Assembly (NCBI RefSeq): GCF_004349105.1
Contig: NZ_SMLB01000025.1
Coordinates: 1 to 64,000, forward strand
Direction: 5' to 3'
Length of the DNA: 64,000 bases
Source of the DNA: Jiangella aurantiaca
Lineage (GTDB): Bacteria > Actinomycetota > Actinomycetes > Jiangellales > Jiangellaceae
The translations under genes were made by a program, and so were the position numbers. Under the pieces are notes generated by a model, which saw only the letters and a program-made list of their open reading frames with translations, was not told where the DNA came from and did not search any database. Positions 1 to 64,000 of this stretch are shown piece by piece. Numbering within the stretch: position 1 is the first letter of the stretch; each line of letters opens with the position of its first letter.

Positions 1-874
1 GCACCCTGGTCGCCTCGCACGTCATCGGCTACGACGCCAACGGCAACCGCACGTCCGACGTCGCCCGCACGATGGACGCCGACAACCACGGCACCTACCT
101 GGACCGCACCTACGCGTACACGTTCGACCCGCGCGACCGGGTCGCCGGCGTGGAGAAGACCGACACCTCCACCGGCTCCGTCCTGTCCACCGAGACCTAC
201 GTGCACGACGCCGCCTCCAACGTGATCTCCCAGACCGTCGCTGGCGTGACCACGTCGTTCCTCTACGACCGCAACCGGCTGCTCACCGCGACCTCGGCCG
301 GCGTGGTCGGCACCTACAACTACGACCCGTTCGGCCGCCTGGACACCGTCACCAGCGCCGGCCTGGTCATCGAGCGGTACACCTACGACGGGTTCGACCG
401 CGTCGCCACCCACCGGTCCCTGGAGTCCGACGGGTCCAGTTCGACGACGGCGTACGCGTACGACCCGATGGACCGGACCGCATCGCGCACCTCCGACGCC
501 GGCACAGCGGGTGCGGAGATCACCGAGTTCTCCTACCTCGGGCTGTCCGGCGAGGTGCTGTCCGAGGAGGTCGCCGGGCAGATCCAGACCTCCTACCAGT
601 ACTCGCCGTGGGGTCAGCGGCTCTCCCAGATCAAATACACCACCGACACCGGCGGGTCGGTGGAGGAGGACTCCTACTACGGGTACAACCCGCACACCGA
701 CGTCGAAACCCTCACCGACACCACCGGCAACACCCGCGCCACCTACGGCTACACCGCCTACGGCAAGGACGACGACACCCAGTTCACCGGCGCCGACGCG
801 CCCGATCCCGGCGACCCCGGCGCGGAGCCGTACAACGTGTACCGGTTCAACGCCAAACGATTCGACCCCGCCTC
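1..874 (+). repeat. Copy 1 of large direct repeat (RHS core)
   Basis: Bases 1-866 match 2240-3105 with no difference that I could find. The first mismatch is at 867/3106 and identity is lost after 874/3113. The left border is beyond the window. The repeat covers the RHS repeat core but stops before the conserved end of the core. Lack of divergence implies a recent duplication or ongoing gene conversion. Confidence 0.92.
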
Positions 875-1793
875 CGACAGCTACGACATGGGATTCCGGG
901 ACTACTCACCGGGCCTGAACCGGTTCCTCACCCGCGACAACTACAACGGCGCCCTCGCCGACCTCAACCTCGGCCTCAGTCCCTGGACCATGAACCGCTA
1001 CGCCTACGCCGGCGGCAACCCACTCGGATTCGTCGAACTCGACGGCCACCGCCCCGTCGCGATCGACGGCGGCGGCATCAGCACACCACCCACCGATACA
1101 TCAGAGAGCACAGAACTCCCAGGAGTCGCGCCGCTCGCCGGCAACCCCACGGACAGCGGTGCACCCTCGCCTGGCGGAACGCATAGCACATATTCTGCTC
1201 CGTGGGCGGGTGTGCGAACACCGCTGGACTACTACTTCCTGACTGCAACCGCCATGACCTCCTATGGTGCAGGCGGTGAGATACGGTCGTTCCGGCAAGC
1301 GCAGAACACCGTTCGGGACATGTTCGATCGAGGTAGCGCACGTGCACGCGGCCTGGCGGACCGCATCGACGAACTCATGGCGCAGGTCGATCGAACTGGC
1401 GCGGCAGGCGAGGCACTCCGCGGCGTCGGCATCCTCGGCGCGCTTAGCTCCGCCGGAACCACCGCCATCACGCAATGGCAAAATGATGCCAACGACCCAT
1501 CGCTGTCCACCGCCGACCGCATTGCGAGGACTACAGTCAGAACGACTCTCGTGGCCGGTATCGGTGGCGCCGGCGCCGTTGCCGGCGCTGGCGTTTGTGG
1601 CGTCATCAGCGGGGGCCTCCTCGCAGCAGGCTGCGGCGTGGCTGGCGCCGAGGCTGGGGCCTGGCTTGGGGATCAGGTAGCCAATTGGGCCGTACCCTTG
1701 GTACCTAGCGCGATTGACAGTGTCCAGGGCATTGTGGGAGGGGCAGGAGACGTCGCTGCTGACGTAGGGTCGTTCTTGAATCCATTTGACTGA
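3..1793 (+). CDS. RHS/YD-repeat polymorphic toxin, 3' part (5' end outside window)
   Basis: The frame is open from the window edge, so the N-terminus is missing. The visible core is a run of YD repeats (GYDANGN, YNYDPFGRLDTV and YAYDPMDRT types), which form the shell of RHS/teneurin-like cages. It ends with the conserved RHS-associated core (RFDPASDSYDMGFRDYSPG, then NRYAYAGGNPLGF) near nt 850-1050. The last ~247 codons (about 1050-1793) are unrelated to RHS repeats. They carry charged helical segments and a glycine/alanine-rich hydrophobic stretch near nt 1550-1690, suggestive of a membrane-active tip. This tip is visibly AT-richer than the core, as expected for an exchanged toxin cassette. 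A small membrane protein follows 18 bp later and is the likely immunity partner. RHS identity is secure; the toxic activity is inferred. Confidence 0.88.
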   Translation, partial: TLVASHVIGYDANGNRTSDVARTMDADNHGTYLDRTYAYTFDPRDRVAGVEKTDTSTGSVLSTETYVHDAASNVISQTVAGVTTSFLYDRNRLLTATSAGVVGTYNYDPFGRLDTVTSAGLVIERYTYDGFDRVATHRSLESDGSSSTTAYAYDPMDRTASRTSDAGTAGAEITEFSYLGLSGEVLSEEVAGQIQTSYQYSPWGQRLSQIKYTTDTGGSVEEDSYYGYNPHTDVETLTDTTGNTRATYGYTAYGKDDDTQFTGADAPDPGDPGAEPYNVYRFNAKRFDPASDSYDMGFRDYSPGLNRFLTRDNYNGALADLNLGLSPWTMNRYAYAGGNPLGFVELDGHRPVAIDGGGISTPPTDTSESTELPGVAPLAGNPTDSGAPSPGGTHSTYSAPWAGVRTPLDYYFLTATAMTSYGAGGEIRSFRQAQNTVRDMFDRGSARARGLADRIDELMAQVDRTGAAGEALRGVGILGALSSAGTTAITQWQNDANDPSLSTADRIARTTVRTTLVAGIGGAGAVAGAGVCGVISGGLLAAGCGVAGAEAGAWLGDQVANWAVPLVPSAIDSVQGIVGGAGDVAADVGSFLNPFD

Positions 1794-1811
1794 CAACAGA
1801 ACGGGACGGGA

Positions 1812-2228
1812 ATGCTTGCCGGAGACTCGGCGCTCTTTATTGGCGCTCTGCCCTTCTTGTTCCTCGGCGTTGGTTTGCGTATCGGACACTTCCGCAAGGT
1901 CGCCTGGATATATTTTGACCTAACTTGGCCAGCGATATTCCGGAATGGAATCTTCGCTTCGCTGCCAACAGGAGTTGTTATTCTCTGTGGATACGTATTG
2001 AGCCTTCCTGGGCAGCAGAATAGCGGCAGCTTCGAGAACACCCCGTTTCAGAATCTTGTTCTGCTCGCCCTGCTGGCATCCTTAGCCCTGCTGTTTATCA
2101 CCTTCTTTCGCCCTCCCAAGTTCTTGAAGCCAAAGTGGATCCGTGAGGCCGATCGAGAGATAACAGCCGACCCATCCGGTTGGCGATCAAGAGCGGAGAT
2201 CTTGCGCGGCCTACGCCGCAGGAATTGA
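1812..2228 (+). CDS. Small membrane protein, putative immunity protein for the RHS tip
   Basis: 138 residues from an ATG preceded by a GGGACGGGA ribosome-binding site. Three hydrophobic segments are visible (about residues 7-25, 48-66 and 82-100), followed by a basic and acidic soluble tail. It lies 18 bp downstream of the RHS gene on the same strand and shares the lower GC content of the RHS tip, so the two probably arrived together. I recognise no named family. Its position immediately after a polymorphic toxin tip with a hydrophobic domain suggests an immunity protein that protects the producer membrane; this is inference from context. Confidence 0.6.
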   Translation: MLAGDSALFIGALPFLFLGVGLRIGHFRKVAWIYFDLTWPAIFRNGIFASLPTGVVILCGYVLSLPGQQNSGSFENTPFQNLVLLALLASLALLFITFFRPPKFLKPKWIREADREITADPSGWRSRAEILRGLRRRN

Positions 2229-2239
2229 TGGCGATCGGT

Positions 2240-3105
2240 GCACCCTGGTCGCCTCGCACGTCATCGGCTACGACGCCAACGGCAACCGCACGTCCGACGT
2301 CGCCCGCACGATGGACGCCGACAACCACGGCACCTACCTGGACCGCACCTACGCGTACACGTTCGACCCGCGCGACCGGGTCGCCGGCGTGGAGAAGACC
2401 GACACCTCCACCGGCTCCGTCCTGTCCACCGAGACCTACGTGCACGACGCCGCCTCCAACGTGATCTCCCAGACCGTCGCTGGCGTGACCACGTCGTTCC
2501 TCTACGACCGCAACCGGCTGCTCACCGCGACCTCGGCCGGCGTGGTCGGCACCTACAACTACGACCCGTTCGGCCGCCTGGACACCGTCACCAGCGCCGG
2601 CCTGGTCATCGAGCGGTACACCTACGACGGGTTCGACCGCGTCGCCACCCACCGGTCCCTGGAGTCCGACGGGTCCAGTTCGACGACGGCGTACGCGTAC
2701 GACCCGATGGACCGGACCGCATCGCGCACCTCCGACGCCGGCACAGCGGGTGCGGAGATCACCGAGTTCTCCTACCTCGGGCTGTCCGGCGAGGTGCTGT
2801 CCGAGGAGGTCGCCGGGCAGATCCAGACCTCCTACCAGTACTCGCCGTGGGGTCAGCGGCTCTCCCAGATCAAATACACCACCGACACCGGCGGGTCGGT
2901 GGAGGAGGACTCCTACTACGGGTACAACCCGCACACCGACGTCGAAACCCTCACCGACACCACCGGCAACACCCGCGCCACCTACGGCTACACCGCCTAC
3001 GGCAAGGACGACGACACCCAGTTCACCGGCGCCGACGCGCCCGATCCCGGCGACCCCGGCGCGGAGCCGTACAACGTGTACCGGTTCAACGCCAAACGAT
3101 TCGAC
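2240..3105 (+). pseudogene. Orphan RHS core fragment, truncated at both ends
   Basis: The reading frame matches the RHS core of the first gene exactly, but there is no start codon of its own and the frame runs in from the end of the putative immunity gene. At 3106 the match ends just before the DP-containing core terminus. From there the RHS frame reads arginine- and proline-rich nonsense, while a different frame becomes protein-like. The copy therefore lacks an intact core end and any toxin tip. Orphan RHS fragments downstream of a full gene can serve as donors for tip exchange, but this one looks broken rather than functional. Confidence 0.8.
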
Positions 3106-3113
3106 TCCGCCTC
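2240..3113 (+). repeat. Copy 2 of large direct repeat (RHS core)
   Basis: Second copy of the segment at 1-874, offset 2239 bp, same orientation. The two copies bracket the toxin tip and putative immunity gene. Homologous recombination between them would delete the interval 867-3105. Confidence 0.92.
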
Positions 3114-3278
3114 GTCGACGCCCAGGCCGCGCAGGCCGCCGTCACGGCCGCCGCCGAGGAGCTGCGCCGCCGCGGCATCGCGCACGAGCTTGAGCACGTG
3201 CGGGTGCGCCTCGACGAGCCCGCCCAGCCGCTGCCCAGCTGGACCGACTTCCAGCCGACGCTGCCCGACGGCGACTGA
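3108..3278 (+). pseudogene. 3' fragment of an unknown gene joined to the RHS copy
   Basis: From the end of the RHS duplication a new frame reads as a helical, charged protein end (AAVTAAAEELRRRGIAHE, then a DEPAQPLPSWTDFQP-type tail), stopping with TGA at 3276-3278. It has no start because its 5' part was replaced by the RHS copy. The stop overlaps the ATG of the next small ORF, so the two were once translationally coupled. I recognise no family. Confidence 0.5.
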
Positions 3279-3472
3279 TGAGAACGTTCGGCAGCTGGTC
3301 CTCCTGGGAAGACGCGGGTGCAGCCCTGACCGGGCGGCTGCCCGACGGCGACCTCGACCGGTTGGCCGACGAGCAGGGCCGCAACCGCCTCGCGGTCTTC
3401 CTCGACGCCGCCCGCCGCCTCGACCCGGCCCGCGCCGTCGGCGCCGATCCCACGCCGGCGGGCCTGACCTAG
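3278..3472 (+). CDS. Small hypothetical protein
   Basis: 64 residues. The ATG overlaps the TGA of the preceding fragment (TGATG), which supports the start. The product is acidic and helical (WEDAGAALTGRLPDGDLDRLADEQG, read in part), with no membrane segment or recognisable motif. It is the intact second half of a gene pair whose first gene was decapitated by the RHS duplication, so it may no longer be expressed. Function unknown. Confidence 0.45.
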   Translation: MRTFGSWSSWEDAGAALTGRLPDGDLDRLADEQGRNRLAVFLDAARRLDPARAVGADPTPAGLT

Positions 3473-3633
3473 GTGATGGCCTGGCGGGCGGCCGTCGGGA
3501 GCGCGGCGAGCTGGTGGAGGTGCGCCGCCTGGAGGTCGGCGATGCGGTCCATCAATGCGCGATCGGCGGCGATGCTCGTGTCCAGCTCGCGGCGCCGCTC
3601 GACGACGCCCTGAGGTAGACCGGGTAGCGCTCC
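3469..3633 (-). pseudogene. Truncated helical protein fragment
   Basis: On the minus strand, about 47 codons before the stop (CTA at 3469-3471) read as a plausible amphipathic helix (ERRRELDTSIAADRALMDRI and onward). Upstream of about 3634 the sequence turns into the direct-repeat block, so the 5' part of the gene seems to be lost at that junction. It converges with the preceding small ORF. No family recognised. Confidence 0.35.
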
Positions 3634-3735
3634 TGTCAAGCCTCCAGATGGGGCCAAATCAAACCGACACAACATTCGGCACCCCGACCGATGGGGCCGA
3701 ATCAAACCGTCAGGTGGGGGCCAAATCAAGCCGCC
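3634..3735. repeat. Three ~20-bp imperfect direct repeats, IS-end-like
   Basis: The motif GATGGGGCCAAATCAAACCG occurs at 3647-3666. It recurs at 3690-3709 with A-to-G inside the core and at 3714-3733 with G-rich variation. Multiple short direct repeats inside the terminus are typical of IS21-family ends, and the block starts near a TGT at 3634. No transposase frame survives nearby, so this is at most a solo end or remnant. Confidence 0.45.
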
Positions 3736-3794
3736 AAAGCCAGCCATCCCCACAGACACAGGCAGAACCGCTTACATCAAGCCGATCTTGCTGA

Positions 3795-4007
3795 GATCAC
3801 CTCACTGATGGTGACGAGAAACACGTCGAGATCGACCTGACCAGAGACGGCGTCTCAAAGGTCAGGTGCCCCATGACGCCGTACTTTGAGCGCAACATCT
3901 CCGACCACATCGTCAAGCGGGCCAGTCGTCGCTGGAACTTGCGATACGGCATGCGGGCCGCCTTCACGCTCGTGGTGAGTGCGTACTCGGTGTCCGGCGC
4001 CGTCTAG
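3795..4007 (+). pseudogene. Remnant of a small protein gene
   Basis: The frame from 3795 to the TAG at 4005-4007 reads as well-mixed, protein-like sequence with a short hydrophobic stretch near the end (AAFTLVVSAYSVSGAV). The only ATG is at 3873, giving 44 residues and leaving the protein-like upstream part untranslated. A second hydrophobic fragment in another frame follows at about 4195-4270 (AVAGAVVGTLLTAAGQLLAG). Together they look like pieces of one decayed membrane protein. No family recognised. Confidence 0.3.
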
Positions 4008-4355
4008 ATCGGTCGACACGGGATCGATGGCTTGCTGTGGCCAGTCGAGGTGCTGGGAAGCGTGGCGTTCGTCGCTGTCGCGCGTAGTCTCGCCGAAATC
4101 GATCGGTACGTGCCTCGGGGCCGGCTGGGCGTCATCATCTATCCGATCTCGCGGCGAGGTTCGCTCGAACAGATACACCAGGCAGATCGCGACGTGGACC
4201 GCAGTCGCTGGCGCCGTTGTCGGTACGCTGCTGACAGCCGCTGGCCAACTGCTCGCGGGCCAGCCAATCCGGGGGGGAAGTGGGGGATCCGGCCCCGAGG
4301 ACGACGAAGCGGCGGCCCCATACTGGGCTCCGCCGCTGGTCAGACCCGGTGTGAG

Positions 4356-4428
<73 letters not shown>

Positions 4429-4548
4429 AACGACGCTGAAGCTTACCATCGCCGTTCTCCAGAGCTGAAATCGAGCGCTGACCAGGTACGACTGCGCCGT
4501 CAGCGAAGCAGCACCGGAGGGTCACCCCGCTATGGCAGGGTAGAACGT

Positions 4549-4863
4549 ATGGCCAACCCGCCCGAACGCCGTGAGTACGACATCGACATCCCGGCCGAGG
4601 TGGAGCCCGGCACGTACGCCGACTTCGCCTCCATCTGGCACACCGCCGACTCCTTCGTCCTCGACTTCGCCGTCCTGAAGCGCCCGCCGAAACCGTCCGT
4701 CGCCGAGGACGGGAGCCGCGTGCTGAAGGTGCCAACCCGAGTGGTGACGCGCGTGCGGGTGCCACCGAGCCAGGTCTTCGAGATCATGAAGGGCCTGGAG
4801 AAGCAGTTGTCCATGTGGGAGCGCAGCCACGGCGTCAAGCGCCGGGCGCCGGAAGACTCCTAA
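4549..4863 (+). CDS. DUF3467 domain protein
   Basis: 104 residues. The sequence matches the DUF3467 pattern: an acidic YDIDIP start, the central FASIWHTADSFVLDF segment and the C-terminal VFEIMKGLEKQLSMWE helix. Family members are short soluble proteins found in many bacteria, with no assigned reaction. It sits 120 bp downstream of the tRNA-Lys locus and 5 bp before a small membrane protein gene on the same strand, so the two may be co-transcribed. Length matches the family. Confidence 0.85.
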   Translation: MANPPERREYDIDIPAEVEPGTYADFASIWHTADSFVLDFAVLKRPPKPSVAEDGSRVLKVPTRVVTRVRVPPSQVFEIMKGLEKQLSMWERSHGVKRRAPEDS

Positions 4864-4868
4864 CGCGC

Positions 4869-5246
4869 GTGGGCAATCTCCTGCGCATCGTCATCGGCCT
4901 GGCCGGGCTGGTCGCGGCGGCCTGGTCCGCCTCGCGGACGCTGCGGATGCGCCGTCACGGGCGTCCGGCCGACGCCGTCGTCACGGAGTCGACCCTGCAC
5001 CACCGGACGGGCGGGCAGGGGCAGCGGACCAGCCGCTGGGTCTCGATGGTCAGGTTCCAGGACGAGGACGGCGCCGAACGGACGTCGCTCCTGCCCGGAC
5101 GGTTCACCGTCGGCGAGACGGTCCGGATCCTGTACCTGCCGGACGGCTCGGAGCGGGTCGCGCGGGCCGGCAAGGCGTCGTTCCAGGAGACGTTCATGAT
5201 CCTCGGCGCCACTGCCGGCGGCATCGCGCTCACGCTATTGATCTGA
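4869..5246 (+). CDS. DUF3592-like membrane protein
   Basis: GTG start at 4869, five bases after the preceding stop, giving 125 residues. An N-terminal membrane helix (LLRIVIGLAGLVAAAWSAS) is followed by a soluble beta-rich core (VTES, SMVRFQDEDG, FTVGETVRILYLPDGSE). A C-terminal hydrophobic helix (TFMILGATAGGIALTLLI) ends the protein. This helix-beta core-helix plan is the usual DUF3592 arrangement. Function is unknown. Probably in one transcription unit with the DUF3467 gene. Confidence 0.72.
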   Translation: MGNLLRIVIGLAGLVAAAWSASRTLRMRRHGRPADAVVTESTLHHRTGGQGQRTSRWVSMVRFQDEDGAERTSLLPGRFTVGETVRILYLPDGSERVARAGKASFQETFMILGATAGGIALTLLI

Positions 5247-5258
5247 GCCGGACGTACG

Positions 5259-5286
5259 CCCGCCCCCGCTGGGCGTGTCGGGCGGG
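5259..5286. terminator. Possible GC-rich hairpin terminator
   Basis: CCCGCCC (5259-5265) can pair with GGGCGGG (5280-5286) across a 14-nt loop. It lies between the convergent ends of the DUF3592 gene and the CsbD gene. There is no T-run, as is common in high-GC actinomycetes. Confidence 0.4.
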
Positions 5287-5308
5287 GACGGACGGGTCTG
5301 GCGCGGCG

Positions 5309-5482
5309 TCAGCCCTTGAAGGCGTCCTTGACCTTCTCGCCGGCCTGCTTGAGATCGGACTTCGACTGCTCGGCCTTGCCTTCGGTCTCAGTCTTCTCGT
5401 CGTCGGTGACCTTGCCGAGCGCCTCTTTGGCCTCGCCCTTGGCCTTCTCGGCGGCGTTCTTCATCTTGTCGTCGCCACCCAT
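5309..5482 (-). CDS. CsbD family stress protein
   Basis: 57 residues. The start is the ATG at 5482, with a strong GGGAGGT ribosome-binding site upstream. The product is very rich in Lys, Glu, Ala and Gly in heptad-like repeats (KMKNAAEKAKGEAKEALGKV, then KSDLKQAGEKVKDAFKG). This is the signature of CsbD-like general stress proteins, which are abundant cytosolic proteins induced under sigma-B-type stress in other Gram-positives. It lacks membrane segments and cysteines. Length is normal for the family. Confidence 0.88.
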   Translation of the reverse strand: MGGDDKMKNAAEKAKGEAKEALGKVTDDEKTETEGKAEQSKSDLKQAGEKVKDAFKG

Positions 5483-5535
5483 GGGTGATACCTCCCTCGT
5501 GTGCCCTGGTCGGCCTGTACCCCAGGGTCGCCTGA

Positions 5536-6012
5536 CTATTCGGAGGGACAGACGTCGGTCGCCTCGACGCGGGCGATGACGCGGTCGGCGATGGACGTGA
5601 GCGCCTTGACGTCGTCGCCGGTGAGGACGTCGAAGAACTGCCGGCGGACGGCGTCGACGTGCGACGGCGCGGCGGCCTCGATGGCCGCCCGGCCCTCGGG
5701 GGTCAGGACGATGAACGCGCCGCGGCCGTCGGACGTGCACTCCTCGCGGCCGATGAGAGCGCGCTTCTCCATGCGGCTGAGGTGGTGCGACAGCCGGCTC
5801 TTCTCCCAGCGCATCGCCCGGGCCAGCTCGGACACCCGCAGCCGGGCGTCCTCGACGTCGGTAAGGTGCACGAGCACCTCGAAGTCCTGCATCGACAGCA
5901 TCGACGCGGTCTGCATCTGACGGCTCAGGGCGGCACCGAGGACCGTGTTCATGCGCAGATAGGCCCGCCAGGCATGCTGCTCGTGGTCGTCGAGCCACCG
6001 TGTCTCTGCCAT
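5536..6012 (-). CDS. MarR family transcriptional regulator
   Basis: 158 residues from the ATG at 6012. The winged helix-turn-helix is clear: FEVLVHLTDVEDARLRVSEL, then the recognition region RWEKSRLSHHLSRMEKRALI, then a DGRGAFIVLTPEGRAA wing. MarR proteins are dimeric repressors that usually bind a palindrome near their own promoter and release it on binding small molecules. The gene diverges from a YceI gene across a 100-bp gap holding a perfect GTCAAC-AAA-GTTGAC palindrome, so YceI and marR are the probable targets. Confidence 0.93.
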   Translation of the reverse strand: MAETRWLDDHEQHAWRAYLRMNTVLGAALSRQMQTASMLSMQDFEVLVHLTDVEDARLRVSELARAMRWEKSRLSHHLSRMEKRALIGREECTSDGRGAFIVLTPEGRAAIEAAAPSHVDAVRRQFFDVLTGDDVKALTSIADRVIARVEATDVCPSE

Positions 6013-6032
6013 GCCAAAGAGTCTACGGAATA

Positions 6033-6083
6033 GTTGACACGTCATCCAAGTTCGATAATCTGTGACGCGTCAACAAAGTTGAC
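6033..6083 (+). promoter_or_regulatory. Promoter plus palindromic MarR-type operator for yceI
   Basis: TTGACA at 6034-6039 and TAATCT at 6056-6061 form a 16-bp-spaced sigma-A-like promoter facing YceI. Directly downstream, GTCAAC-AAA-GTTGAC (6069-6083) is a perfect 6-3-6 palindrome over the expected start point. A further GTTGAC half-site overlaps the -35 box at 6033. The arrangement suits repression by the divergent MarR protein. Confidence 0.6.
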
Positions 6084-6112
6084 CACAGACCCCTCGGCAA
6101 GGAGCAGTGAAC

Positions 6113-6670
6113 ATGACCACGACGACCGACCTGAACCAGCTCACCGGCGACTACACGCTGGACGTGGCGCACACGCGGCTCGGTTTCGTCGCCCGGCACG
6201 CGATGGTGACCAAGGTGCGCGGCGCCTTCAACGAGTTCGACGGCACGGCCCACATCGACGGCAGCGACCCGAGCCAGTCCTCGGTGAAGATCGTCATCAA
6301 GACGGCCAGCATCGACACCCGCAACGAGCAGCGCGACGGCCACCTGCGCACCAACGACTTCTTCGAGATCGACACCTACCCAGAGATCACCTTCGCGTCG
6401 ACCGCGATCGGCCAGAAGGACGAGACGACGTTCCAGGTCACCGGCGACCTCACGATCAAGGACGTCACCAGGTCCGTCACCTTCGACCTGGAGTTCACCG
6501 GCGCCGCGACCGACCCGTTCGGCAACCAGCGCGTCGGCTTCGACGGCTCCCTGGTGATCAACCGTAAGGACTGGAACGTCACCTGGAACGCCCCGCTCGA
6601 GGCCGGCGGCGTCCTCGTCAGCGAGAAGGTCACGCTGGAGTTCGAGGTCTCGGCCATCAAGCAGGCCTGA
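6113..6670 (+). CDS. YceI family protein
   Basis: 185 residues. The ATG at 6113 follows AAGGAG at 6099-6104. The fold features of the YceI lipocalin-like barrel are visible: YTLDVAHTRLGFVARHAM at the start, SIDTRNEQRDGHLRTNDFF in the middle, and DVTRSVTFDLEF plus GSLVINRKDWNVTW towards the end. Members bind isoprenoid or polyisoprenoid-like lipids. No signal peptide is present, so this one is cytoplasmic. It is divergent from marR and most likely controlled by it. Confidence 0.92.
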   Translation: MTTTTDLNQLTGDYTLDVAHTRLGFVARHAMVTKVRGAFNEFDGTAHIDGSDPSQSSVKIVIKTASIDTRNEQRDGHLRTNDFFEIDTYPEITFASTAIGQKDETTFQVTGDLTIKDVTRSVTFDLEFTGAATDPFGNQRVGFDGSLVINRKDWNVTWNAPLEAGGVLVSEKVTLEFEVSAIKQA

Positions 6671-6691
6671 GGCCGACTCCGCGGTTCCTCC

Positions 6692-6725
6692 GACGCCGCG
6701 TCCGGACACGTCCGGGCGCGGCGTC
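6692..6725 (+). terminator. Strong intrinsic hairpin after yceI
   Basis: Arms GACGCCGCGTCCGGAC (6692-6707) and GTCCGGGCGCGGCGTC (6710-6725) pair over 16 positions with one G-U pair, followed by TTCTC. It sits 22 bp after the YceI stop. Confidence 0.75.
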
Positions 6726-6743
6726 TTCTCATGTCTCTGGGGT

Positions 6744-6775
6744 GCGCACCGTTCCATTGACATGGAACGGTGTGC
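6744..6775 (+). promoter_or_regulatory. Long palindromic operator over the sialidase promoter
   Basis: GCGCACCGTTCCAT-TGAC-ATGGAACGGTGTGC has 14-bp arms with one mismatch. The inner 11 bp of each arm (CACCGTTCCAT/ATGGAACGGTG) are perfect. A TTGACA -35 element (6757-6762) lies at its centre, with a weak TTGCAT -10 at 6780-6785. A repressor dimer bound here would occlude the promoter of the sialidase that starts at 6846. No regulator gene is adjacent. Confidence 0.6.
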
Positions 6776-6845
6776 CGTATTGCATGATCAGCACCCCCGC
6801 CCTCGGCCGCCGGCTCTCGCGCCCGCGATCCGGCCTGGAGGAACC

Positions 6846-8462
6846 ATGAGATCCGTTCCGATCGTGCTGGCCGGCGTCGTCGCGTTCGGCGTCGTGAGCA
6901 GCCCGGCGAGCGGCACGCCGTCGCCGCCGTCGGCCCCCGTCCCGGACACCGCGGCGAGCGGCCCCAGCTGGTCGCCCGGCACCCCCGACGTCGTGATCGC
7001 GCAGGCCGCCCCGGGTAAGAAGCTCCACTTCCCGAACGCCGAGCGGCTGACCGACGGGTCCATCGTCGCGGTCGCACGCGAGGGCGCCGGGCACACCGGC
7101 CAGGATGGCCGGCTGCTGATGCTGACCAGCGGCGACGGCGGCAGCACCTGGTCGCCGCCCGAGGTCGTCCACGACAGCCCGTACGACGACCGCGACCCGA
7201 TGATCACGCAACTCGCCTCCGGCCGGCTGTTGCTGAGCTGGTTCCAGAACGACTACTCCGTCCGCCCGCCGGAGCCCATGGGCACGTTCGTGGCGCACAG
7301 CGACGACGGCGGCGAGACGTGGTCCGCGCCGGTCGCGGTGCAGTCGATGCTCAGCGGCGAGTCCGACATCGTCGACACCTACGAGCTGGGCTGGAACGCC
7401 AGCCACGGCCAGATCAAGGAGCTGCCCGGCGGCGACCTCGTCGTCCCGCTGTACGGCACGATCCCCGACGACAAGTGGCAGAAGGCGACAGTCGTCCGCA
7501 GCACTGACGGCGGCGAGACCTGGTCGGCGTCGACGGAGTCGCTGATCGCGTCGGCGACCGGCACGCACTACCAGGAGCCGGTGCTGACGGTGCTGCCCGG
7601 CGGCGTGGTGCACGCGCTGCTTCGCATCGGCACGGCCGCGTCGACGATGGGGGCGGTGTACTCCCAGGAGTCGTGGTCGTACGACGGCGGGCTGACTTGG
7701 TCCGCGCCCGCGGCGATCGACCTGGTCACGTCGTCGGCGCACACAGAGGTGCTGAGCAACGGTGACGTGTTCCTCGCCTACGGCGACCTGTCCGGGCACT
7801 TCACGGACAAGCGGGGCACGGTGGGCGCCGTGATCCGGTCGCCGCTGTCGCCGTGGAACGGGGCGGCGCGCGAGCTGGTCTGGGACTCCGGGACCGGCGA
7901 CCAGGCCAACCCCGCCGTCGTCGAGGTGCGTCCCGGGCGGGTGCTCGTCATCGGCTTCGACTCCGCGACCAGCCGGCTCGTCGGCACCTTCGTCGACGTC
8001 GCCGAGATCCGGGCGGAGCGGCCCGACCCCCGGCGGGTGGACCTGGGCTCGCTGGTGGCGGCCGGCGAGGCCTCGGTGTCGACGGACATGACGCACGTGC
8101 AGGCGGGCCGGCCGGGAGTGGGCGTGCTGGGCGCGATCGACGGCGTCGTCGGCTACTGGGATGCCGCGTGGGCGCCGCGGGCCGCTCCGGCGTCGTACGC
8201 CGTCGAGTTCGCCACGCCGCGCCGGCTGAGCGAGGTCGGGGTGGCGCTCAAGCCCGGCTACGCGTCGGCCGCGGTCGTCTCGGTGCGAGGCGGCGACGGC
8301 GAATGGCGCGACGTCGGCACGCTGGACTCGGTCGTCCGCTGGGGCGACGACCTCACCTGGTTCGACGCGTTCGGCGTGGCGGACGCCGTGCGCGTGAGCA
8401 TCACCTCGTCGAACGGCTGGGCCGTGCTCGCGGAGGTCGGTGTCCGCGCCCCGGCCGGCTGA
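6846..8462 (+). CDS. Secreted sialidase-like glycoside hydrolase with F5/8-type C-terminal domain
   Basis: 538 residues from the ATG at 6846, preceded by GGAGG. The N-terminus is a Sec-type signal peptide (VLAGVVAFGVVSSPASG). The catalytic part has at least four Asp-box (BNR) motifs of the S-x-D-x-G-x-x-W type: SGDGGSTWS, SDDGGETWS, STDGGETWS and SYDGGLTWS. These mark six-bladed sialidase propellers. The last ~120 residues resemble a discoidin/F5-8 carbohydrate-binding domain. It is predicted to be exported and to cleave terminal sialic acids or a related glycan; the exact substrate cannot be read. Regulation is probably through the palindrome at 6744-6775. Confidence 0.85.
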   Translation: MRSVPIVLAGVVAFGVVSSPASGTPSPPSAPVPDTAASGPSWSPGTPDVVIAQAAPGKKLHFPNAERLTDGSIVAVAREGAGHTGQDGRLLMLTSGDGGSTWSPPEVVHDSPYDDRDPMITQLASGRLLLSWFQNDYSVRPPEPMGTFVAHSDDGGETWSAPVAVQSMLSGESDIVDTYELGWNASHGQIKELPGGDLVVPLYGTIPDDKWQKATVVRSTDGGETWSASTESLIASATGTHYQEPVLTVLPGGVVHALLRIGTAASTMGAVYSQESWSYDGGLTWSAPAAIDLVTSSAHTEVLSNGDVFLAYGDLSGHFTDKRGTVGAVIRSPLSPWNGAARELVWDSGTGDQANPAVVEVRPGRVLVIGFDSATSRLVGTFVDVAEIRAERPDPRRVDLGSLVAAGEASVSTDMTHVQAGRPGVGVLGAIDGVVGYWDAAWAPRAAPASYAVEFATPRRLSEVGVALKPGYASAAVVSVRGGDGEWRDVGTLDSVVRWGDDLTWFDAFGVADAVRVSITSSNGWAVLAEVGVRAPAG

Positions 8463-8485
8463 GGTCGTTCGTCGCAGTACAGCGG

Positions 8486-8517
8486 AACGGCCCCGCCGGG
8501 ATCGACGGGGCCGTTCT
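8486..8517 (+). terminator. Intrinsic terminator after the sialidase gene
   Basis: GAACGGCCCCG (8486-8496) pairs perfectly with CGGGGCCGTTC (8507-8517) across a 10-nt loop, 24 bp after the stop. It also separates the sialidase gene from the convergent tRNA-His. Confidence 0.8.
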
Positions 8518-8520
8518 GTG

Positions 8521-8597
8521 TGGGGTGAGTGACGGGACTTGAACCCGCGACTTCCTGGACCACAACCAGGTGCTCTACCAGCTGAGCTACACCCACC
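8521..8597 (-). tRNA. tRNA-His (GTG)
   Basis: Minus-strand cloverleaf: acceptor GTGGGTG with CACTCAC, anticodon stem CCTGG/CCAGG around TTGTGGT giving GTG. It has the histidine-specific extra G at position -1 (8597) opposite C73. CCA is encoded at 8523-8521. It lies just downstream of orn, a common actinobacterial arrangement. Confidence 0.96.
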
Positions 8598-8627
8598 ATG
8601 CGTCCCCCTGCGGGGCACGGCTGAACA

Positions 8628-8633
8628 AGTATA
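8628..8633 (-). promoter_or_regulatory. Possible -10 box for tRNA-His
   Basis: TATACT on the minus strand lies about 30 bp upstream of the tRNA 5' end. No convincing -35 was seen at the right distance, so this is tentative. Confidence 0.35.
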
Positions 8634-8662
8634 CGGTGCCCGACGGAGTGGTCGAGAACGGG

Positions 8663-9298
8663 TTACTCCGGCGCCTTCTCGGGGGCCTCCTCGGCGCGCG
8701 CCTCCTTCATGACGGAGACCGCGGCGGCGCGCGAGCTGACGCTGTCGGGGCCGGGCATCGGGACGAACACCGTCCGCCGGTAGTACCGCAGCTCGTCGAT
8801 GGAGTCCTTGATGTCGCCGAGCGCGCGGTGATTGCCGGTCTTCGTCGGGCTGGCGAAGTAGACGCGCGGATACCAGCGGCGCACCAGCTCCTTGATCGAC
8901 GACACGTCGATGTTGCGATAGTGCAGCCAGCCCTCGACCTCGGGCAGGTCGCGGGCGAGGAACAAGCGGTCCATGTGGACGGTGTTGCCGGCCAGCTGAG
9001 CCTTGGACGGCTCCGGCACGTGCGCCTTGATGTACTGCATGACCAGGGCGTTCGCCTCGTCCATGGTGACGCCGGTGGGGAGCTCGGCGAGCAGGCCGCT
9101 GGCGGTGTGCATCTGGCGCACCACATCGTTCATGTGCTCCAGCGCGTCGTCGGGCGGGCGGATGACGACGTCGACGCCGTTGCCGAGGACGTTGAGGTCG
9201 GCGTCGGTCACGAGCACGGCCACCTCGATGAGCGCGTCGCGCTGCAGGTCGAGGCCGGTCATCTCGCAGTCGATCCACACCATTCGATCGTTGGTCAC
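8663..9298 (-). CDS. orn: Oligoribonuclease
   Basis: 211 residues from the GTG at 9298 (VTNDRMVWIDCEMTGLD). This start is preferred because homologues begin here and a GGTGG lies 5 bases upstream; another GTG at 9307 is possible. The DEDDh exonuclease motifs are present: WIDCEMTG (first D and E), HMDRLFLARDLP-type second region, and the NHRALGDIKDSIDEL third region with H and D. Orn degrades 2-5-nt RNA, including pGpG, to mononucleotides and is essential in many bacteria. A short Glu/Ala-rich C-terminal tail is extra. Confidence 0.95.
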   Translation of the reverse strand: MTNDRMVWIDCEMTGLDLQRDALIEVAVLVTDADLNVLGNGVDVVIRPPDDALEHMNDVVRQMHTASGLLAELPTGVTMDEANALVMQYIKAHVPEPSKAQLAGNTVHMDRLFLARDLPEVEGWLHYRNIDVSSIKELVRRWYPRVYFASPTKTGNHRALGDIKDSIDELRYYRRTVFVPMPGPDSVSSRAAAVSVMKEARAEEAPEKAPE

Positions 9299-9320
9299 GC
9301 GGACCACCCTATTGGCACAC

Positions 9321-9378
9321 CGGCGATTCCCCCTTCTCCCTTGTGGAACTCGCCGCCGCCTGGGACCTCGCGGTCGGC
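9321..9378 (-). repeat. Dispersed intergenic repeat, copy A (ahead of orn)
   Basis: Read on the minus strand it begins GACCGCGAGGTCCC, continues through GGCGGCGAGTTCCACAAGGG, and ends GAATCGCCGG 22 bp before the orn start. GACC-GCGA-GGTC can form a tetraloop hairpin. Related copies lie at 36052-36110 and 39035-39090, all sense-oriented relative to the gene that follows. Confidence 0.6.
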
Positions 9379-9384
9379 GCCCAG

Positions 9385-10275
9385 CTAGTGTCGCCTGCGC
9401 CGACGCCCTCCGGGGCGTTGCCGTGTCTGGTCGGTGGAGTCGTCGGCGGTCCGTTCCGGGCGCGATCGGGACGCCACGAACGACACCAGCGCGATGACGG
9501 CCGCCGCCGCCACGACGACCGCGGCGGCCTGCCAGTACGGCCGGCCGTTCACGATCATCACGACGACGGCGACGGCGGTCGCGAGCGATCCGTAGAGGGC
9601 CAGTTCGGCGACCGACGGGATCACGACCGGGAGCGGGCGACGGGGGACGGGGTCCGGCTCGGGCAGCGTGTCGGGGGCCGGCCGGACGGCGTCGCTATGG
9701 CGGGTGTCGGCGGTCGGCGGCGGCGCGGGGAAAGCCGCGGAGGTCGGCGGCGAAGTGGAGGCCTGACGGGCGGCCCGGCGCGGCCGCGGAGGGGCGTCGG
9801 GGAAGGCCGTCCACGGTTCGGCTCCGAGCCGGGTCGGAGCGTCGCCTTCTGCCGGTGTGACCGGCCGGGGGAAGGACCCCGTGCGGTCGGGCGCGGGGTC
9901 CGCGGGCTGGGCACGGCGGGCGGCTCGCCGCCCGGCCGCGAACCGCTCGGCCGCACGTCCCCCGGCGGCGGCTCGTTCGGCCGCGCCGCCTGTCGCGGCG
10001 GTCCCTTCGGCCGCCGGACCGTCGATCCGCCCGGACTCGCCGCCGCTTCCGACCCGTCCCTCTGCACGGCCGGCCCGTCGGCCCGAGCGCCGGCCCTCCG
10101 CCGGCAAGCCGGCGCCAGCCTCGTCCGCCGTGACGCGCTCGTGCGCCACCCCGCCGGCGGCGAGCCGGTCCTCGGCCCCGTCGGGCGGCGCGTCGGCCGG
10201 ATCGGGCGCGTCGGAGTCGGGCGCGTCCCCGGATCGGCTCGCCGCCCGCCGGCCAGCTTGACGGCGCTTCGCCAC
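9385..10275 (-). CDS. Hypothetical membrane protein with long disordered N-terminus
   Basis: 296 residues. I chose the GTG at 10275, which leaves 5 bases after GAGGAG; a GTG at 10281 has no spacing. The first ~200 residues are low-complexity Ala, Arg, Pro and Gly sequence of low predicted order. They are followed by two membrane helices (ELALYGSLATAVAVVVMIV and AAAVVVAAAAVIALVSFVAS) and a basic tail ending GGRRRRRH. The good two-helix C-terminus and ribosome-binding site argue for a real gene despite the biased composition. No family recognised. It lies upstream of orn on the same strand. Confidence 0.6.
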   Translation of the reverse strand: MAKRRQAGRRAASRSGDAPDSDAPDPADAPPDGAEDRLAAGGVAHERVTADEAGAGLPAEGRRSGRRAGRAEGRVGSGGESGRIDGPAAEGTAATGGAAERAAAGGRAAERFAAGRRAARRAQPADPAPDRTGSFPRPVTPAEGDAPTRLGAEPWTAFPDAPPRPRRAARQASTSPPTSAAFPAPPPTADTRHSDAVRPAPDTLPEPDPVPRRPLPVVIPSVAELALYGSLATAVAVVVMIVNGRPYWQAAAVVVAAAAVIALVSFVASRSRPERTADDSTDQTRQRPGGRRRRRH

Positions 10276-10367
10276 CGGCACTCCTCGCAGCGTGGGACGG
10301 ACGATCGGGTGTGCCGCAGAGCCTAGTCCTCACCGATCGGCGAACCCACCCGAAGCGAACTTGAGGA

Positions 10368-10382
10368 TGAGAACGGTTCTCG
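10368..10382 (+). promoter_or_regulatory. Zur-like operator
   Basis: TGAGAACGGTTCTCG contains GAGAAC-G-GTTCTC, a perfect 6-1-6 palindrome. It resembles the 7-1-7 Zur box of Streptomyces and related genera (TGAAAATGATTTTCA type) in a GC-rich form. It ends 15 bp before the AztD-like ATG, so bound repressor would block transcription of the zinc lipoprotein. Confidence 0.55.
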
Positions 10383-10397
10383 TTTATGGTGCCTAAC

Positions 10398-11630
10398 ATG
10401 ACCACACCACGCATTGCCGCCACAACCACGCTCGCCCTGTCGGCGCTGCTCCTCGCCGCCTGCGGCTCCGAGGACTCGCCCGCTCGCGGTCAGAGCACGT
10501 CGTCGTCGCAGGCGTTCGGCGCGCGGGAGGTACAGGAGGCCGAGTCGCGGCTGGTCGCGACCTACGACGGCGGCGTGATGGTGATCGACGGGGAGTCGCT
10601 GGAAGTCGTCGACACGTTCGAGCTGGACGGCTTCACGCGGGTCAACCCGGCGGGCGACGGCCGGCACGTGCTGGTGTCGGCGGGCAACGCGTTCCGCATC
10701 CTCGACACCGGGGCCTGGAGCATCGACCACGGCGACCACCAGCACCACTACGTCGGCGAGCCCGCGCTCACCGACCTCGAGTTCGAGGCCGACCATCCCG
10801 GCCACGTCGTCCGGCACGCGGGCGCGACGGTGCTGTTCAGTGACGGCTCCGGGCGCATCGAGATCTTCGAGTCCGACCACCTTGCCGAGGGCCGGCCGGT
10901 GACAGAGGTCGTCATGGCCGACCAGCCGCACCACGGGGTGGCCGTGCAGCTGGAGAACGACGAACTGCTCGTCACCCTCGGCGACGAGACGACGCGCACC
11001 GGGGCCAAGGTGCTCGACGCCGAGCGCACCGAGATCGCCCGCAACGAGGACTGCCCCGGCGTGCACGGCGAGGCGGTCGCCGACGACGAGACCATCGTCG
11101 TCGGGTGCGAGAACGGCGTCCTCGTCTACCGCGACGGCGCGTTCACGAAGATCGCCAGCCCGGACCCGTACGGCCGCATCGGCAACCAGGCGGGGTCCGA
11201 CGAGTCCACGGTCGTCCTCGGCGACTACAAGGTCGACCCCGACGCGGAGCTGGAGCGGCCCGAGCGGGTGTCGCTCATCGACACGGCGACGAACACGCTC
11301 CGGCTGGTCGACCTCGGCGTCAGCTACACGTTCCGCTCGCTCGCCCGCGGCCCGGAGGGCGAGGCGCTGGTGCTCGGCACTGACGGCGCCATCCACGTCA
11401 TCGACCCGGTGACGGCGCAGGTCACCAGCACGATTCCGGTAATCGACGCGTGGACGGAGCCGCAGGACTGGCAGCAGCCGCGGCCGGCCATCGTCGTCGA
11501 CGGCGACACCGCCTACGTCACCGATCCGGCGGCCGGCGAGCTGCACGCCGTCGATCTCGCCGGCGGCACCGTCGCCGCCTCGGCGCCGTTGCCGCAGATC
11601 CCCAACGAGTTGACCGGCGCAAAGGGGTAG
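10398..11630 (+). CDS. AztD-like zinc-binding lipoprotein (beta-propeller)
   Basis: 410 residues from the ATG at 10398; an in-frame ATG at 10386 would add four residues. The signal peptide ends in a lipobox (ALLLAAC-GS), so the mature protein is anchored to the outer face of the membrane. The body is a repeated beta-propeller (VMVIDGESLEVVDTFELDG and similar units) with a histidine-rich loop (DHGDHQHHY) and further His sites, as in AztD zinc metallochaperones. AztD hands zinc to the AztC solute-binding protein of a zinc ABC transporter. No transporter gene is adjacent here. The Zur-like box just upstream supports a zinc role. Confidence 0.75.
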   Translation: MTTPRIAATTTLALSALLLAACGSEDSPARGQSTSSSQAFGAREVQEAESRLVATYDGGVMVIDGESLEVVDTFELDGFTRVNPAGDGRHVLVSAGNAFRILDTGAWSIDHGDHQHHYVGEPALTDLEFEADHPGHVVRHAGATVLFSDGSGRIEIFESDHLAEGRPVTEVVMADQPHHGVAVQLENDELLVTLGDETTRTGAKVLDAERTEIARNEDCPGVHGEAVADDETIVVGCENGVLVYRDGAFTKIASPDPYGRIGNQAGSDESTVVLGDYKVDPDAELERPERVSLIDTATNTLRLVDLGVSYTFRSLARGPEGEALVLGTDGAIHVIDPVTAQVTSTIPVIDAWTEPQDWQQPRPAIVVDGDTAYVTDPAAGELHAVDLAGGTVAASAPLPQIPNELTGAKG

Positions 11631-11642
11631 CATTTTGGGCCG

Positions 11643-12314
11643 ATGAGCTTCCAGCCCCTGCCGCCGGCTCCGCCGCCGCCCCCACCGCCGCCGGCCGCAC
11701 CCCGTCGCCGCTGGGTGTGGCCACTGGTTGCCGTGCTCGCGCTGCTCGCGGGCGCTGGCGCCGGCGTCGCCGTCGGGATGAGCATCGACGACGACGAGTC
11801 CTCCCCGGTCGCGCAGGAGACCCCGGCGCCCGAGGATACCAGCGGCGAGACCGGCGGCGAGAACGACGAGGAACTGGAGCAGCTGCGCGAGCGCCTCGAG
11901 GAGGTGGAGCAGCAGCGCGACGACCTCAAGCGTCGGCTCGACGAGGCGCGTGCCGAGCTGGACTCGCGCGAGACCGAGCCGCCGGAGGAGGAGTCGCAGG
12001 AGTCCGAGCCGACGCCGTTCGAGGGCGAGTTCACCGACGGCGTCTTCACGTTCACGGACGTGCAGGTGCTGCGCGACTTCGCCGGCGACTTCGAGGTCCG
12101 GGCGACGGTGACGAACACCGGTGACGAGACCGTCGACTACGTCTCCTGGACGGCGATCGTCCTCTACCAGGGCGAGCCGGTCTCGACGCTGACCACGTCG
12201 GCCACCGAGCTGGCCGCCGGCGACTCCGTCGACGCCCAGTTCATCGGCTTCGACGACTACGGCGACTGGGACGCCGTCGAGTTCTCCATCGACTCCGACA
12301 CCGACCAGACGTAG
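11643..12314 (+). CDS. FxLYD-domain membrane protein
   Basis: 223 residues. The N-terminus is a proline run (PLPPAPPPPPPPPAAP) in the cytoplasm, followed by one membrane helix (VWPLVAVLALLAGAGAGVAVG). An acidic coiled coil comes next (EELEQLRERLEEVEQQRDDL). It ends in a beta-sandwich of the FxLYD type (FTFTDVQVLRDFAGDFEVRA, then VLYQGEPVSTLTT). The FxLYD domain is extracellular, with unknown ligand. It lies 12 bp after the AztD-like gene, so it may be the second gene of that transcript. Confidence 0.75.
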   Translation: MSFQPLPPAPPPPPPPPAAPRRRWVWPLVAVLALLAGAGAGVAVGMSIDDDESSPVAQETPAPEDTSGETGGENDEELEQLRERLEEVEQQRDDLKRRLDEARAELDSRETEPPEEESQESEPTPFEGEFTDGVFTFTDVQVLRDFAGDFEVRATVTNTGDETVDYVSWTAIVLYQGEPVSTLTTSATELAAGDSVDAQFIGFDDYGDWDAVEFSIDSDTDQT

Positions 12315-12369
12315 CCGCGGCCGGTGCAACCGTTCGCATAGACGTCGTCCGGCGGTCGCGAACCGGACA

Positions 12370-12384
12370 TTGACTCGTTGTCAA
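12370..12384 (+). promoter_or_regulatory. Palindrome at the GDPD-like gene promoter
   Basis: TTGAC-TCGTT-GTCAA is a perfect 5-5-5 inverted repeat whose left arm doubles as a -35-like TTGACT. It lies 20 bp before the ATG at 12405. Confidence 0.35.
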
Positions 12385-12404
12385 TCGCCGTGACGGTAGC
12401 GGTC

Positions 12405-13250
12405 ATGAGCGAACGGTCCCGTTTCCGTCGAATCGTCCGCGCCGTCGTGGCGGTCCCGCTGGCGGCCGCCCTCGGCATCGCCGCCACGGCCGCCGCGCAC
12501 GCCGTCACCGGCCCCTACGACCCCGCCCACGCCCACAACGACTACGAGCACGAGCGCCCGCTCCTCGACGCGCTCGACCACGGGTTCACCAGTGTCGAGG
12601 CCGACGTCTGGCTCGTCGACGGCGAGCTGCTCGTCGCGCACGACGCCTGGGAGGTCCAGCCCGGCCGGACCCTGGAGTCGCTGTACCTCGACCCGCTGCG
12701 CGAGATCGTCCACGCCAACGGCGGCTCGGTGTACCCGGGCTGGGACGGCTCGTTGCAGCTGCTCATCGACATCAAGAACACCGGCGAGGCGACGTACGCG
12801 GAAGTCGACGCCGCGCTTCGCCGGTACCAGGACATCATGAGCCGGTACGTCGGCGGGCGGGTGCAGGAGGGCGCCGTCACCGCGGTCATCAGCGGCGACC
12901 GGCCGCGGGCGACGATGCTCGCGCAGCGGCTGCGGTTCGCCGGGTACGACGGCCGCCTCGGCGACCTCTCCAGCGGCCTGCCGGCCGGCTTCATGCCGCT
13001 GGTCAGCGACAACTGGGGCAACCACTTCACCTGGCGCGGCGTCGGCCCGATCCCGGAGGCCGAGCGGGCCAAGCTGCAGCAGATCGTCGCGACGGCGCAC
13101 GCCGCCGGGTACCGCGTCCGCTTCTGGGCGACGCCGGACACGCCCGGCCCAGCCCGCGAGGCGATCTGGACCGAGCTGCTCGCCGCCGGCGTCGACCACC
13201 TCAACACCGACGACCTCGCCGGCCTGCAGGCGTTCCTCGAGTCGCGCTAA
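12405..13250 (+). CDS. Secreted glycerophosphodiester phosphodiesterase-like protein
   Basis: 281 residues from ATG 12405; an upstream TTG at 12378 is less likely. A signal peptide (VVAVPLAAALGIAATAAAHA) indicates export. The mature protein opens with HAHNDYEHERPLLDALDHGF and then SVEADVWLVDGELLVAHD, the PLC-like TIM-barrel pattern with metal and catalytic residues (HAHND, E-x-D, H-D). Later LIDIKN and RFWATPD strands fit the same barrel. GDPD enzymes hydrolyse deacylated phospholipids to glycerol-3-phosphate and an alcohol, but the HAHNDY variant group has no firmly assigned substrate that I can read here. Confidence 0.8.
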   Translation: MSERSRFRRIVRAVVAVPLAAALGIAATAAAHAVTGPYDPAHAHNDYEHERPLLDALDHGFTSVEADVWLVDGELLVAHDAWEVQPGRTLESLYLDPLREIVHANGGSVYPGWDGSLQLLIDIKNTGEATYAEVDAALRRYQDIMSRYVGGRVQEGAVTAVISGDRPRATMLAQRLRFAGYDGRLGDLSSGLPAGFMPLVSDNWGNHFTWRGVGPIPEAERAKLQQIVATAHAAGYRVRFWATPDTPGPAREAIWTELLAAGVDHLNTDDLAGLQAFLESR

Positions 13251-13786
13251 CGCCTCACGGCGCTGATCTCCAGCGGCGCGCTGGCCCCGTCCATGATGAC
13301 GGCGGTCAGCGCGTCGCAGTTTCGGAGGGCCGCTGCGACGAGCGACCCGGTGTCGCGGCCGCCGCCGACGCCGTCGGTGCCGTCGCCGGGCCCGTAGCCG
13401 TAGAACAGCCGCAGCCGTCCGCCGGGTCTGAGCAGCGCCGCGAGCGCGTCGACGTTGGCCTTGCGCGGTTGCGTCCAGAACACGTTGACGTTCGACGCGA
13501 AGATCAGGTCGAACCGCCCGGGCGGCTCCGGCGCGAGCGTCGTCAGGTCCTGCTGCACGACGGTCACCCGCCCGGCGTCGACGAGGGCCTGGTTGCGCTC
13601 GCGGATTCGCCGGACGCCGACGGCGGAGCGGTCCAGCGCCGTGATGTGCCCGTCGCCGGTGAGCAGCGGGCCGATTCCTGCGACGGCGGCGCCCGGTGCC
13701 GCGCCCAGCTCGAGAATCCGCTCGGTCCCGGTCAGCTCGAGCCGACGGATCAACCGGGCGATGTGGGCGGGCGGCTGTTCGCTCAT
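13247..13786 (-). CDS. Class I SAM-dependent methyltransferase
   Basis: 179 residues. Motif I is clear (ERILELGAAPGAAVAGIGPL), then GHITALDRSAVGVRRI (motif II acidic residue) and FDLIFASNVNVFW (motif IV region). A LRPGGRLRLFYGYGPG post-motif strand follows. This is a small Rossmann methyltransferase of unknown substrate. Its last 4 bp overlap the convergent GDPD-like gene stop to stop. Length is at the short end for the fold but complete. Confidence 0.85.
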   Translation of the reverse strand: MSEQPPAHIARLIRRLELTGTERILELGAAPGAAVAGIGPLLTGDGHITALDRSAVGVRRIRERNQALVDAGRVTVVQQDLTTLAPEPPGRFDLIFASNVNVFWTQPRKANVDALAALLRPGGRLRLFYGYGPGDGTDGVGGGRDTGSLVAAALRNCDALTAVIMDGASAPLEISAVRR

Positions 13787-13873
13787 GGCGGAGAGTGTGG
13801 CAGTCGAACCCTGACAGGGGCGTCAACTGTCGCGATTCGCGATACGGTGCCCGCGAGTGCCCCGGGAGGGATC

Positions 13874-14425
13874 GTGTCCGCAGCGCGTTCTGGCCCGTTC
13901 GCATGGTCGTCGTTCGGTGCCGGCTACCTCGTCGCCTCCGCCGACGACGCCGGCCGTCCGATCGTCGACCTCGTCCTGCCGTCCTCGTCCGACGGGTCGC
14001 TGCACTGGGTGGCGGCGTTCGGGCCGGCCGAGGCGCAACTGCTGGCGGACCGGCTGACGGCGCTGGCGGGCGTCGAGCGGTCCGTGCCGCTCGCCGGCGT
14101 GCGGGACGGCGTCGCCGCCTTGGAGGCTGCCCTACGCAACCTCGCGGACGACGGCGACGGCAGCGGCGCGGCCGCGGACGCCGCCCTGGGCGCCGTCGAC
14201 GACCTTCTGCTGCGGTTGTCGCAGCTCCGCGGCGAGCTGTCCGTCGTCGGACAGCCGTCCCCTGGGTCCGCCACGGCGACCGGCCGCGCCGTCATAACCG
14301 GACCGACGCGCTCCCGCGCCGCCGACCGCCGCCTCACGACGATGGGTGGCCTTGCCTTGGCGCTCGGTATCGTGGCCGTCTTCTGGGTCGCCCTGGGGGT
14401 GCTGCTGTGGGCGCTGCTGCGGTGA
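13874..14425 (+). CDS. Hypothetical tail-anchored protein
   Basis: 183 residues from a GTG at 13874, preceded by GGGAGGG. The soluble N-terminal part (GAGYLVASADDAGRPIVDLV onward) is followed by an Ala-rich helical section. A single C-terminal membrane helix (LALALGIVAVFWVALGVLLW) ends the protein, suggesting a cytosolic domain anchored at its tail. The stop overlaps the GTG of the next small gene (GTGA), so the two were translationally coupled. No family recognised. Confidence 0.65.
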   Translation: MSAARSGPFAWSSFGAGYLVASADDAGRPIVDLVLPSSSDGSLHWVAAFGPAEAQLLADRLTALAGVERSVPLAGVRDGVAALEAALRNLADDGDGSGAAADAALGAVDDLLLRLSQLRGELSVVGQPSPGSATATGRAVITGPTRSRAADRRLTTMGGLALALGIVAVFWVALGVLLWALLR

Positions 14426-14690
14426 GGCTGCGGCGCCTCGGATCCGTGCGCGACTACCTCTGGGCCGCGGTCCCGATCCTCCTGGTCGTCTTCGTGTGGA
14501 TGTACGGTACTTCTTCCTGGCCTCGATCGGTGAGTTCGACGAGGAGTGCAGCCACAGAACGGGGTACGACGGCGCTCCGCTGGCGGAGATCCGGCACTCC
14601 TACCTGCCGATGGAGTACGCCTGCGTCTACGAGGATGGCGCGGTGCGCGAGGCCGTTCCAGGTGAGCTCGACCTCGTTGCCTTCGGCTAG
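14422..14690 (+). pseudogene. Small membrane protein, frameshifted
   Basis: GTG at 14422 overlaps the preceding stop. The first ~27 codons read well (DYLWAAVPILLVVFVWMYG, a membrane helix). The frame then becomes unlike protein, and a different frame takes over near 14505 with YFFLASIGEFDEECSHRTGY through to AVPGELDLVAFG and a TAG at 14690. Joining the two frames gives a coherent product of about 90 residues. A one-base loss or two-base gain near the GTACGGTAC stretch at about 14499-14507 would explain this. It may be a real mutation or a sequencing error. Confidence 0.6.
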
Positions 14691-14913
14691 CTGGGCGGTG
14701 CCGCCGCGTGCGTCGTTGGTGCTCTCCGGCTCAGCCGCCGGATCGACCGCATGGCGGCGCCGTCGGAACCCTTGGCACGCTGAGGCGCTCCACGGAAGCC
14801 GTATTTCGGGCGCCCGAGGTCGCCTCCAGCGTGCCAAGCCATGCCCTCGCCGCCGCTAGCTGGCCGGCGACCCGCACGGCGAACCATCGTGCTGCCAACT
14901 ATCGTGGCCGGCT

Positions 14914-15738
14914 GTGAGGATTCTCGTCGTCGGCGGCAGCGGTTTCCTAGGGCATGAGGTCGTGCGACAGTCCCGGGTGGCGGGCCATGACGTCGTCGCG
15001 ACCCATCTGACGCGGCCAGGAGAGGCCGACGGGGTCGACTGGCGGCCGCTGGACGTGCGCCGCCGGGAGGACGTCGCCGCGCTGACGGACGCGGTCCGCC
15101 CGGACGTCGTCATCAACGCGGCGTACCGGCAGGCCGACTGGGCGATCACCGCCGACGGCGCCGCACATGTGGCCCTCGCCGCCGCGGCGACCGGCGCGCG
15201 CCTGGTCCACGTCTCCAGCGACGCCGTCTTCTCCGGCGCCGCCGTCCACTACGACGAGACGTGCGTCCCCGATCCGGTCAACCCGTACGGAGCGGCGAAG
15301 GCGGCGGCGGAGACCGCGATCAAGGCGATCGTCCCGCAGGGCGTCATCGCCCGGACGTCGCTGATCATCGGCGACGGCGGGTCGCCCCACGAGGCGTTCG
15401 TCCACGACCTGGCTGCAGGGCGGCGCGACGGCGTCCTCTTCACCGACGACGTGCGCTGCCCGGTACACGTCGCCGACCTCGCGGCCGCGCTGCTGGAGCT
15501 TGCGGCCGCGGACCGGCCGGGCGTCCACCACGTCGCCGGAGCGGACGCCGTCAGCCGGTACGAGCTCGGCCTCCTCATCGCGCGACGAGACGGGCTCGAC
15601 GAAGCCTCGCTGCCGGCCGGCACGCGGGCCGCCTCCGGGCCGCCCGGTCCGCTCGACGTGCGCCTGGACTGCCGGACGACCCAGAAGCTGCTCCGCACCC
15701 GTCTCCGAGGCGCGCAGGAGTTCCTCGCGGCCCGCTGA
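14914..15738 (+). CDS. RmlD-like NAD(P)-dependent sugar reductase / SDR
   Basis: 274 residues from GTG 14914. The Rossmann dinucleotide motif is at the start (RILVVGGSGFLGHEVVRQSR). The catalytic triad region is VHVSSDAVFSG, then PYGAAKAAAETAI (Y-x3-K). RmlD-type enzymes reduce dTDP-4-keto-rhamnose; the VFSG and NPYG pattern matches that subfamily of extended SDRs. No other dTDP-sugar genes are near, so the substrate is open. It stands alone between two noncoding gaps. Confidence 0.82.
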   Translation: MRILVVGGSGFLGHEVVRQSRVAGHDVVATHLTRPGEADGVDWRPLDVRRREDVAALTDAVRPDVVINAAYRQADWAITADGAAHVALAAAATGARLVHVSSDAVFSGAAVHYDETCVPDPVNPYGAAKAAAETAIKAIVPQGVIARTSLIIGDGGSPHEAFVHDLAAGRRDGVLFTDDVRCPVHVADLAAALLELAAADRPGVHHVAGADAVSRYELGLLIARRDGLDEASLPAGTRAASGPPGPLDVRLDCRTTQKLLRTRLRGAQEFLAAR

Positions 15739-15833
15739 CGGGGCCGGCAGCGGGCCGCTCACCCGCGAGAAATGTCCGATCCCGCGACTATCCTCTGCGG
15801 ACCAGGGCAGATCGCCAGAGGGGGCGGGTGGAC

Positions 15834-17276
15834 ATGACCGAAGAGACCTGGCACGAAGCACGGCTGATCCCGACATCGGGCATCAACGGCGCCGAAGAGC
15901 AGGAGCGCCGGGCGACGTCGGCGCTGCTGGCGGTGATGACGGCAGTGCGCGAGTTCGGGCGTGCGCTGACCAAGCCGTTCGGAGCGCCGGCCGGCAACGT
16001 CGAGACCTACATCGAGGTGCCGTTCGTCCTGGGCGAGAAGAAGCTGTACCCGGACGGGCTGATCCGGGTCAGCCGCGGTCAGAAGTCCTGGACCGCGCTG
16101 GTCGAGGTCAAGACGGGTAGCAACGAGCTGGCGCCTGAGCAACTGGAGAACTACCTCGACATCGCTCGCGGCCAAGGCTTCGACGCGGTCCTGACCATCT
16201 CCAACGAGATCCCGGCCATCGCGCGGCAGCACCCGACGAAGGTCGACAAGCGCAAGCAGCACAAGGTGGCGATGCATCACCTGTCGTGGACGAACGTCCT
16301 CACCGAGGCGGTGATGCAAAAGGAGTTCCGTGGCATCGCCGATCCGGACCAGGCGTGGATCCTCGGCGAGCTCATCCGCTACCTCGAGCACCCGCGGTCC
16401 GGCGCCCTCGAGTTCGACGACATGGGCGAGAACTGGGTCGGGACTCGCAACGCCATCGCGGCCGGAACACTACGGCCGACCGACAAGGGCGTCAGCGAGG
16501 TCGCCAACCGCTTCGACGCGCTGCTCCGGTTCGCCAGCCTCCGCCTCGGCCGTCAGCTGGGCACCGAGGTGACCCCGGTGCTGTCGCGCAAGGAGCTCGC
16601 CGACCCTTCGCTGCGCACGCAGTCGCTCGTCGACGACCTCGCCGAGCACGGCACGCTCACCGGGGCCATCCGCATCCCCGACGCCGTCGGTGAGCTGGTG
16701 GTGACGGCGGATCTGCGGGCCGGCCGCGTCACCTGCCACGTCGACGTCGACGCGCCCAGGGAAGGGCGGCAGACGACCCGGGTCAACTGGCTGGTCCGGC
16801 AGCTCAGGAACGCCCCCGCAGATCTCAGGATCGAGGCCTACGTCATGCACGGACGTGGCGCCGGCGCGGCCGAGCTCCTCACGACCGTGCGCGACAACCC
16901 CGGCGTGCTGGTCGCCGACCCGGCCAAGGACCTCCGCTCGTTCCGGGTCGCCCAGAGCGTGCCGATGGGCGGCAAGCGCGGCCGTGGCCGCGCCTCCTTC
17001 ATCGACTCGGTCCTCGCCGCCGTCGACACCTTCTACGGTGAGGTCATCCAGCACCTGAAGGCGTGGTCGGCCGCGCCGCCGCGGCTCCGCCCCGAGCCCG
17101 AGACCGTGGAACGCCGCGAGGTGCCGGCCGCCCTGGTCTCGACGGCGCTCTCGTCGCAGGACGGTGCCGAGGCAGTCCCCGCGATGGACGCGGAGGGCGT
17201 GCCCGAGCATCAGGACGAGGACGCCGTCGAGACGCCGGCCGACCGGGACGACGCCCCGATCGTCGCCGCGGAGTGA
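15834..17276 (+). CDS. PD-(D/E)XK nuclease-like protein, uncharacterised
   Basis: 480 residues from ATG 15834. The N-terminal domain has the restriction-endonuclease core. A helix (EEQERRATSALLAVMTAV) precedes ETYIEVPFVLGEKKLYPDG with the first acidic residue at about 74. ALVEVKTGSNELAPEQLENY follows, with E-x-K at about 91-95. The middle and C-terminal parts are soluble and helical, with an acidic disordered tail (last ~60 residues). This may be a nuclease or a nuclease-fold DNA-binding protein; no methyltransferase or other defence gene is adjacent. It is a single-gene unit before a convergent Tat-exported protein. Confidence 0.7.
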   Translation: MTEETWHEARLIPTSGINGAEEQERRATSALLAVMTAVREFGRALTKPFGAPAGNVETYIEVPFVLGEKKLYPDGLIRVSRGQKSWTALVEVKTGSNELAPEQLENYLDIARGQGFDAVLTISNEIPAIARQHPTKVDKRKQHKVAMHHLSWTNVLTEAVMQKEFRGIADPDQAWILGELIRYLEHPRSGALEFDDMGENWVGTRNAIAAGTLRPTDKGVSEVANRFDALLRFASLRLGRQLGTEVTPVLSRKELADPSLRTQSLVDDLAEHGTLTGAIRIPDAVGELVVTADLRAGRVTCHVDVDAPREGRQTTRVNWLVRQLRNAPADLRIEAYVMHGRGAGAAELLTTVRDNPGVLVADPAKDLRSFRVAQSVPMGGKRGRGRASFIDSVLAAVDTFYGEVIQHLKAWSAAPPRLRPEPETVERREVPAALVSTALSSQDGAEAVPAMDAEGVPEHQDEDAVETPADRDDAPIVAAE

Positions 17277-17299
17277 CGGCGGCGGTCAACCCCGCGGCC

Positions 17300-18067
17300 T
17301 CAGCGACCAGGCAGCAGCCGGGAGACGAGTGCCTTCGCGCGCGCCCGGATGGTCTCAGTGCGCGACGACGCCAGAGCACCCGGCAACTCCTCCGGCAGCG
17401 GCTGTATTGGGTTGTCGCAGTAGATCGTGCCCATGACGTAGAGGTCGCCGAAGACCACCACATCGCCGTCGAACTGCGCCGAACCCTGGGCGACCAACGC
17501 CGGGCCGAATTCGTTGATGGCCACGATGCCCGCGTCGTCAGGGGTCGCGGTGTACGCGACCATGCCGGCGATGTTCGCACCGAGACCGACGACGCCCGCG
17601 CCGGGACCCACCACGTCGGTGTCGTTGATGCCAACAACTCCGGCTCGACTGGCGTCGATCGTCGAGGCCCGGATGCCCTCGTTGAACTTGCCGCTGGCGG
17701 CGATGGCGGCGCCGAAGCCGACTGTGTTGGCGTAGTTGGCGGCGGAGACGCCGTACCCATCCTGAGAGTAGCTGCCGCCGGCGAAGCCGTTGGACCGGGC
17801 GGACGTCATCAGAGCGGCGGCGCCCGAGCCCGCATTGTGCACGGCGACCGTGGGCGTCGACGTCGTGGAGCTGACGCCGGTCGAGGCGGAGCCCGAGGTG
17901 TTCGAGCGGCCGAGGATGAGCGCCTGGCCGGCCGCGGCCTGCGCCTGTGTGGCGCCGGCGACGCCCAGGACGGCGGCTCCAGCGGCTCCGGTGGCGCCGG
18001 CGGCGAGGATACGTCGACGGCTCGGAGGAGTGGTGTTGGTGGTCGCGCGGTCGGTGGTGTCGCCCAT
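17300..18067 (-). CDS. Tat-exported glycine-rich protein of unknown function
   Basis: 255 residues from ATG 18067. The twin-arginine signal is SRRRILAAGATGAAGAAVLG, followed by an AQA-type cleavage region. The mature part is rich in Gly, Ala, Val, Asn and Ser, with repeated short strands (GVVGINDTDVVGPGAGVVGL and similar), reminiscent of beta-helical tail-spike-like shafts. It ends in a short soluble tail with basic residues. Probably folded before export and located outside the cell. No enzyme motif seen. Convergent with the PD-(D/E)XK protein gene. Confidence 0.72.
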   Translation of the reverse strand: MGDTTDRATTNTTPPSRRRILAAGATGAAGAAVLGVAGATQAQAAAGQALILGRSNTSGSASTGVSSTTSTPTVAVHNAGSGAAALMTSARSNGFAGGSYSQDGYGVSAANYANTVGFGAAIAASGKFNEGIRASTIDASRAGVVGINDTDVVGPGAGVVGLGANIAGMVAYTATPDDAGIVAINEFGPALVAQGSAQFDGDVVVFGDLYVMGTIYCDNPIQPLPEELPGALASSRTETIRARAKALVSRLLPGR

Positions 18068-18437
18068 GGTCCCCCCTGCGTTCCAGCCCGGCCGCGGGTC
18101 GGCGCGGGCACGGTCAGGTAACGGCTGGGACCGTAACAGCCGCCCCATAGGTGGTCAATAGGTATCCGGACCGCAGAGCCAACCGCGGCGCCACCCGCTC
18201 ATCGTGTCGGTGCGTCCACCGGTGGAGATGTACAAGCCGAAGAGCGAAGAAGCCCCAACGTCGTTTCGTCGTCGACACGGCACGATCGTGGGCCGCTGCC
18301 ATCACGGATGACGCGCACACGAGCAACGCATCTAGGTTCGCCCGACTCTTCGAAGTGTCGATGCCACGCGTCGTGCCGATCTTCGTCGCCACGCGGCCGC
18401 TGGCGGGTGTCGTAGCTGAGGCGTCAGCTCGTCCGAC
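18068..18437. other. Gene-free stretch at the left edge of the tRNA-Arg island
   Basis: About 370 bp upstream of the Tat-protein gene. Open frames on both strands give only biased, unconvincing peptides. The sequence is less GC-rich than its left neighbourhood. I see no RNA gene or repeat in it. Confidence 0.5.
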
Positions 18438-18475
18438 TGTCAACGAACCGTTGACACTAATGGGAGCTTGTCAAC
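18438..18475 (+). promoter_or_regulatory. Autoregulatory operator/promoter of the toxin-antitoxin pair
   Basis: TGTCAACGAACCGTTGACA (18438-18456) is a 7-5-7 perfect palindrome whose right arm contains a TTGACA -35 box (18451-18456). A third TGTCAAC copy follows at 18469-18475. Repeated half-sites around the promoter are typical of toxin-antitoxin autorepression. Confidence 0.55.
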
Positions 18476-18478
18476 ATT

Positions 18479-18724
18479 ATGATGACGCCGGTGGAGATCG
18501 CGGACAGCGCTCGGAAGCACGGCATCGAGGATGACGACATGCTGCGCGCCATACGGAACCCGTTCCGTTACGTCGAGCAGGAGTACAAGGGCGAGCTGCG
18601 GTTGTTGATCCTGGGTGCCGACCGGACCGGGCGCCTGTTGGAGGTGGTCGTCGTGCCAGCTGACTAGCCTCAGCGGGTGATCCACGCCGACCGGATGCGT
18701 CCGAAGTTCTACGACTACCTGTGA
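18479..18724 (+). pseudogene. RelE/BrnT-like toxin gene with in-frame amber codon
   Basis: From the ATG at 18479 the frame reads as a small toxin-like protein ([40 protein letters not shown]) and meets TAG at 18665-18667. Past the stop the same frame continues at once with protein-like sequence, RVIHADRMRPKFYDYL and TGA at 18722-18724. That is the usual end of such toxins (IIHA-x-x-RPKF). The gene is therefore an 81-codon ORF broken by a nonsense codon near residue 63. HTH antitoxin-like gene starts 14 bp later. RelE/BrnT-type fold is inferred from the pattern, not proven. Confidence 0.65.
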
Positions 18725-18737
18725 AGGGGTGATGACG

Positions 18738-19004
18738 ATGGCCAGGACACAGCACAAGACCGACGTTGAGGAGTGGCTGGACACCCTGGACCCGGCGACG
18801 ACGCCAGCCAAGGACGCCCGACATCTTCGGGAGATCGGCCAGGCCCTCACCAACCTCGAAGATGCTGAGCGTGCGCTGGAGAAGGCGATTGCGGATGCCC
18901 GGGCTGCGGGGGACTCGTGGACGGCCATCGGTGCGGTGCTCGGGACTTCCCGTCAGGCCGCTCATCGCAAGTTCGGGCCCAAGGCGGCCGGCAGGCGCTC
19001 GTAG
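18738..19004 (+). CDS. HTH antitoxin-like protein
   Basis: 88 residues from ATG 18738, chosen because GAAGGGG lies 7 bases upstream; an ATG at 18732 is too close. A helical N-terminal half (EEWLDTLDPATTPAKDARHL) leads to a C-terminal helix-turn-helix (AGDSWTAIGAVLGTSRQAAH). This is the form seen in antitoxins that follow short toxins in actinobacteria. It appears intact while its toxin partner is broken, as expected when loss of the toxin is tolerated. It probably binds the TGTCAAC repeats upstream of the pair. Confidence 0.68.
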   Translation: MARTQHKTDVEEWLDTLDPATTPAKDARHLREIGQALTNLEDAERALEKAIADARAAGDSWTAIGAVLGTSRQAAHRKFGPKAAGRRS

Positions 19005-19274
19005 CCCCACGGCGGCCGCGATTGGCCACGAAACGCCTGATCACTTCGGTGTGAACGCGGCTACGGCTTGCCACCCAGTGTCATCCGCTCTATACGTGCG
19101 GCATGTGCGCACGTAAGTCTGTCATCGGCAGTTGCCGCCAGGCGGTGGTGCTCGTCGTGGTCGCTGACGCTGTGCTGACTCGTCGGTCCTAGCAGCGGAC
19201 TGCCCGGGTGCAGCTCCCGTCTGCCACGTCCGGCCAGTCCCGTCGCAATGATGCCGGACGTCGAGGTGTGGTGA

Positions 19275-19664
19275 TCAGTTGGCCGCACGGGGCACCCAGC
19301 ACAGGCAGAATGGGTGGCCAGCGGGGTCGGCGTAAACCTGGACGCCACGAGCGGCTGTGCGATCGTCGGCCGCCTTCAACAGTCGACCACCCAGGCTGAT
19401 CACTTGTTCGTGGGCAGCGTCGTGGGCGTCGATGCCTTCGAAGTAGAAGTCGAGATGCATTTGCTGAGGAGCACCATCGGGCCAATCTGGCGGCACATGG
19501 TTCGGAGCTGACTGGACACCGAGCGCCCAGGTTCCCTCGACCCAGATGGCCCGCCACCGGTCGCCCCACATCTTGACGGTGCCACCCAGGAAGGCGGCCC
19601 AGAACGCACTCTCCGCATCGATATCTGCGGCGTCGAAGACGATCATGCGATGTTTGATGTCCAT
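19275..19664 (-). CDS. VOC (glyoxalase-like) family protein
   Basis: 129 residues. A single vicinal-oxygen-chelate module pair is visible: DAESAFWAAFLGGTVKMW at the start, QQMHLDFYFEGIDAHD with the metal-type His in the middle, and VYADPAGHPFCLCWVP at the end. These proteins include glyoxalases, dioxygenases and antibiotic-binding proteins; no substrate can be assigned. It lies inside the decayed island but is itself complete. Confidence 0.86.
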   Translation of the reverse strand: MDIKHRMIVFDAADIDAESAFWAAFLGGTVKMWGDRWRAIWVEGTWALGVQSAPNHVPPDWPDGAPQQMHLDFYFEGIDAHDAAHEQVISLGGRLLKAADDRTAARGVQVYADPAGHPFCLCWVPRAAN

Positions 19665-20428
19665 GGCGAGCTAGTGTGACAGCGCGCAGGGCTTGCGACA
19701 ATGCAGCAGCGGTGACTTGCCTGGCGTTGACTCACTCCAAGGCGTCGTCCTCATAGCTGCCGGTCGTTGGCCGGAGCGCAGGGCGTCAAGGGTGGCGCTC
19801 GCGCCATCGCGGAGCGACGTCAAGATGGTTCGCCCTCGTCGACGCAGCGTGACTGTGTCCGCCCGGCCAGGCGAACGATCTTGACGCCCTTGACGCCCGG
19901 AGTGGAGGTCAAAGAATGGCTGCGATGAGGGGGCGCCGTCCGGTGACGTGCCTGCGTGGCCTGAGTCGGCGTCGGCCAACTCGTGTGCACGCCCGGTCCG
20001 CGCCCGGAACGGCCGCCAGGCCGCATGCCCGGCGCGTGGCCGGGCGTGCTGCGGCGCGCTTGCGCGCCGCCTTGATCGTGAAGAGGCGCATTCGGCAAAT
20101 CGCCATAGTGACCACGTGTCCTGTCGCGGGTGATCCTTGACAGTCGTGTGTCGGTAGATCCTTGACACTGCCGCCGCGCGCATCGCGGTAGATGAGCGTG
20201 TTCGGAGGTCAGTGAGCCCGGCCAATCGCTCCATCGGTCGAAGTAGGCGTGCAGCTCGTCCGCGCCCGGATCCTCCAGCGCGAGCCACTCGGTCGCGGCC
20301 TGGTGCATGAGGTCGTGATGATCCGCATGATCTCGGCGTTGGCATCTGGTTCGGTACCCGTCACGCGGCAAGCATCCCTAGGCGCGGGATGCGCCCACTC
20401 TCGGCAGATTGGTGCAGTCGTGGCCTGC
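19665..20428. other. Decayed, gene-poor stretch with inverted and direct repeats
   Basis: Visible structures are as follows. A 17-bp inverted repeat with one mismatch (CGTCAAGATGGTTCGCC near 19817, partner near 19870). A perfect hairpin GCGGCGCGC/GCGCGCCGC (20051-20070). A direct repeat GATCCTTGACA at 20132 and 20157. A 12-mer ATAGTGACCACG at 20105 that recurs at 20738. Apart from the fragment at 20190-20364 no protein-like frame stands out. It fits degraded mobile DNA. Confidence 0.45.
20190..20364 (-). pseudogene. Frameshifted small protein remnant
   Basis: GTG at 20364 starts VTGTEPDANAEIMRII. Near 20313 the protein-like reading passes to another frame, DLMHQAATEWLALEDPGADE and onward through YFDRWSDWPG. 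Both pieces have normal amino-acid composition, so a single-base shift has probably broken a small soluble protein gene. The true 3' end is unclear. No family recognised. Confidence 0.4.
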
Positions 20429-20572
20429 TCAGCCAGGAATCGGGCCCCAGGGTCCGGGGTCGTCGGTCTGCTTCGGACAACGCGCGCAGCCGATGTAACG
20501 GGTGCCGTCCTCGTTCGACTTGGACACCCACTTATGCCACCCGAGCCAGCACCGCAACGACTTTCGTGCCAT
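20429..20572 (-). CDS. Small zinc-ribbon-like protein
   Basis: 47 residues from ATG 20572. The pattern CWLGWHKWV, then GTRYIGCARCPK with spaced Cys and His residues, looks like the short Trp/His/Cys proteins common in actinobacteria (C-x-L-G-x-H-x-W ... C-x-x-C). It may bind zinc. It lies between remnants in the island, so expression is uncertain. Confidence 0.55.
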   Translation of the reverse strand: MARKSLRCWLGWHKWVSKSNEDGTRYIGCARCPKQTDDPGPWGPIPG

Positions 20573-20859
20573 CGACTCAGCATGCACCCACCGAGCAGCA
20601 GGGGCAATGGCAATCCTTTTCTGTCCAGCGAGAAATGCACGCCCGCTCATCGGCAGATCCGTGCGCATCCGGGCGCTTCTAGGCGTCATGTATCAGCTGA
20701 CACAGATCCGTCAAGTATCAGGTGAGTCAAGGCAGCTATAGTGACCACGGTGATCACGGTTGCGGCATCGGTTTCGGCTGGCTAACGAGTGTGTCCGTGC
20801 TCTACACCATGCACGTCTGCCGTTGTGCCTGATCACTGGTGACCGTAAGTTGGCGGCCG

Positions 20860-21270
20860 TCCAGAGACGTTATCGCCGTTTGTTCGTTGGATCATTTCCT
20901 ATTGTTCCCCACGGGCAACGGCAAGCCGCTGCGCAACCAGAACTGGCGACGTAGCGCCCTCACGCCGGGGCCTCGCGGCGGCGAAGATCAAGCCGATCAC
21001 GCCGCACAACCTGCGCGACACCGCGGCCAGTCTCGCCATCGATGCCGGAGCCTCGGTCGTCGCCGTCGCTCGAATGCTGGGCCACGAGGATGCCGCGACG
21101 ACGCTGCGCCACTACGCGAGCCTGTTCCCCAACGACCTGGGCGACGTGGCCAAGCGCATGAACGCGAAGGCTCGTACCGCCGCGACGGCCGGTCGCAACG
21201 ACCCGAGGCCGCCCAGTCACCGACCACGTACCGACCAACCGCCGACCCGAGGGGAGGTGTTCATGATCGA
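20860..21270 (+). pseudogene. Tyrosine recombinase (integrase) remnant
   Basis: A first piece (LLFPTGNGKPLRNQNWRR, about 20899-20955) is followed in another frame by KPITPHNLRDTAASLAIDAG, then VARMLGHEDAATTLRHYASL. This holds the H-x-L-R box, the GH box and the likely nucleophile tyrosine. The N-terminal DNA-binding half and the first catalytic Arg region are missing, and the frame is broken. The C-terminal frame has no proper stop and runs on into the tRNA-Arg gene. The gene faces the 3' end of tRNA-Arg, as in pSAM2-like elements that integrate into tRNA 3' ends. Confidence 0.82.
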
Positions 21271-21288
21271 GATGTGTTGTGAGCTGGG

Positions 21289-21362
21289 TGCGCCTGGAGG
21301 GACTCGAACCCCCGACCAAGAGCTTAGAAGGCTCCTGCTCTATCCAGCTGAGCTACAGGCGC
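21289..21362 (-). tRNA. tRNA-Arg (TCT)
   Basis: Minus-strand cloverleaf: acceptor GCGCCTG with CAGGCGC, anticodon stem GGAGC/GCTCT around CTTCTAA giving TCT, and T-loop GGTTCGAGTC. Discriminator A at 21289; CCA not encoded. Its 3' end faces the integrase remnant, so it is a probable attachment site. No second copy of the tRNA 3' end was found to the left in this window. Confidence 0.96.
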
Positions 21363-21393
21363 AGTCGCGGACAGGGACATTGTGACCGAAGGC

Positions 21394-21951
21394 TCACCCC
21401 CGCTGCACAGGCCGGCCAAGACCCTCGACCACCTGCGCCCCCGGCCACGCCGCCAGCACCGCCCCGCGGATCGCCAGCTTGGAGCCGCGCACCCCGCTGC
21501 CGACCACCGCGAAGGGTAGCGCGGCCACGGCCGGGTCGACCAGGATCGGCCAGTCGGCCGGCAACCCCAGCGGCGTGATCCCGCCGTACTCCATGCCGGT
21601 CGACTCGACGGCGGACGACATCGGCAGGAAGGACGCCTTCCGCACACCGAGCAACTTCCGGACGACGCCGTTCACGTCGGCACGCGTCGTCGCGAGCACC
21701 ATGCAGGCCGCGACCCGCTCGACGCCCTCGCGCTTGCCGGCCACCACCACACAGTTGGCCGACTCCGCCGGCGACACGTCGTACGCCGCGCAGAACTCGG
21801 ACGTGTCGGCCAGCGACGGATCGATCGGCGCCACGAAGACCGAGCCGGCGGCGCCGGAGCCCTCGATCGCGGACTTCACCGGGCCGGCCAGCAGGTCCGG
21901 CCGGGACAGCGCCGGCTCCGTCGCCAGCCGGCCGATCATCGGAGTCGTCAC
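21394..21951 (-). CDS. YbaK/EbsC family aminoacyl-tRNA deacylase
   Basis: 185 residues from GTG 21951. Family landmarks are the NCVVVAGKREGVERVAACMV segment with the conserved lysine, then RADVNGVVRKLLGVRKASF and a GMEYGGITPLGLPADWPI glycine loop. YbaK proteins hydrolyse mischarged Cys-tRNA-Pro or related errors in trans during translation. The exact specificity of this actinobacterial member is unknown. Single gene next to the tRNA-Arg locus, divergent from the Nudix gene. Confidence 0.88.
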   Translation of the reverse strand: MTTPMIGRLATEPALSRPDLLAGPVKSAIEGSGAAGSVFVAPIDPSLADTSEFCAAYDVSPAESANCVVVAGKREGVERVAACMVLATTRADVNGVVRKLLGVRKASFLPMSSAVESTGMEYGGITPLGLPADWPILVDPAVAALPFAVVGSGVRGSKLAIRGAVLAAWPGAQVVEGLGRPVQRG

Positions 21952-21976
21952 CCCTCGATGCTACGGTCACGTCTTC

Positions 21977-22726
21977 GTGGCCCTCTTCCTGCGTCTGCGC
22001 GTCTCCGCCTACGTCATCTGCGAGGACGACGACGGGCGCGTCCTGCTCTCGCGCTGGATCGGCTACGACGACGGCCCGCAGTGGTCGCTGGCCGGCGGCG
22101 GCCTCGACCCCGTCGAGCACCCGCAGGAGGGCGCGGTGCGGGAGCTGTTCGAGGAGACCGGCTACGCCTGCGAGCTCGACGCGCTCATCGGCGTCGACGC
22201 GGAGCACTTCGTCAGCGATCGGCATGTGCCCGACGGGTACGACGGCGTCGACGTCCACGCCGTGCGCATCTTCTACCGCGGGCACGTCACCGGCGGCGAG
22301 CTGACGCCCGAGGTCGGCGGCACCAGCGATCTCGCGGCGTGGCTGTCGCGCGAGGAACTGGCGCATCTCCCCGCGGTACCAGGGGTCAAGCTGGGTCTGG
22401 CCATGTACGACGACGGCGACGGCGTGCCGGTGGCGCCCCGCGAGCCCAACCCGCCGGTGCCCGACGGCGTCCGCGTCGAGCACCGCGTCGCGGCCTACGG
22501 GCGCGGGCCCGACGGCGACGCCGTCGGCGGGCTGCTCGAGCACGGCGCCGACCCGGCCGAGGCGATCCGGGCCGCCTTCGGCGAGCAGCGGGACCTCGAC
22601 GTCACGGTCGGCCGTCCCCGGGCCGCGACCAGCAGCGTCCACCTGAGCGAGGACGAGACCAGCGCGTGCTGGATCATCAGGCTCGACTACGACGTCCGTC
22701 GTTCATCAAGCGGAAGGCCGGGATGA
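21977..22726 (+). CDS. Nudix hydrolase with extra C-terminal domain
   Basis: 249 residues from GTG 21977; the start is uncertain because no ribosome-binding site is obvious. The Nudix box is complete: GGLDPVEHPQEGAVRELFEE followed by TGY matches G-x5-E-x7-R-E-U-x-E-E-x-G-U. Substrates are usually NDP-linked compounds. After the ~150-residue Nudix domain a second region (VEHRVAAYGRGPDGD to IIRLDYDV) of ~90 residues follows, which I do not recognise. The 3' end overlaps the convergent MFS gene by 50 bp. Confidence 0.82.
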   Translation: MALFLRLRVSAYVICEDDDGRVLLSRWIGYDDGPQWSLAGGGLDPVEHPQEGAVRELFEETGYACELDALIGVDAEHFVSDRHVPDGYDGVDVHAVRIFYRGHVTGGELTPEVGGTSDLAAWLSREELAHLPAVPGVKLGLAMYDDGDGVPVAPREPNPPVPDGVRVEHRVAAYGRGPDGDAVGGLLEHGADPAEAIRAAFGEQRDLDVTVGRPRAATSSVHLSEDETSACWIIRLDYDVRRSSSGRPG

Positions 22727-23933
22727 CGAATGGGCCCAGAGTCAGCACGAACATCACGACCCCGACAGCGACGAGTGCGGGCCGGACGCCGGCCTGATCG
22801 GTGAGCGCGCCCACCAGGACCGGTCCCAGCGGAATGCCGGCCCAGGCGGATGCCTTCACCGCGCCCAGCACCCGGGGCAGCATGTCGACCGGAATGCGCT
22901 CGTACTGCACCGCGCCGAGGATCGGATTGATGCCGCCTCCCGCCAGACCACAGCAGGCCGCCGTCACCACGACGGGAAGCAGCGCATCGCTCAGGGCCAG
23001 GCTGACGAACAGCGGTGATCCGCTGATCAGGAACCCCACGGCATACACCAGCCACCGATCGACCCGCGGAGCCAGCCAGGCGCCGAGGAGGCTGCCCGCC
23101 AGCGAGCCTGTGCCGTAGGCGGCCGCAACCGTGCCGACCGCCGCCACTGGCAGCCCGCTGTCCCGCACCCAGGACGCCAGCAGCACGTTCATGAAGCCGG
23201 CGCTGAGCAGGTTCGTGGCGGCGATCATGACCACGAGGGCGCGAAGTACGGGGTCCCTGGCGAGGAAGGACAGGCCGGCGGCGATCCGGCGAAGATACGG
23301 CTCGGCAGGATCCGTTGCGGCGCCGACGTCGGCCGGCACCAGGAGCCGGACGAGCAGCGCCGCGAGCACGAACCCGCCGCCGCTGGCCAGCAGGACCAGC
23401 GGCGCCGGTGTCACGCTCAGCAGCACCGCGGCCAGTGGCGCGCCGAGCAGGTGGCCGGCCTGGCTGGCGGAGGAGTGCAGCCCCGCCGCACGTTCCAACG
23501 ACGTCCGGCTGAGTGAGGCGGTGCCTGGGACCAGCGGGGCGCTGCCGCAGTCCGCCCCGCCGCGCAGCGCGCCCACCACGGCGACCACCGCCACCAATGC
23601 GCCGTATCCGAGCTGTCCGGCCACGTACAACGTCGGCACGAGGAGCAGCACCAGCCCGGCCACCAGGTTGGCCGACCAGCTGGCCCGGCGAGGGCCGAAC
23701 CGTTCGACCCACGGCCCGCCGGCCGCCTGCATGGCGACGTACGGGGCCATCTCGGCGAAGACGACAAGGCCGGTCCGGGTGGCGCTGCCCGTGGTGCTGA
23801 GCACCAGCCAGGGAATGGCGATCGCGGAGACCGCCGTACAGGTGACCGAGGTCAGGTATGCGATCAGGAGCGCGGCGAGTGGCAGCCGGCGGCTCCGCGT
23901 CGCCGCGTCCGTGCGTGCCCGTTTCGCGTTCAC
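22677..23933 (-). CDS. MFS transporter
   Basis: 418 residues with about 12 hydrophobic segments. The cytoplasmic loop motif after helix 2 is present as ERFGPRRASW. Drug-efflux-like MFS members of this kind export small molecules by proton antiport. The GTG start overlaps the stop of the upstream ArsR regulator gene (GTGA), so the two are translationally coupled and form an ArsR-MFS operon. The regulator probably senses a substrate of this pump. Confidence 0.88.
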   Translation of the reverse strand: MNAKRARTDAATRSRRLPLAALLIAYLTSVTCTAVSAIAIPWLVLSTTGSATRTGLVVFAEMAPYVAMQAAGGPWVERFGPRRASWSANLVAGLVLLLVPTLYVAGQLGYGALVAVVAVVGALRGGADCGSAPLVPGTASLSRTSLERAAGLHSSASQAGHLLGAPLAAVLLSVTPAPLVLLASGGGFVLAALLVRLLVPADVGAATDPAEPYLRRIAAGLSFLARDPVLRALVVMIAATNLLSAGFMNVLLASWVRDSGLPVAAVGTVAAAYGTGSLAGSLLGAWLAPRVDRWLVYAVGFLISGSPLFVSLALSDALLPVVVTAACCGLAGGGINPILGAVQYERIPVDMLPRVLGAVKASAWAGIPLGPVLVGALTDQAGVRPALVAVGVVMFVLTLGPFVIPAFRLMNDGRRSRA

Positions 23934-24604
23934 CCGGCGGGTTCCGCGCGGGCGGGATGCGGATCCGGTAGCAGCTGGAACTGGAACACCGCTCGCCGCC
24001 GCTCCGATCCTTCGGGCGGTCGCGCCTCGTCCGGTCCACCCGGGCCGCGGGCTCGACCCGCCTGGTCGCGGCGATACCGCGCAAGGAGCGCGACGATCTG
24101 CTCGGACAGCTCGCGGGCCTCCTCGTGGGTGAGGCTCAGCGACGCCTCACCCAGCTGCCACGGCAGGGTGGTGAGCTCGTCCTGTCGCTCCACCAGCGTG
24201 CCGATCCAGGACAGCACCCGTTCGTAGCCGACTTGGGCCACCATGCGCAGGTACTGCTCGGCCACTTCGAGCTGTTCGGTGTCGCCGGCCTGCCCTGGGA
24301 CCCGGAAGGAGAAGGTCGTCGCCTCGTGGGCGGCTCGCCACCATCGGTCCCGCCGGTTGCCCAGCGACGCTTCCTCCACGATCAGCCCGGCCTGTGCCAT
24401 GGTCCGCAGGTGATAGCTGGTGACGCCGCTGGACTGGCCGATGCGCTCGCCGAGCCCGGAGGCGGTGGCCGGGCCGTCCTCGCGAAGCAGCCGGAGCAGG
24501 GTGAGACGGACCGGATGAGCCAGAGCCCGCACGTTCAGCGGGGTCAGCAGGTCGTGCCGGTCCGGATCGAACCACGACGGCGGCCACGAATGGGAGTGCG
24601 CCAT
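23930..24604 (-). CDS. ArsR-type winged-helix regulator with C-terminal extension
   Basis: 224 residues from ATG 24604. The HTH domain is clear: NVRALAHPVRLTLLRLLRED, then IGQSSGVTSYHLRTMAQAGL and a GNRRDRWWRA wing. A ~130-residue C-terminal helical part follows, with FSFRVPGQAGDTEQLEVAEQ and further helices. No Cys metal site is seen, so it is probably a ligand-binding rather than metal-sensing member. First gene of the operon with the MFS transporter; likely autoregulated through the repeats just upstream. Confidence 0.88.
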   Translation of the reverse strand: MAHSHSWPPSWFDPDRHDLLTPLNVRALAHPVRLTLLRLLREDGPATASGLGERIGQSSGVTSYHLRTMAQAGLIVEEASLGNRRDRWWRAAHEATTFSFRVPGQAGDTEQLEVAEQYLRMVAQVGYERVLSWIGTLVERQDELTTLPWQLGEASLSLTHEEARELSEQIVALLARYRRDQAGRARGPGGPDEARPPEGSERRRAVFQFQLLPDPHPARAEPAG

Positions 24605-24616
24605 GGTGGCCAGACT

Positions 24617-24648
24617 AGAACTGCAAGCGATTTTTGCAAAGGAGTTCT
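24617..24648 (-). promoter_or_regulatory. Inverted repeats upstream of arsR-MFS operon
   Basis: TGCAA (24622-24626) and TTGCA (24634-24638) form a 5-7-5 palindrome. AGAACT and AGTTCT flank it at 24617-24622 and 24643-24648. The block lies 13-44 bp upstream of the ArsR ATG and is AT-richer than its surroundings, as expected for an autoregulatory operator. Confidence 0.5.
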
Positions 24649-24664
24649 GCAATTAGCTCGCGTC

Positions 24665-25579
24665 CTATGGCGTCAGCTGAAACCGCCACACGATCGCCAT
24701 CGGGCTGCCCTCGTAGGCGGCGTTCGCGGCGTCGGGAATCAGCGGGTGCAGCGACCAGATGCTCGGCGGCGTCCTCGACGGCGTGAGCGGTGGCGCCGCG
24801 CCCGGGGCGCCGGGCGGCACGCCGTCGGGATCCACGAAGGGCGACGGGCGCAGCGGCTCCTCGCAATGCCGGACCTCGAAGCCCAGCGGCAGCGCGGCGG
24901 ACAGATATTCGCTGGCCAGCCTGCTGCGGTTGACCAGGTAACCGGGCCGGCCGTCGGGCCCGGAGACCACGATCGGCAAGCCGACGTCGCCCAGCCTCCC
25001 ACGCGGATCCGACACCACGAGCGACCCGCCCGGCCGCAGCACCCGCGCGAACTCCGCGAACACCGGCTTCAGGTCTGGGACGTGCGACAGCGCCAGCGCG
25101 CACACGACCACGTCGACGTGGTCGTCGGGCAGCGGCAGCGCGGCGAGGTCGCCCTCGACGAACCGGCCCGACGGCACCTTCGTCTGCGCGACCGCCAGCA
25201 TGTCCGGCGAGCTGTCCACGCCGATCACCGCGTGCCCGAGCTCGGCCAGGTACTCCGCGTGCCGGCCGGTTCCGCAGGCGGCGTCGAGCGCGACGCCCAC
25301 CGGCAGCTCGTCCAGCAGCGATCGCACCAGCGGACCCTCGATGTCGAGCAATTGGTTGCCCGGCTCGTCGTACGCGGCGGCCCACGACGCGTACGCCTCG
25401 GCCGACGTGAGCTCCGCCGCCGCGCCGCCGGAACCCAGCTCGTCGGCGCGGTCGAGGAGCGCGCGGACCTCGGCCAGGCGGGCGGCCACGAACTCCTCGC
25501 CGTGCTGACCGGCGAACGCGCGCAGCAGCGCGACGCCCTCGAGGCCGATCAGGTACGCGAGCGGATGCTGATGGATCAC
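24665..25579 (-). CDS. SAM-dependent methyltransferase (Methyltransf_11 type)
   Basis: 304 residues from GTG 25579. A helical N-terminal lead-in precedes motif I (GVALDAACGTGRHAEYLAEL). Motif II follows (AVIGVDSSPDMLAVA), then DDHVDVVVCALALSHVPDL and FARVLRPGGSLVVSDP. The fold is that of UbiE-like methyltransferases acting on small molecules. The C-terminal region (SIWSLHPLIPDAANAAYEG) may contact substrate, which is unknown. Single gene. Confidence 0.87.
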   Translation of the reverse strand: MIHQHPLAYLIGLEGVALLRAFAGQHGEEFVAARLAEVRALLDRADELGSGGAAAELTSAEAYASWAAAYDEPGNQLLDIEGPLVRSLLDELPVGVALDAACGTGRHAEYLAELGHAVIGVDSSPDMLAVAQTKVPSGRFVEGDLAALPLPDDHVDVVVCALALSHVPDLKPVFAEFARVLRPGGSLVVSDPRGRLGDVGLPIVVSGPDGRPGYLVNRSRLASEYLSAALPLGFEVRHCEEPLRPSPFVDPDGVPPGAPGAAPPLTPSRTPPSIWSLHPLIPDAANAAYEGSPMAIVWRFQLTP

Positions 25580-25620
25580 CGTCGCAGCCTAGGAACCGGT
25601 ACGGCGACGCCTCAACGGGT

Positions 25621-26142
25621 TTAGTGCGAGTAGACCGGCACGACCATGCCGCGCGCCAGCGTGTGGAACGCGAGGTTGAACGAGACGACGGCCGGTGAGG
25701 CGTCGCGGTCGACCCCGAGCGTCTCGACGTCGACCGCGTGGATGACGAAGTAGTACCGGTGCGGGACGTCGCCCTGCGGCGGGGCGGAGCCGAAGTACTC
25801 CGTCGTGCCGGCGTCGTTCTTCACGGCGAACGCCGGATAGGGCAGCGCGGCGCCGCGGGCGATGGACGTCGTCGTCGCGGGAATGTCGACGACCACCCAG
25901 TGCCAGAAACCGCTCGGCGTCGGCGCGTCGGGGTCGAAGCAGGTGAGCGCGTAACTACGGGTGCCGTCGGGTGCGCCGGACCACGACAACTGCGGGGAGA
26001 GATTCGCCCCGCCCGCCGCCTCCGAGACGAAGTCCTTGGCGAGCTGCTCGCCGTCGCGGACGTCGTCGCTGGTCAGCGTCATGGACGGAACGGCCGGTAG
26101 CAGGGTGTACGGGTCGGGCGGAGTGGGACGGTCGAGCGACAT
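25621..26142 (-). CDS. YbhB/YbcL (PEBP) family protein
   Basis: 173 residues. The ATG at 26142 is preferred because GGAGGA lies 4 bases upstream; an in-frame ATG at 26163 also exists. PEBP hallmarks are NLSPQLSWSGAPDGTRSYAL, CFDPDAPTPSGFWHWVV (D-P-D-x-P, then G-x-x-H-W) and GSAPPQGDVPHRYYFVIHAV. Bacterial PEBP proteins bind anionic ligands in a small pocket; physiological role is unclear. No signal peptide. Confidence 0.9.
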   Translation of the reverse strand: MSLDRPTPPDPYTLLPAVPSMTLTSDDVRDGEQLAKDFVSEAAGGANLSPQLSWSGAPDGTRSYALTCFDPDAPTPSGFWHWVVVDIPATTTSIARGAALPYPAFAVKNDAGTTEYFGSAPPQGDVPHRYYFVIHAVDVETLGVDRDASPAVVSFNLAFHTLARGMVVPVYSH

Positions 26143-26265
26143 CGAGTCCTCCATCGAAGGCATTCCGGCACGCCCGACGTTAGTGCATCGACTGATCGAT
26201 GTGACTCGTCATGTGAACGATTGGCATCAATGGGCCCATGGCTCTTGGCCAGGGGCGGTGCGAGA

Positions 26266-27981
26266 GTGCAAGATTCGCCAGTGGAAACCGCTGAGGTGAG
26301 CATCCATGGTGCTCTCGCCGCTCTTCGCGGCCGGCTCTCCGGTGTGCAGTATCCGCTGGAGGTCAGCGACGCGGAGGCCGCCCGCGGCACGCGCCGCGAC
26401 ATGCTCGCTCAGCTCGACGACTACATTCTGCCGCGCCTGGACCAGCTGGACGCGCCGCTGCTCGCCGTCGTCGGCGGATCGACCGGCGCCGGCAAGTCGA
26501 CGTTGGTGAACTCGCTGGTCCGGCGGAAGGTCAGCGACGCCGGCGTGCTGCGGCCGACGACGCGCTCGCCGGTCCTGGTGCACCATCCCGACGACGTCGG
26601 CTGGTTCGACGAACTGCGGGTGCTGCCCGACCTGCCACGCGTGGCGATCCACGACCAGGCCGGCGGGGCGCTGCGGCTGGTCGCCGACGACGGGCTACCG
26701 GCGGGTGTGGCGATCCTCGACGCGCCCGACGTCGACTCCGTCGTCACGGAGAACCGGACGCTCGCAGCGCAGCTCCTGGCGGCCGCTGACCTGTGGCTGT
26801 TCGTCACCACCGCGGCCCGCTACTCCGACGCCGTCCCGTGGGACTTCCTCCGCGCCGCCGCCGACCGGCAGGCCGCCGTAGCGGTCGTCCTCGACCGCGT
26901 CGCGCCCGACGCCGTCAGCGAGGTGCGCGCCCACCTGGCCGCGATGCTCGCCGAGCACGGCCTCGGCGACGCGCCGCTGCTGGTCGTCGAGGAGACCGCG
27001 CCGGACGACGCCGGCCTGCTGCCCGAGGAGGCGGTCGCGTCGGTTCGGGCCTGGCTGGACGGGCTGGCCGCTGACGAGTCGGCCCGGAACGAGATCGTCC
27101 GGCGGACGCTCGACGGCGCCATCAGCGGCGCGCTGCGGCAGGTCCCGATGCTCGCCGACGCCGCCGACCACCAGGTCGAGGCGTTGACGCTGCTGCAGAA
27201 CGAGATCGCCCACGTCTACGGCAAGGCGGCCAAGCGCATCGACGCCGCGTCCGCCGACGGCAGCCTGCTTCGCGGCGAGGTGCTCGCCCGCTGGCAGGAC
27301 TTCGTCGGCACCGGCGACTTCATGCGGTCGCTCGAGGCGCGGGTCGGCCGGCTGCGCGACAAGGTGGCGGCGTTCCTGAGGGGACGGCCGCAACCCGCGG
27401 CGGCGGTCGAGGAGGCGATCGAGAGCGGCGTCGCGTCGATGATCGTCGAGGAGGCGAACCGGGCCGCCGAGAAGGCCGACGGCAGGTGGCGCGATTCCGC
27501 CGCCGGACGGGCGCTCCTGGCCGGCGACGACCTCTCCCGCACCGCGAATGACCTCCCGGAGCGCAGCGCCAAGACCGTCCGCGAGTGGCAGGACGCGGTC
27601 CTGGCGATGGTCCGGGCCGAGGGAGCGGACAAGCGGTTCAACGCCCGGCTGCTGTCGTTCGGCGTCAACGGGCTCGGGCTCGCGCTGATGATCGTCGTGT
27701 TCGCGTCGACGGCCGGGCTGACCGGCGCCGAAGTCGGCGTCGCCGGCGGGACCGCCGTCGTCGGGCAGAAGCTGCTCGAGGCGTTCTTCGGCGACGAGGC
27801 CGTGCGGCGGCTGGCCGCCAGGGCCCGCGCCGACCTGTCGCAACGGGTCGAGGAGCTGCTGCGGACGGAGTCCGCGCGCTTCACCGACCGGCTCGGGGGG
27901 CTACCCGTCGAGGCGGGCGCGGGCGACGCGCTGCGGGCCGCACTCGTCACCGTCGAGCAGGCCCGGGAGGACGCCGAATGA
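26266..27981 (+). CDS. Dynamin-like GTPase, first of pair
   Basis: About 571 residues. Several in-frame starts exist (TTG 26221, GTG 26266, GTG 26281); GTG 26266 is my choice. The G1 loop is VVGGSTGAGKSTLVNSLV, the switch region RPTTRSPVL and the DxPD-type G3 box LDAPDVDSV. There is no clean NKxD G4 motif (VVLDRVAPD instead). A long helical stalk follows, then a C-terminal hydrophobic region (GVNGLGLALMIVVFASTAGL and after). This matches bacterial dynamin-like proteins that act at membranes, such as the paired DynA/DynB of Streptomyces in sporulation septation. The next GTPase overlaps it by 4 bp. Confidence 0.8.
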   Translation: MQDSPVETAEVSIHGALAALRGRLSGVQYPLEVSDAEAARGTRRDMLAQLDDYILPRLDQLDAPLLAVVGGSTGAGKSTLVNSLVRRKVSDAGVLRPTTRSPVLVHHPDDVGWFDELRVLPDLPRVAIHDQAGGALRLVADDGLPAGVAILDAPDVDSVVTENRTLAAQLLAAADLWLFVTTAARYSDAVPWDFLRAAADRQAAVAVVLDRVAPDAVSEVRAHLAAMLAEHGLGDAPLLVVEETAPDDAGLLPEEAVASVRAWLDGLAADESARNEIVRRTLDGAISGALRQVPMLADAADHQVEALTLLQNEIAHVYGKAAKRIDAASADGSLLRGEVLARWQDFVGTGDFMRSLEARVGRLRDKVAAFLRGRPQPAAAVEEAIESGVASMIVEEANRAAEKADGRWRDSAAGRALLAGDDLSRTANDLPERSAKTVREWQDAVLAMVRAEGADKRFNARLLSFGVNGLGLALMIVVFASTAGLTGAEVGVAGGTAVVGQKLLEAFFGDEAVRRLAARARADLSQRVEELLRTESARFTDRLGGLPVEAGAGDALRAALVTVEQAREDAE

Positions 27982-29672
27982 AGAGGTGGTCCCGCCGTGG
28001 CCGCATCACGCTGCCGGAACGGGTGACCGCGCTGCAGGAGGCGGTCGCCGCGGGCGGCAAGCGGCTGCCGTCGGACCTCGCCGAGACCGTACAGGTGGTG
28101 GTCGACCGCGCCGGCGAGCGCCGGCAGCTGTCGGTCGAGCACACCGTCGTCGCGCTGGCCGGCGCCACAGGCAGCGGGAAGTCGACGCTGTTCAACCGCA
28201 TCGCCGGCATGGAGGTCTCGGTCGTCGGCGTGCGCCGCCCGACGACGTCGGACCCGTTGGCGTGCGTGTGGGGCACCCAGGGGGTGATCCCGCTGCTGGA
28301 CTGGCTCGGCGTGCCGCCGCGGCACCGGGTCGCCCGCGAGAGTGTGCTGGACTCCGGCGAGGGCGACGACCTCGACGGGCTGGTGCTGCTCGACCTGCCC
28401 GACCACGACTCCACCCAGAGGGGCCACCGCGACACCGTCGACCGTCTCGTCGAGATGGTCGATCTCTTCGTGTGGATCCTCGACCCGCAGAAGTACGCCG
28501 ACGCCGCGCTGCACGAGCGGTACCTGCGGCCGCTGGCGTCGCACCAGGGCGTGACCGTCATCGTGCTCAACCAGATCGACCGCCTCAGCCGCGCCGACGT
28601 CGTCGAGTGCGTCACCGACCTGCGCGGGCTGCTCGACAAGGACGGTCTGGACGAGGTGCCGGTGGTCGCGCTGTCGGCAGAGACGGGTGACGGCGTCGAG
28701 GTGCTGGTCGACCTGATCCGCACCGCCGTGACCAAGCGCCGCGCCGTCGACGAGCGGATCGAGGCCGACATCAGGATGACGGCGGAGCTGGTGGCGTCGG
28801 CGGTGGGGGACGGCGAGGCCGGCTCGGTGGGGGAGCCCGAGCGGCGTCGTCTGGCGGAGGCGGTCGCCGAGGCGTCGGGCGCCGACGTCGTCGCGACGGC
28901 GGCGGGGCGGTCGTACCTGCAGCGGGCACGCGTGGCGACCGGGTGGCCGATCACCCGGTGGCTGGGCCGGTTTCGACGCGATCCACTGGCCAAGCTTGGC
29001 GTCCGGATCCGGTCGTCGGTGCTGTCGGGTTCGTCGTCGGGATCGCCGTCGGGTTCGAGTGGCGCGTCGGCCGGGGACTCGTCCGGCGCGAGCGGCGGGG
29101 GTGGCCGGATCTCGCTGCCCGCGCCGACGCCGGTGCAGCGGTCGCGGTCCGACGCCGCCGTCCGCGAGTACGGCGACGCGGCGGCCGGCAGCCTGCCGCC
29201 CGCGTGGCGCGACGCCGTCCGCTCCGTCGCAGCGTCGGCCGGCACCCGGCTGCCCGACGAGCTCGACCGGCGGGTCGCCGCGTCCGACCTCGGCATCGCG
29301 TCGCGGCCCGGCTGGTGGCGGCTGTTGAACGTGCTGCAGTGGCTGTCTCTCCTGACAGCGGCGGCCGGTGTGCTGTGGCTGCTCGCGCTGGCCGGCACCT
29401 CGTTCCTCCGCTTCGACGTCGCCGAGCCGTCGGTGGGCGGGATCCCCGTGCCGACGGTCCTGCTGGCCGGCGGCCTGGTGCTGGGCCTGTTGCTCGGATT
29501 GCTCGGCCTGGTGGCCGCGCGGCGGGGGAGCCGGCGGCAGGAGGCTCGGGTCCGGCGCCGACTCCGCGACCTCGTCGACGCCGTTGCCGGTGAGGTCGTC
29601 GTCCAGCCGATCGACGCCGAGCTGCGCAAGTACGGCGACTTCAGGGCCGCCCTGGATCGCGGCCGCTCCTGA
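27978..29672 (+). CDS. Dynamin-like GTPase, second of pair
   Basis: 564 residues. ATG 27978 overlaps the preceding stop (ATGA) and has GGGAGG upstream. The GTPase motifs are ALAGATGSGKSTLFNRIAGM (G1), RPTTSD (G2), VLLDLPDHDST (G3) and VIVLNQIDRLS (G4, N-Q-x-D). A Gly/Ser-rich low-complexity linker sits at about nt 29020-29105. Two membrane helices follow near the end (LSLLTAAAGVLWLLALAG and TVLLAGGLVLGLLLGLLGLV). Coupled with the first GTPase, it probably forms a heteromeric membrane-remodelling pair. Confidence 0.82.
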   Translation: MKRWSRRGRITLPERVTALQEAVAAGGKRLPSDLAETVQVVVDRAGERRQLSVEHTVVALAGATGSGKSTLFNRIAGMEVSVVGVRRPTTSDPLACVWGTQGVIPLLDWLGVPPRHRVARESVLDSGEGDDLDGLVLLDLPDHDSTQRGHRDTVDRLVEMVDLFVWILDPQKYADAALHERYLRPLASHQGVTVIVLNQIDRLSRADVVECVTDLRGLLDKDGLDEVPVVALSAETGDGVEVLVDLIRTAVTKRRAVDERIEADIRMTAELVASAVGDGEAGSVGEPERRRLAEAVAEASGADVVATAAGRSYLQRARVATGWPITRWLGRFRRDPLAKLGVRIRSSVLSGSSSGSPSGSSGASAGDSSGASGGGGRISLPAPTPVQRSRSDAAVREYGDAAAGSLPPAWRDAVRSVAASAGTRLPDELDRRVAASDLGIASRPGWWRLLNVLQWLSLLTAAAGVLWLLALAGTSFLRFDVAEPSVGGIPVPTVLLAGGLVLGLLLGLLGLVAARRGSRRQEARVRRRLRDLVDAVAGEVVVQPIDAELRKYGDFRAALDRGRS

Positions 29673-29684
29673 ACCGCACACCCG

Positions 29685-29722
29685 TTTTCCACAGCCCGTT
29701 CGAGCTCTCGGAGTTGTCCACA
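29685..29722 (+). promoter_or_regulatory. Two DnaA-box-like sites before ssb
   Basis: TTGTCCACA at 29714-29722 is an exact match to the actinomycete DnaA box consensus. TTTTCCACA at 29685-29693 differs at one position. Both lie about 90-125 bp upstream of the ssb-like ATG. Confidence 0.45.
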
Positions 29723-29810
29723 TTTCGCCGAACCGGCCTTTCGATCGGCCGCGCCACGCGGAAATCTCATGCTCGTCAACCTCATCGGGTACGAGCACAG
29801 GAGACGCCAC

Positions 29811-30641
29811 ATGAGCGAGGTCATGATCACCGTCGTCGGGAACGTCGCGACGGAACCCCGGCTGGACAAGAACAAGAACGGCGATGCGTTCGCGAGCTTC
29901 CGGCTGGCGTGTAGCGGCGCACGGTACGACTCCCGAACACGGTCGTGGGTCGACGAGGACACGTCCTTCTACACCGTCTACTGCTGGCGATCGCCGCTGG
30001 CCGACAACATCAAGGCGTCGCTGCGCAAGGGCGATCCGGTGGTCGTGTACGGCCGGCTGAAGAATCGCGAGTGGCGCGACGACAACAACCTCGTACGCGT
30101 CTCGCCGGAGATCGCCGCCCGCAGTCTCGGCCACGACCTCTACCGCGGCACGTCCTCGTTCACCAAGGTCACCCGGCAGCCCATCGTCCCCGAGGACGAC
30201 GACGCCGTCGACTCCGTACGAGCCGCCTACTTCGCCGCCGAGGACCAGCGCGGCGTCGTCGATCACCGGACCGGCGCGATCGCCTCTGGCCCGCGCCCGC
30301 CCGGGACGCAGCCGGGTCACGAACGGCCGGCGGACGGCGCGTCGCCGATGAACGGCCGCGCCGCCGGCGGCGATCGGACCGTGCCCCACGACCCAGCCAC
30401 AGCGGTTGACCGTCTGATGGCGGGTGATCGCACCGCGGCCGGCGACCGCATGATGGGCGACGACCGGACGACGCGCACGTCGACGACCGCGTCGAGTGCG
30501 GAGTCGAGGCCCGCTTCCAGATCTGTGCCGGGAACCGAGCCGGACCAGGCCGATCCGGGAACCGGCCCGCTCGCGGAGGGTCCTCCGACTCCGCGGTCGA
30601 GCAGTCGTACGCGGCGCGAGAAGACCGGCGTCGCCGGCTGA
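29811..30641 (+). CDS. Single-stranded DNA-binding protein, long-tailed paralogue
   Basis: 276 residues from ATG 29811, with AGGAG at 29799-29803. The OB-fold occupies residues 1-115: MITVVGNVATEPRLDKNKNG, FASFRLACSGARYDSRT, DTSFYTVYCWRSPLADNI, GDPVVVYGRLKNREWRDDN. The remaining ~160 residues are disordered and rich in Arg, Asp, Thr and Pro. The tail ends TRREKTGVAG and lacks the acidic DDDIPF-like tip that normally recruits partner proteins. It is therefore a divergent SSB, probably not the main replicative one. Confidence 0.88.
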   Translation: MSEVMITVVGNVATEPRLDKNKNGDAFASFRLACSGARYDSRTRSWVDEDTSFYTVYCWRSPLADNIKASLRKGDPVVVYGRLKNREWRDDNNLVRVSPEIAARSLGHDLYRGTSSFTKVTRQPIVPEDDDAVDSVRAAYFAAEDQRGVVDHRTGAIASGPRPPGTQPGHERPADGASPMNGRAAGGDRTVPHDPATAVDRLMAGDRTAAGDRMMGDDRTTRTSTTASSAESRPASRSVPGTEPDQADPGTGPLAEGPPTPRSSSRTRREKTGVAG

Positions 30642-30970
30642 CCGACCCCGTGCCGACCGGGCGTCTTCGCCCTTGATCATGTTCGCTCGCGGCGTCCCAG
30701 CGACCGCGAGGGAACATGATCAAGGGATGCTGCGCCGCATGTGGTCACGAAGCGGCTGGACCACGCAGCGGCTGGCCGCGCCGTGGGCACCGCAGCCTGC
30801 GTCGTCGCCCCTCTCATGGACTCCAGCGCAGATCCTCGTCCCGCGGCGAGCCCTGACCTGTCTTGACCGCCGACGGGCGTCGGACGCTGCCCGGTACGGC
30901 GGGCGGCCGTCCTCGTAGAGGGGGACGCGGTCGTCTCGGGAGCGCGCGAGGCCGTACTCTTGGACTCGTT
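30642..30970. other. Gene-free stretch between ssb and ettA
   Basis: 329 bp. Apart from the long hairpin at 30670-30726 I see no coding frame, RNA gene or repeat in it. The ettA promoter must lie here but no clear -35/-10 pair stands out. Confidence 0.5.
30670..30726. terminator. Long hairpin with TTGATCA edge
   Basis: 23-nt arms (30670-30692 and 30704-30726) pair with one mismatch across an 11-nt loop. The outer part reads CCCTTGATCATGTTC. It can end ssb transcription, but its length and its similarity to the hairpin at 34194 suggest a repeated element rather than a plain terminator. Confidence 0.75.
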
Positions 30971-32647
<1,677 letters not shown>

Positions 32648-32656
32648 GGCACCGGC

Positions 32657-33109
32657 GTGCCGCGCCACGTGACACAGGTGCCCCTGCGCTGGGCCGACAT
32701 GGACGCCTACGGCCATGTCAACAACGTCGTCTACCTGCGCTACCTGCAGGAGGCGCGCGTCGACATGCTGTTCGTCCATGCCCCGAAGCAGGGCGCGGAG
32801 CAGCTCGCCGAGGGCGTCGTCGTGGCGCGGCACGAGATCAGCTACCACGCGCCGCTGCACTACCGGGCCGAGCCGGTCCGCGTCGAGACATGGGTGCGCC
32901 GCGTCGGCAACTCGTCGTTCGAACTCGGCTACGAGGTGCTCGACGTCGACGGTGACGGCGCCCGCACGGTGTACGCGGTCGCGTCGAGCGTGCTGGTCCC
33001 CTACGACCTCGACGACGCGCACCCGCGGCGGGTGGCCCACGAGGAACGGCTGGTGCTCGAGACGTTCCTCGAGCCCGACGGGCCCGAGCCGGGGAAGGCG
33101 GCGGCGTGA
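32657..33109 (+). CDS. Acyl-CoA thioesterase (4HBT hotdog), first of tandem pair
   Basis: 150 residues from GTG 32657, 9 bp after ettA. The 4-hydroxybenzoyl-CoA thioesterase pattern is RWADMDAYGHVNNVVYLRYL, with the catalytic Asp in D-x-x-G-H-V-N-N. ISYHAPLHYRAEPVRVETWV forms the hotdog strand. Such enzymes hydrolyse acyl-CoA esters; the acyl group is unknown. The stop overlaps the GTG of a paralogue, indicating translational coupling. Probably part of the ettA transcript. Confidence 0.87.
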   Translation: MPRHVTQVPLRWADMDAYGHVNNVVYLRYLQEARVDMLFVHAPKQGAEQLAEGVVVARHEISYHAPLHYRAEPVRVETWVRRVGNSSFELGYEVLDVDGDGARTVYAVASSVLVPYDLDDAHPRRVAHEERLVLETFLEPDGPEPGKAAA

Positions 33110-33513
33110 GGCACGTCTACGAATGCTCCGTCCGATTCGACGACCTCGACGCGTTCGGGCACGTCAACAACGTGACGTTCGCCGAGTACCTGCAGGAGGC
33201 GCGGGTCGACTTCGCGCACCGGCAGCTCGTGTCGTCGGGCAACGCGCCGCACGAGGGCTCCGTCGTCGTGCAGCAGAGCATCGACTATCTCGCGCCGGTC
33301 CCGTTCCGCACCGAGCCGCTGCAGGTCGAGGTGTGGGTGACGCGCATCGGTACGACGTCGTTCGAGGTCGCGTACGAGGTCAAGGACGAGACGACGCTGT
33401 ACGCGCGGGCCACCGGCGTGCTGGTCGCGTTCGACGTCCGGGCGAACACGCCGCGGCCGGTCAGCCCGGTCGAGCGCAAGATCCTCGAGCGCTACCTCGA
33501 GCCGGCGTCGTGA
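33106..33513 (+). CDS. Acyl-CoA thioesterase (4HBT hotdog), second of tandem pair
   Basis: 135 residues from GTG 33106, overlapping the previous stop by 4 bp. RFDDLDAFGHVNNVTFAEYL carries the same D-x-x-G-H-V-N-N motif as its neighbour, and IDYLAPVPFRTEPLQVEVWV the same strand. The two are diverged tandem paralogues and could form a heteromeric hotdog dimer or tetramer. Stop overlaps the next gene start (GTGA). Confidence 0.87.
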   Translation: MRHVYECSVRFDDLDAFGHVNNVTFAEYLQEARVDFAHRQLVSSGNAPHEGSVVVQQSIDYLAPVPFRTEPLQVEVWVTRIGTTSFEVAYEVKDETTLYARATGVLVAFDVRANTPRPVSPVERKILERYLEPAS

Positions 33514-34154
33514 CGTCGTTCGTCCCCGCCCATCCCGGAGCTGCCGCCGACCTCGCGACGTTCGCCCGCCGGGTCGCCAAGTACGAGCCCGACTCAGTGC
33601 TGCGCATCGTCGCCCACGGGACGGTCCTCGGCTGCTTCGCCGAGACCCCGTTCGACGCGCTCGCGCTGCGGGCCGTCGCGCTCGCCGAGCCCGCCGACTT
33701 CGATGTGGTCGTCGAGGCCGGCAACCTCGCCGCCCGGGCGGTCGGCGCGGCCGGCACGTTCGAGCTGCCGCCGGCGCTGCCTGCGCTACGGTGGGCCAGC
33801 AGCCTGCCGCCGCGGTCCGGCTGGACCGAGCTCGCCCGGCTCCCGCTGACCGCCGTCGTCGCCGATGTCGAGCGCGGCGTCGAGGAGTTCCGCACCCGCG
33901 CGGCCGGGGTCGCCGACGGCAAGTCGCTGCGAGCGGGCCGGGCGGCGTTGGAGGGACTGGCGACGGAGATCTGGGACCGCGAGCTGGCCGCCGGCATGCC
34001 GCTGCGGCTCGCGCACGCTGCCTCGTCGTACGGGTTCCTCGGCGGGCCCGACGGCGCGGAGGTCGCGCTGCGCTCGGTCGGCGCCTGGTGGCGGCTGGAC
34101 GCTCCGAACGGTTCGGTGCTCGCCCGCAGCGGCCTCGCGCTCTTCGCCCTCTGA
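33510..34154 (+). CDS. Conserved-looking hypothetical protein coupled to thioesterases
   Basis: 214 residues from GTG 33510, overlapping the thioesterase stop by 4 bp. The product is soluble with no signal peptide or membrane helix. Segments such as LRIVAHGTVLGCFAETPFDA and LAALRWASSLPPRSGW-like Trp/Pro motifs recur through an alpha/beta pattern. It ends in GAWWRLDAPNGSVLARSGLA. I recognise no domain. Being the last gene of the ettA-thioesterase run before a hairpin, it probably shares their transcript. Confidence 0.68.
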   Translation: MTSFVPAHPGAAADLATFARRVAKYEPDSVLRIVAHGTVLGCFAETPFDALALRAVALAEPADFDVVVEAGNLAARAVGAAGTFELPPALPALRWASSLPPRSGWTELARLPLTAVVADVERGVEEFRTRAAGVADGKSLRAGRAALEGLATEIWDRELAAGMPLRLAHAASSYGFLGGPDGAEVALRSVGAWWRLDAPNGSVLARSGLALFAL

Positions 34155-34193
34155 CGCGGGCCGCTCCTACCTCGGTGCGTCTCTGCCCAGCCG

Positions 34194-34254
34194 GTTGATC
34201 ACGGAGGAATCGGGCTTCTGCGACACTGGGAAGCCCGAGTTCTCCGTGATCAAC
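34194..34254. terminator. Long hairpin with TTGATCA edge, between convergent genes
   Basis: 25-nt arms (34194-34218 and 34230-34254) pair with two mismatches across an 11-nt loop. The outer arm reads GTTGATCACGGAG. Located between the end of the thioesterase operon and the convergent glucosidase, so it can stop transcription from both sides. Same loop length and TTGATCA edge as the hairpin at 30670. Confidence 0.75.
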
Positions 34255-34342
34255 GCACGGGAGAGGTGGTCGGTATCGACTGTGGACGCAGGGACGGGGC
34301 GTCACCACCCAGTGAGCGGTGACGCCCCGTCGAGACGACGAC

Positions 34343-35983
34343 TCAGACGGCGAGCCAGACGGCGGTGTCGGTGGGCAGCCGGCCGTCGGCGTCGAGCGGC
34401 CCGCTGGCCAGAATGACCTCGCGGTGCGCCGGGAGCGTCGACGGCGTCGCGCCCAGGTTCACCACACACGCGAACCCGCGGCCGCGCTGGAACGCCACCA
34501 CGTCGTCGGCGGTCTCGTCGATCCAGGTCAGCGGCTCGACCGACGGGATGGACCGGCGCAGCCGGAGACCGTCGCGGTACAGGGAGAGCATGGACGCCGG
34601 GTCGCCGTCCTCGGCCTCGACGGACAGCTCGCCCCAGCCGGCCGGCTGCGGCAGCCAGGCGCCGCCCGAGCCGAACCCGTACGAGGACCCCGAGACGGAC
34701 CACGGCAGCGGCACCCGGCAGCCGTCGCGGCCGCGCTCGGTGTGGCCGGACCGCTCCCACACCGGGTCCTGCAGGGACCCCTCCGGCAGGTCGAGCACCT
34801 CCGGCAGGCCGAGCTCCTGGCCTTGGTAGACGTACGCCCCGCCGGGGAGCGCCAGCATGAGCAGCGCCGCCGCCCGCGCCCGCCGCGTCCCCAGCTCGAC
34901 GTCGACAGGGCCCTTCGCCTTGCCGGCGTGCCCGGTGCCGGCCGCCGTCACGTCGCGGCCGTACCGCGTGACGACCCGCTCGACGTCGTGGTTCTCGAGC
35001 ACCCAGGTGGCTGGCGCGCCGACCGACGCGAGCGTGCTGACGGAGTCGTCGATGGAGCGGCGCAGGTCGGCGGCCGTCCACGCGGACTTCAGGTAGCCGA
35101 AGTTGAACGCGCTGTGCAGTTCGTCGTCGCGCAGGTAACGGGCCAGCCGCTCGGCCGGCTCGACCCACGCTTCGGCGACGTACAGTCTCGGCGGGTCGTA
35201 GGAGTCGGCGACCTCGCGCCAGCCGCGGTAGATGTCGTGCACGCCGTCGCGGTCGAAGAACGGGTGGTCGGCGATGCTGGGGCGGTCGAGCAGGCCGGAC
35301 TCGTCGTACGGGAGGTCCGGCCCGGCCATGTTCTTGACCATGCCGTGCGCCACGTCGATGCGGAAGCCGTCGACGCCGAGGTCGAACCAGAACCGCAGGA
35401 TGTCGAGGAACTCGGCCCTGACCTCGGGGTTCTCCCAGTCGAAGTCGGGCTGCGACACGTCGAAGATGTGGAAGTACCACTGGCCGGGCGTGCCGTCGGG
35501 CTCGGTGACCCGCTCCCACGCGAGTCCGCCGAAGACGCTGCGCCAGTTGTTCGGCGGCAGCGCGCCGTCGGGTCCGCGGCCGTCGCGGAAGATGTAGCGC
35601 GCCCGCTCCGGCGACCCTGGACCGGCGGCCAGCGCCTCCCTGAACCACCGGTGGTCCCACGAGCTGTGGTTCGGCACGATGTCGAGCAGGACCTTCAGGC
35701 CCAGCCCGTGTGCCTCGTCGAGCAGCGACTTCGCCTGCACGAGGTCGCCGAACCGCGGATCGATGTCGCGGAAGTCGGCGACGTCGTACCCGCCGTCGTT
35801 CAGCGGCGACGGGTACCACGGGTTGATCCACAGCGCGTCGATGCCGAGGTCGCGCACGTACGGGAGCCGCTCGCGAAGACCGGCGATGTCGCCCTCGCCG
35901 TCGCCGTTACCGTCGGCGAAGGATCGGATGTACACCTGGTAGATGACGGCGTCTCTCCACCAGTCACGGGAAGCCTGAGTCAC
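34343..35983 (-). CDS. GH13 alpha-glucosidase
   Basis: 546 residues from GTG 35983. The (beta/alpha)8 GH13 motifs are in order: YQVYIRSFADGNGDGEGDIA, LLDIVPNHSSWDHRWF, GVDGFRIDVAHG (nucleophile Asp, about residue 208), LYVAEAWVEP (acid/base Glu, about 269) and VLENHDVERVVTRYG (transition-state Asp, about 332). The QGDGNGDGEGD-like calcium-type loop and overall length match oligo-1,6-glucosidase/alpha-glucosidase enzymes acting on malto- or isomalto-oligosaccharides. No signal peptide, so intracellular. Single gene, preceded by dispersed repeat copy B. Confidence 0.9.
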   Translation of the reverse strand: MTQASRDWWRDAVIYQVYIRSFADGNGDGEGDIAGLRERLPYVRDLGIDALWINPWYPSPLNDGGYDVADFRDIDPRFGDLVQAKSLLDEAHGLGLKVLLDIVPNHSSWDHRWFREALAAGPGSPERARYIFRDGRGPDGALPPNNWRSVFGGLAWERVTEPDGTPGQWYFHIFDVSQPDFDWENPEVRAEFLDILRFWFDLGVDGFRIDVAHGMVKNMAGPDLPYDESGLLDRPSIADHPFFDRDGVHDIYRGWREVADSYDPPRLYVAEAWVEPAERLARYLRDDELHSAFNFGYLKSAWTAADLRRSIDDSVSTLASVGAPATWVLENHDVERVVTRYGRDVTAAGTGHAGKAKGPVDVELGTRRARAAALLMLALPGGAYVYQGQELGLPEVLDLPEGSLQDPVWERSGHTERGRDGCRVPLPWSVSGSSYGFGSGGAWLPQPAGWGELSVEAEDGDPASMLSLYRDGLRLRRSIPSVEPLTWIDETADDVVAFQRGRGFACVVNLGATPSTLPAHREVILASGPLDADGRLPTDTAVWLAV

Positions 35984-36051
35984 GGGACACCAGCCTAGAA
36001 CAGCCCTACGGCACGTGCGACGTCGCGCGTGCCGGCCGCGGCGTCGAGCAG

Positions 36052-36110
36052 CACCGCGATTCTTCTTTCCCTCATGGGACTCGCCGTCGCCGGGAACCTC
36101 GCGGCCGACC
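36052..36110 (-). repeat. Dispersed intergenic repeat, copy B (ahead of glucosidase)
   Basis: Read on the minus strand: GGTCGGCCGCGAGGTTCCC, then GGCGACGGCGAGTCCCATGA, then AGAATCGCGGTG. It aligns with copies A and C with small gaps. It ends about 70 bp before the glucosidase GTG and is in the same sense as that gene. The first hairpin arm has changed from GACC to GGCC and its partner from GGTC to GGTT, so pairing is kept through G-U pairs. Confidence 0.55.
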
Positions 36111-36136
36111 TTGCGGCTCGCACCGGGTGTGGTGTC

Positions 36137-36691
36137 ATGGCGGTTCACGCCAACGCCGAGGAGTGGTACATCGTGCATGGTCCCGACCTGCTGATCGACG
36201 CGTTCGGCCGGATCCGCGAGCGGGTCCATGCGACGGTCGGCGGACTGACGCCGAGCCAACTCGCCTACCGCGTCGACCCGGACGCGAACACGATCGCCTG
36301 GCTGGTCTGGCACCTGACCCGCATCCAGGACGACCACGTCGCGCACGTGGCCGGCATCGACCAGGTGTGGACGTCGGGTGGCTGGCACGAGCGGTTCGGC
36401 CTGCCGTTCCCGCCCGCGGCGACCGGCTACGGGCACCGCAGCTCCGACGTAGGGGCGGTCGTGGTCGACGACCCGGCGCTGCTCATCGGCTACCACGACG
36501 CCACGCATGAGATCACCGAGGGTTTCCTGCGCGAGCTCGACGACGAGACGCTGGGCCGCGTCGTCGACGAGAGCTGGGACCCGCCGGTGACGATGGGCGT
36601 GCGGCTGGTCAGCGTCATCGGCGACAGCTACCAGCACATCGGCCAGGCGGCGTTCGTGCGCGGCGTCCTGACCCGGCTCGGCGTCGCCTGA
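36137..36691 (+). CDS. DinB family / mycothiol-transferase-like protein
   Basis: 184 residues from ATG 36137. The four-helix DinB pattern is visible: LLIDAFGRIRERVHATVGGL, IAWLVWHLTRIQDDHVAHVA with the metal-type His, and YQHIGQAAFVRGVLTRLG with the second His. Actinobacterial DinB proteins use metal and mycothiol or related thiols as cofactors; the acceptor here is unknown. The 3' end overlaps the convergent MFS gene by 77 bp. Confidence 0.84.
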   Translation: MAVHANAEEWYIVHGPDLLIDAFGRIRERVHATVGGLTPSQLAYRVDPDANTIAWLVWHLTRIQDDHVAHVAGIDQVWTSGGWHERFGLPFPPAATGYGHRSSDVGAVVVDDPALLIGYHDATHEITEGFLRELDDETLGRVVDESWDPPVTMGVRLVSVIGDSYQHIGQAAFVRGVLTRLGVA

Positions 36692-37856
36692 CGGCGGAGA
36701 CCGCGCGGAGCGCCGGCCAGGTGAGCAGCGCCAGCCCGGCGGCCACGGCTGCGACGGCGACCATCGCTCCGGGCAGCCCGGCGACGGCGGCCCAGTACCC
36801 GACGTAGACGGGTCCGGCGAGGAAGCCGAGGTAGGCGATGGTGGCCACGACGGAGGTCGCGGTGCCCTTGGCGGACTCGTCGACCCGCAGCACGGCCAGG
36901 GCGAGCAGCGTCGGATAGAGCACGGCGGTGCCCGCCGCGGCCAGGCCGACCCCGGTCAGCGCGACCGCGACGGTGGGTGCAGCGGCGACCACGACGGTGC
37001 CGGCTGCGGCAGCCGCGGCGCCGATGATCAGGACGGCGAGCGGGTGCCCGGCGCTGAGACCGGCGACGGCGAACCGGGCGACCGCGACGACCGCGGCGAA
37101 GACCGCCGGCCCGGCGGCGGCCACCGCGGGCCCGGCGGACAGGACGTCGTCCAGATACTCCGCACTCCAACTCTGGTGCGCGTTCTCCACGGCGAAGGCC
37201 AGTGCCGCGAGACCGCCGACGACGAGCAACGGCAGCGGCCGCAGCGTGCCGAAGAACCGGCGTGGGGGCGAGCCCGCGGCCGGCGGACGTACGCCGGCGC
37301 GGACGCGGTCGTCGGTGCGGGCGCCGGCCCACGTGAGAATGCCCGCCGCGGCACCCACAGCGGCAGCCAGCAGGAACGGCACGGCGACCGCTGCGCCGGC
37401 GCCACGGAGGACGCCGCTGACCAGGCTGGCCCCCACGACGCCGGCGGAGAACACGCCGTGCGCCCGGGCGATCACCGGGCGGCGGCCAGATGCCCGCTCG
37501 GCCGAGGCCGCCGCCGCGTTGTTCGCCACGTCGGCGGCTCCGGACACCGCGCCGAGGGCGACCAGCCCCGTAACCAGGCCGACGAACCCGTGGCCGGTGA
37601 GTGCCACGATCACGCCGGTGCAGCCCAGCGCCACCTGCAGGACCGCTGTGACCCGGTGCCCGAACCGGTCCACCGCCGGGCCCGTGAGCAGCATCGCCGG
37701 CAGCGCCCCGGCGCCGATGAACAGCAGCGCCGTACCCAGCTGCCCATGCCCGAGTCCGGCCTGCTCACGCACCGCTGGCAGCATGGCGCCCCACACGCCC
37801 CACAAGCAGCCGAAGGCGGCGAATCCGGCGTACGCGGCACGCGGCAGGGCCGTCAC
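36615..37856 (-). CDS. MFS transporter, partner of divergent CGNR regulator
   Basis: 413 residues. The GTG at 37856 is preferred because GGAGGA lies just upstream; a GTG at 37874 is possible. About 12 membrane helices, with the loop 2-3 motif PAVDRFGHRVTAVLQ. It resembles YbjJ/FucP-like MFS members with an ENAHQSWSAEYL segment. It is divergent from a CGNR zinc-finger gene, the same arrangement as the MFS/CGNR pair at 43479-45460. The end of the protein is basic and low complexity. Confidence 0.84.
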   Translation of the reverse strand: MTALPRAAYAGFAAFGCLWGVWGAMLPAVREQAGLGHGQLGTALLFIGAGALPAMLLTGPAVDRFGHRVTAVLQVALGCTGVIVALTGHGFVGLVTGLVALGAVSGAADVANNAAAASAERASGRRPVIARAHGVFSAGVVGASLVSGVLRGAGAAVAVPFLLAAAVGAAAGILTWAGARTDDRVRAGVRPPAAGSPPRRFFGTLRPLPLLVVGGLAALAFAVENAHQSWSAEYLDDVLSAGPAVAAAGPAVFAAVVAVARFAVAGLSAGHPLAVLIIGAAAAAAGTVVVAAAPTVAVALTGVGLAAAGTAVLYPTLLALAVLRVDESAKGTATSVVATIAYLGFLAGPVYVGYWAAVAGLPGAMVAVAAVAAGLALLTWPALRAVSAVRRRRAGSGRRARTPPGRCAGSCRR

Positions 37857-37974
37857 GGTTCCTCCGTTCACCACCCAGCGTTACGGTCCACAAGGCCTTT
37901 CGCTCGTCACCACTACCCGAGGCTGTTACGCTCAAACACATAGATTGCCCGTATCAATGGGAGGGCGGTCGAAG

Positions 37975-38589
37975 GTGACGTTCAAGCTGATCGGTGGCCA
38001 CCCGGCCGTGGACTTCGTCAACACGGTCGGTGGTTTCGAGCCCGCGCTGGTAGAGCTGCTGCCGGGCTACGCGGACCTGGTCGCCTGGGCCGAGCAGGCG
38101 GGGCTCATCACGGACGACCACGCCGCGCGGCTGCGCAGGGTCGCAGAGTGCGAGCCCGGCGCGGCCGCGGCGACGCTGTCCGCCGCCCGACGACTGCGCG
38201 CGGACCTCGATGCGGTGATCCGGGCCGAACTGGCCGGAGGTGCGCCGGCGGAGGACCACCTCGAGGCAATTCGCGACGCCTACCTCGCCGCGCTGGCGCA
38301 CGCGCGGCTGACCCGCCGCTCGGCCTACGGCTGGCAATGGCCGGCGTCGTCGGCCGACCCGGACAGCGTGCTGTGGCCCGTCGCCCGGCAGGCCGTCGAC
38401 CTGCTGAGCATGACCGACCTGACCCGGCTGGCGGAGTGCTCGACGGTGAACTGCCGGTGGATCTACCTGGATCGGACCAAGAACCACAACCGGCGCTGGT
38501 GCAGCGACGACACCTGCGGCGCCAGCGCCCGGATGCGCCGCTACCGCGCCACCCAGCGCCACCGCGCCCCGGCGGCCCGCTCGGAGTGA
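37975..38589 (+). CDS. CGNR zinc-finger (ABATE domain) regulator 1
   Basis: 204 residues. GTG 37975 is preferred, since GGAGGG lies 8 bases upstream; ATG 37957 is in frame. The N-terminal ABATE domain opens GGHPAVDFVNTVGGFEPALV. The C-terminal zinc finger is CSTVNCRWIYLDRTKNHNRR, then WCSDDTCGASARMRRYRA (C-x4-C ... C-x4-C), the CGNR type, which is probably DNA binding. Function in the family is mostly inferred as a stress or ligand-responsive regulator. Probable regulator of the divergent MFS gene. Confidence 0.85.
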   Translation: MTFKLIGGHPAVDFVNTVGGFEPALVELLPGYADLVAWAEQAGLITDDHAARLRRVAECEPGAAAATLSAARRLRADLDAVIRAELAGGAPAEDHLEAIRDAYLAALAHARLTRRSAYGWQWPASSADPDSVLWPVARQAVDLLSMTDLTRLAECSTVNCRWIYLDRTKNHNRRWCSDDTCGASARMRRYRATQRHRAPAARSE

Positions 38590-38599
38590 GCCGGTTCCG

Positions 38600-38983
38600 T
38601 CAGTCCTCGAAGGTGTTCACCATGGAGTGCGCCGCCCGCTCGAGGTAGTCCCACAGGGTGTCGCGGTAGATCGGCGGCAGGTCGAGCTCGTCGACCGCGG
38701 TGCGCATGTGCAGCAGCCAGCGGTCGCGCGCCGCCGGGTTGACCTTGAACGGCGCGTGCCGCATGCGCAGCCGCGGGTGACCGCGCTGGTCGGAGTACGT
38801 CGTCGGGCCGCCCCAGTACTGCTCGAGGAACAGCAGCAGCCGCTCCTCCGCCGGGCCGAGGTCCTCCTCGGGGTACAGCGGCTTCAGAAGCGGATCGGTG
38901 GCGACGCCCTCGTAGAAGCGGTGCACGAGCTTCGCGAACGTCTCGTGCCCGCCGACGGCGTCGTAGAAGTTGTCCAGGCGCAT
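38600..38983 (-). CDS. Group II truncated hemoglobin
   Basis: 127 residues. ATG 38983 follows GGAGGA by 7 bases. The 2-on-2 globin pattern is [40 protein letters not shown] and [20 protein letters not shown]. It includes the proximal His (RMRHAPF) and the Trp at G8 (DRWLLHM) typical of the GlbO group. These haem proteins bind O2 and react with NO or peroxides. It is divergent from an OsmC peroxidase gene, suggesting a joint oxidative or nitrosative stress role. Confidence 0.92.
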
Positions 38984-39034
38984 GGTCACGTCCTCCATAG
39001 TCGTCGCCCGCATCCCCCAGATGCAAAGTCCATA

Positions 39035-39090
39035 GCCGACCGCGAGGTCCCAAACGGCGGCGAGTCCCACAAGGAAAAGGGAACCAGTGC
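39035..39090 (+). repeat. Dispersed intergenic repeat, copy C (ahead of osmC)
   Basis: Plus strand: GCCGACCGCGAGGTCCC, then GGCGGCGAGTCCCACAAGG, then AAAAGGGAACC. GACC-GCGA-GGTC can form a tetraloop hairpin, as in copy A. It lies 77 bp before the OsmC ATG and in the same sense. Confidence 0.6.
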
Positions 39091-39166
39091 CCCTGGCCAC
39101 ACAGCCTCGGGCCGGGCAGGAGAGGATGGTCGCGGTCTCTGACACGTCGCATAGGAGGACACGTTC

Positions 39167-39598
39167 ATGGCAACGACCCGTACCGCCACCGCGCGCTGGG
39201 AAGGCTCGCTGTTCGAGGGGGCCGGCCGCGTCACGCTCGACTCGTCGGGACTCGGCACCTACGACGTCACGTGGGCCGCGCGCACGGAGGCGCCCAACGG
39301 CAAGACGTCGCCCGAGGAACTGATCGCGGCCGCGCACTCGTCCTGCTTCTCGATGGCGTTCTCCAACGGGCTGGCCAAGGCGGGCACGCCGCCCACGTCG
39401 CTGGAGACGTCTGCGGATGTGACGTTCCAGCCGGGTGAGGGCATCACCGGCATCAAGATCACGGTGCGGGGCGTGGTGCCGGGCATCTCCAGCGAGGACT
39501 TCGTCGCCGCGGCCGAGGACGCCAAGGCCAACTGCCCGGTCAGCAAGGCGCTGACCGGCACGACCATCACGCTCGACGCCGCACTCGCCGACGCCTGA
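39167..39598 (+). CDS. OsmC family peroxiredoxin
   Basis: 143 residues. ATG 39167 follows AGGAGG. The two redox cysteines are in place ([20 protein letters not shown] and [16 protein letters not shown]), as is the N-terminal [11 protein letters not shown] strand. OsmC reduces organic hydroperoxides through these cysteines, usually with lipoylated electron donors. Divergent from the truncated hemoglobin gene. Confidence 0.93.
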
Positions 39599-39664
39599 GC
39601 GCCCGGCCGCCGGAGGTCTGCTGTCGAGGTCGACCGCAGACCTCCAGTGCCGCCCGGGCCACCG

Positions 39665-40741
39665 TCAAGGGTTGTTGTCGGACGACGTCGGCGGTGGTGG
39701 CGGAGCCGACGGCGGCGGGGCGGACGTTGCCGGCGGCGGGTTGGTAGGGTCGCCCGCGCCTCCCGAACCGGCCGCCGACGTCTCCGTCGCGACCGGCAGC
39801 GTGAGCCGTTCGGCGTCGAACCGGCGCTTGATGCGTTCGCGCAGCTCCCGCGCCACCGCCCACTGCTCCAGCGGCTTGGTCTTCATGACCACCCGGATCA
39901 GCACGCCGTCGGGGGTGAGGTCCTCGACGCCCCAGACCTCGGGGGGTTCGAGGATCAGCTCGTCCCAGTGGTCCTCGGCGGCGAGGTCGGCGACGAGATC
40001 TTCGAGCAGGCGGCGGGCGCGGCTGACGTCGGCGTCGGCGGGGATGTGGACGTCCAGCAGCGCCCGCGACCAGCCGTAGGACGAGTTGCCGACCCGCACG
40101 ATCTCGCCGTTGCGGACGTACCAGACGGTGCCGTCGACCGAGCGCAGGCGGGTGATGCGGAGGCTGACGGCCTCGACGGTGCCGACCGCGTGGCCCATGT
40201 CGACGACGTCGCCGACGCCGTACTGGTCCTCGAGCATCATGGCCGCGCCGGCGAGGAAGTCCTTGACGAGGTTCTGCGCGCCGAAACCGAGCGCGACGCC
40301 CAGAACACCGGCGGACGCGAGTACGGGCCCGACGGCGTAGCCGAGCATTTCCAGGGCAGTGACCACGGCGATAGCGCTGATCAGCACTGTCGTGATGCTG
40401 CGCAGCACCGACCCGAGCGTCTCGGCCCGCAGCGCCCGCCGTTCGGAATACGCCCCGGCGCCGCCGAACACGATGCGGGCGGCCCGGGCCGACCCGAGGA
40501 CGGCCTTCGGCGGCTCCTTCTCGACCGTCCGGCGGACCATCCGGTTGATGAACTTGTGCAACAGGTACCGGGTGACGACGGCGATGAGGATCAGGCCGAC
40601 CAGGCGCAGCGGCACGTCGAGCAGGACGTCGCGCCACCACTCGGCGGAGTACCGCTCGGCCTCGGTGATGTCGGGCGCTGCGACGACGCCGGCCGCGCCG
40701 ACGACGCCGCCGGCCGCCATGAGGCCGATCATCGGGATCAC
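39665..40741 (-). CDS. MscS family mechanosensitive channel
   Basis: 358 residues from GTG 40741, which overlaps the stop of the upstream peptidase gene (GTGA). Three membrane segments (near the start, LVGLILIAVVTRYLL and SVLRSITTVLISAIAVVTAL) lead into the pore helix GPVLASAGVLGVALGFGAQN. The MscS beta domain follows (DFLAGAAMMLEDQYGVGDVV, VEAVSLRITRLRSVDGTVWY), then an alpha/beta domain. It ends in a Pro/Ser-rich disordered tail. It releases solutes on hypo-osmotic shock. The coupling with a peptidase is unusual. Confidence 0.9.
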   Translation of the reverse strand: MIPMIGLMAAGGVVGAAGVVAAPDITEAERYSAEWWRDVLLDVPLRLVGLILIAVVTRYLLHKFINRMVRRTVEKEPPKAVLGSARAARIVFGGAGAYSERRALRAETLGSVLRSITTVLISAIAVVTALEMLGYAVGPVLASAGVLGVALGFGAQNLVKDFLAGAAMMLEDQYGVGDVVDMGHAVGTVEAVSLRITRLRSVDGTVWYVRNGEIVRVGNSSYGWSRALLDVHIPADADVSRARRLLEDLVADLAAEDHWDELILEPPEVWGVEDLTPDGVLIRVVMKTKPLEQWAVARELRERIKRRFDAERLTLPVATETSAAGSGGAGDPTNPPPATSAPPPSAPPPPPTSSDNNP

Positions 40742-42855
40742 GGCAGCTCCAGTCCCAGCTGCGCGGCGACGAAGCCGAGCTGGTCGGCGCTGAGGTCGAC
40801 GGTGCGGGAGACGGCCCGGGCGCCGTGTCCGACGTTGGCCTCGGCGCGCAGCAGGATCGGCCGAGCGACCGGGTCGCCCGACGTGGCGTCCTGCAGGGCG
40901 GCGGCCATCTTGCGCGCGTGCAGGGTGTCGACGCGGCTGTCGCCGTCGAAGACCGTGAACAGGACGGACGGGTACTCGACGCCGTCGCGCACGCGGTGGT
41001 ACGGCGAGTATCCGAGTAGCCAGCCCAGCTCGACGGGGTCGGCGGCGGTGCCGTACTCGTCGTTCCAGGACTCGCCGAGACCGAACTTCTCGTACCGCAC
41101 CATGTCGAGCAGCGGCGCGGAGCAGACGACGGCGCGGTACAGCTCCGGCCGCTGGGTCAGCGCGGCGCCCACCAGCAGCCCGCCGTTGGACCCGCCGAAG
41201 ATCGCCAGCTGGTCGCGCGTCGTCCAGCCCTCGGCGACGAGGTACTCGGCGGCAGCGGCGAAGTCGTCGAACACGTTCTGCTTGTGCTCGCGCATGCCGG
41301 CGCGGTGCCACTCCTCGCCCTCCTCGGAGCCGCCGCGCAGGTTGGCGACGGCCCACACGCCGCCTGCCTCGACCCAGGCCAAAATGCTGGCCGAGTAGGC
41401 GGGCGTGAGCGCGATGTTGAAGCCGCCGTAGCCGTACAACACCGCCGGCCGAGGCCGCCGGGCCCCGTCGGCCGGCGACACGATGACCATGCGGACCTCG
41501 GTGCCGTCCTTGGAGCGGTACGTCACCTGCTGTGATGAGATGGCCCGCAGTTCGATTTCGCCGGGCGCGTCGGCCCACGTCGATACCGTCCGGGACCGCG
41601 CGTCGTAGTGCAGGATGCGCACCGGCACGGTGTGGTCGGTGTAGGCGAGCCACGCGTCGTGCCCGCCCTCGGGCCGCTCGGACAGCCCGCCGACGCTGCC
41701 GATTCCGGGCAGCTCGAGCGTGTGCAGCGGCTCGCCGGTGGCCAGCGCGTGCGCCGTCACCACGGAGATCGCGTGCCGCGTGCGCGACGCCAGCAGCACC
41801 GGGGCGTCCAGCTCGGCGCCGTCGAGCAGGGCGAAGTCCTCGAGCACCGCCTCGGGATCCTCGGGCAGCAGGTCGCGCCAGTGCTCCGGCTCGGGTGTCG
41901 TGGGGTCGGTGACGGCGAGCCGGCCGCGCGGCGCCCCGAGGTCGGTCCACACGTACAACCGGCCGTCGCGGCCCACGTGCAGGCCGGTCTTGGCGTCCTG
42001 GCCGACGACGACGGGGCGCAGCTCGGGCCGCGCGGGGTCGGCGCCGTCGGCACCGAGGTCGGCGATCCACACGTCGTTGCGCGGCGCGGTGCCCTGCGCG
42101 GCGCTGACCGTCAGCCAGCGGCCGTCGCGGCTGACCGACACGCCGTAGTAGTTGGTCTTGTCCATGCCGGCGCCGAAGATCTCGACGTCGCCGGCGGGGT
42201 CGGTGCCGAGCCGGTGCAGGTAGACACGGCGGTGGAACTGGTCCTCGCCTTCCGGGACGGACTCCTTCGGCAGCCGGCGCACGTAGTAGAACGCCTCGGC
42301 GCCGGGCAGCCAGGCGACAGGGGAGTAGCGGGCGCGGTCGATCGGGCCGTCGACCACCTCGCCGGTCGCGACGTCGAGCACCCGCAGCACCGACTCCTCG
42401 GTGCCGCCCTCGGAGATCTGGTACGCCAGCAGGCCGCCCTCCTTGGACGGCTGCCAGGCGTCGAGCGTGGTGGCGCCGGACGGGTCCAGCGCGACGGGGT
42501 CGACCAGCGCCCGCTCGGTGCCGTCGGGATCGACGCTGAGCAGGACGGCGTGCTCCTGGTCGGGCGTGCGCCGGGTGTGGAACGCCCGCTCGCCGCGCCA
42601 GGCCGGGGTGCCGACGGAGCCGGCCCGCAGCAGCTGCGTCAGCCGGTCAGCGAACGCCGCGCGGGCCGGCCAGCCGGCGCGGTGCTCGTCGAACAGCACA
42701 CGCTGCGCCTTGGACCACGCCTGCGTGACGGGGTCGTCCTCGTCCTCCAGTGCGCGGTAGGGGTCGGGCACCGTGATGCCGTGCAGCACGTCGGCGTCGT
42801 CGCCGCGCGGGGCGGACGGATACGGCTGCGGGAAGGTCGATGCGTCGATGGCCAC
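40738..42855 (-). CDS. Prolyl oligopeptidase (S9A)
   Basis: 705 residues from GTG 42855. The seven-bladed propeller occupies the middle. The C-terminal alpha/beta-hydrolase has the catalytic Ser in [20 protein letters not shown], the Asp in [16 protein letters not shown] and the His in [30 protein letters not shown] is the oxyanion region. It cleaves short peptides after proline in the cytoplasm; no signal peptide is present. Length is normal. It is the first gene of a coupled pair with MscS. Confidence 0.95.
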
Positions 42856-42865
42856 GACTCCGACC

Positions 42866-43471
42866 TTACTGACCCCCTCGGACCGGCTCGCGCCACATGG
42901 CCGTCAGGGTGGGGCCGCCCGGCAGGACGATCTCCCTGGTCGGCCGGAAACCGTAGCGCTCGTAGATCGCGACGTTCCCCGGCGCGGACGACTCCAGGTA
43001 CGCCGGCAGCCCCTGTGCGTCGGCCCGGGCCAGCCCGTCCCGCAGCAGCGCGCCACCCACGCCCCGTCCCGGCCGCGCCGCCCCGAGCGTCTGCAGGTAC
43101 CAGTGCGGCGGTGACGTGGGGTGCGCGTCCTCGATGACCCGGAACGACCGCATCGCCTTCGGCAGCCCGGTCCCGAACGCTCGCAGCAGGTACCGGCTGT
43201 GCCGCAGCGTCGGCCAGAACCCCGGCGGGCCGGTGCCCGGCAGGCCCCACAGCGCCGCGCCGGCGATCTCGCCGTCGACCACGTCGACCCACGACCCGCG
43301 CGGGCTCAGCAGCGTCTCGAACGCGAACAACGCGGTCAGCCGCTTCCGGTAGTGCGGCGCCGGCACGATGAACCGCATCACCGGATCGGCGTCGAACGCC
43401 TCGGCCAGCACCCGCGCGACGGTGCCGACGTCGGAGCGCAGCGCCTGCCGCACGACGTGACTCGACTGCAT
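42866..43471 (-). CDS. GNAT family N-acetyltransferase
   Basis: 201 residues from ATG 43471; an ATG at 43488 is also in frame. The acetyl-CoA loop is LQTLGAARPGRGVGGALLRD (R/Q-x-x-G-x-G/A). It is followed by the typical YLESSAPGNVAIYERYGFRP motif B. The substrate is unknown. It lies 10 bp upstream of the prolyl oligopeptidase gene on the same strand, so the GNAT, peptidase and channel may be one transcript. Confidence 0.9.
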   Translation of the reverse strand: MQSSHVVRQALRSDVGTVARVLAEAFDADPVMRFIVPAPHYRKRLTALFAFETLLSPRGSWVDVVDGEIAGAALWGLPGTGPPGFWPTLRHSRYLLRAFGTGLPKAMRSFRVIEDAHPTSPPHWYLQTLGAARPGRGVGGALLRDGLARADAQGLPAYLESSAPGNVAIYERYGFRPTREIVLPGGPTLTAMWREPVRGGQ

Positions 43472-43478
43472 CACTTGA

Positions 43479-44822
43479 TCATGCTGCATCCCCGGCACGC
43501 TGGTAAGGGGTGGCCGGAGACGTGGCGGGTTGCGGTGGTTCGGGGCGTATCGGGCGGATGACGGCGGCGAGGCCGGCGACGGCGATCGCGGCGGCCAGCA
43601 GCCAGCCGGGGCGGTGGCCGTCCGTCCCGGCCAGGCCCAGCACGACGGCGACGCCCACGGCGGTCCCGACCTGAGCACCGGTGTTGATCAGCGCCGACGA
43701 CGTCCCGCGCCGGTCCTCCCGGCCCGCGGTGCCCAGCGTGGTGGAACCGACGGCGGAGACGCCCAGCCCGGCGCCGAGCAGCGCGAGCCCGGCGGCGAGC
43801 GCGCCGGTGCCCGTCGTCCCGGTCACCGTGGCGGTGCCGGTCGCCAGCGCCAGCGCGGCGGCGGCCATCACGGCGAGCCCGATGCGCATCGCCCGGTCCG
43901 GCCGGCCGCCCGACAGCCGCGGGGCCAGCGCCGACCCGGCGATGACCGCCGCGTTGAACGAGAGCAGGACCAGCCCGGCGGCCGACGGTGTCAGCGCCAG
44001 CTCGCGCTGGGCGAAGCCGGCCCCGACGACGACGGCCGACCCGGTCGCGGCGTTGTTGACGAGGGCGACCGCCGACGCCGAGGACAGCCGGCGGTCCGAC
44101 CACGTCCGCGGCGGCAGGATCGGATCCTCGGCCCGCCGCTCGACGACCACGAACGCCGCCAGCAGCAGGCCGGTCGCGGCGACCCCGGCGACGGCGGCCG
44201 GCCCGCTCGCCGACGCCGTCAGCACCAGCACGACCAGCGCCGCCGTGACGGTGACCCCGCCGGCGACGTCCAGCCCGCCGCCGTCGTGCCGCGGGGCCGG
44301 CCGTACCACCGTCGCGACCCCGGCCGCCAGCACCACCGTCACCGGCACGTTCACCAGGAGGATCCACCGCCAGCCGGCGACGTCCGTCAGCACGCCGCCG
44401 ACGAAGAACCCGCTGCCGCCGCCCACCGCCCCGACCGCGGTCCACAGCGCGACGGCGCGGCCGTGCCGGTCGCCGGCGTGTGCGACCAGCAGGCTGAGCG
44501 CGTTGGGGATCATCGCCGCCGCGCCCGCTCCCTGCAGGCACCGGGCGGCGACCAGCCACTCCGCCGACGGCGCCAGCCCGGCCGCCGCGGACGCCGTCCC
44601 GAACACCGTCAGACCGGCCAGCAGGAGCCGACGGTGCCCGAGCCGGTCGCCCAGCCGCCCGGCCAGGATCAGCAGCCCGCCGAACGTCGCCGCGTACCCC
44701 GTCACCACCAGCTCGCCGGAGGTGTCCAGGCCGCGCTCGATCGCGGGGAGCGCCGGCACAACGACGGTGACGCCGAGGACGTTGACCAACTCGGCGACGC
44801 AGAGGATGACGACCGGGAGCAT
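43479..44822 (-). CDS. MFS drug efflux transporter, partner of divergent CGNR regulator
   Basis: 447 residues from ATG 44822. About 14 hydrophobic segments. The loop motif GRLGDRLGHRRLLLAGLTVF and the helix-5 motif (WTAVGAVGGGSGFFVGGVLT) match DHA2 (EmrB/QacA-type) drug:proton antiporters. It is divergent from a CGNR-type regulator across a 74-bp gap holding an AACGGT/ACCGTT inverted repeat. Confidence 0.88.
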   Translation of the reverse strand: MLPVVILCVAELVNVLGVTVVVPALPAIERGLDTSGELVVTGYAATFGGLLILAGRLGDRLGHRRLLLAGLTVFGTASAAAGLAPSAEWLVAARCLQGAGAAAMIPNALSLLVAHAGDRHGRAVALWTAVGAVGGGSGFFVGGVLTDVAGWRWILLVNVPVTVVLAAGVATVVRPAPRHDGGGLDVAGGVTVTAALVVLVLTASASGPAAVAGVAATGLLLAAFVVVERRAEDPILPPRTWSDRRLSSASAVALVNNAATGSAVVVGAGFAQRELALTPSAAGLVLLSFNAAVIAGSALAPRLSGGRPDRAMRIGLAVMAAAALALATGTATVTGTTGTGALAAGLALLGAGLGVSAVGSTTLGTAGREDRRGTSSALINTGAQVGTAVGVAVVLGLAGTDGHRPGWLLAAAIAVAGLAAVIRPIRPEPPQPATSPATPYQRAGDAA

Positions 44823-44854
44823 GTCGTCGTTCGTTCCCGCTGGACCGCACTCAA

Positions 44855-44879
44855 AACGGTATTGTGGAGGAAAACCGTT
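44855..44879. promoter_or_regulatory. Inverted repeat between MFS and CGNR regulator
   Basis: AACGGT (44855-44860) and ACCGTT (44874-44879) are separated by 13 bp. It sits at the centre of the 74-bp divergent gap, so one bound dimer could control both genes. Confidence 0.5.
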
Positions 44880-44896
44880 AAGGCGAGGTGGCGTCG

Positions 44897-45460
44897 ATGG
44901 AGCGGTGGAGCTGGCTGGGCGACCAGTTGGCGATCGATCTCGCCAACACCGTCCGCCGCCGGGGCGACCGGTACGTGGACTTCATCGCCGAGCCCGAGGG
45001 CGTACGCGAGTGGCTGGCGGCGGAGGCCGGCCGGGTGCCGCCGGTGCCCGTCGACGACGGTGCGGTACGGGCCGTGGGCGACCTGCGCGACGACGTGCTC
45101 GCAGTGCTGCGGGCGGCGGCCCGGGGTGAGTCGTGGCCGAAGGATGCCGTAGGCCGGCTGAACGAGCTCCTGGCGCGCCGGCCGGTGGTGCGGCTGCTGC
45201 GGCCGGAGGCGAGGGGCGCCGAGGTGCGCGTGGCCGGGGACGGCCCGCCGTTGTCGGCGCTGCTCGCTACGGTGGCCGCTGAGGTGGTCGAACTGCTCGC
45301 CGGTCCGGACGCCGACCGGCTCGCGTTATGCGACGCTCCCGGCTGCGGCCAGCTCTACCTGCGCGATCGCCGCAACCAGCGCTGGTGCGGCGACGCGTGC
45401 GGCACCCGCGCGCGGGTGGTCCGGCACCAGCGCCGCGTGGCCGGTCGGGCATCGGCATGA
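44897..45460 (+). CDS. CGNR zinc-finger (ABATE domain) regulator 2
   Basis: 187 residues. ATG 44897 has AGGCGAGG 8 bases upstream. The ABATE domain opens WLGDQLAIDLANTVRRRGDR. The C-terminal finger is CDAPGCGQLYLRDRRNQRW, then CGDACGTRARVVRHQRR, matching the CGNR type. It is a paralogue of the regulator at 37975 and shares its divergent MFS partner arrangement. Likely a repressor or activator of the neighbouring efflux gene. Confidence 0.85.
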   Translation: MERWSWLGDQLAIDLANTVRRRGDRYVDFIAEPEGVREWLAAEAGRVPPVPVDDGAVRAVGDLRDDVLAVLRAAARGESWPKDAVGRLNELLARRPVVRLLRPEARGAEVRVAGDGPPLSALLATVAAEVVELLAGPDADRLALCDAPGCGQLYLRDRRNQRWCGDACGTRARVVRHQRRVAGRASA

Positions 45461-45594
45461 TGACCGCGCGGACAGCCGGCGGACCAGAAAGGTCGAAAGA
45501 GTTCCTGGAGGCGGTGTCGGATCGGGGCAGCGGTGTTCGTAGCAGCGGTGAGAGGCCGCCCACGAGGGTGCCCCAAGGAAAGGAAACCGCGATC

Positions 45595-46203
45595 ATGAAG
45601 CTGACGACCATGACCCAGGTCACTCTCGATGGAGTGATGCAGGGAAACGGCACCGCGTCGGATGACCGCAGGAACGGATTGGAGCGCGGCGGATGGGCCC
45701 GGGGGGCGGGTGACGACGAGACCAGGACGTTCATCACGCAGACCTACCAGCGCGCCGAGGCGTTCCTGTTCGGCCGGCGCACCTACGAGTTGTTCGCCGG
45801 CTCCTGGGGATCAATCGACCAGATGCGCGCACATCCCATCGGCGTGGCCTTGAACGAGGCCTCCAAGTACGTTGCCTCGACCACGCTCACCGCGCCGCGT
45901 TGGGAGGACACGACCGTTCTCCGCAGTGACCTCGCTGCGGCCATCAGTGCGCTGAAGGCCGAGGCCGAGGGTGAGCTGCAGGTGCACGGCAGTGGCGCCC
46001 TGACCCGGTGGCTGCTGGAGAACGATCTGGTCGACGAGATGATTCTGATCGTGATCCCGGTGATCCTCGGCCAGGGCGCGAGACTGTTCCCGGAGACCGG
46101 TCCGGATCTTGCGCTCGACCTGATCGAGTCGCGGGTCGACTCGAAGGGCGTGACGATCCAGGTCTACCGGCCGGCCGGGCGCCCGCGGTATGCAGCGGCC
46201 TGA
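45595..46203 (+). CDS. Dihydrofolate reductase family (RibD C-terminal) protein
   Basis: 202 residues from ATG 45595, with AAGGAAAGG upstream. The family pattern is TTMTQVTLDGVMQGNG, LFGRRTYELFAGSW, HGSGALTRWLLENDLVDEM and PVILGQGARLFPE. These proteins share the RibD/DHFR NADPH-binding fold but usually are not folate enzymes. It is followed 47 bp later by a DGPF-motif protein and an ECF42 sigma factor, forming a likely three-gene unit. Direct repeats of GCAGCGGTG precede it. Confidence 0.88.
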   Translation: MKLTTMTQVTLDGVMQGNGTASDDRRNGLERGGWARGAGDDETRTFITQTYQRAEAFLFGRRTYELFAGSWGSIDQMRAHPIGVALNEASKYVASTTLTAPRWEDTTVLRSDLAAAISALKAEAEGELQVHGSGALTRWLLENDLVDEMILIVIPVILGQGARLFPETGPDLALDLIESRVDSKGVTIQVYRPAGRPRYAAA

Positions 46204-46250
46204 AGTCCCTGACCGAACCACGCATTGACACCACAGGAGATGATCTTCAG

Positions 46251-46574
46251 ATGCGGTACCTGGTTTCCGTGATCGATGACAAGAGCAATCCCGGCAGCAC
46301 GGACAGGCAGCCTGCCATCAGCGCGTTCAACGAACGACTGATCGCCGAGGGCTACTGGGTTTTCGCGGGCGGACTCGCGGACACCGACGCGGCCAAGGTC
46401 ATCGACAACCGGGGCGAGCAGGCGGTGTTCAGTGACGGGCCTTTCGTGGAGTCGAAGGAGTACCTCGCCGGCGTCTGGGTGTGGGAGGCCCCCGATCTGG
46501 ATGTGGCGCTCGAGCTCGCCGCCGAGGCGTCGAAGGTCTGCGATCGGAAGATCGAGGTGCGGCCGTTCCAGTGA
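46251..46574 (+). CDS. YCII-related DGPF-motif protein
   Basis: 107 residues from ATG 46251 with AGGAG upstream. MRYLVSVIDDKSNPGSTDRQ begins the ferredoxin-like YCII fold. VFSDGPFVESKEYLAGVWVW contains the DGPF motif that names the partner proteins of ECF42 sigma factors. Its stop overlaps the sigma gene start. DGPF proteins are the usual ECF42 targets, although their reaction is unknown. Confidence 0.92.
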   Translation: MRYLVSVIDDKSNPGSTDRQPAISAFNERLIAEGYWVFAGGLADTDAAKVIDNRGEQAVFSDGPFVESKEYLAGVWVWEAPDLDVALELAAEASKVCDRKIEVRPFQ

Positions 46575-47806
46575 GCGACGTCGAGGAGGCGATCACTCAG
46601 GCCCACCACGACGAGTGGGCCCGGGTGGTCGCCGCCCTGACCAGGCGCTTCGGTGACCTCGACATCGCCGAGGAGGCGGCCGCCGAGGCGTTCACGACCG
46701 CCGTCGAGCGGTGGCCGGCCGACGGCGTGCCGCCCAACCCCGGCGCCTGGCTGACCACCACCGCCGTTCGCAAGGCCATCGACCGGATCCGGCGCGAGAG
46801 CAAGCGCGACGTCAAGCACAAGGAGGCTCAGATGGTGTATGACAACACCCCACCCGAGCCTCCCGGCGCCATCGACGACGACCGGCTCCGGCTGATCTTC
46901 ACCTGCTGTCACCCGGCGCTGGCGATGCAGACCCGCGTGGCGCTGACGCTGCGCATGGTCGGCGGTCTGACCGTGCCCGAGATCGCCCGTGCCTTCCTGG
47001 TGCAGGAGACCGCCATGGGGCAGCGGATCACCCGCGCCAAGGCCAAGATCAAGGCGGCGCGCATCCCCTATCGGATGCCGTCCGCCGAGGATCTCCCGGC
47101 ACGCGTCTCCGGTGTACTCGCCGTCCTGTTCCTCGTCTTCAACGAGGGCTACCTGGCCAGCGGCCCCGACACCGACCCCGTACGACACGACCTGACCACC
47201 GAGGCCATCCGGCTCACCCGCCTGATCCGTGCCCTCCTGCCCGAGGACGGTGAGGTGGCCGGGCTGCTGGCGCTGATGCTGCTCATCGAGGCCCGCCGCA
47301 CCGCCCGTATCTCGGCCAGCGGCGAACTGGTCGCCCTCGACGAGCAGGACCGTGGGGCCTGGGACGCGGAACTGATCGCCGAGGGTCATCGGCTGGTGCG
47401 CGAGCGCCTCGCCGCTGCCGCTGCCGGGGTGGCTCCGGGGCGCTACCAGATCCTCGCCGCGATCAACGCCGTGCACACCTCCGCCCGCGACATCCGCGAC
47501 ACCGACTGGTCGCAGGTCCTCGCCCTCTACGACCAGCTCGTCCACCTCGACCCCTCCCCGATCATCGCCCTCAACCGAGCCATCGCCGTGGCCGAGCTCG
47601 ACGGGCCGGAGGTGGCACTGGCCATCGTTGACCGCCTCACCGAGGCGTTGGCCGGCTATCACGCCTACCACGCGACCCGCGCCGACCTGCTGCGCCGGCT
47701 GGGCCGCAGCCAGGAGTCGCGCGCGGCGTACGACAAAGCCATCGAACTGGCCGGCAACACCGCCGAGACCGCCTACCTGACCCGCCGCCGCGACCAGCTG
47801 GGGTAG
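46571..47806 (+). CDS. ECF42-type sigma factor with C-terminal extension
   Basis: 411 residues from GTG 46571, overlapping the DGPF gene by 4 bp. The sigma part (residues 1-175) shows region 2 (VAALTRRFGDLDIAEEAAAE) and region 4 (VGGLTVPEIARAFLVQETAM). The remaining ~230 residues are the ECF42 extension with TPR-like helices (LALYDQLVHLDPSPIIALNR, then DRLTEALAGYHAYHATRADL). In ECF42 sigmas this extension is needed for activity and replaces a separate anti-sigma factor; none is encoded here. It probably drives the DGPF and DHFR-like genes. Confidence 0.92.
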   Translation: MSDVEEAITQAHHDEWARVVAALTRRFGDLDIAEEAAAEAFTTAVERWPADGVPPNPGAWLTTTAVRKAIDRIRRESKRDVKHKEAQMVYDNTPPEPPGAIDDDRLRLIFTCCHPALAMQTRVALTLRMVGGLTVPEIARAFLVQETAMGQRITRAKAKIKAARIPYRMPSAEDLPARVSGVLAVLFLVFNEGYLASGPDTDPVRHDLTTEAIRLTRLIRALLPEDGEVAGLLALMLLIEARRTARISASGELVALDEQDRGAWDAELIAEGHRLVRERLAAAAAGVAPGRYQILAAINAVHTSARDIRDTDWSQVLALYDQLVHLDPSPIIALNRAIAVAELDGPEVALAIVDRLTEALAGYHAYHATRADLLRRLGRSQESRAAYDKAIELAGNTAETAYLTRRRDQLG

Positions 47807-47827
47807 TGCAGATCGACTTGACACCTC

Positions 47828-47843
47828 TCGAACATGTGTTCGA
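47828..47843 (+). promoter_or_regulatory. LexA SOS box before imuA'-imuB-dnaE2
   Basis: TCGAACATGTGTTCGA fits the actinobacterial SOS box TCGAAC-N4-GTTCGA perfectly. It lies between a TTGACA -35 (47818-47823) and the GTG of imuA' at 47854, so LexA would block transcription of the mutagenesis cassette until DNA damage. Confidence 0.92.
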
Positions 47844-47853
47844 CGATGAGTGA

Positions 47854-48561
47854 GTGACGGTACTCGGACGCGACCAGGCCGAAGCGGCGCTGGCCAGAGC
47901 GGGTTTCGCCGTACAGCCGGTGGAGCTGGTCGCGGTGTTGCCGGCCCTGCGCACGCTGCTCGGCGGGTTGCGCCGTGGGCACGTGGTCGCGGTCGACGGC
48001 GCGGGCGTGCTGCCGCTGGCGCTCCTGGCCGGGGCCACGGCGGCCGGGGCGTGGTCGGCGGTGGTGGGGCTGTCCGAGTTCGGCGTGCTGGCGGCATCCG
48101 ACATGGGCGCCGATCTCGGCCGCGTGGTGGTCGTCGAAGACCCCGGCGACCAGTGGGCCGAGGTGGTGGCGGTGCTGCTCACGTCGGTCGAGGTGGTGCT
48201 GGTGCGGCCGCCCGGCCAGGTCACCGGGCAGCTGGCCAGGCGGCTCGTCGCGCTGGCGCGGCGGCACGGGACGGCGCTGGTCTCGGTCGGCGACTGGGAG
48301 GGCGCGCAGACCCGCCTGCGGGTGTCGTCATCGCTGTGGGTGGGGCCCGAGCACGGCGGCGGTCACCTGCGCGGTCGGCGGGTGAAGGTCGAGGCGTACG
48401 GACGGGGTGCCGGCGGCCGGCCGCGGTCGGCGTGGCTGTGGCTGCCCGGGCCGGACGGCACGGTGTCCGGCGCCGACCTCGAGGCGTTGGAGACCGGCGG
48501 GCCCATCCCCGACGCGACGACCCCGGCCCCGGCCGCGGCCGGGCTGGAGGTAGCGGGATGA
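47854..48561 (+). CDS. ImuA' mutasome accessory protein
   Basis: 235 residues from GTG 47854. The N-terminal part is a degenerate RecA-like domain (LRTLLGGLRRGHVVAVDGAG, then VVGLSEFGVLAASDMGADLG) without a working Walker A lysine. Its C-terminus overlaps imuB by 4 bp. Position 10 bp after an SOS box and ahead of imuB and dnaE2 identifies it as the ImuA' subunit of the error-prone translesion complex. In mycobacteria the three proteins act together in damage-induced mutagenesis. Confidence 0.86.
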   Translation: MTVLGRDQAEAALARAGFAVQPVELVAVLPALRTLLGGLRRGHVVAVDGAGVLPLALLAGATAAGAWSAVVGLSEFGVLAASDMGADLGRVVVVEDPGDQWAEVVAVLLTSVEVVLVRPPGQVTGQLARRLVALARRHGTALVSVGDWEGAQTRLRVSSSLWVGPEHGGGHLRGRRVKVEAYGRGAGGRPRSAWLWLPGPDGTVSGADLEALETGGPIPDATTPAPAAAGLEVAG

Positions 48562-50099
48562 GCCGCCGCCGCGTCCTCGTCGTGTGGTGTCCGGACTGGC
48601 CGGTGGTCGCGGCCATGGCCGAGGACGACTCCGTCCAGAGCACCGCGCCGGCCGTGGTACTGGCCGCCAACGCCGTCGTCGCCTGTAACGAGGCGGCCCG
48701 GGCCGAGGGCGTTCGGCGGGGGATGCGCCGCCGCGACGCCCAGTCGCGCTGTCCCGAGCTCAGACTCATCGACCACAATCCCGACCGCGACGCCCGGGTG
48801 TTCGAGCCGGTGCTGATGGCGGTCGAGGAGCTGCGGCCGGGCGTCGCGCCGTTGCGGCCGGGACTGCTGGCGGTGCGCGCGCCGGGCCGGTTCTACGGCG
48901 GCGAGGACCCCGCCGGCGCGCTCATCGCCGAACGGCTGGTCCGGGCCGGCGTGTGGGACTGCCGCATCGGCGTCGCCGACGACCTGTTCACCGCCGAGCA
49001 GGCCGCCCGGCGGGCCGGGCCGCAGGAGACCGTCGTGGTCGAGGCGGGCGGGTCGGCGGCGTTCCTGCGCGATCTCCCGGTCGGCGTCATCGACGACGAC
49101 GATGTCGCGGGCCTGCTGCGCCGCCTGGGGCTGCGGACGCTCGGCGACTTCGCCCAACTCGACGGCGACGACGTCCAGGCGCGGTTCGGCGGCTACGGCG
49201 CCAAGGTGCACCGGCTCGCCCGCGGCGAGGACGAATCCCTGCTCGGAGCCCGCACTCCGCCGCCCGACCTGGAGTGCCAGATCCGGTTCGAACCGCCGCT
49301 CGACACCGTCGAGGCCGTCAGCTTCAGCGTCCGCCAGACCGCCGAGCGGTTCGTCGCCCAGCTGGCCGGCCGCGGGCTGGTCTGCACCGAGGTCCTGATC
49401 GAGGCCGAGTGCGACCACGAGGTCGCGTCGTCGCGGGTGTGGGCGCACTCGCGCTGGTTCGGCGCCGCCGACCTGGTCGACCGCGTCCACTGGCAGCTGC
49501 GGGGACAGCTCCGGAACACCCAGGGCGTCACGGCGCCGGTCGAGCTGGTGCGGTTCGTCCCCGAGACCGTCGAGCCGGCCGGCGCGCACGCCGCCGCGCT
49601 GTGGGGCGGTGGCACCGACGAACGCGTGGAGCGGGCGGTCGCCCGGGTCCAGGGCATGCTCGGCCCGCACGCGGTCACCGTCCCGACCGTGCAGGGCGGC
49701 CGGGCGCCGGCCGACCGGCAGGCGCTGGTCCCGTGGGGCGAGCGGCCGGTCGGGCTCCGTCCGGTCGACCTCCCGTGGCCGGGCAGCCTCCCGCCGCCGG
49801 CGCCGGTCCGCGTCTTCGCCGAGCCGCGCCCGGTGGTCGTCGTCGACGACCGTGGCCAGCTGGTATGGGTCAGCGAACGCGGCGTGGTCAGCGCCCCGCC
49901 GGCCCGGTTCCGTGCGGACGGGCTCGGCGACGGCTGGCAGCCCGTCAGCGCGTGGTCCGGGCCGTGGCCGGTGGAGGAGCTGTGGTGGGAGAACCCCGCC
50001 AGCTGGGTCGCCCGCTTCCAGATCGTCACCGTCGACGGCCGGGCGTGGTTGATGACCTGCGCCGACGACGGCTGGTGGGTCGAGGCCGGCTATGACTGA
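48558..50099 (+). CDS. imuB: ImuB, non-catalytic Y-family polymerase homologue
   Basis: 513 residues from ATG 48558, overlapping imuA' by 4 bp. The Y-family fold is recognisable: VLVVWCPDWPVVAAMAEDD at the palm start, ACNEAARAEGVRRGMRRRDA and RFYGGEDPAGALIAERLVRA. The usual catalytic acidic residues (D-x-D and S-x-D-E) are absent. ImuB acts as a hub that binds the beta clamp, ImuA' and DnaE2. It is 18 bp upstream of dnaE2 and co-transcribed. Confidence 0.92.
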   Translation: MSRRRVLVVWCPDWPVVAAMAEDDSVQSTAPAVVLAANAVVACNEAARAEGVRRGMRRRDAQSRCPELRLIDHNPDRDARVFEPVLMAVEELRPGVAPLRPGLLAVRAPGRFYGGEDPAGALIAERLVRAGVWDCRIGVADDLFTAEQAARRAGPQETVVVEAGGSAAFLRDLPVGVIDDDDVAGLLRRLGLRTLGDFAQLDGDDVQARFGGYGAKVHRLARGEDESLLGARTPPPDLECQIRFEPPLDTVEAVSFSVRQTAERFVAQLAGRGLVCTEVLIEAECDHEVASSRVWAHSRWFGAADLVDRVHWQLRGQLRNTQGVTAPVELVRFVPETVEPAGAHAAALWGGGTDERVERAVARVQGMLGPHAVTVPTVQGGRAPADRQALVPWGERPVGLRPVDLPWPGSLPPPAPVRVFAEPRPVVVVDDRGQLVWVSERGVVSAPPARFRADGLGDGWQPVSAWSGPWPVEELWWENPASWVARFQIVTVDGRAWLMTCADDGWWVEAGYD

Positions 50100-50116
50100 C
50101 CGAGAGGGGGCGTGAC

Positions 50117-53100
50117 GTGGGGTGGAACAATCCGCCGATCCCCTGGGGCGAACTGGAGCGCCGGTTGTCCGACCGGCCGACGGTGCCGCCCGAGGACGGC
50201 CCCGGGTCGCGCAAGCGCAAGCCGTACAAGCGCAAGGCCGAGGTGCAACGCCCGGACGAGCCGGTCACGCCATATGCGGAGCTGCACGCGCACAGCAACT
50301 TCAGTTTCCTCGACGGCGCCAGCGGGCCGGACCGGCTGGTCGAGGCGGCCATCGAGCTGGGGCTGCACGGGCTGGCGCTCACCGATCACGACGGCTTCTA
50401 CGGCGCGCCGCTGTTCGCCGAGATCGCCCAGAAGTACGCCGCCGAGAACCTGCGCACCGTCTACGGCGCGGAGCTGTCGCTGGGCCTCGACGCGCCGCAG
50501 AACGGCGTCCCCGACCCACGCGGCGAGCATCTGCTGGTGCTGGCTCGCGGCGTCGAGGGCTACCACCGGCTGGCCGGGGCCATCACCGAGGCCCAGCTGC
50601 GCGGCGACGAGAAGGGCAAGCCCGTCTACGACCTCGACGAGCTGGCCGACACCGGCCGCGGGCACTGGCTGGTGCTCACCGGCTGCCGCAAGGGCACCGT
50701 CCGGTCCGCCCTCGCCGCGCGGGGACCGGCCGCGGCGGCGGCGGAGCTGGACCGGCTGACCGCGATGTTCGGCCGCGACCACGTGGTGGTCGAGCTGTTC
50801 GACCACGGCCATCCCAGCGACGACGACGTCAACCGGCTGCTGGCCGGGCTGGCCGACGATCGCGGGCTGCCGGTCGTCGCCACCAACAACGTCCACTACG
50901 CCGACCCCGGCGACCACCGGCTGGCCTCGGCCATGGCGGCGATCCGGGCGCGGCGCAGTCTCGCCGAGATGAACGGCTGGCTGCCCGCGTGGGGCGCGGC
51001 GTCGCTGCGGACGGGGCGGGAGATGGCCGACCGGTTCGCCGGCTATCCGGGCGCCGTCGCGCGCTCCGTCCAGCTGGCCGACGAGATCGCGTTCGACCTG
51101 CACAAGGCCAGCCCGCGGCTGCCGAAGGAGCACATCCCCGACGGCCACACGGCGATGAGCTGGCTGCGGGTCCTGGTCGACCTCGGCTTCCAGCGCTACT
51201 ACCGCGGCGTGAAGCACGAGCGGGCGGCCCGCGAGCGGGTCGACTACGAGCTGAAGATCATCGACAAGAAGGACTTCGCCGGCTACTTCGTCATCGTCCA
51301 CGACATCGTCGCGTTCGCCCGCGACGAAGGCATCCTCTGCCAGGGACGGGGCTCGGCGGCCAGCTCGGCGGTCTGTTACGCGCTGGGCGTCACCGCCATC
51401 GACCCGGTCTTCCACGACCTGCCGTTCGAGCGGTTCATCTCCGTCAACCGCGACGAGGAGCCCGACATCGACGTCGACTTCGACTCCGACCGGCGCGAAG
51501 AGGTCATCCAGTGGGTCTACGACCGGTACGGCCGCCGTAACGCCGCCCAGGTCGCCAACGTCATCAGCTACCGCCCCAAGATGGCCGTCCGCGACGCCGC
51601 CAAGGCGCTGGGCTACTCGCCGGGGCAGCAGGACGCCTGGTCCAAGCAGGTCGACAGCTGGAGCGCGGTGGCCGAGGCCGACGCCGACGGGCACGACATC
51701 CCGGTGCAGGTGGTCGACCTCGCCAACCAGCTGATGCGGGCGCCGCGGCACCTCGGCATCCACTCCGGCGGGATGATCCTGACCGAGCGGCCGATCGGGC
51801 AGGTGTGTCCCATCGAGCGCGGCCGCATGGACAAGCGCACCGTCCTGCAGTGGGACAAGGACGCCTGCGAGTCGATGGGGCTGGTCAAGTTCGACCTGCT
51901 CGGGCTCGGCATTCTGAGCGCGCTGAACCATGCGTTCACCCTGGTGGCCGGGCACCTCGGCGAGGCGTGGGAGCTGCAGAGCGTCCCCAAGGAGGAGCCG
52001 GCGGTCTACGACATGCTCTGCCGCGGCGACTCCATCGGCGTGTTCCAGGTCGAGAGCCGGGCCCAGATCGGGACGCTGCCGAGGCTACGGCCGCGTGAGT
52101 TCTACGACCTCGCCATCGAGATCGCGCTGATCCGCCCCGGCCCGATCCAGGGCGGCGCCGTCCACCCCTACATCCGCCGCGCCACCGGGAAAGAGGAGGC
52201 CACCTATGTCCACGACGACCTGAAGCCGGTGCTCGAGCGGACCCTCGGCGTCCCGCTGTTCCAGGAGCAGCTCATGCAGATGGCCATCGCCGTCGGCGAC
52301 TGCACCCCCGACGACGCCGACCTGCTGCGCCGCGCCATGGGCTCCAAGCGCGGCATCGAGCGCATCGAGAGCATCAAGGAGAAGCTGTACAAGGGCATGG
52401 CCAAGCGCGGCATCATCGGCGCCGACGCCGACCAGCTCTACACCAAGATCCTCTCGTTCGCGAACTTCGGGTTCGCCGAGAGCCACGCCCTGTCCTTCGC
52501 CAAGCTCGTCTACGTCAGCTCCTGGCTCAAGCTGCACTACCCGGCGGCGTTCCTGGCCGCGCTGCTGCGGGCCCAGCCGATGGGGTTCTACTCCCCGCAG
52601 TCGCTGGTCCACGACGCCCGGCGGCACGGCGTGCGGGTCCTGCGTCCGGACATCACGCGGTCCGGGGCCACGGCCGGCATCGAGCCCGACGGCGACGGCG
52701 ACTCCCGGCCCATCGGGCGGGCCGACTGCCTGATCCCGGAGCACAGCCGCACCGAGTGGGTCCCGGGGACGCCCGACCCCACGCCGGAGCACCGCCGCGA
52801 CACCGGGTACGCGGTCCGGCTCGGCCTCGACTCCGTCCGTGGCATCAGCAAGGACGTCGCCGAGGCGATCGTCGAGGCCCGCGCCGGCCGGTCGTTCCGC
52901 GACCCGACCGACCTGTCCCGCCGGGCCGGCCTCGACGCCCGGCAGCTGGAGGCGCTGGCCACCGCGGGCGCGTTCGACGGCTTCGGCCTCACCCGCCGCG
53001 AGGCGCTGTGGAACGCCGGCTACGTCGAGACCGTGGGCCAGCTGGAGGCCGTCACCGCGACCCCGGCCCCGCCGCAGCTGCCCGGCATGAGCGACGTCGA

Positions 53101-53527
53101 GCTGACCCTGGCCGACCTGTGGGCCACCTCGATCTCACCTGATGGTCACCCGCTCGCGCACCTGCGGCCGCTGCTGCGCCGCGAGGGCATCCTCGCCGTC
53201 GAGGACCTCGCCACCGCCGAGCCGAACCGCCGGGTCAGCGTCGCCGGCGTGGTCACGCACCGGCAGCGGCCCGGCACCGCGGGCGGCATCACGTTCCTCA
53301 ACATCGAGGACGAGACCGGCATGGTCAACGTCGTCTGCGGCGGCGGGCTGTGGCAACGGCACCGGCGGGTCGCCCGCAACGCCGCCTGCATGATCGTGCG
53401 GGGGATCCTGGAGCGCAAGGACGGCGTCATCAACCTGGTCGCGGACAAGCTGGCCTCGCTGGCGGAGCTGCACCCCGAGGCCGCCCGCGCCCTGCACGCC
53501 CGGCACCGCTCCCGCGACTTCCACTGA
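50117..53527 (+). CDS. dnaE2: Error-prone DNA polymerase DnaE2
   Basis: 1136 residues from GTG 50117, with GAGAGGGGG upstream; MGWNNPPIPW is the normal family start. The PHP domain starts at residue ~53 (YAELHAHSNFSFLDGAS). The polymerase active site is around residue 450 (EEPDIDVDFDSDRREEVIQW), with QGRGSAASSAVCYALGVTAI shortly before. An OB-fold lies near the end (VAGVVTHRQRPGTAGGITFL). DnaE2 performs translesion synthesis with ImuB. Length is normal for the family; third gene of the SOS operon. Confidence 0.97.
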   Translation: MGWNNPPIPWGELERRLSDRPTVPPEDGPGSRKRKPYKRKAEVQRPDEPVTPYAELHAHSNFSFLDGASGPDRLVEAAIELGLHGLALTDHDGFYGAPLFAEIAQKYAAENLRTVYGAELSLGLDAPQNGVPDPRGEHLLVLARGVEGYHRLAGAITEAQLRGDEKGKPVYDLDELADTGRGHWLVLTGCRKGTVRSALAARGPAAAAAELDRLTAMFGRDHVVVELFDHGHPSDDDVNRLLAGLADDRGLPVVATNNVHYADPGDHRLASAMAAIRARRSLAEMNGWLPAWGAASLRTGREMADRFAGYPGAVARSVQLADEIAFDLHKASPRLPKEHIPDGHTAMSWLRVLVDLGFQRYYRGVKHERAARERVDYELKIIDKKDFAGYFVIVHDIVAFARDEGILCQGRGSAASSAVCYALGVTAIDPVFHDLPFERFISVNRDEEPDIDVDFDSDRREEVIQWVYDRYGRRNAAQVANVISYRPKMAVRDAAKALGYSPGQQDAWSKQVDSWSAVAEADADGHDIPVQVVDLANQLMRAPRHLGIHSGGMILTERPIGQVCPIERGRMDKRTVLQWDKDACESMGLVKFDLLGLGILSALNHAFTLVAGHLGEAWELQSVPKEEPAVYDMLCRGDSIGVFQVESRAQIGTLPRLRPREFYDLAIEIALIRPGPIQGGAVHPYIRRATGKEEATYVHDDLKPVLERTLGVPLFQEQLMQMAIAVGDCTPDDADLLRRAMGSKRGIERIESIKEKLYKGMAKRGIIGADADQLYTKILSFANFGFAESHALSFAKLVYVSSWLKLHYPAAFLAALLRAQPMGFYSPQSLVHDARRHGVRVLRPDITRSGATAGIEPDGDGDSRPIGRADCLIPEHSRTEWVPGTPDPTPEHRRDTGYAVRLGLDSVRGISKDVAEAIVEARAGRSFRDPTDLSRRAGLDARQLEALATAGAFDGFGLTRREALWNAGYVETVGQLEAVTATPAPPQLPGMSDVELTLADLWATSISPDGHPLAHLRPLLRREGILAVEDLATAEPNRRVSVAGVVTHRQRPGTAGGITFLNIEDETGMVNVVCGGGLWQRHRRVARNAACMIVRGILERKDGVINLVADKLASLAELHPEAARALHARHRSRDFH

Positions 53528-53562
53528 CGACCGCGCCGGCACTACGCGGTAGCGTCCTGGCC

Positions 53563-55227
53563 GTGCCTGCTTACCGCGCTGCCGACGACACGTCCCTGCA
53601 TTACGACGAGCTGGCCGGGCCGGCCGCCGCGGGCCCGCCCGTCGTCGTCCTCGCCGGCGGGGCGGCCCGGCACCCGGCCTACCTGGGCGATCTCGCCGGG
53701 CTGGCCGACCGGCACCCGCTGGTGATCCCGCACCTGCGCGGCGTCGGCGAGTCACCGGCTCCGGACCGGCCGGAGGCAGGCTCGTACTGGCGGCAGGCCG
53801 GCGATCTCGAGGCGCTGCGCCGGCACCTCGGGCAGGACCGTCTGCTGGTCGCCGGGCACTCCGCCGGCACCCGGCTCGCAGTCGCGTACGGCGTGCAGTA
53901 CCCGGCGCACGTCGCGGCGCTGCTGCTCATCACGCCGCCGTCCACCCACCTCGTCGACGCCGAGCCCGACGCCGAGCGGATCGCCGAGCGCCTCGCGGCG
54001 CGCCGCCGCGGCGGCGGTCCGGCCTTCGACGACGCCTGGGCGGCGCTGGCCGCCGGGCCCGCCGTCCTCGACGACGAGGGCTTCAACGCCTGGCAGCGGC
54101 TGGTCGCGCCGTCCAGCTACGCGCACTGGGGTGCGGCCGAGCGGGACCACGCCGCCGCCGGCCACTACGACCTGCCCGCCAACCGCGCCTACTTCAGCCT
54201 CGACCCGCCCGCCGACCTCGCCGAGCGGCTCGCGTCGGTCACCGCCCCGATTCTCGTGGTCGCCGGCGCCGACGACGCGATGACGGGGTTGGCGCCGGTC
54301 GCCGCGCTGGCCGAGCGGTTCCCGGCCGGGCGGCTGGCCGTCGTGGAGGACTGCGGCCACTATCCGTGGGTCGAGCGGCCGGCCGAGTTCCGCGCCGCGG
54401 TCGACGCGTTCCTCGACGACGTGGTCGAGATCCCGCTGCTCGGCGGCGACGTCAGCGACGGCGTCGTGCGCGTCCGCGGCACGGTCCGGAGGCACCCGGC
54501 CGAGGGCGCGGCCGCCGTCCACGCCTACCTCCGGCACCTGGAGCGGGCCGGCTTCCCGTACGCGCCGCGTTTCCTCGGCCTCGACGAGCGGGGCCGCGAG
54601 ATCCTCACCTACCTCGACGGCGAGATGGGCGGCCGGCCGCTGGCGCCGTGGGCCGTCACCGAGGACGCCCTACGCGAGATCGCCGTCATCCAGCGCCGGC
54701 TGCACGACTGCTCCGCCGGCTTCGTGCCGCCGGACGGCGTGAGCTGGCGGGCGCCGGTCGAGCTGCCCGGCGTGCGGCCCGCGTACGACGGCACCGCGGA
54801 CGTCGTCGGGCACAACGACATCACGTTCGAGAACACGATCTTCGTCGACGGCCGGCCGGTCGGCATCATCGACTTCGACCTCGCCGGGCCGACCACGCGG
54901 CTGCTCGACGTCGTCACGACCCTGCGGTACTGGGCGCCGCTGGCCGGACCGGCCGACCGCGACCCGGCGCTGCGCGACGCCGACGCCGGCCGCCGGGTGC
55001 GGATCTTCGCCGACGCCTACGGGCTGGACGCCGCCCAGCGGACCGCCCTGCTCGACGTCGCCGACCGCCGGTTCACCCGCACCTGGCACGTCATGAAGCA
55101 CCGCGCCGAGACCGATGGCGGCGGCTGGTCGCGCATGTGGGCCGACGGCGCCGGCGACAACATCCGCCGCAGTCAGGACTGGTTCCGGTCGCAGCGGGCC
55201 GCGCTCGCCGCGGCGCTCAGCGGCTGA
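53563..55227 (+). CDS. Alpha/beta-hydrolase fused to APH-like kinase domain
   Basis: 554 residues from GTG 53563, 35 bp after dnaE2. Residues 1-~275 are an alpha/beta-hydrolase: oxyanion VVVLAGGAARHPAYLGDLAG, nucleophile elbow LLVAGHSAGTRLAVAYG, Asp in VAGADDAMTG and His in EDCGHYPWVERP. Residues ~280-554 are an aminoglycoside-phosphotransferase-like fold: VVGHNDITFENTIFVDG (Brenner-type H-x-D-x4-N with N in place of G) and VGIIDFDLAGPTTRLLDVVT (D-F-D). I see no stop or frame break between the parts. Substrates are unknown. The combination may couple hydrolysis and phosphorylation of one small molecule. Confidence 0.88.
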   Translation: MPAYRAADDTSLHYDELAGPAAAGPPVVVLAGGAARHPAYLGDLAGLADRHPLVIPHLRGVGESPAPDRPEAGSYWRQAGDLEALRRHLGQDRLLVAGHSAGTRLAVAYGVQYPAHVAALLLITPPSTHLVDAEPDAERIAERLAARRRGGGPAFDDAWAALAAGPAVLDDEGFNAWQRLVAPSSYAHWGAAERDHAAAGHYDLPANRAYFSLDPPADLAERLASVTAPILVVAGADDAMTGLAPVAALAERFPAGRLAVVEDCGHYPWVERPAEFRAAVDAFLDDVVEIPLLGGDVSDGVVRVRGTVRRHPAEGAAAVHAYLRHLERAGFPYAPRFLGLDERGREILTYLDGEMGGRPLAPWAVTEDALREIAVIQRRLHDCSAGFVPPDGVSWRAPVELPGVRPAYDGTADVVGHNDITFENTIFVDGRPVGIIDFDLAGPTTRLLDVVTTLRYWAPLAGPADRDPALRDADAGRRVRIFADAYGLDAAQRTALLDVADRRFTRTWHVMKHRAETDGGGWSRMWADGAGDNIRRSQDWFRSQRAALAAALSG

Positions 55228-55233
55228 GCGCCG

Positions 55234-55545
55234 TCAGCACAGCACCTCGGCGCCGGTGCGGTGCAGATAACCGCAGATCAGGCCCAGATCCCATTCCAGC
55301 TGTGTGATGCGCTCGTCGACGGCTTCGGCCGGCCACGACGGCGCGTCGAACCCGAGCTGCCGCTCGATCTCGTCCAGCCGGTCGGCGGCGGTCTCGGCAC
55401 TGGACGCCTGGGCCGCCAGCCGCAATTCCCGGACGGACGCCTCCAGCTCGTCCATCCGCTCGCCCTGCCGCTGGAGGACGACCCCGCCCACACCGATGAC
55501 GACCAGCACGACGAGTCCCAGCACGATCAGCGCGATCCGATTCAT
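55234..55545 (-). CDS. Small membrane-anchored coiled-coil protein
   Basis: 103 residues from ATG 55545. An N-terminal membrane helix ([20 protein letters not shown]) is followed by a coiled coil ([20 protein letters not shown]). A short C-terminal part with two Cys ([15 protein letters not shown]) ends it. No family recognised. It is convergent with the hydrolase-kinase gene and divergent from nucS. Confidence 0.6.
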
Positions 55546-55702
55546 GACCGACCCCCGCACCTCGGTGTGCGTGACGGTTCGCACGCTACGCCGTTCCGGC
55601 GCCGGTGGTCCCTGCGTGGCGGCTCCGATGATGTCGAGCACGCTGCCGAGCACGACGCGTAGGTGCTCGGTTCGGCTCGCCGCGCGGTCTAGAGTTCGGG
55701 CG

Positions 55703-56404
55703 GTGAGGATCGTCATCGCACGCTGCCAGGTCGACTACGCCGGGCGGCTGACCGCCCACCTCCCGCTCGCCACCCGCGTCATCATGGTGAAGGCCGACGG
55801 CAGCGTGCTGGTGCACTCCGACGGCGGCTCGTACAAGCCGCTGAACTGGATGAGCCCGCCCTGCACGCTCACCGTCCGTGAGCCGGATCCGGGCGAGGAC
55901 GGGACGTCGGACGGCGTCACCGCGGTGTGGACGGTGCAGAACGGCAAGTCCGACGACCGCCTGGTGATCAACCTGCACGAGATCCTGCACGACTCCACCC
56001 ACGACCTCGGCGCCGACCCCGGGCTGGTCAAGGACGGCGTCGAGGCGCACCTGCAGGTGCTCCTGGCCGAGCAGGTCGAGACGTTCGGCGCCGGCTGGCG
56101 CCTGGTGCGCCGCGAATACCCGACGCCGATCGGCCCGGTCGACCTCCTCTGCCGCGACGAGCAGGGCGTCGCCGTCGCCGTCGAGGTGAAGCGGCGCGGC
56201 GAGATCGACGGCGTCGAGCAGCTCACCCGCTATCTCGACCTGCTCAACCGAGACCCGCTGCTGGCCCCGGTGCGCGGCGTGTTCGCCGCGCAGGAGATCA
56301 AGCCGCAGGCCCGCACCCTCGCCGTCGACCGCGGCATCACCTGCATCACCGTCGACTACGACGCCCTCCGCGGTGTCGACGACCCCACCTCGCGGTTGTT
56401 CTGA
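55703..56404 (+). CDS. nucS: Mismatch-specific endonuclease NucS (EndoMS)
   Basis: 233 residues from GTG 55703. The N-terminal DNA-binding domain starts [20 protein letters not shown]. The RecB-like nuclease core at the C-terminus has [20 protein letters not shown] and [20 protein letters not shown], giving the D ... E-x-K active site at about residues 147-163. NucS replaces MutS/MutL as the mismatch repair initiator in actinobacteria and lowers spontaneous mutation. Length matches the family. Confidence 0.95.
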
Positions 56405-56448
56405 ACGTCACGCCGATACAGCTACCCGCGCCCTCTAGGCTGTTCATC

Positions 56449-57849
56449 ATGAGTGCGCACTTCGATGTCGTCGTCCTGGGCGCCGGCCCGGGCGGGTACA
56501 CCGCGGCCGTCCGCGCGGCCCAGCTGGGCAAGTCCGTCGCCGTCGTGGAGTCCAAGTACTGGGGTGGCGTCTGCCTCAACGTGGGCTGCATCCCGAGCAA
56601 GGCGCTGCTGCGCAACGCGGAGCTGGCCCACATCGTCAAGAACGAGGCCGACACCTTCGGGCTGGTCTTCGAGGGCGAGGTCAAGGCCGACTACTCGAAG
56701 GCGTACGAGCGCAGCCGCACCGTGGCCGACGGCCGCGTCAAGGGCGTGCACTACCTTATGAAGAAGAACAAGATCACCGAGTTCGACGGGTGGGGCACTT
56801 TCACCGACGCGAACACCCTCGACGTCCGCCTCAACGACGGCGGCAACGAGACGGTGACGTTCGAGCACTGCATCATCGCGGCAGGGGCGACGACCCGGCT
56901 GCTGCCCGGCACCCAGCTGAGCGAACGCGTCGTCACGTACGAGGAGCAGATCCTCGAGAGCGAGCTGCCGCAGAGCGTCATCATCGCGGGCGCCGGCGCC
57001 ATCGGGGTCGAGTTCGGCTACGTCATGGCCAACTACGGCGTCCAGGTCACCATCGTCGAGTTCCTCGAGCGCATCCTCCCGCTGGAGGACCCCGAGGTCT
57101 CCAAGGAACTCGCCCGCCAGTACAAGAAACTCGGCGTCGACGTGCGCACCTCGACCCGAGTCGACAGCATCGACGACAGCGGCGACAAGGTTCGCGTGAC
57201 GGTGACCTCCGGCGACAATCAGGAGGTCCTCGAGGCCGACAAGGTGCTGCAGGCTATTGGCTTCGCCCCGCGCGTCGACGGCTACGGCCTCGACAAGACC
57301 GGCGTACGCCTGAACGAACGCGGCGCGATCGAGGTCGACGAGTACCTGCGCACCAACGTGCCCAGCGTCTACGCCATCGGCGACGTCACCGGCAAGCTGC
57401 TGCTGGCGCACGCGGCCGAGGCCATGGCGATCGTTGCGGCCGAGACGATCGCAGGCGCCGAGACGATGCCCGTCAACTACGACATGATCCCGCGGGCGAC
57501 CTACTGCCAGCCGCAGGTGGCCAGCTTCGGCTACACCGAGGAGCAGGCTCGCAAACTCGGTCATGAGGTCAAGGTCTCGAAGTTCCCCTTCATGGCCAAC
57601 GGCAAGGCGCACGGCCTCGGCGACCCCGTCGGCTTCGTCAAGATCGTCGCCGACGCCGCCCACAACGAGCTCCTCGGCGCCCACCTGATCGGCCCGGACG
57701 TGACGGAGCTGCTGCCCGAGCTCACCCTGGCCCAGCTCTGGGACCTGACGGCGGACGAGGTCGGCCGCAACATCCACGCCCACCCGACGCTCTCGGAGGC
57801 GGTCAAGGAAGCTGTGCACGGCATCTCCGGCCACGTGATCAACATGTAG
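56449..57849 (+). CDS. lpd: Dihydrolipoyl dehydrogenase
   Basis: 466 residues from ATG 56449. FAD motif [20 protein letters not shown], redox disulfide [20 protein letters not shown] (Cys about 42 and 47), NAD motif [20 protein letters not shown], second FAD motif [20 protein letters not shown] and catalytic [16 protein letters not shown]. It reoxidises dihydrolipoamide of the 2-oxo acid dehydrogenase complexes and donates electrons to peroxide-reducing proteins. Ends convergent with mraY. Confidence 0.96.
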
Positions 57850-57886
57850 GGCGCAGCGCATCGCGCCTAGTGCGGCCCCATGGCAA

Positions 57887-58948
57887 TCACGTCCCGACAA
57901 CCCACTCCGCGTAGAAGATGCCGAGCCCCATGACGACGCACATGCCGGCGATGATCCAGAAGCGGACAACGATCGTGACCTCGCTCCAGCCCTTGAGCTC
58001 GAAATGGTGGTGGAGCGGCGCCAACCGGAACAGCCGTCGGCCGCCGGTCAGCTTGAAGAAGCCGACCTGCAGCACCACGGACATGGTGATGATCGCGAAC
58101 AGGCCGCCGAGAATGACGAGCAGTAGCTCGGTGCGGGTTGTGATGGCCAACCCGGCCATTGCTCCGCCAAGCGCCAGCGCCCCGGTGTCGCCCATGATGA
58201 TCCTGGCGGGGTGTGCGTTCCACCACAGGAACCCGATGCACGCGCCAACCAGCGCGGCTGCCACGACGGCAAGGTCGAGCGGGTCGCGCACGTCGTAGCA
58301 CGCCGGTCCAGGAGTGGTACCGCAGTTCTGGTTGAACTGCCAGATCCCGATGAGCGTGTAGGCACCGAACACCATGACGGACGCGCCGGTGGCTAGGCCG
58401 TCCAGACCGTCGGTCAGATTCACCGCGTTCGAGGTACCGGAGATGATCAGCAGCGCCCAAACCACGAACAGCACGACCGGCAGGACGATCGGGGTGTCGC
58501 GAAGGAATGACACGGCCTGCGACGCCGGGGTCAACGACTGGTCGTCCTCGAACCGGATCGCGAGAAGCGCGAACGCGAGCGCTACGACCACCTGCCCAGC
58601 CATCTTCGCCCGGCTGCGCAGGCCCAGACTCCGCTGCTTGAAGATCTTGATGTAGTCGTCGAGGAATCCGACCAGACCGAGCCCGACGATCAGGCCGAGC
58701 ACGAGCAACGCCGAGACTGACGGCTCGGACCGGCCGATCAGGTGGGCCACTGCGTAGCCGAAAAGCGCCGCCAGGATGATCACCATCCCGCCCATTGTGG
58801 GCGTGCCCCTCTTGGTCTGATGACTCGTCGAGAGTTCGTCCCGGATCGGCTGGCCGTAGCCACGCCGGACGAGCCCCCAGATCGCTGCCCGGGTTCCGAG
58901 GATCGAGACCACCAGACCCACGACGGCCGCGGTCAGTACTGCAGTCAC
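57887..58948 (-). CDS. mraY: Phospho-MurNAc-pentapeptide translocase MraY, outside the dcw cluster
   Basis: 353 residues. GTG 58948 is preferred, since AAGGAG lies 8 bases upstream. About ten membrane helices. Family motifs are [40 protein letters not shown] (D-D), [20 protein letters not shown] (D-G-L-D-G) and [20 protein letters not shown] (HHH). MraY makes lipid I from UDP-MurNAc-pentapeptide. No murF, murD, ftsW or murG gene is next to it. Its neighbours are lpd and a two-component locus, so it may be a second copy. Confidence 0.92.
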
Positions 58949-59510
58949 CTGGCGTTCTCCTTCACCCATCGGCTCGTCAGCGACTTCTCGATCCCAGCTG
59001 CCCGAGACGCACCGCAGCGTCTCCCTGCCGTCGAACGGCAACACGCGGCTCGTCGGCTCAGGTCAGTGTTCGTGACCGGCTTCCGGCCACCAGCACCGCA
59101 TTTGGCGCACCTGGATGCCGCGGTGACCGCCACGACGATAGCGGACCTCGGACGACCGATCTGCCCGCACACACCTGGCCTGGATTACGGGAAGCGTGTG
59201 AGCAATACAGCAGGTCAGAAACCTCCTCTTGGGCATCGAGCTGGACCGGCAATGCCCGTTCGGCGGCTAGGAAATGATCAACGTGTATGGCGTCGATCCG
59301 CTGACCTGCCGGCTGAGCGCCTGACGTGTCCGGTCGCGCGGACGACCTCGAAAGCGAGCGATCCGTTCGCGGCGCCGGCACGGGTGCAGAGCGCCATTCC
59401 GGCTATCGAGGTCAGCGTCGCCGCGCGATCGTGCGTGGGTCGATCCTCGAGGTGCCACCGCTTCCGGTCAGCATGCCGTCGCCGTGCACGCCGATCGCTT
59501 CTCTGCCGGT
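58949..59510. other. Gene-free stretch upstream of mraY
   Basis: 562 bp without a convincing coding frame. It must hold the mraY promoter (towards the left). I see no strong palindrome, tRNA or repeat in it. Confidence 0.5.
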
Positions 59511-60014
59511 TCAGTCCTCGGAGTTCTGGCGGATCTCGTCGGATACGACGCCGTCGATGCAGCGCAACCTGACCTCGACCTCGACGGCGTCGTTCTCGAA
59601 CTTGATCTGGGGGTGGTCGTCGGCCTCCTCGTCGTCCGCGTCGGCGTCGTAGCCCTGGGCAGGGGTGACAGCCAGAACGAGGACGGTGCCGTCGGGGTTG
59701 CACTGGGCGGTGATGGTGCCGGCGCCGTTGGCGTCGACCACGCGCGGGCGCGCGGCCGGGGGAGTCGTGGGGTCCGGTGACGGTGTCGCGGACGGCGAGG
59801 GCGTCCCAGTCGCGGACGGCGACCCGGACGGCGACCCAGTGGGGGAGGCCAGCCGCCGTTCGACCTCGGCCTGGGTGAGCGGCTCCTGCGACGACCCGAG
59901 GATGTCGCTGCCGATCATGCCGACCGCCGCCATGCCGACCGCCGTGGCGCCGGTCGCCGCGGCGAGCCACAGCAGCAGGCCGGTCCCGACCCGCACGATC
60001 CTCGGACTCGCCAT
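59511..60014 (-). CDS. Membrane-anchored extracellular protein of unknown function
   Basis: 167 residues from ATG 60014. An N-terminal membrane segment (TGLLLWLAAATGATAVGMAA) is followed by a Ser/Pro/Thr linker (GSPSGSPSATGTPSPSATPS). A C-terminal soluble domain with two Cys (TITAQCNPDGTVLVLAVTPA and EVEVRLRCIDGVVSDEIRQN) follows. The domain is probably displayed outside the membrane. It diverges from the response regulator gene, so it could be a target or sensor accessory of that system. Confidence 0.68.
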   Translation of the reverse strand: MASPRIVRVGTGLLLWLAAATGATAVGMAAVGMIGSDILGSSQEPLTQAEVERRLASPTGSPSGSPSATGTPSPSATPSPDPTTPPAARPRVVDANGAGTITAQCNPDGTVLVLAVTPAQGYDADADDEEADDHPQIKFENDAVEVEVRLRCIDGVVSDEIRQNSED

Positions 60015-60128
60015 GGGCCCACTATGCCCGCCGGCCGGGTTAAGGGACGGCTAAGGCAGCCTCAACGGACGTCCGGCGACCACCGAACGAGGCCGGCCCG
60101 CCGCCCACCGTGCCCTAATGTCGACCGC

Positions 60129-60812
60129 ATGGCCCAGGTACTCGTCGTCGAGGATGATGCGACGATCAGGTCCGCATTGATCCGCGGGCTGACCGAGCGC
60201 GGGCATGCGGTCCGGTCGGCGCCGACGGCGATGGCCGGGCTGGAGCAGGCGGTCGGCGACCGTCCGGACGTCGTCGTGCTGGATCTTGGGCTGCCGGACC
60301 TCGACGGCACCGCGATGCTGCGCATGCTCCGCGGCGTCAGTGACGTCCCGGTGATCGTCGCCACGGCGCGCGACGACGAGAGCGAGGTGGTCGCCGTCCT
60401 GGATGCAGGGGCGGACGACTACGTGACCAAGCCGTTCGGCGTCGCCCAGCTGGACGCCCGCATCCGCGCCGTGCTCAGGCGCGGCGGCGAGGACCAACGC
60501 GACCAGGCGGTCACCGTCGGCGGCCTGCGGGTCGACCCGCGCAGCCGCGAGGCCGCGCTCAACGGCGCCGCGCTCGAGCTGACCCCGCGCGAGTTCGACC
60601 TGCTGCACTACCTGGCCGCCCGCGCAGGCGAGGTCGTCAGCAAGCGCGAGCTGCTGACGGAGGTCTGGCGGCTCCCGTACGGCGGCGCCGACAAGACCGT
60701 CGACGTCCACCTGTCCTGGCTGCGCCGCAAGCTCGGCGAGACCGCACAGGAGCCCCGCTACCTGCACGCCGTCCGCGGGGTCGGGGTGCGACTGGCCGCG
60801 CCGGAGGAGTGA
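60129..60812 (+). CDS. OmpR-family response regulator
   Basis: 227 residues from ATG 60129. The receiver has VLVVEDDATIR (acidic pocket), Asp 52 as phospho-acceptor (VVVLDLGLPDLDG) and TKPF. The winged-helix output domain has ELTPREFDLLHYLAARAGEV and DVHLSWLRRKLGE with HAVRGVGVRL. It acts on DNA after phosphorylation by the kinase encoded 4 bp downstream. Likely controls the nearby PepSY and membrane protein genes. Confidence 0.94.
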   Translation: MAQVLVVEDDATIRSALIRGLTERGHAVRSAPTAMAGLEQAVGDRPDVVVLDLGLPDLDGTAMLRMLRGVSDVPVIVATARDDESEVVAVLDAGADDYVTKPFGVAQLDARIRAVLRRGGEDQRDQAVTVGGLRVDPRSREAALNGAALELTPREFDLLHYLAARAGEVVSKRELLTEVWRLPYGGADKTVDVHLSWLRRKLGETAQEPRYLHAVRGVGVRLAAPEE

Positions 60813-60816
60813 CGGA

Positions 60817-62109
60817 GTGCGCCGCCGGCTCCTCGTCCTCGTCGCCGCCACCACGACGTTGGTCCTGGTGGCGTTCCTCGTGCCGCTGGCGCTGCTGGTC
60901 CGCGATGTCGCGGGCGACCGCGCCGTGCAGGCGGCCACCGTCGAGGCGCAGGCGCTGACGTCGCTGGTCGCGACCGCGGAGGGGGAGTCGCTGGCGCTCA
61001 CCGTCGACCAGGTCGACGCCACCTCGCGGTTCGATGTGACGGTGTTCCTGCCGGACGGCGCGCGGCTCGGCGCCGAAGCGGACCGGTCGCCGCTGGTCGA
61101 ACTGGCCGGGCGCGGGTCCAGTGCGTCCGCCGATGCCGACGGCGGCCGCGAGATCGTGTTCGCCGTCGGCCGGCCGGACGGCGACTTCGGCGTCATCCGC
61201 ACGTTCGTCCCGGACGCCGAGCTGCGGGAGGGCGTGACCCGCGCCTGGCTGGCGCTGGCCGGGCTGGGCGTCGCGTTGCTGCTGGTCGGCCTGCTGGTCG
61301 CGGACCGCCTCGGGCGGCGGCTGGTGCGTGGCGCGGCCGACCTCGCCGCGGTGTCGCATCGGCTGGGCCGCGGCGAGCTGGACGCGCGCGCCGACCCGGC
61401 CGCGCCCGGCGAGCTGGGCGTCGTCGCGACGGCGCTGAACGGGCTGGCGGGCCGCATCACCGACCTGCTGCGCGAGGAGCGCGAGACCATCGCCGACCTC
61501 TCGCACCGCGTCCGCACCCCGCTGACCACGCTACGGATGGACGCCGAGGCGCTGCCCGCCGGCGAGCAGTCCGAGCGCATCGTGGCCGGCGTCGACGCCG
61601 TCGACCGCGCGGTCACCGACGTCATCCAGCAGGCCCGGCGGCGCGGCACGGCCCCGGAGGCGGTGACGGTGGACGCCGCCGACGTGGTGCGCGAGCGGGC
61701 CGCGTTCTGGGCGGTGCTGGCCGAGGACACCGACCGGGAGCTGACGGTGGACGTCGCGCCCGGCCCGCTGCCGGTCGCGCTGGCCCGCGGCGACCTGGAG
61801 GCGTGCGTCGACGCGCTGCTCGGCAACGTCTTCGCGCACACCCCGAACGGGACGGCGTTCACGGTCCGGCTGGAGCCCCGCGAAGGCGGCGGCGCCCGGC
61901 TGGTCGTCGCCGACGAGGGACCCGGTCTGCCGTCCGGCCAGACGACGGGAGCGCTGCGGCGGGGCGTCAGCGGGTCCGGGTCGAGCGGCCTGGGCCTGGA
62001 CATCGTCCGGCGGACGGCCGAGCAGTCCGGCGGCGGCGTCCGGCTGGACAGCCCGGCGGGCGGCGGCCTCACCGTCGTCGTCGACCTCGGTTCGGGCCGT
62101 GCGGCTTAG
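60817..62109 (+). CDS. Sensor histidine kinase
   Basis: 430 residues from GTG 60817. Two membrane segments (LVLVAATTTLVLVAFLVPLA and AWLALAGLGVALLLVGLLV) bracket an extracytoplasmic sensor region of about 120 residues. A HAMP-like segment follows. The phospho-acceptor box is DLSHRVRTPLTTLRMD (His about 230), and the ATPase part has DALLGNVFAHTPNGTAF (N box) and DEGPGLP with GLGLDIVRRTAEQSGG. It partners the response regulator four bases upstream. Confidence 0.92.
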   Translation: MRRRLLVLVAATTTLVLVAFLVPLALLVRDVAGDRAVQAATVEAQALTSLVATAEGESLALTVDQVDATSRFDVTVFLPDGARLGAEADRSPLVELAGRGSSASADADGGREIVFAVGRPDGDFGVIRTFVPDAELREGVTRAWLALAGLGVALLLVGLLVADRLGRRLVRGAADLAAVSHRLGRGELDARADPAAPGELGVVATALNGLAGRITDLLREERETIADLSHRVRTPLTTLRMDAEALPAGEQSERIVAGVDAVDRAVTDVIQQARRRGTAPEAVTVDAADVVRERAAFWAVLAEDTDRELTVDVAPGPLPVALARGDLEACVDALLGNVFAHTPNGTAFTVRLEPREGGGARLVVADEGPGLPSGQTTGALRRGVSGSGSSGLGLDIVRRTAEQSGGGVRLDSPAGGGLTVVVDLGSGRAA

Positions 62110-62193
62110 CCGGGCGTTAACCGTCGCCCAGCGCGGCACTAGGGCGGCCGGCGGGAACGTGGTGGCCACGCACCGCACAGGAAGGACACCACC

Positions 62194-62754
62194 ATGAACC
62201 GCAACCGTCTGATCTCCGCCACCGCTGCCGCGGCCGCCCTGCTCGTCACCGGCGGCGTCGCCTACGCCGTCACGACCGCCGACGACGTCGAGAGCCGGCC
62301 GCGCGCGTCGGTCGTCGACGACAGCCCGTCGCCCAGCGACCTCACGCCGGACGACTCGGCCAGCGCATCGCCGTCCGCCACGCCTGACGACAGCCCGTCG
62401 CCGTCGCCTACGCCGGACGACAGTCCGTCGCCGTCCCCGAGCGACTCGGCCACCAGCGCGCCGAGCAGCGACGTCGAGATGGGCAGCGCCGAGGCCGAGC
62501 GGATCGCCCTGGCTCACGTCGGCGGCGGCACAGTCACCGAGGTCGAGGCCGAGTGGGAGCACGGCCGGCTGGAGTGGAAGGTCGAGATCCACCTCGACGG
62601 CGTCGAGCACGACGTCCGCGTGGACGCGCTCTCCGGCGAGATCACGCGCGTCGACGTCGACGACGACCGCCGCGACGACGACCACGACGACGACAGCGGC
62701 CGTGGCTCCGACGACGACCACGATGACCACGACGACGATCGCCACGACGACTGA
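62194..62754 (+). CDS. PepSY-domain secreted protein with Asp/His-rich tail
   Basis: 186 residues. ATG 62194 follows AGGAAGG. A signal peptide (ATAAAAALLVTGGVAYAV) leads to a Ser/Pro/Asp linker (DDSPSPSPTPDDSPSPSPS, repeated). One PepSY domain follows (AEAERIALAHVGGGTVTEVE to DALSGEITRVDVDD). The tail is an Asp/His run (DDDHDDHDDDRHDD) that could bind metal ions. PepSY proteins often modulate extracytoplasmic enzymes. Position after the kinase gene suggests control by it. Confidence 0.84.
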   Translation: MNRNRLISATAAAAALLVTGGVAYAVTTADDVESRPRASVVDDSPSPSDLTPDDSASASPSATPDDSPSPSPTPDDSPSPSPSDSATSAPSSDVEMGSAEAERIALAHVGGGTVTEVEAEWEHGRLEWKVEIHLDGVEHDVRVDALSGEITRVDVDDDRRDDDHDDDSGRGSDDDHDDHDDDRHDD

Positions 62755-62816
62755 CATAGTGAGCCCCATGCTCGTGCGTCTGTGATCGTGGAAGCAGCGC
62801 CGACGAGAGGGACGAG

Positions 62817-63341
62817 ATGGATACTCGAGCCGAGAGCGAGTTCCGGGAGTTCGTCGAGTCCCGCTCGTTGGCGCTGCGGCGTACCGCCTACGCGCTGACC
62901 GGTGACCTGCACCTGGCCGAGGACCTCGTCCAGGGCGCGCTGGTCAAGCTCGTCCGCCGCTGGCACAAGGTGGACAACCCGGAGGCTTATGTCCGCCGCA
63001 CGATCTACCACGACCACGCCAGCCGCTGGCGTCGCCGGAAGATCGTCCGCGAAGACACGGTCGCCGACCTGCCGGTCCGGTCCGTCGGCGACGGCGCCGG
63101 CCAGGTCGACGACCGGCTCGACCTCCGCCAGGCGCTGCTCCGGCTGACGGCACGGCAGCGGGCCGTCCTGGTGCTCCGGTTCTACGAGGACCTGCCCGAA
63201 CGCGAGGTGGCCGAGATCATGGGCTGCTCCGTCGGCACGGTCCGCAGCCAGACCGCCCGGGCGCTGGCCCGGGTGCGCGTGCTCGCCCCGGAGCTGGCCG
63301 CCGGCGCCGCTCTGCCCACTCCTGAGGAGGCCTCAGCATGA
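62817..63341 (+). CDS. SigE-family ECF sigma factor
   Basis: 174 residues from ATG 62817, with GAGAGGGACGAG upstream. Region 2 is FVESRSLALRRTAYALTGDL and AEDLVQGALVKLVRRWHKVD. Region 4 is RLTARQRAVLVLRFYEDLPE with AEIMGCSVGTVRSQTARALA. The form is typical of the actinobacterial SigE-like group. Its stop overlaps the start of the next gene (ATGA), which probably encodes its regulator. Confidence 0.92.
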   Translation: MDTRAESEFREFVESRSLALRRTAYALTGDLHLAEDLVQGALVKLVRRWHKVDNPEAYVRRTIYHDHASRWRRRKIVREDTVADLPVRSVGDGAGQVDDRLDLRQALLRLTARQRAVLVLRFYEDLPEREVAEIMGCSVGTVRSQTARALARVRVLAPELAAGAALPTPEEASA

Positions 63342-64000
63342 CCCTCGAAGACCAGGTGCGCGACGCGCTGGACGATCTCGCGCTGCGGGTTCCGCCCCGG
63401 GCCGGCCTGGCCGACGCCGTACTCCGGGAGGCGCGCAGGCGCCGGGCCAAGGTCCGGCTCGCTACCGCCGGCAGCACCGTCGTCGCCGTCGCCGCCGGGA
63501 CGGCGTTCGTCGTTGCCGATCCGCTGGCCACTGACGGCGGCGGCCTCGGCATCGTCGACCCGGCGGCCGGCGGCGACGCGCCCGAGCAGGTCCAGGAACC
63601 GAACGCGCCCGCCGCCGTCACCATCGACCTGGACGAGCTGCCCACCGGAAGACCCCCGTCGGCGCCGTGGTACGTCGACGGCGCACTGTATGTGGGCGGC
63701 GAGGCCATCCCGTTCGAGGGCGACTTCAGCGGCTTCCGTGCGATGTACGAGGTGGCCGACAGTGGACTCGCCGTGCTCACAGTGCCAACCGACGACGAGG
63801 GCCAGGCAGGCGATTTCGAGCTCTCGCTGGTCTCCCGTGACGGCGGGCGCATCCTGCTGGGCGCCGGCCAGATCTACGATTTCGCCGTCTCGTCCGACGG
63901 CACGCTGCTCGCATGGGCTGAGCACGACTGGACGACATCCCGGAACACCGGCCCCGGCCGAACAGTGCTTTACGTGGCCGACGCCACCACCGGCGAGGTG
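63338..64000 (+). CDS. Likely membrane-anchored anti-sigma-like protein, 3' truncated by window
   Basis: ATG 63338 overlaps the sigma factor stop. The frame stays open to the window end (221 codons). A short cytoplasmic start (TLEDQVRDALDDLALRVPPR) and a basic stretch precede a membrane helix (TVVAVAAGTAFVVADPLATD). The rest is an extracytoplasmic part with beta-propeller-like repeats (LYVGGEAIPFEGDFSG, then SSDGTLLAWAEHDW). Coupling to a SigE-family sigma gene suggests an anti-sigma role; a ZAS motif is not seen in the visible part. Confidence 0.7.
   Translation, partial: MTLEDQVRDALDDLALRVPPRAGLADAVLREARRRRAKVRLATAGSTVVAVAAGTAFVVADPLATDGGGLGIVDPAAGGDAPEQVQEPNAPAAVTIDLDELPTGRPPSAPWYVDGALYVGGEAIPFEGDFSGFRAMYEVADSGLAVLTVPTDDEGQAGDFELSLVSRDGGRILLGAGQIYDFAVSSDGTLLAWAEHDWTTSRNTGPGRTVLYVADATTGEV

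What the first reader, a model, noticed from the sequence alone, without database searches (positions are those of the whole stretch)
1050..2228. RHS toxin tip with a hydrophobic domain and adjacent membrane immunity candidate
The RHS core ends near nt 1050 and is followed by ~247 codons unlike RHS repeats, containing a Gly/Ala-rich hydrophobic stretch. A three-helix membrane protein follows 18 bp later. Both are visibly AT-richer than the core. Polymorphic toxins are known to end in exchangeable tips followed by immunity genes. A tip with a hydrophobic domain plus a membrane immunity protein suggests a membrane-targeting toxin not matching any tip family I can name.
Basis: partly seen in the sequence, partly recalled or inferred. 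Interest (0 to 1): 0.6.

Follow-up and report, generated by a model that had tools for sequence, protein, structure and literature searches.

The report
Membrane-toxin tip with its membrane immunity
A giant secreted bacterial RHS protein ends in an exchangeable, water-shunning helical tip that probably punctures or depolarises the membranes of competing bacteria, and the small membrane protein encoded right after it probably protects the producer; the pair belongs to a previously unnamed toxin-immunity family that rides on two different delivery proteins.

Summary
The window starts at a contig end; the RHS gene continues from another contig (127-nt overlap, bridged by a sibling genome) and is about 2,860 aa. 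Its conserved core ends at about nt 1050. Sibling species carry the same RHS gene (88-90% nt identity up to that point) with unrelated tips, one with a pretoxin HINT domain, so this is a true exchangeable tip. The tip matches no library family, but belongs to a family I assembled from actinobacterial genomes, mostly at the C-termini of WXG100/type VII effectors and once more on an RHS protein. Of 17 members, 15 are followed directly by a small gene with 2-3 membrane helices (5 of 24 for unrelated RHS tips, p = 2.5e-5), usually with a PxxLxPxW motif. The proteins end soon after the hydrophobic stretch, leaving no room for an enzyme behind it; this favours a pore-forming or depolarising toxin like Tse5, TspA, TelE and EsxX (inferred, untested). 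Caveat: the window tip itself is not enriched in glycine-zipper spacing. New member of a known kind.

The parts
1..1052 (+). C-terminal part of the RHS core (YD repeats and Rhs-associated core); the rest of the ~2,860-aa protein lies on contig C50 (L004:2910-9826)
   Evidence: TIGR03696 and PF05593 matches; 127-nt exact overlap with C50 end, bridged by sibling locus L083:8400-8274; conserved at 88-90% nt in siblings
1053..1793 (+). Exchangeable toxin tip, 246 codons plus stop
   Evidence: sibling genes diverge completely from here; no library match; leave-one-out family profile E 2.3e-16
1053..1250 (+). Low-complexity linker between core and tip, Pro/Ser/Thr/Gly-rich
   Evidence: sequence
1473..1505 (+). 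Family signature QWQNDANDPSL just before the hydrophobic stretch
   Evidence: conserved in tip alignments A2 and A4
1545..1673 (+). Gly/Ala-rich hydrophobic stretch, proposed membrane-inserting hairpin; holds one GxxxGxxxG (GAEAGAWLG)
   Evidence: alignment A4; composition and zipper test: family enriched, window copy not
1674..1793 (+). C-terminal amphipathic segment ending NPFD
   Evidence: alignments A1, A2, A4
1812..2228 (+). Membrane immunity protein, 138 aa, three predicted helices (about 1815-1871, 1950-2006, 2052-2108), predicted N-out/C-in
   Evidence: leave-one-out profile E 2.7e-5
2112..2138 (+). PPKFLKPKW motif at the end of the last helix of the immunity protein
   Evidence: PxxLxPxW-type motif in 11 of 15 downstream membrane proteins
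1..866 (+). Copy 1 of a perfect direct repeat (RHS core fragment)
2240..3105 (+). Copy 2 of the repeat: truncated, start-less core fragment 11 nt behind the immunity stop codon; no tip follows in frame
   Evidence: 866 of 866 identical; exact left boundary

Best explanation
nt 1053-2228 is a toxin-immunity cassette at the 3' end of a secreted actinobacterial RHS polymorphic toxin. Steps shown: the core is orthologous to RHS genes of sibling species and the tip is exchanged at a fixed boundary; the tip belongs to a family with a QW..DA.DPSL signature, a Gly/Ala-rich hydrophobic stretch and a short amphipathic end; members sit on RHS or WXG100 N-termini and are followed by a small polytopic membrane protein. 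Steps inferred: the RHS shell encloses the hydrophobic tip and carries it out; the tip is released, probably by cleavage near the DGH boundary as in other RHS proteins; it inserts into the cytoplasmic membrane of a competitor and forms ion-conducting pores that collapse the membrane potential; the producer and its kin are protected by the adjacent three-helix protein (N-out, C-in), which meets the toxin inside the membrane.
For: Exchange at a fixed point: siblings with 88-90% identical core nt but different tips, one with PT-HINT, none followed by a polytopic gene. Family built from independent loci; leave-one-out profiles recover both window genes. 15 of 17 members followed by an ORF with at least two membrane helices against 5 of 24 unrelated RHS tips, Fisher p 2.5e-5. 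Independent searches with the tip and the immunity profiles meet at one locus in a distant genome, G492:C151. The protein ends within a few dozen residues of the hydrophobic stretch, and the part N-terminal to it differs between chassis, so the conserved element is the hydrophobic domain itself. Tandem immunity paralogues (L024, 82 of 133 identical; L041) and an orphan immunity homologue (L056), as known for TsaI and ExiCD (PMC7456083, PMC12744356). Positive-inside charge pattern with a basic loop 1 and tail.
Against: No activity data. The window tip's GxxxG count is not above shuffles (p 0.42-0.55), nor is that of the other RHS-borne member; the other 9 aligned members have p of 0.01 or less for GxxxG. 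The AlphaFold model of the tip is poor (mean pLDDT 38.7, two sequences in the alignment), all-helical but not usable. Two of 17 collected members (L040, L042) show no membrane gene next to them. The immunity family is weakly conserved (about 20% identity). No PDB homologue of the tip that is a known toxin.
Confidence: 0.75

Rival explanations
1. The hydrophobic stretch is only a translocation (entry) domain and the toxic activity is an unrecognised enzyme located in the ~140 residues before it, with the membrane protein acting on entry.
For: Some T6SS effectors carry transmembrane segments for translocation bound by Eag chaperones (PMC7773334, abstract). The window has a helical region of unknown function before the stretch (nt ~1251-1472).
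Against: Across the family the hydrophobic stretch plus signature is what is conserved; what precedes it changes with the chassis, and nothing enzymatic follows it. No enzyme family matched.
Confidence: 0.12
2. The C-terminal hydrophobic domain anchors the RHS protein to the producer's own membrane or surface, and the membrane gene is an assembly partner, not an immunity protein.
For: A hydrophobic C-terminus next to a membrane protein would also look like this.
Against: Siblings replace it with other tips including a pretoxin-HINT tip; the same domain ends WXG100 effectors; immunity genes are tandemly duplicated or orphaned.
Confidence: 0.06
3. Non-functional remnant: an old cassette scarred by recombination between the 866-nt repeats, no longer expressed or delivered.
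For: Copy 2 is truncated and tipless; the third-position GC of tip and immunity is low; the assembly breaks here.
Against: The RHS gene is one open frame of ~2,860 aa across the contig junction with a Sec-type N-terminus, and tip and immunity frames are intact and recovered by family profiles.
Confidence: 0.07

Closest known systems
Tse5/Tsi5 (Pseudomonas aeruginosa Rhs pore-forming toxin, PMC10684867, PMC9637101)
   Same: A hydrophobic helical toxin at the C-terminus of an RHS protein; the RHS shell encloses an integral-membrane toxin; membrane-bound immunity protein.
   Different: T6SS-delivered in a Gram-negative; no sequence match of our tip profile to any Rhs chain in the PDB set; here a Sec-type secreted actinobacterial RHS.
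TspA/TsaI (Staphylococcus aureus T7SS, PMC7456083)
   Same: Membrane-depolarising polymorphic C-terminal domain with an adjacent polytopic N-out/C-in immunity protein found in arrays of paralogues.
   Different: TsaI is DUF443 with five predicted helices; ours has three and no Pfam match; different chassis.
TelE/TipE and EsxX/ExiAB-ExiCD (T7SSb LXG glycine-zipper toxins, PMC10434224, PMC12744356)
   Same: Gly-rich hydrophobic C-terminus as the toxic element; for EsxX a membrane immunity pair neutralises the secreted toxin.
   Different: LXG N-terminus and DUF5085 soluble immunity; neither found here. The window copy lacks a statistically clear glycine-zipper repeat.
Orphan rhs toxin modules (Koskiniemi et al. 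2014, PMC3967940)
   Different: Here the downstream copy is 866 nt, 100% identical and has lost its tip, so the live cassette is flanked by direct repeats.

Membership tests
RHS polymorphic toxin | YD/RHS repeats and Rhs-associated core domain | tested here: met
   TIGR03696 E 2.1e-11; PF05593 12 stretches, E 3.4e-67 in the C50 part
RHS polymorphic toxin | Variable tip exchanged at a fixed core boundary between relatives | tested here: met
   siblings G009, G004, G015 with conserved core and different tips
RHS polymorphic toxin | Immunity gene directly downstream of the tip | tested here: met
   gap 18 nt; family-wide adjacency 15 of 17; neutralisation itself not tested
RHS polymorphic toxin | Autocleavage releasing the tip | not testable with these tools
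   known for Tse5 (PMC10684867); only position inferred here
Glycine-zipper T7SS toxins (TelE/EsxX) | Repeated GxxxG in a C-terminal hydrophobic stretch | tested here: inconclusive
   GxxxG enrichment p of 0.01 or less in 9 of 11 family tips, but p 0.42 for the window tip
Glycine-zipper T7SS toxins (TelE/EsxX) | LXG N-terminal domain | tested here: not met
   RHS chassis in the window; relatives show WXG100/T7SS_signal matches instead
Glycine-zipper T7SS toxins (TelE/EsxX) | DUF5085 soluble immunity partner | tested here: not met
   adjacent gene is a three-helix membrane protein, no Pfam match
Tse5-CT pore-forming toxin | Sequence homology to Tse5-CT | tested here: not met
   tip profile against PDB sequences gives no Rhs chain
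Tse5-CT pore-forming toxin | Membrane pores and depolarisation | not testable with these tools
   needs expression experiments
TsaI / DUF443 immunity | DUF443 domain | tested here: not met
   no match in Pfam

The most novel reading that the evidence does not exclude
One membrane-depolarising toxin-immunity pair is shared between two unrelated delivery scaffolds of Gram-positive bacteria, RHS shells and WXG100/type VII effectors, and the shielding of the hydrophobic toxin before export differs with the scaffold: an RHS cage in one case, a separate small partner protein (the third gene seen at several non-RHS loci and not at the window locus) in the other, while the same kind of membrane immunity protein serves both.
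Probability: 0.35. Interest if true: 0.6.

Novelty: new member of a known kind. Interest (0 to 1): 0.45.

Why it matters
Membrane-depolarising polymorphic toxins are well studied in Pseudomonas, Staphylococcus and Streptococcus; in the Actinomycetota, which have many RHS and WXG100 proteins, a limited literature search here found none described. This gives a candidate pair, a signature for toxin and immunity, and a natural comparison of the same toxin type on two scaffolds. The 866-nt repeats around the cassette also offer a concrete case for how RHS tips are swapped.

Tried and rejected
Library searches of the tip and the membrane gene in Pfam, NCBIfam, PHROGs and PADLOC: nothing above noise. 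Plasmid, phage and viral-contig searches: no relatives. Structure prediction: only two sequences were eligible for the alignment (window and L033); tip pLDDT 38.7, immunity 55.2, so no fold search was run on them. Early weak hits L006, L007, L008, L010 and L011 were rejected: frames out of coding register or unrelated; L010 is a weak membrane hit behind a transposase-like frame. PDB hits of the tip profile to tape-measure and glycoprotein B chains look like Gly/Ala-rich composition and were not pursued. Pfam on the third gene of non-RHS loci: no match, so its resemblance to DcrB/LpqN-like proteins is only an impression.

Full report
What was claimed and what is there. All of this is in the sequence. 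The core part of the frame 3-1793 matches RHS repeats and the Rhs-associated core domain up to residue 349. The tip is 246 codons plus stop (1053-1793); the membrane gene is 1812-2228. Third-position GC drops from 0.95 in the core to 0.66 in the tip and 0.61 in the membrane gene.

The window begins in mid-gene. It is the start of contig C20 of a 6.6 Mb draft genome. The C50 contig ends with 127 nt identical to window 1-127, the mark of a k-mer overlap, and carries an open frame of 2,305 aa with a signal-peptide-like N-terminus (by eye), Golvesin C-terminal and Disaggr-repeat domains (two stretches each) and twelve RHS repeat stretches. In a sibling genome one uninterrupted locus (L083) aligns with the end of C50 and with window 1-1021 without a break (L083:8400-8274 matches both overlaps), which confirms the junction. 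The full protein is about 2,860 aa.

The tip is exchangeable. Three genomes of the same family hold an RHS gene with the same core (92%, 89% and 66% amino-acid identity). Nucleotide identity of the first two runs at 86-87% over 7.1 kb of the C50 part and 88-90% over window 1 to about 1050, then stops at the codons for DGH. Behind that point each has a different tip: one with a pretoxin-HINT domain (PF07591), two without library matches; the genes behind them have no more than one hydrophobic helix.

The tip belongs to an undescribed family. Pfam, NCBIfam, PHROGs and PADLOC gave nothing for tip or membrane gene. Searches of whole genomes found relatives in many families of the phylum and one in a named genome, Nocardioides luteus (L033), so the phylum is Actinomycetota. 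The shared part is a signature (QW..DA.DPSL.T..R), the hydrophobic Gly/Ala-rich stretch and a short amphipathic end. Most of the closer relatives carry WXG100/T7SS-signal N-termini (L012, L015 and L033; Pfam and NCBIfam matches below cut-off except T7SS_signal in L015); one other is an RHS protein (L024, RHS core E 2.3e-15). A profile built without the window finds the window tip with E 2.3e-16 as the best of 751 window ORFs.

The membrane gene goes with the tip. Applying one rule (an ORF of 80-350 codons with at least two hydrophobic helices starting between 60 nt before and 150 nt after the stop) to 17 tip members gives 15 positives; the same rule on 24 unrelated actinobacterial RHS genes gives 5 (Fisher p 2.5e-5; the 25th RHS locus, L108, is the family member L024 and was left out). 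Some members are close relatives (L012 and L013; L016, L017 and L030), so the p-value overstates independence. Eleven of the 15 membrane proteins have a PxxLxPxW-type motif directly after the last helix (window: PPKFLKPKW; L033: PTPPFIKPKW). Basic residues lie in loop 1 and the tail, few in loop 2, predicting N-out/C-in. The membrane family profile without the window recovers the window gene with E 2.7e-5. In one distant genome the tip search and the immunity search, run separately, land on neighbouring genes (G492:C151). Tandem paralogues of the membrane gene follow the RHS member L024 (82 of 133 identical) and L041, and an orphan homologue with NPPEWLKPHWLREAER sits beside an FtsH-like gene without a toxin (L056). 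Arrays and orphans are known of immunity genes (TsaI, PMC7456083; ExiCD, PMC12744356).

How it most likely works. In every aligned member the protein ends shortly after the hydrophobic stretch, and what precedes it depends on the scaffold; so the hydrophobic domain is probably the active part, not a shuttle for an enzyme. The nearest known mechanism is a membrane-depolarising toxin: Tse5-CT on an RHS shell (PMC10684867, PMC9637101), TspA (PMC7456083), TelE (PMC10434224) and EsxX (PMC12744356). For Tse5 the RHS shell hides the toxin in the producer, so only a membrane immunity is needed (PMC12744356); the same reasoning fits here. Export, release, insertion and depolarisation are inferred.

Limits. 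The window tip has 26 Gly in its last 150 residues but its GxxxG spacing is no better than shuffles (p 0.42-0.55), nor is that of L024; the other nine have p of 0.01 or less for GxxxG. So 'glycine zipper' is a property of the family, only weakly of this copy. AlphaFold models were poor.

The second copy starts 11 nt behind the immunity stop codon, has no start of its own and loses the RHS sequence after 3105. The tip-immunity cassette is therefore flanked by 866-nt direct repeats of the core, as expected after a cassette enters, or duplicates, by recombination in the core, the displaced tip having been lost (inference); compare orphan rhs modules (PMC3967940). Recombination between the repeats would remove toxin and immunity together. 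Because the draft breaks inside the repeat, the number of units in between cannot be fixed.

Verdict. Observation confirmed; interpretation supported; a new toxin-immunity family of a known kind, with a predicted but untested membrane-depolarising action.

Noticed in passing
window 1-866 and 2240-3105: Perfect 866-nt direct repeat of the RHS core flanking the tip-immunity cassette; window start coincides with a contig end inside the first copy.
   Followed up: yes
window 4355-4428 (-) and L004:806-1732 (-): tRNA-Lys gene close to one side of the RHS locus and a TrwC-type relaxase (PF08751) on the other: the RHS gene may lie in an integrated conjugative element. No copy of the tRNA end was found in the C50 stretch examined.
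   Followed up: partly
L033:4754-5188, L012:2326-2769, L054:213-692 (-), L018:2159-2596, L017:3-470 (-): A third gene of a shared, unnamed family follows toxin and immunity at non-RHS loci and is not seen at the window locus; it may be a cytoplasmic partner or chaperone. No Pfam match.
   Followed up: partly
L056 (reverse strand, ORF 1372-2190 in reverse-complement coordinates): Orphan homologue of the membrane immunity protein next to an FtsH-like AAA protease, no toxin upstream.
   Followed up: partly
L024 and L041 (reverse strand): Tandem paralogues of the membrane immunity gene behind the toxin.
   Followed up: partly
L084:11939-12175: In sibling G004 a fragment of the RHS gene's Golvesin-type domain lies downstream of the locus, fused to the end of a gene whose counterpart lies upstream of the RHS gene in the window's genome: a rearranged relic.
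   Followed up: no
window 6762-8462 (+): Secreted-looking protein with four Asp-box-like DGG.TW repeats, a probable sialidase/BNR-type protein.
   Followed up: no
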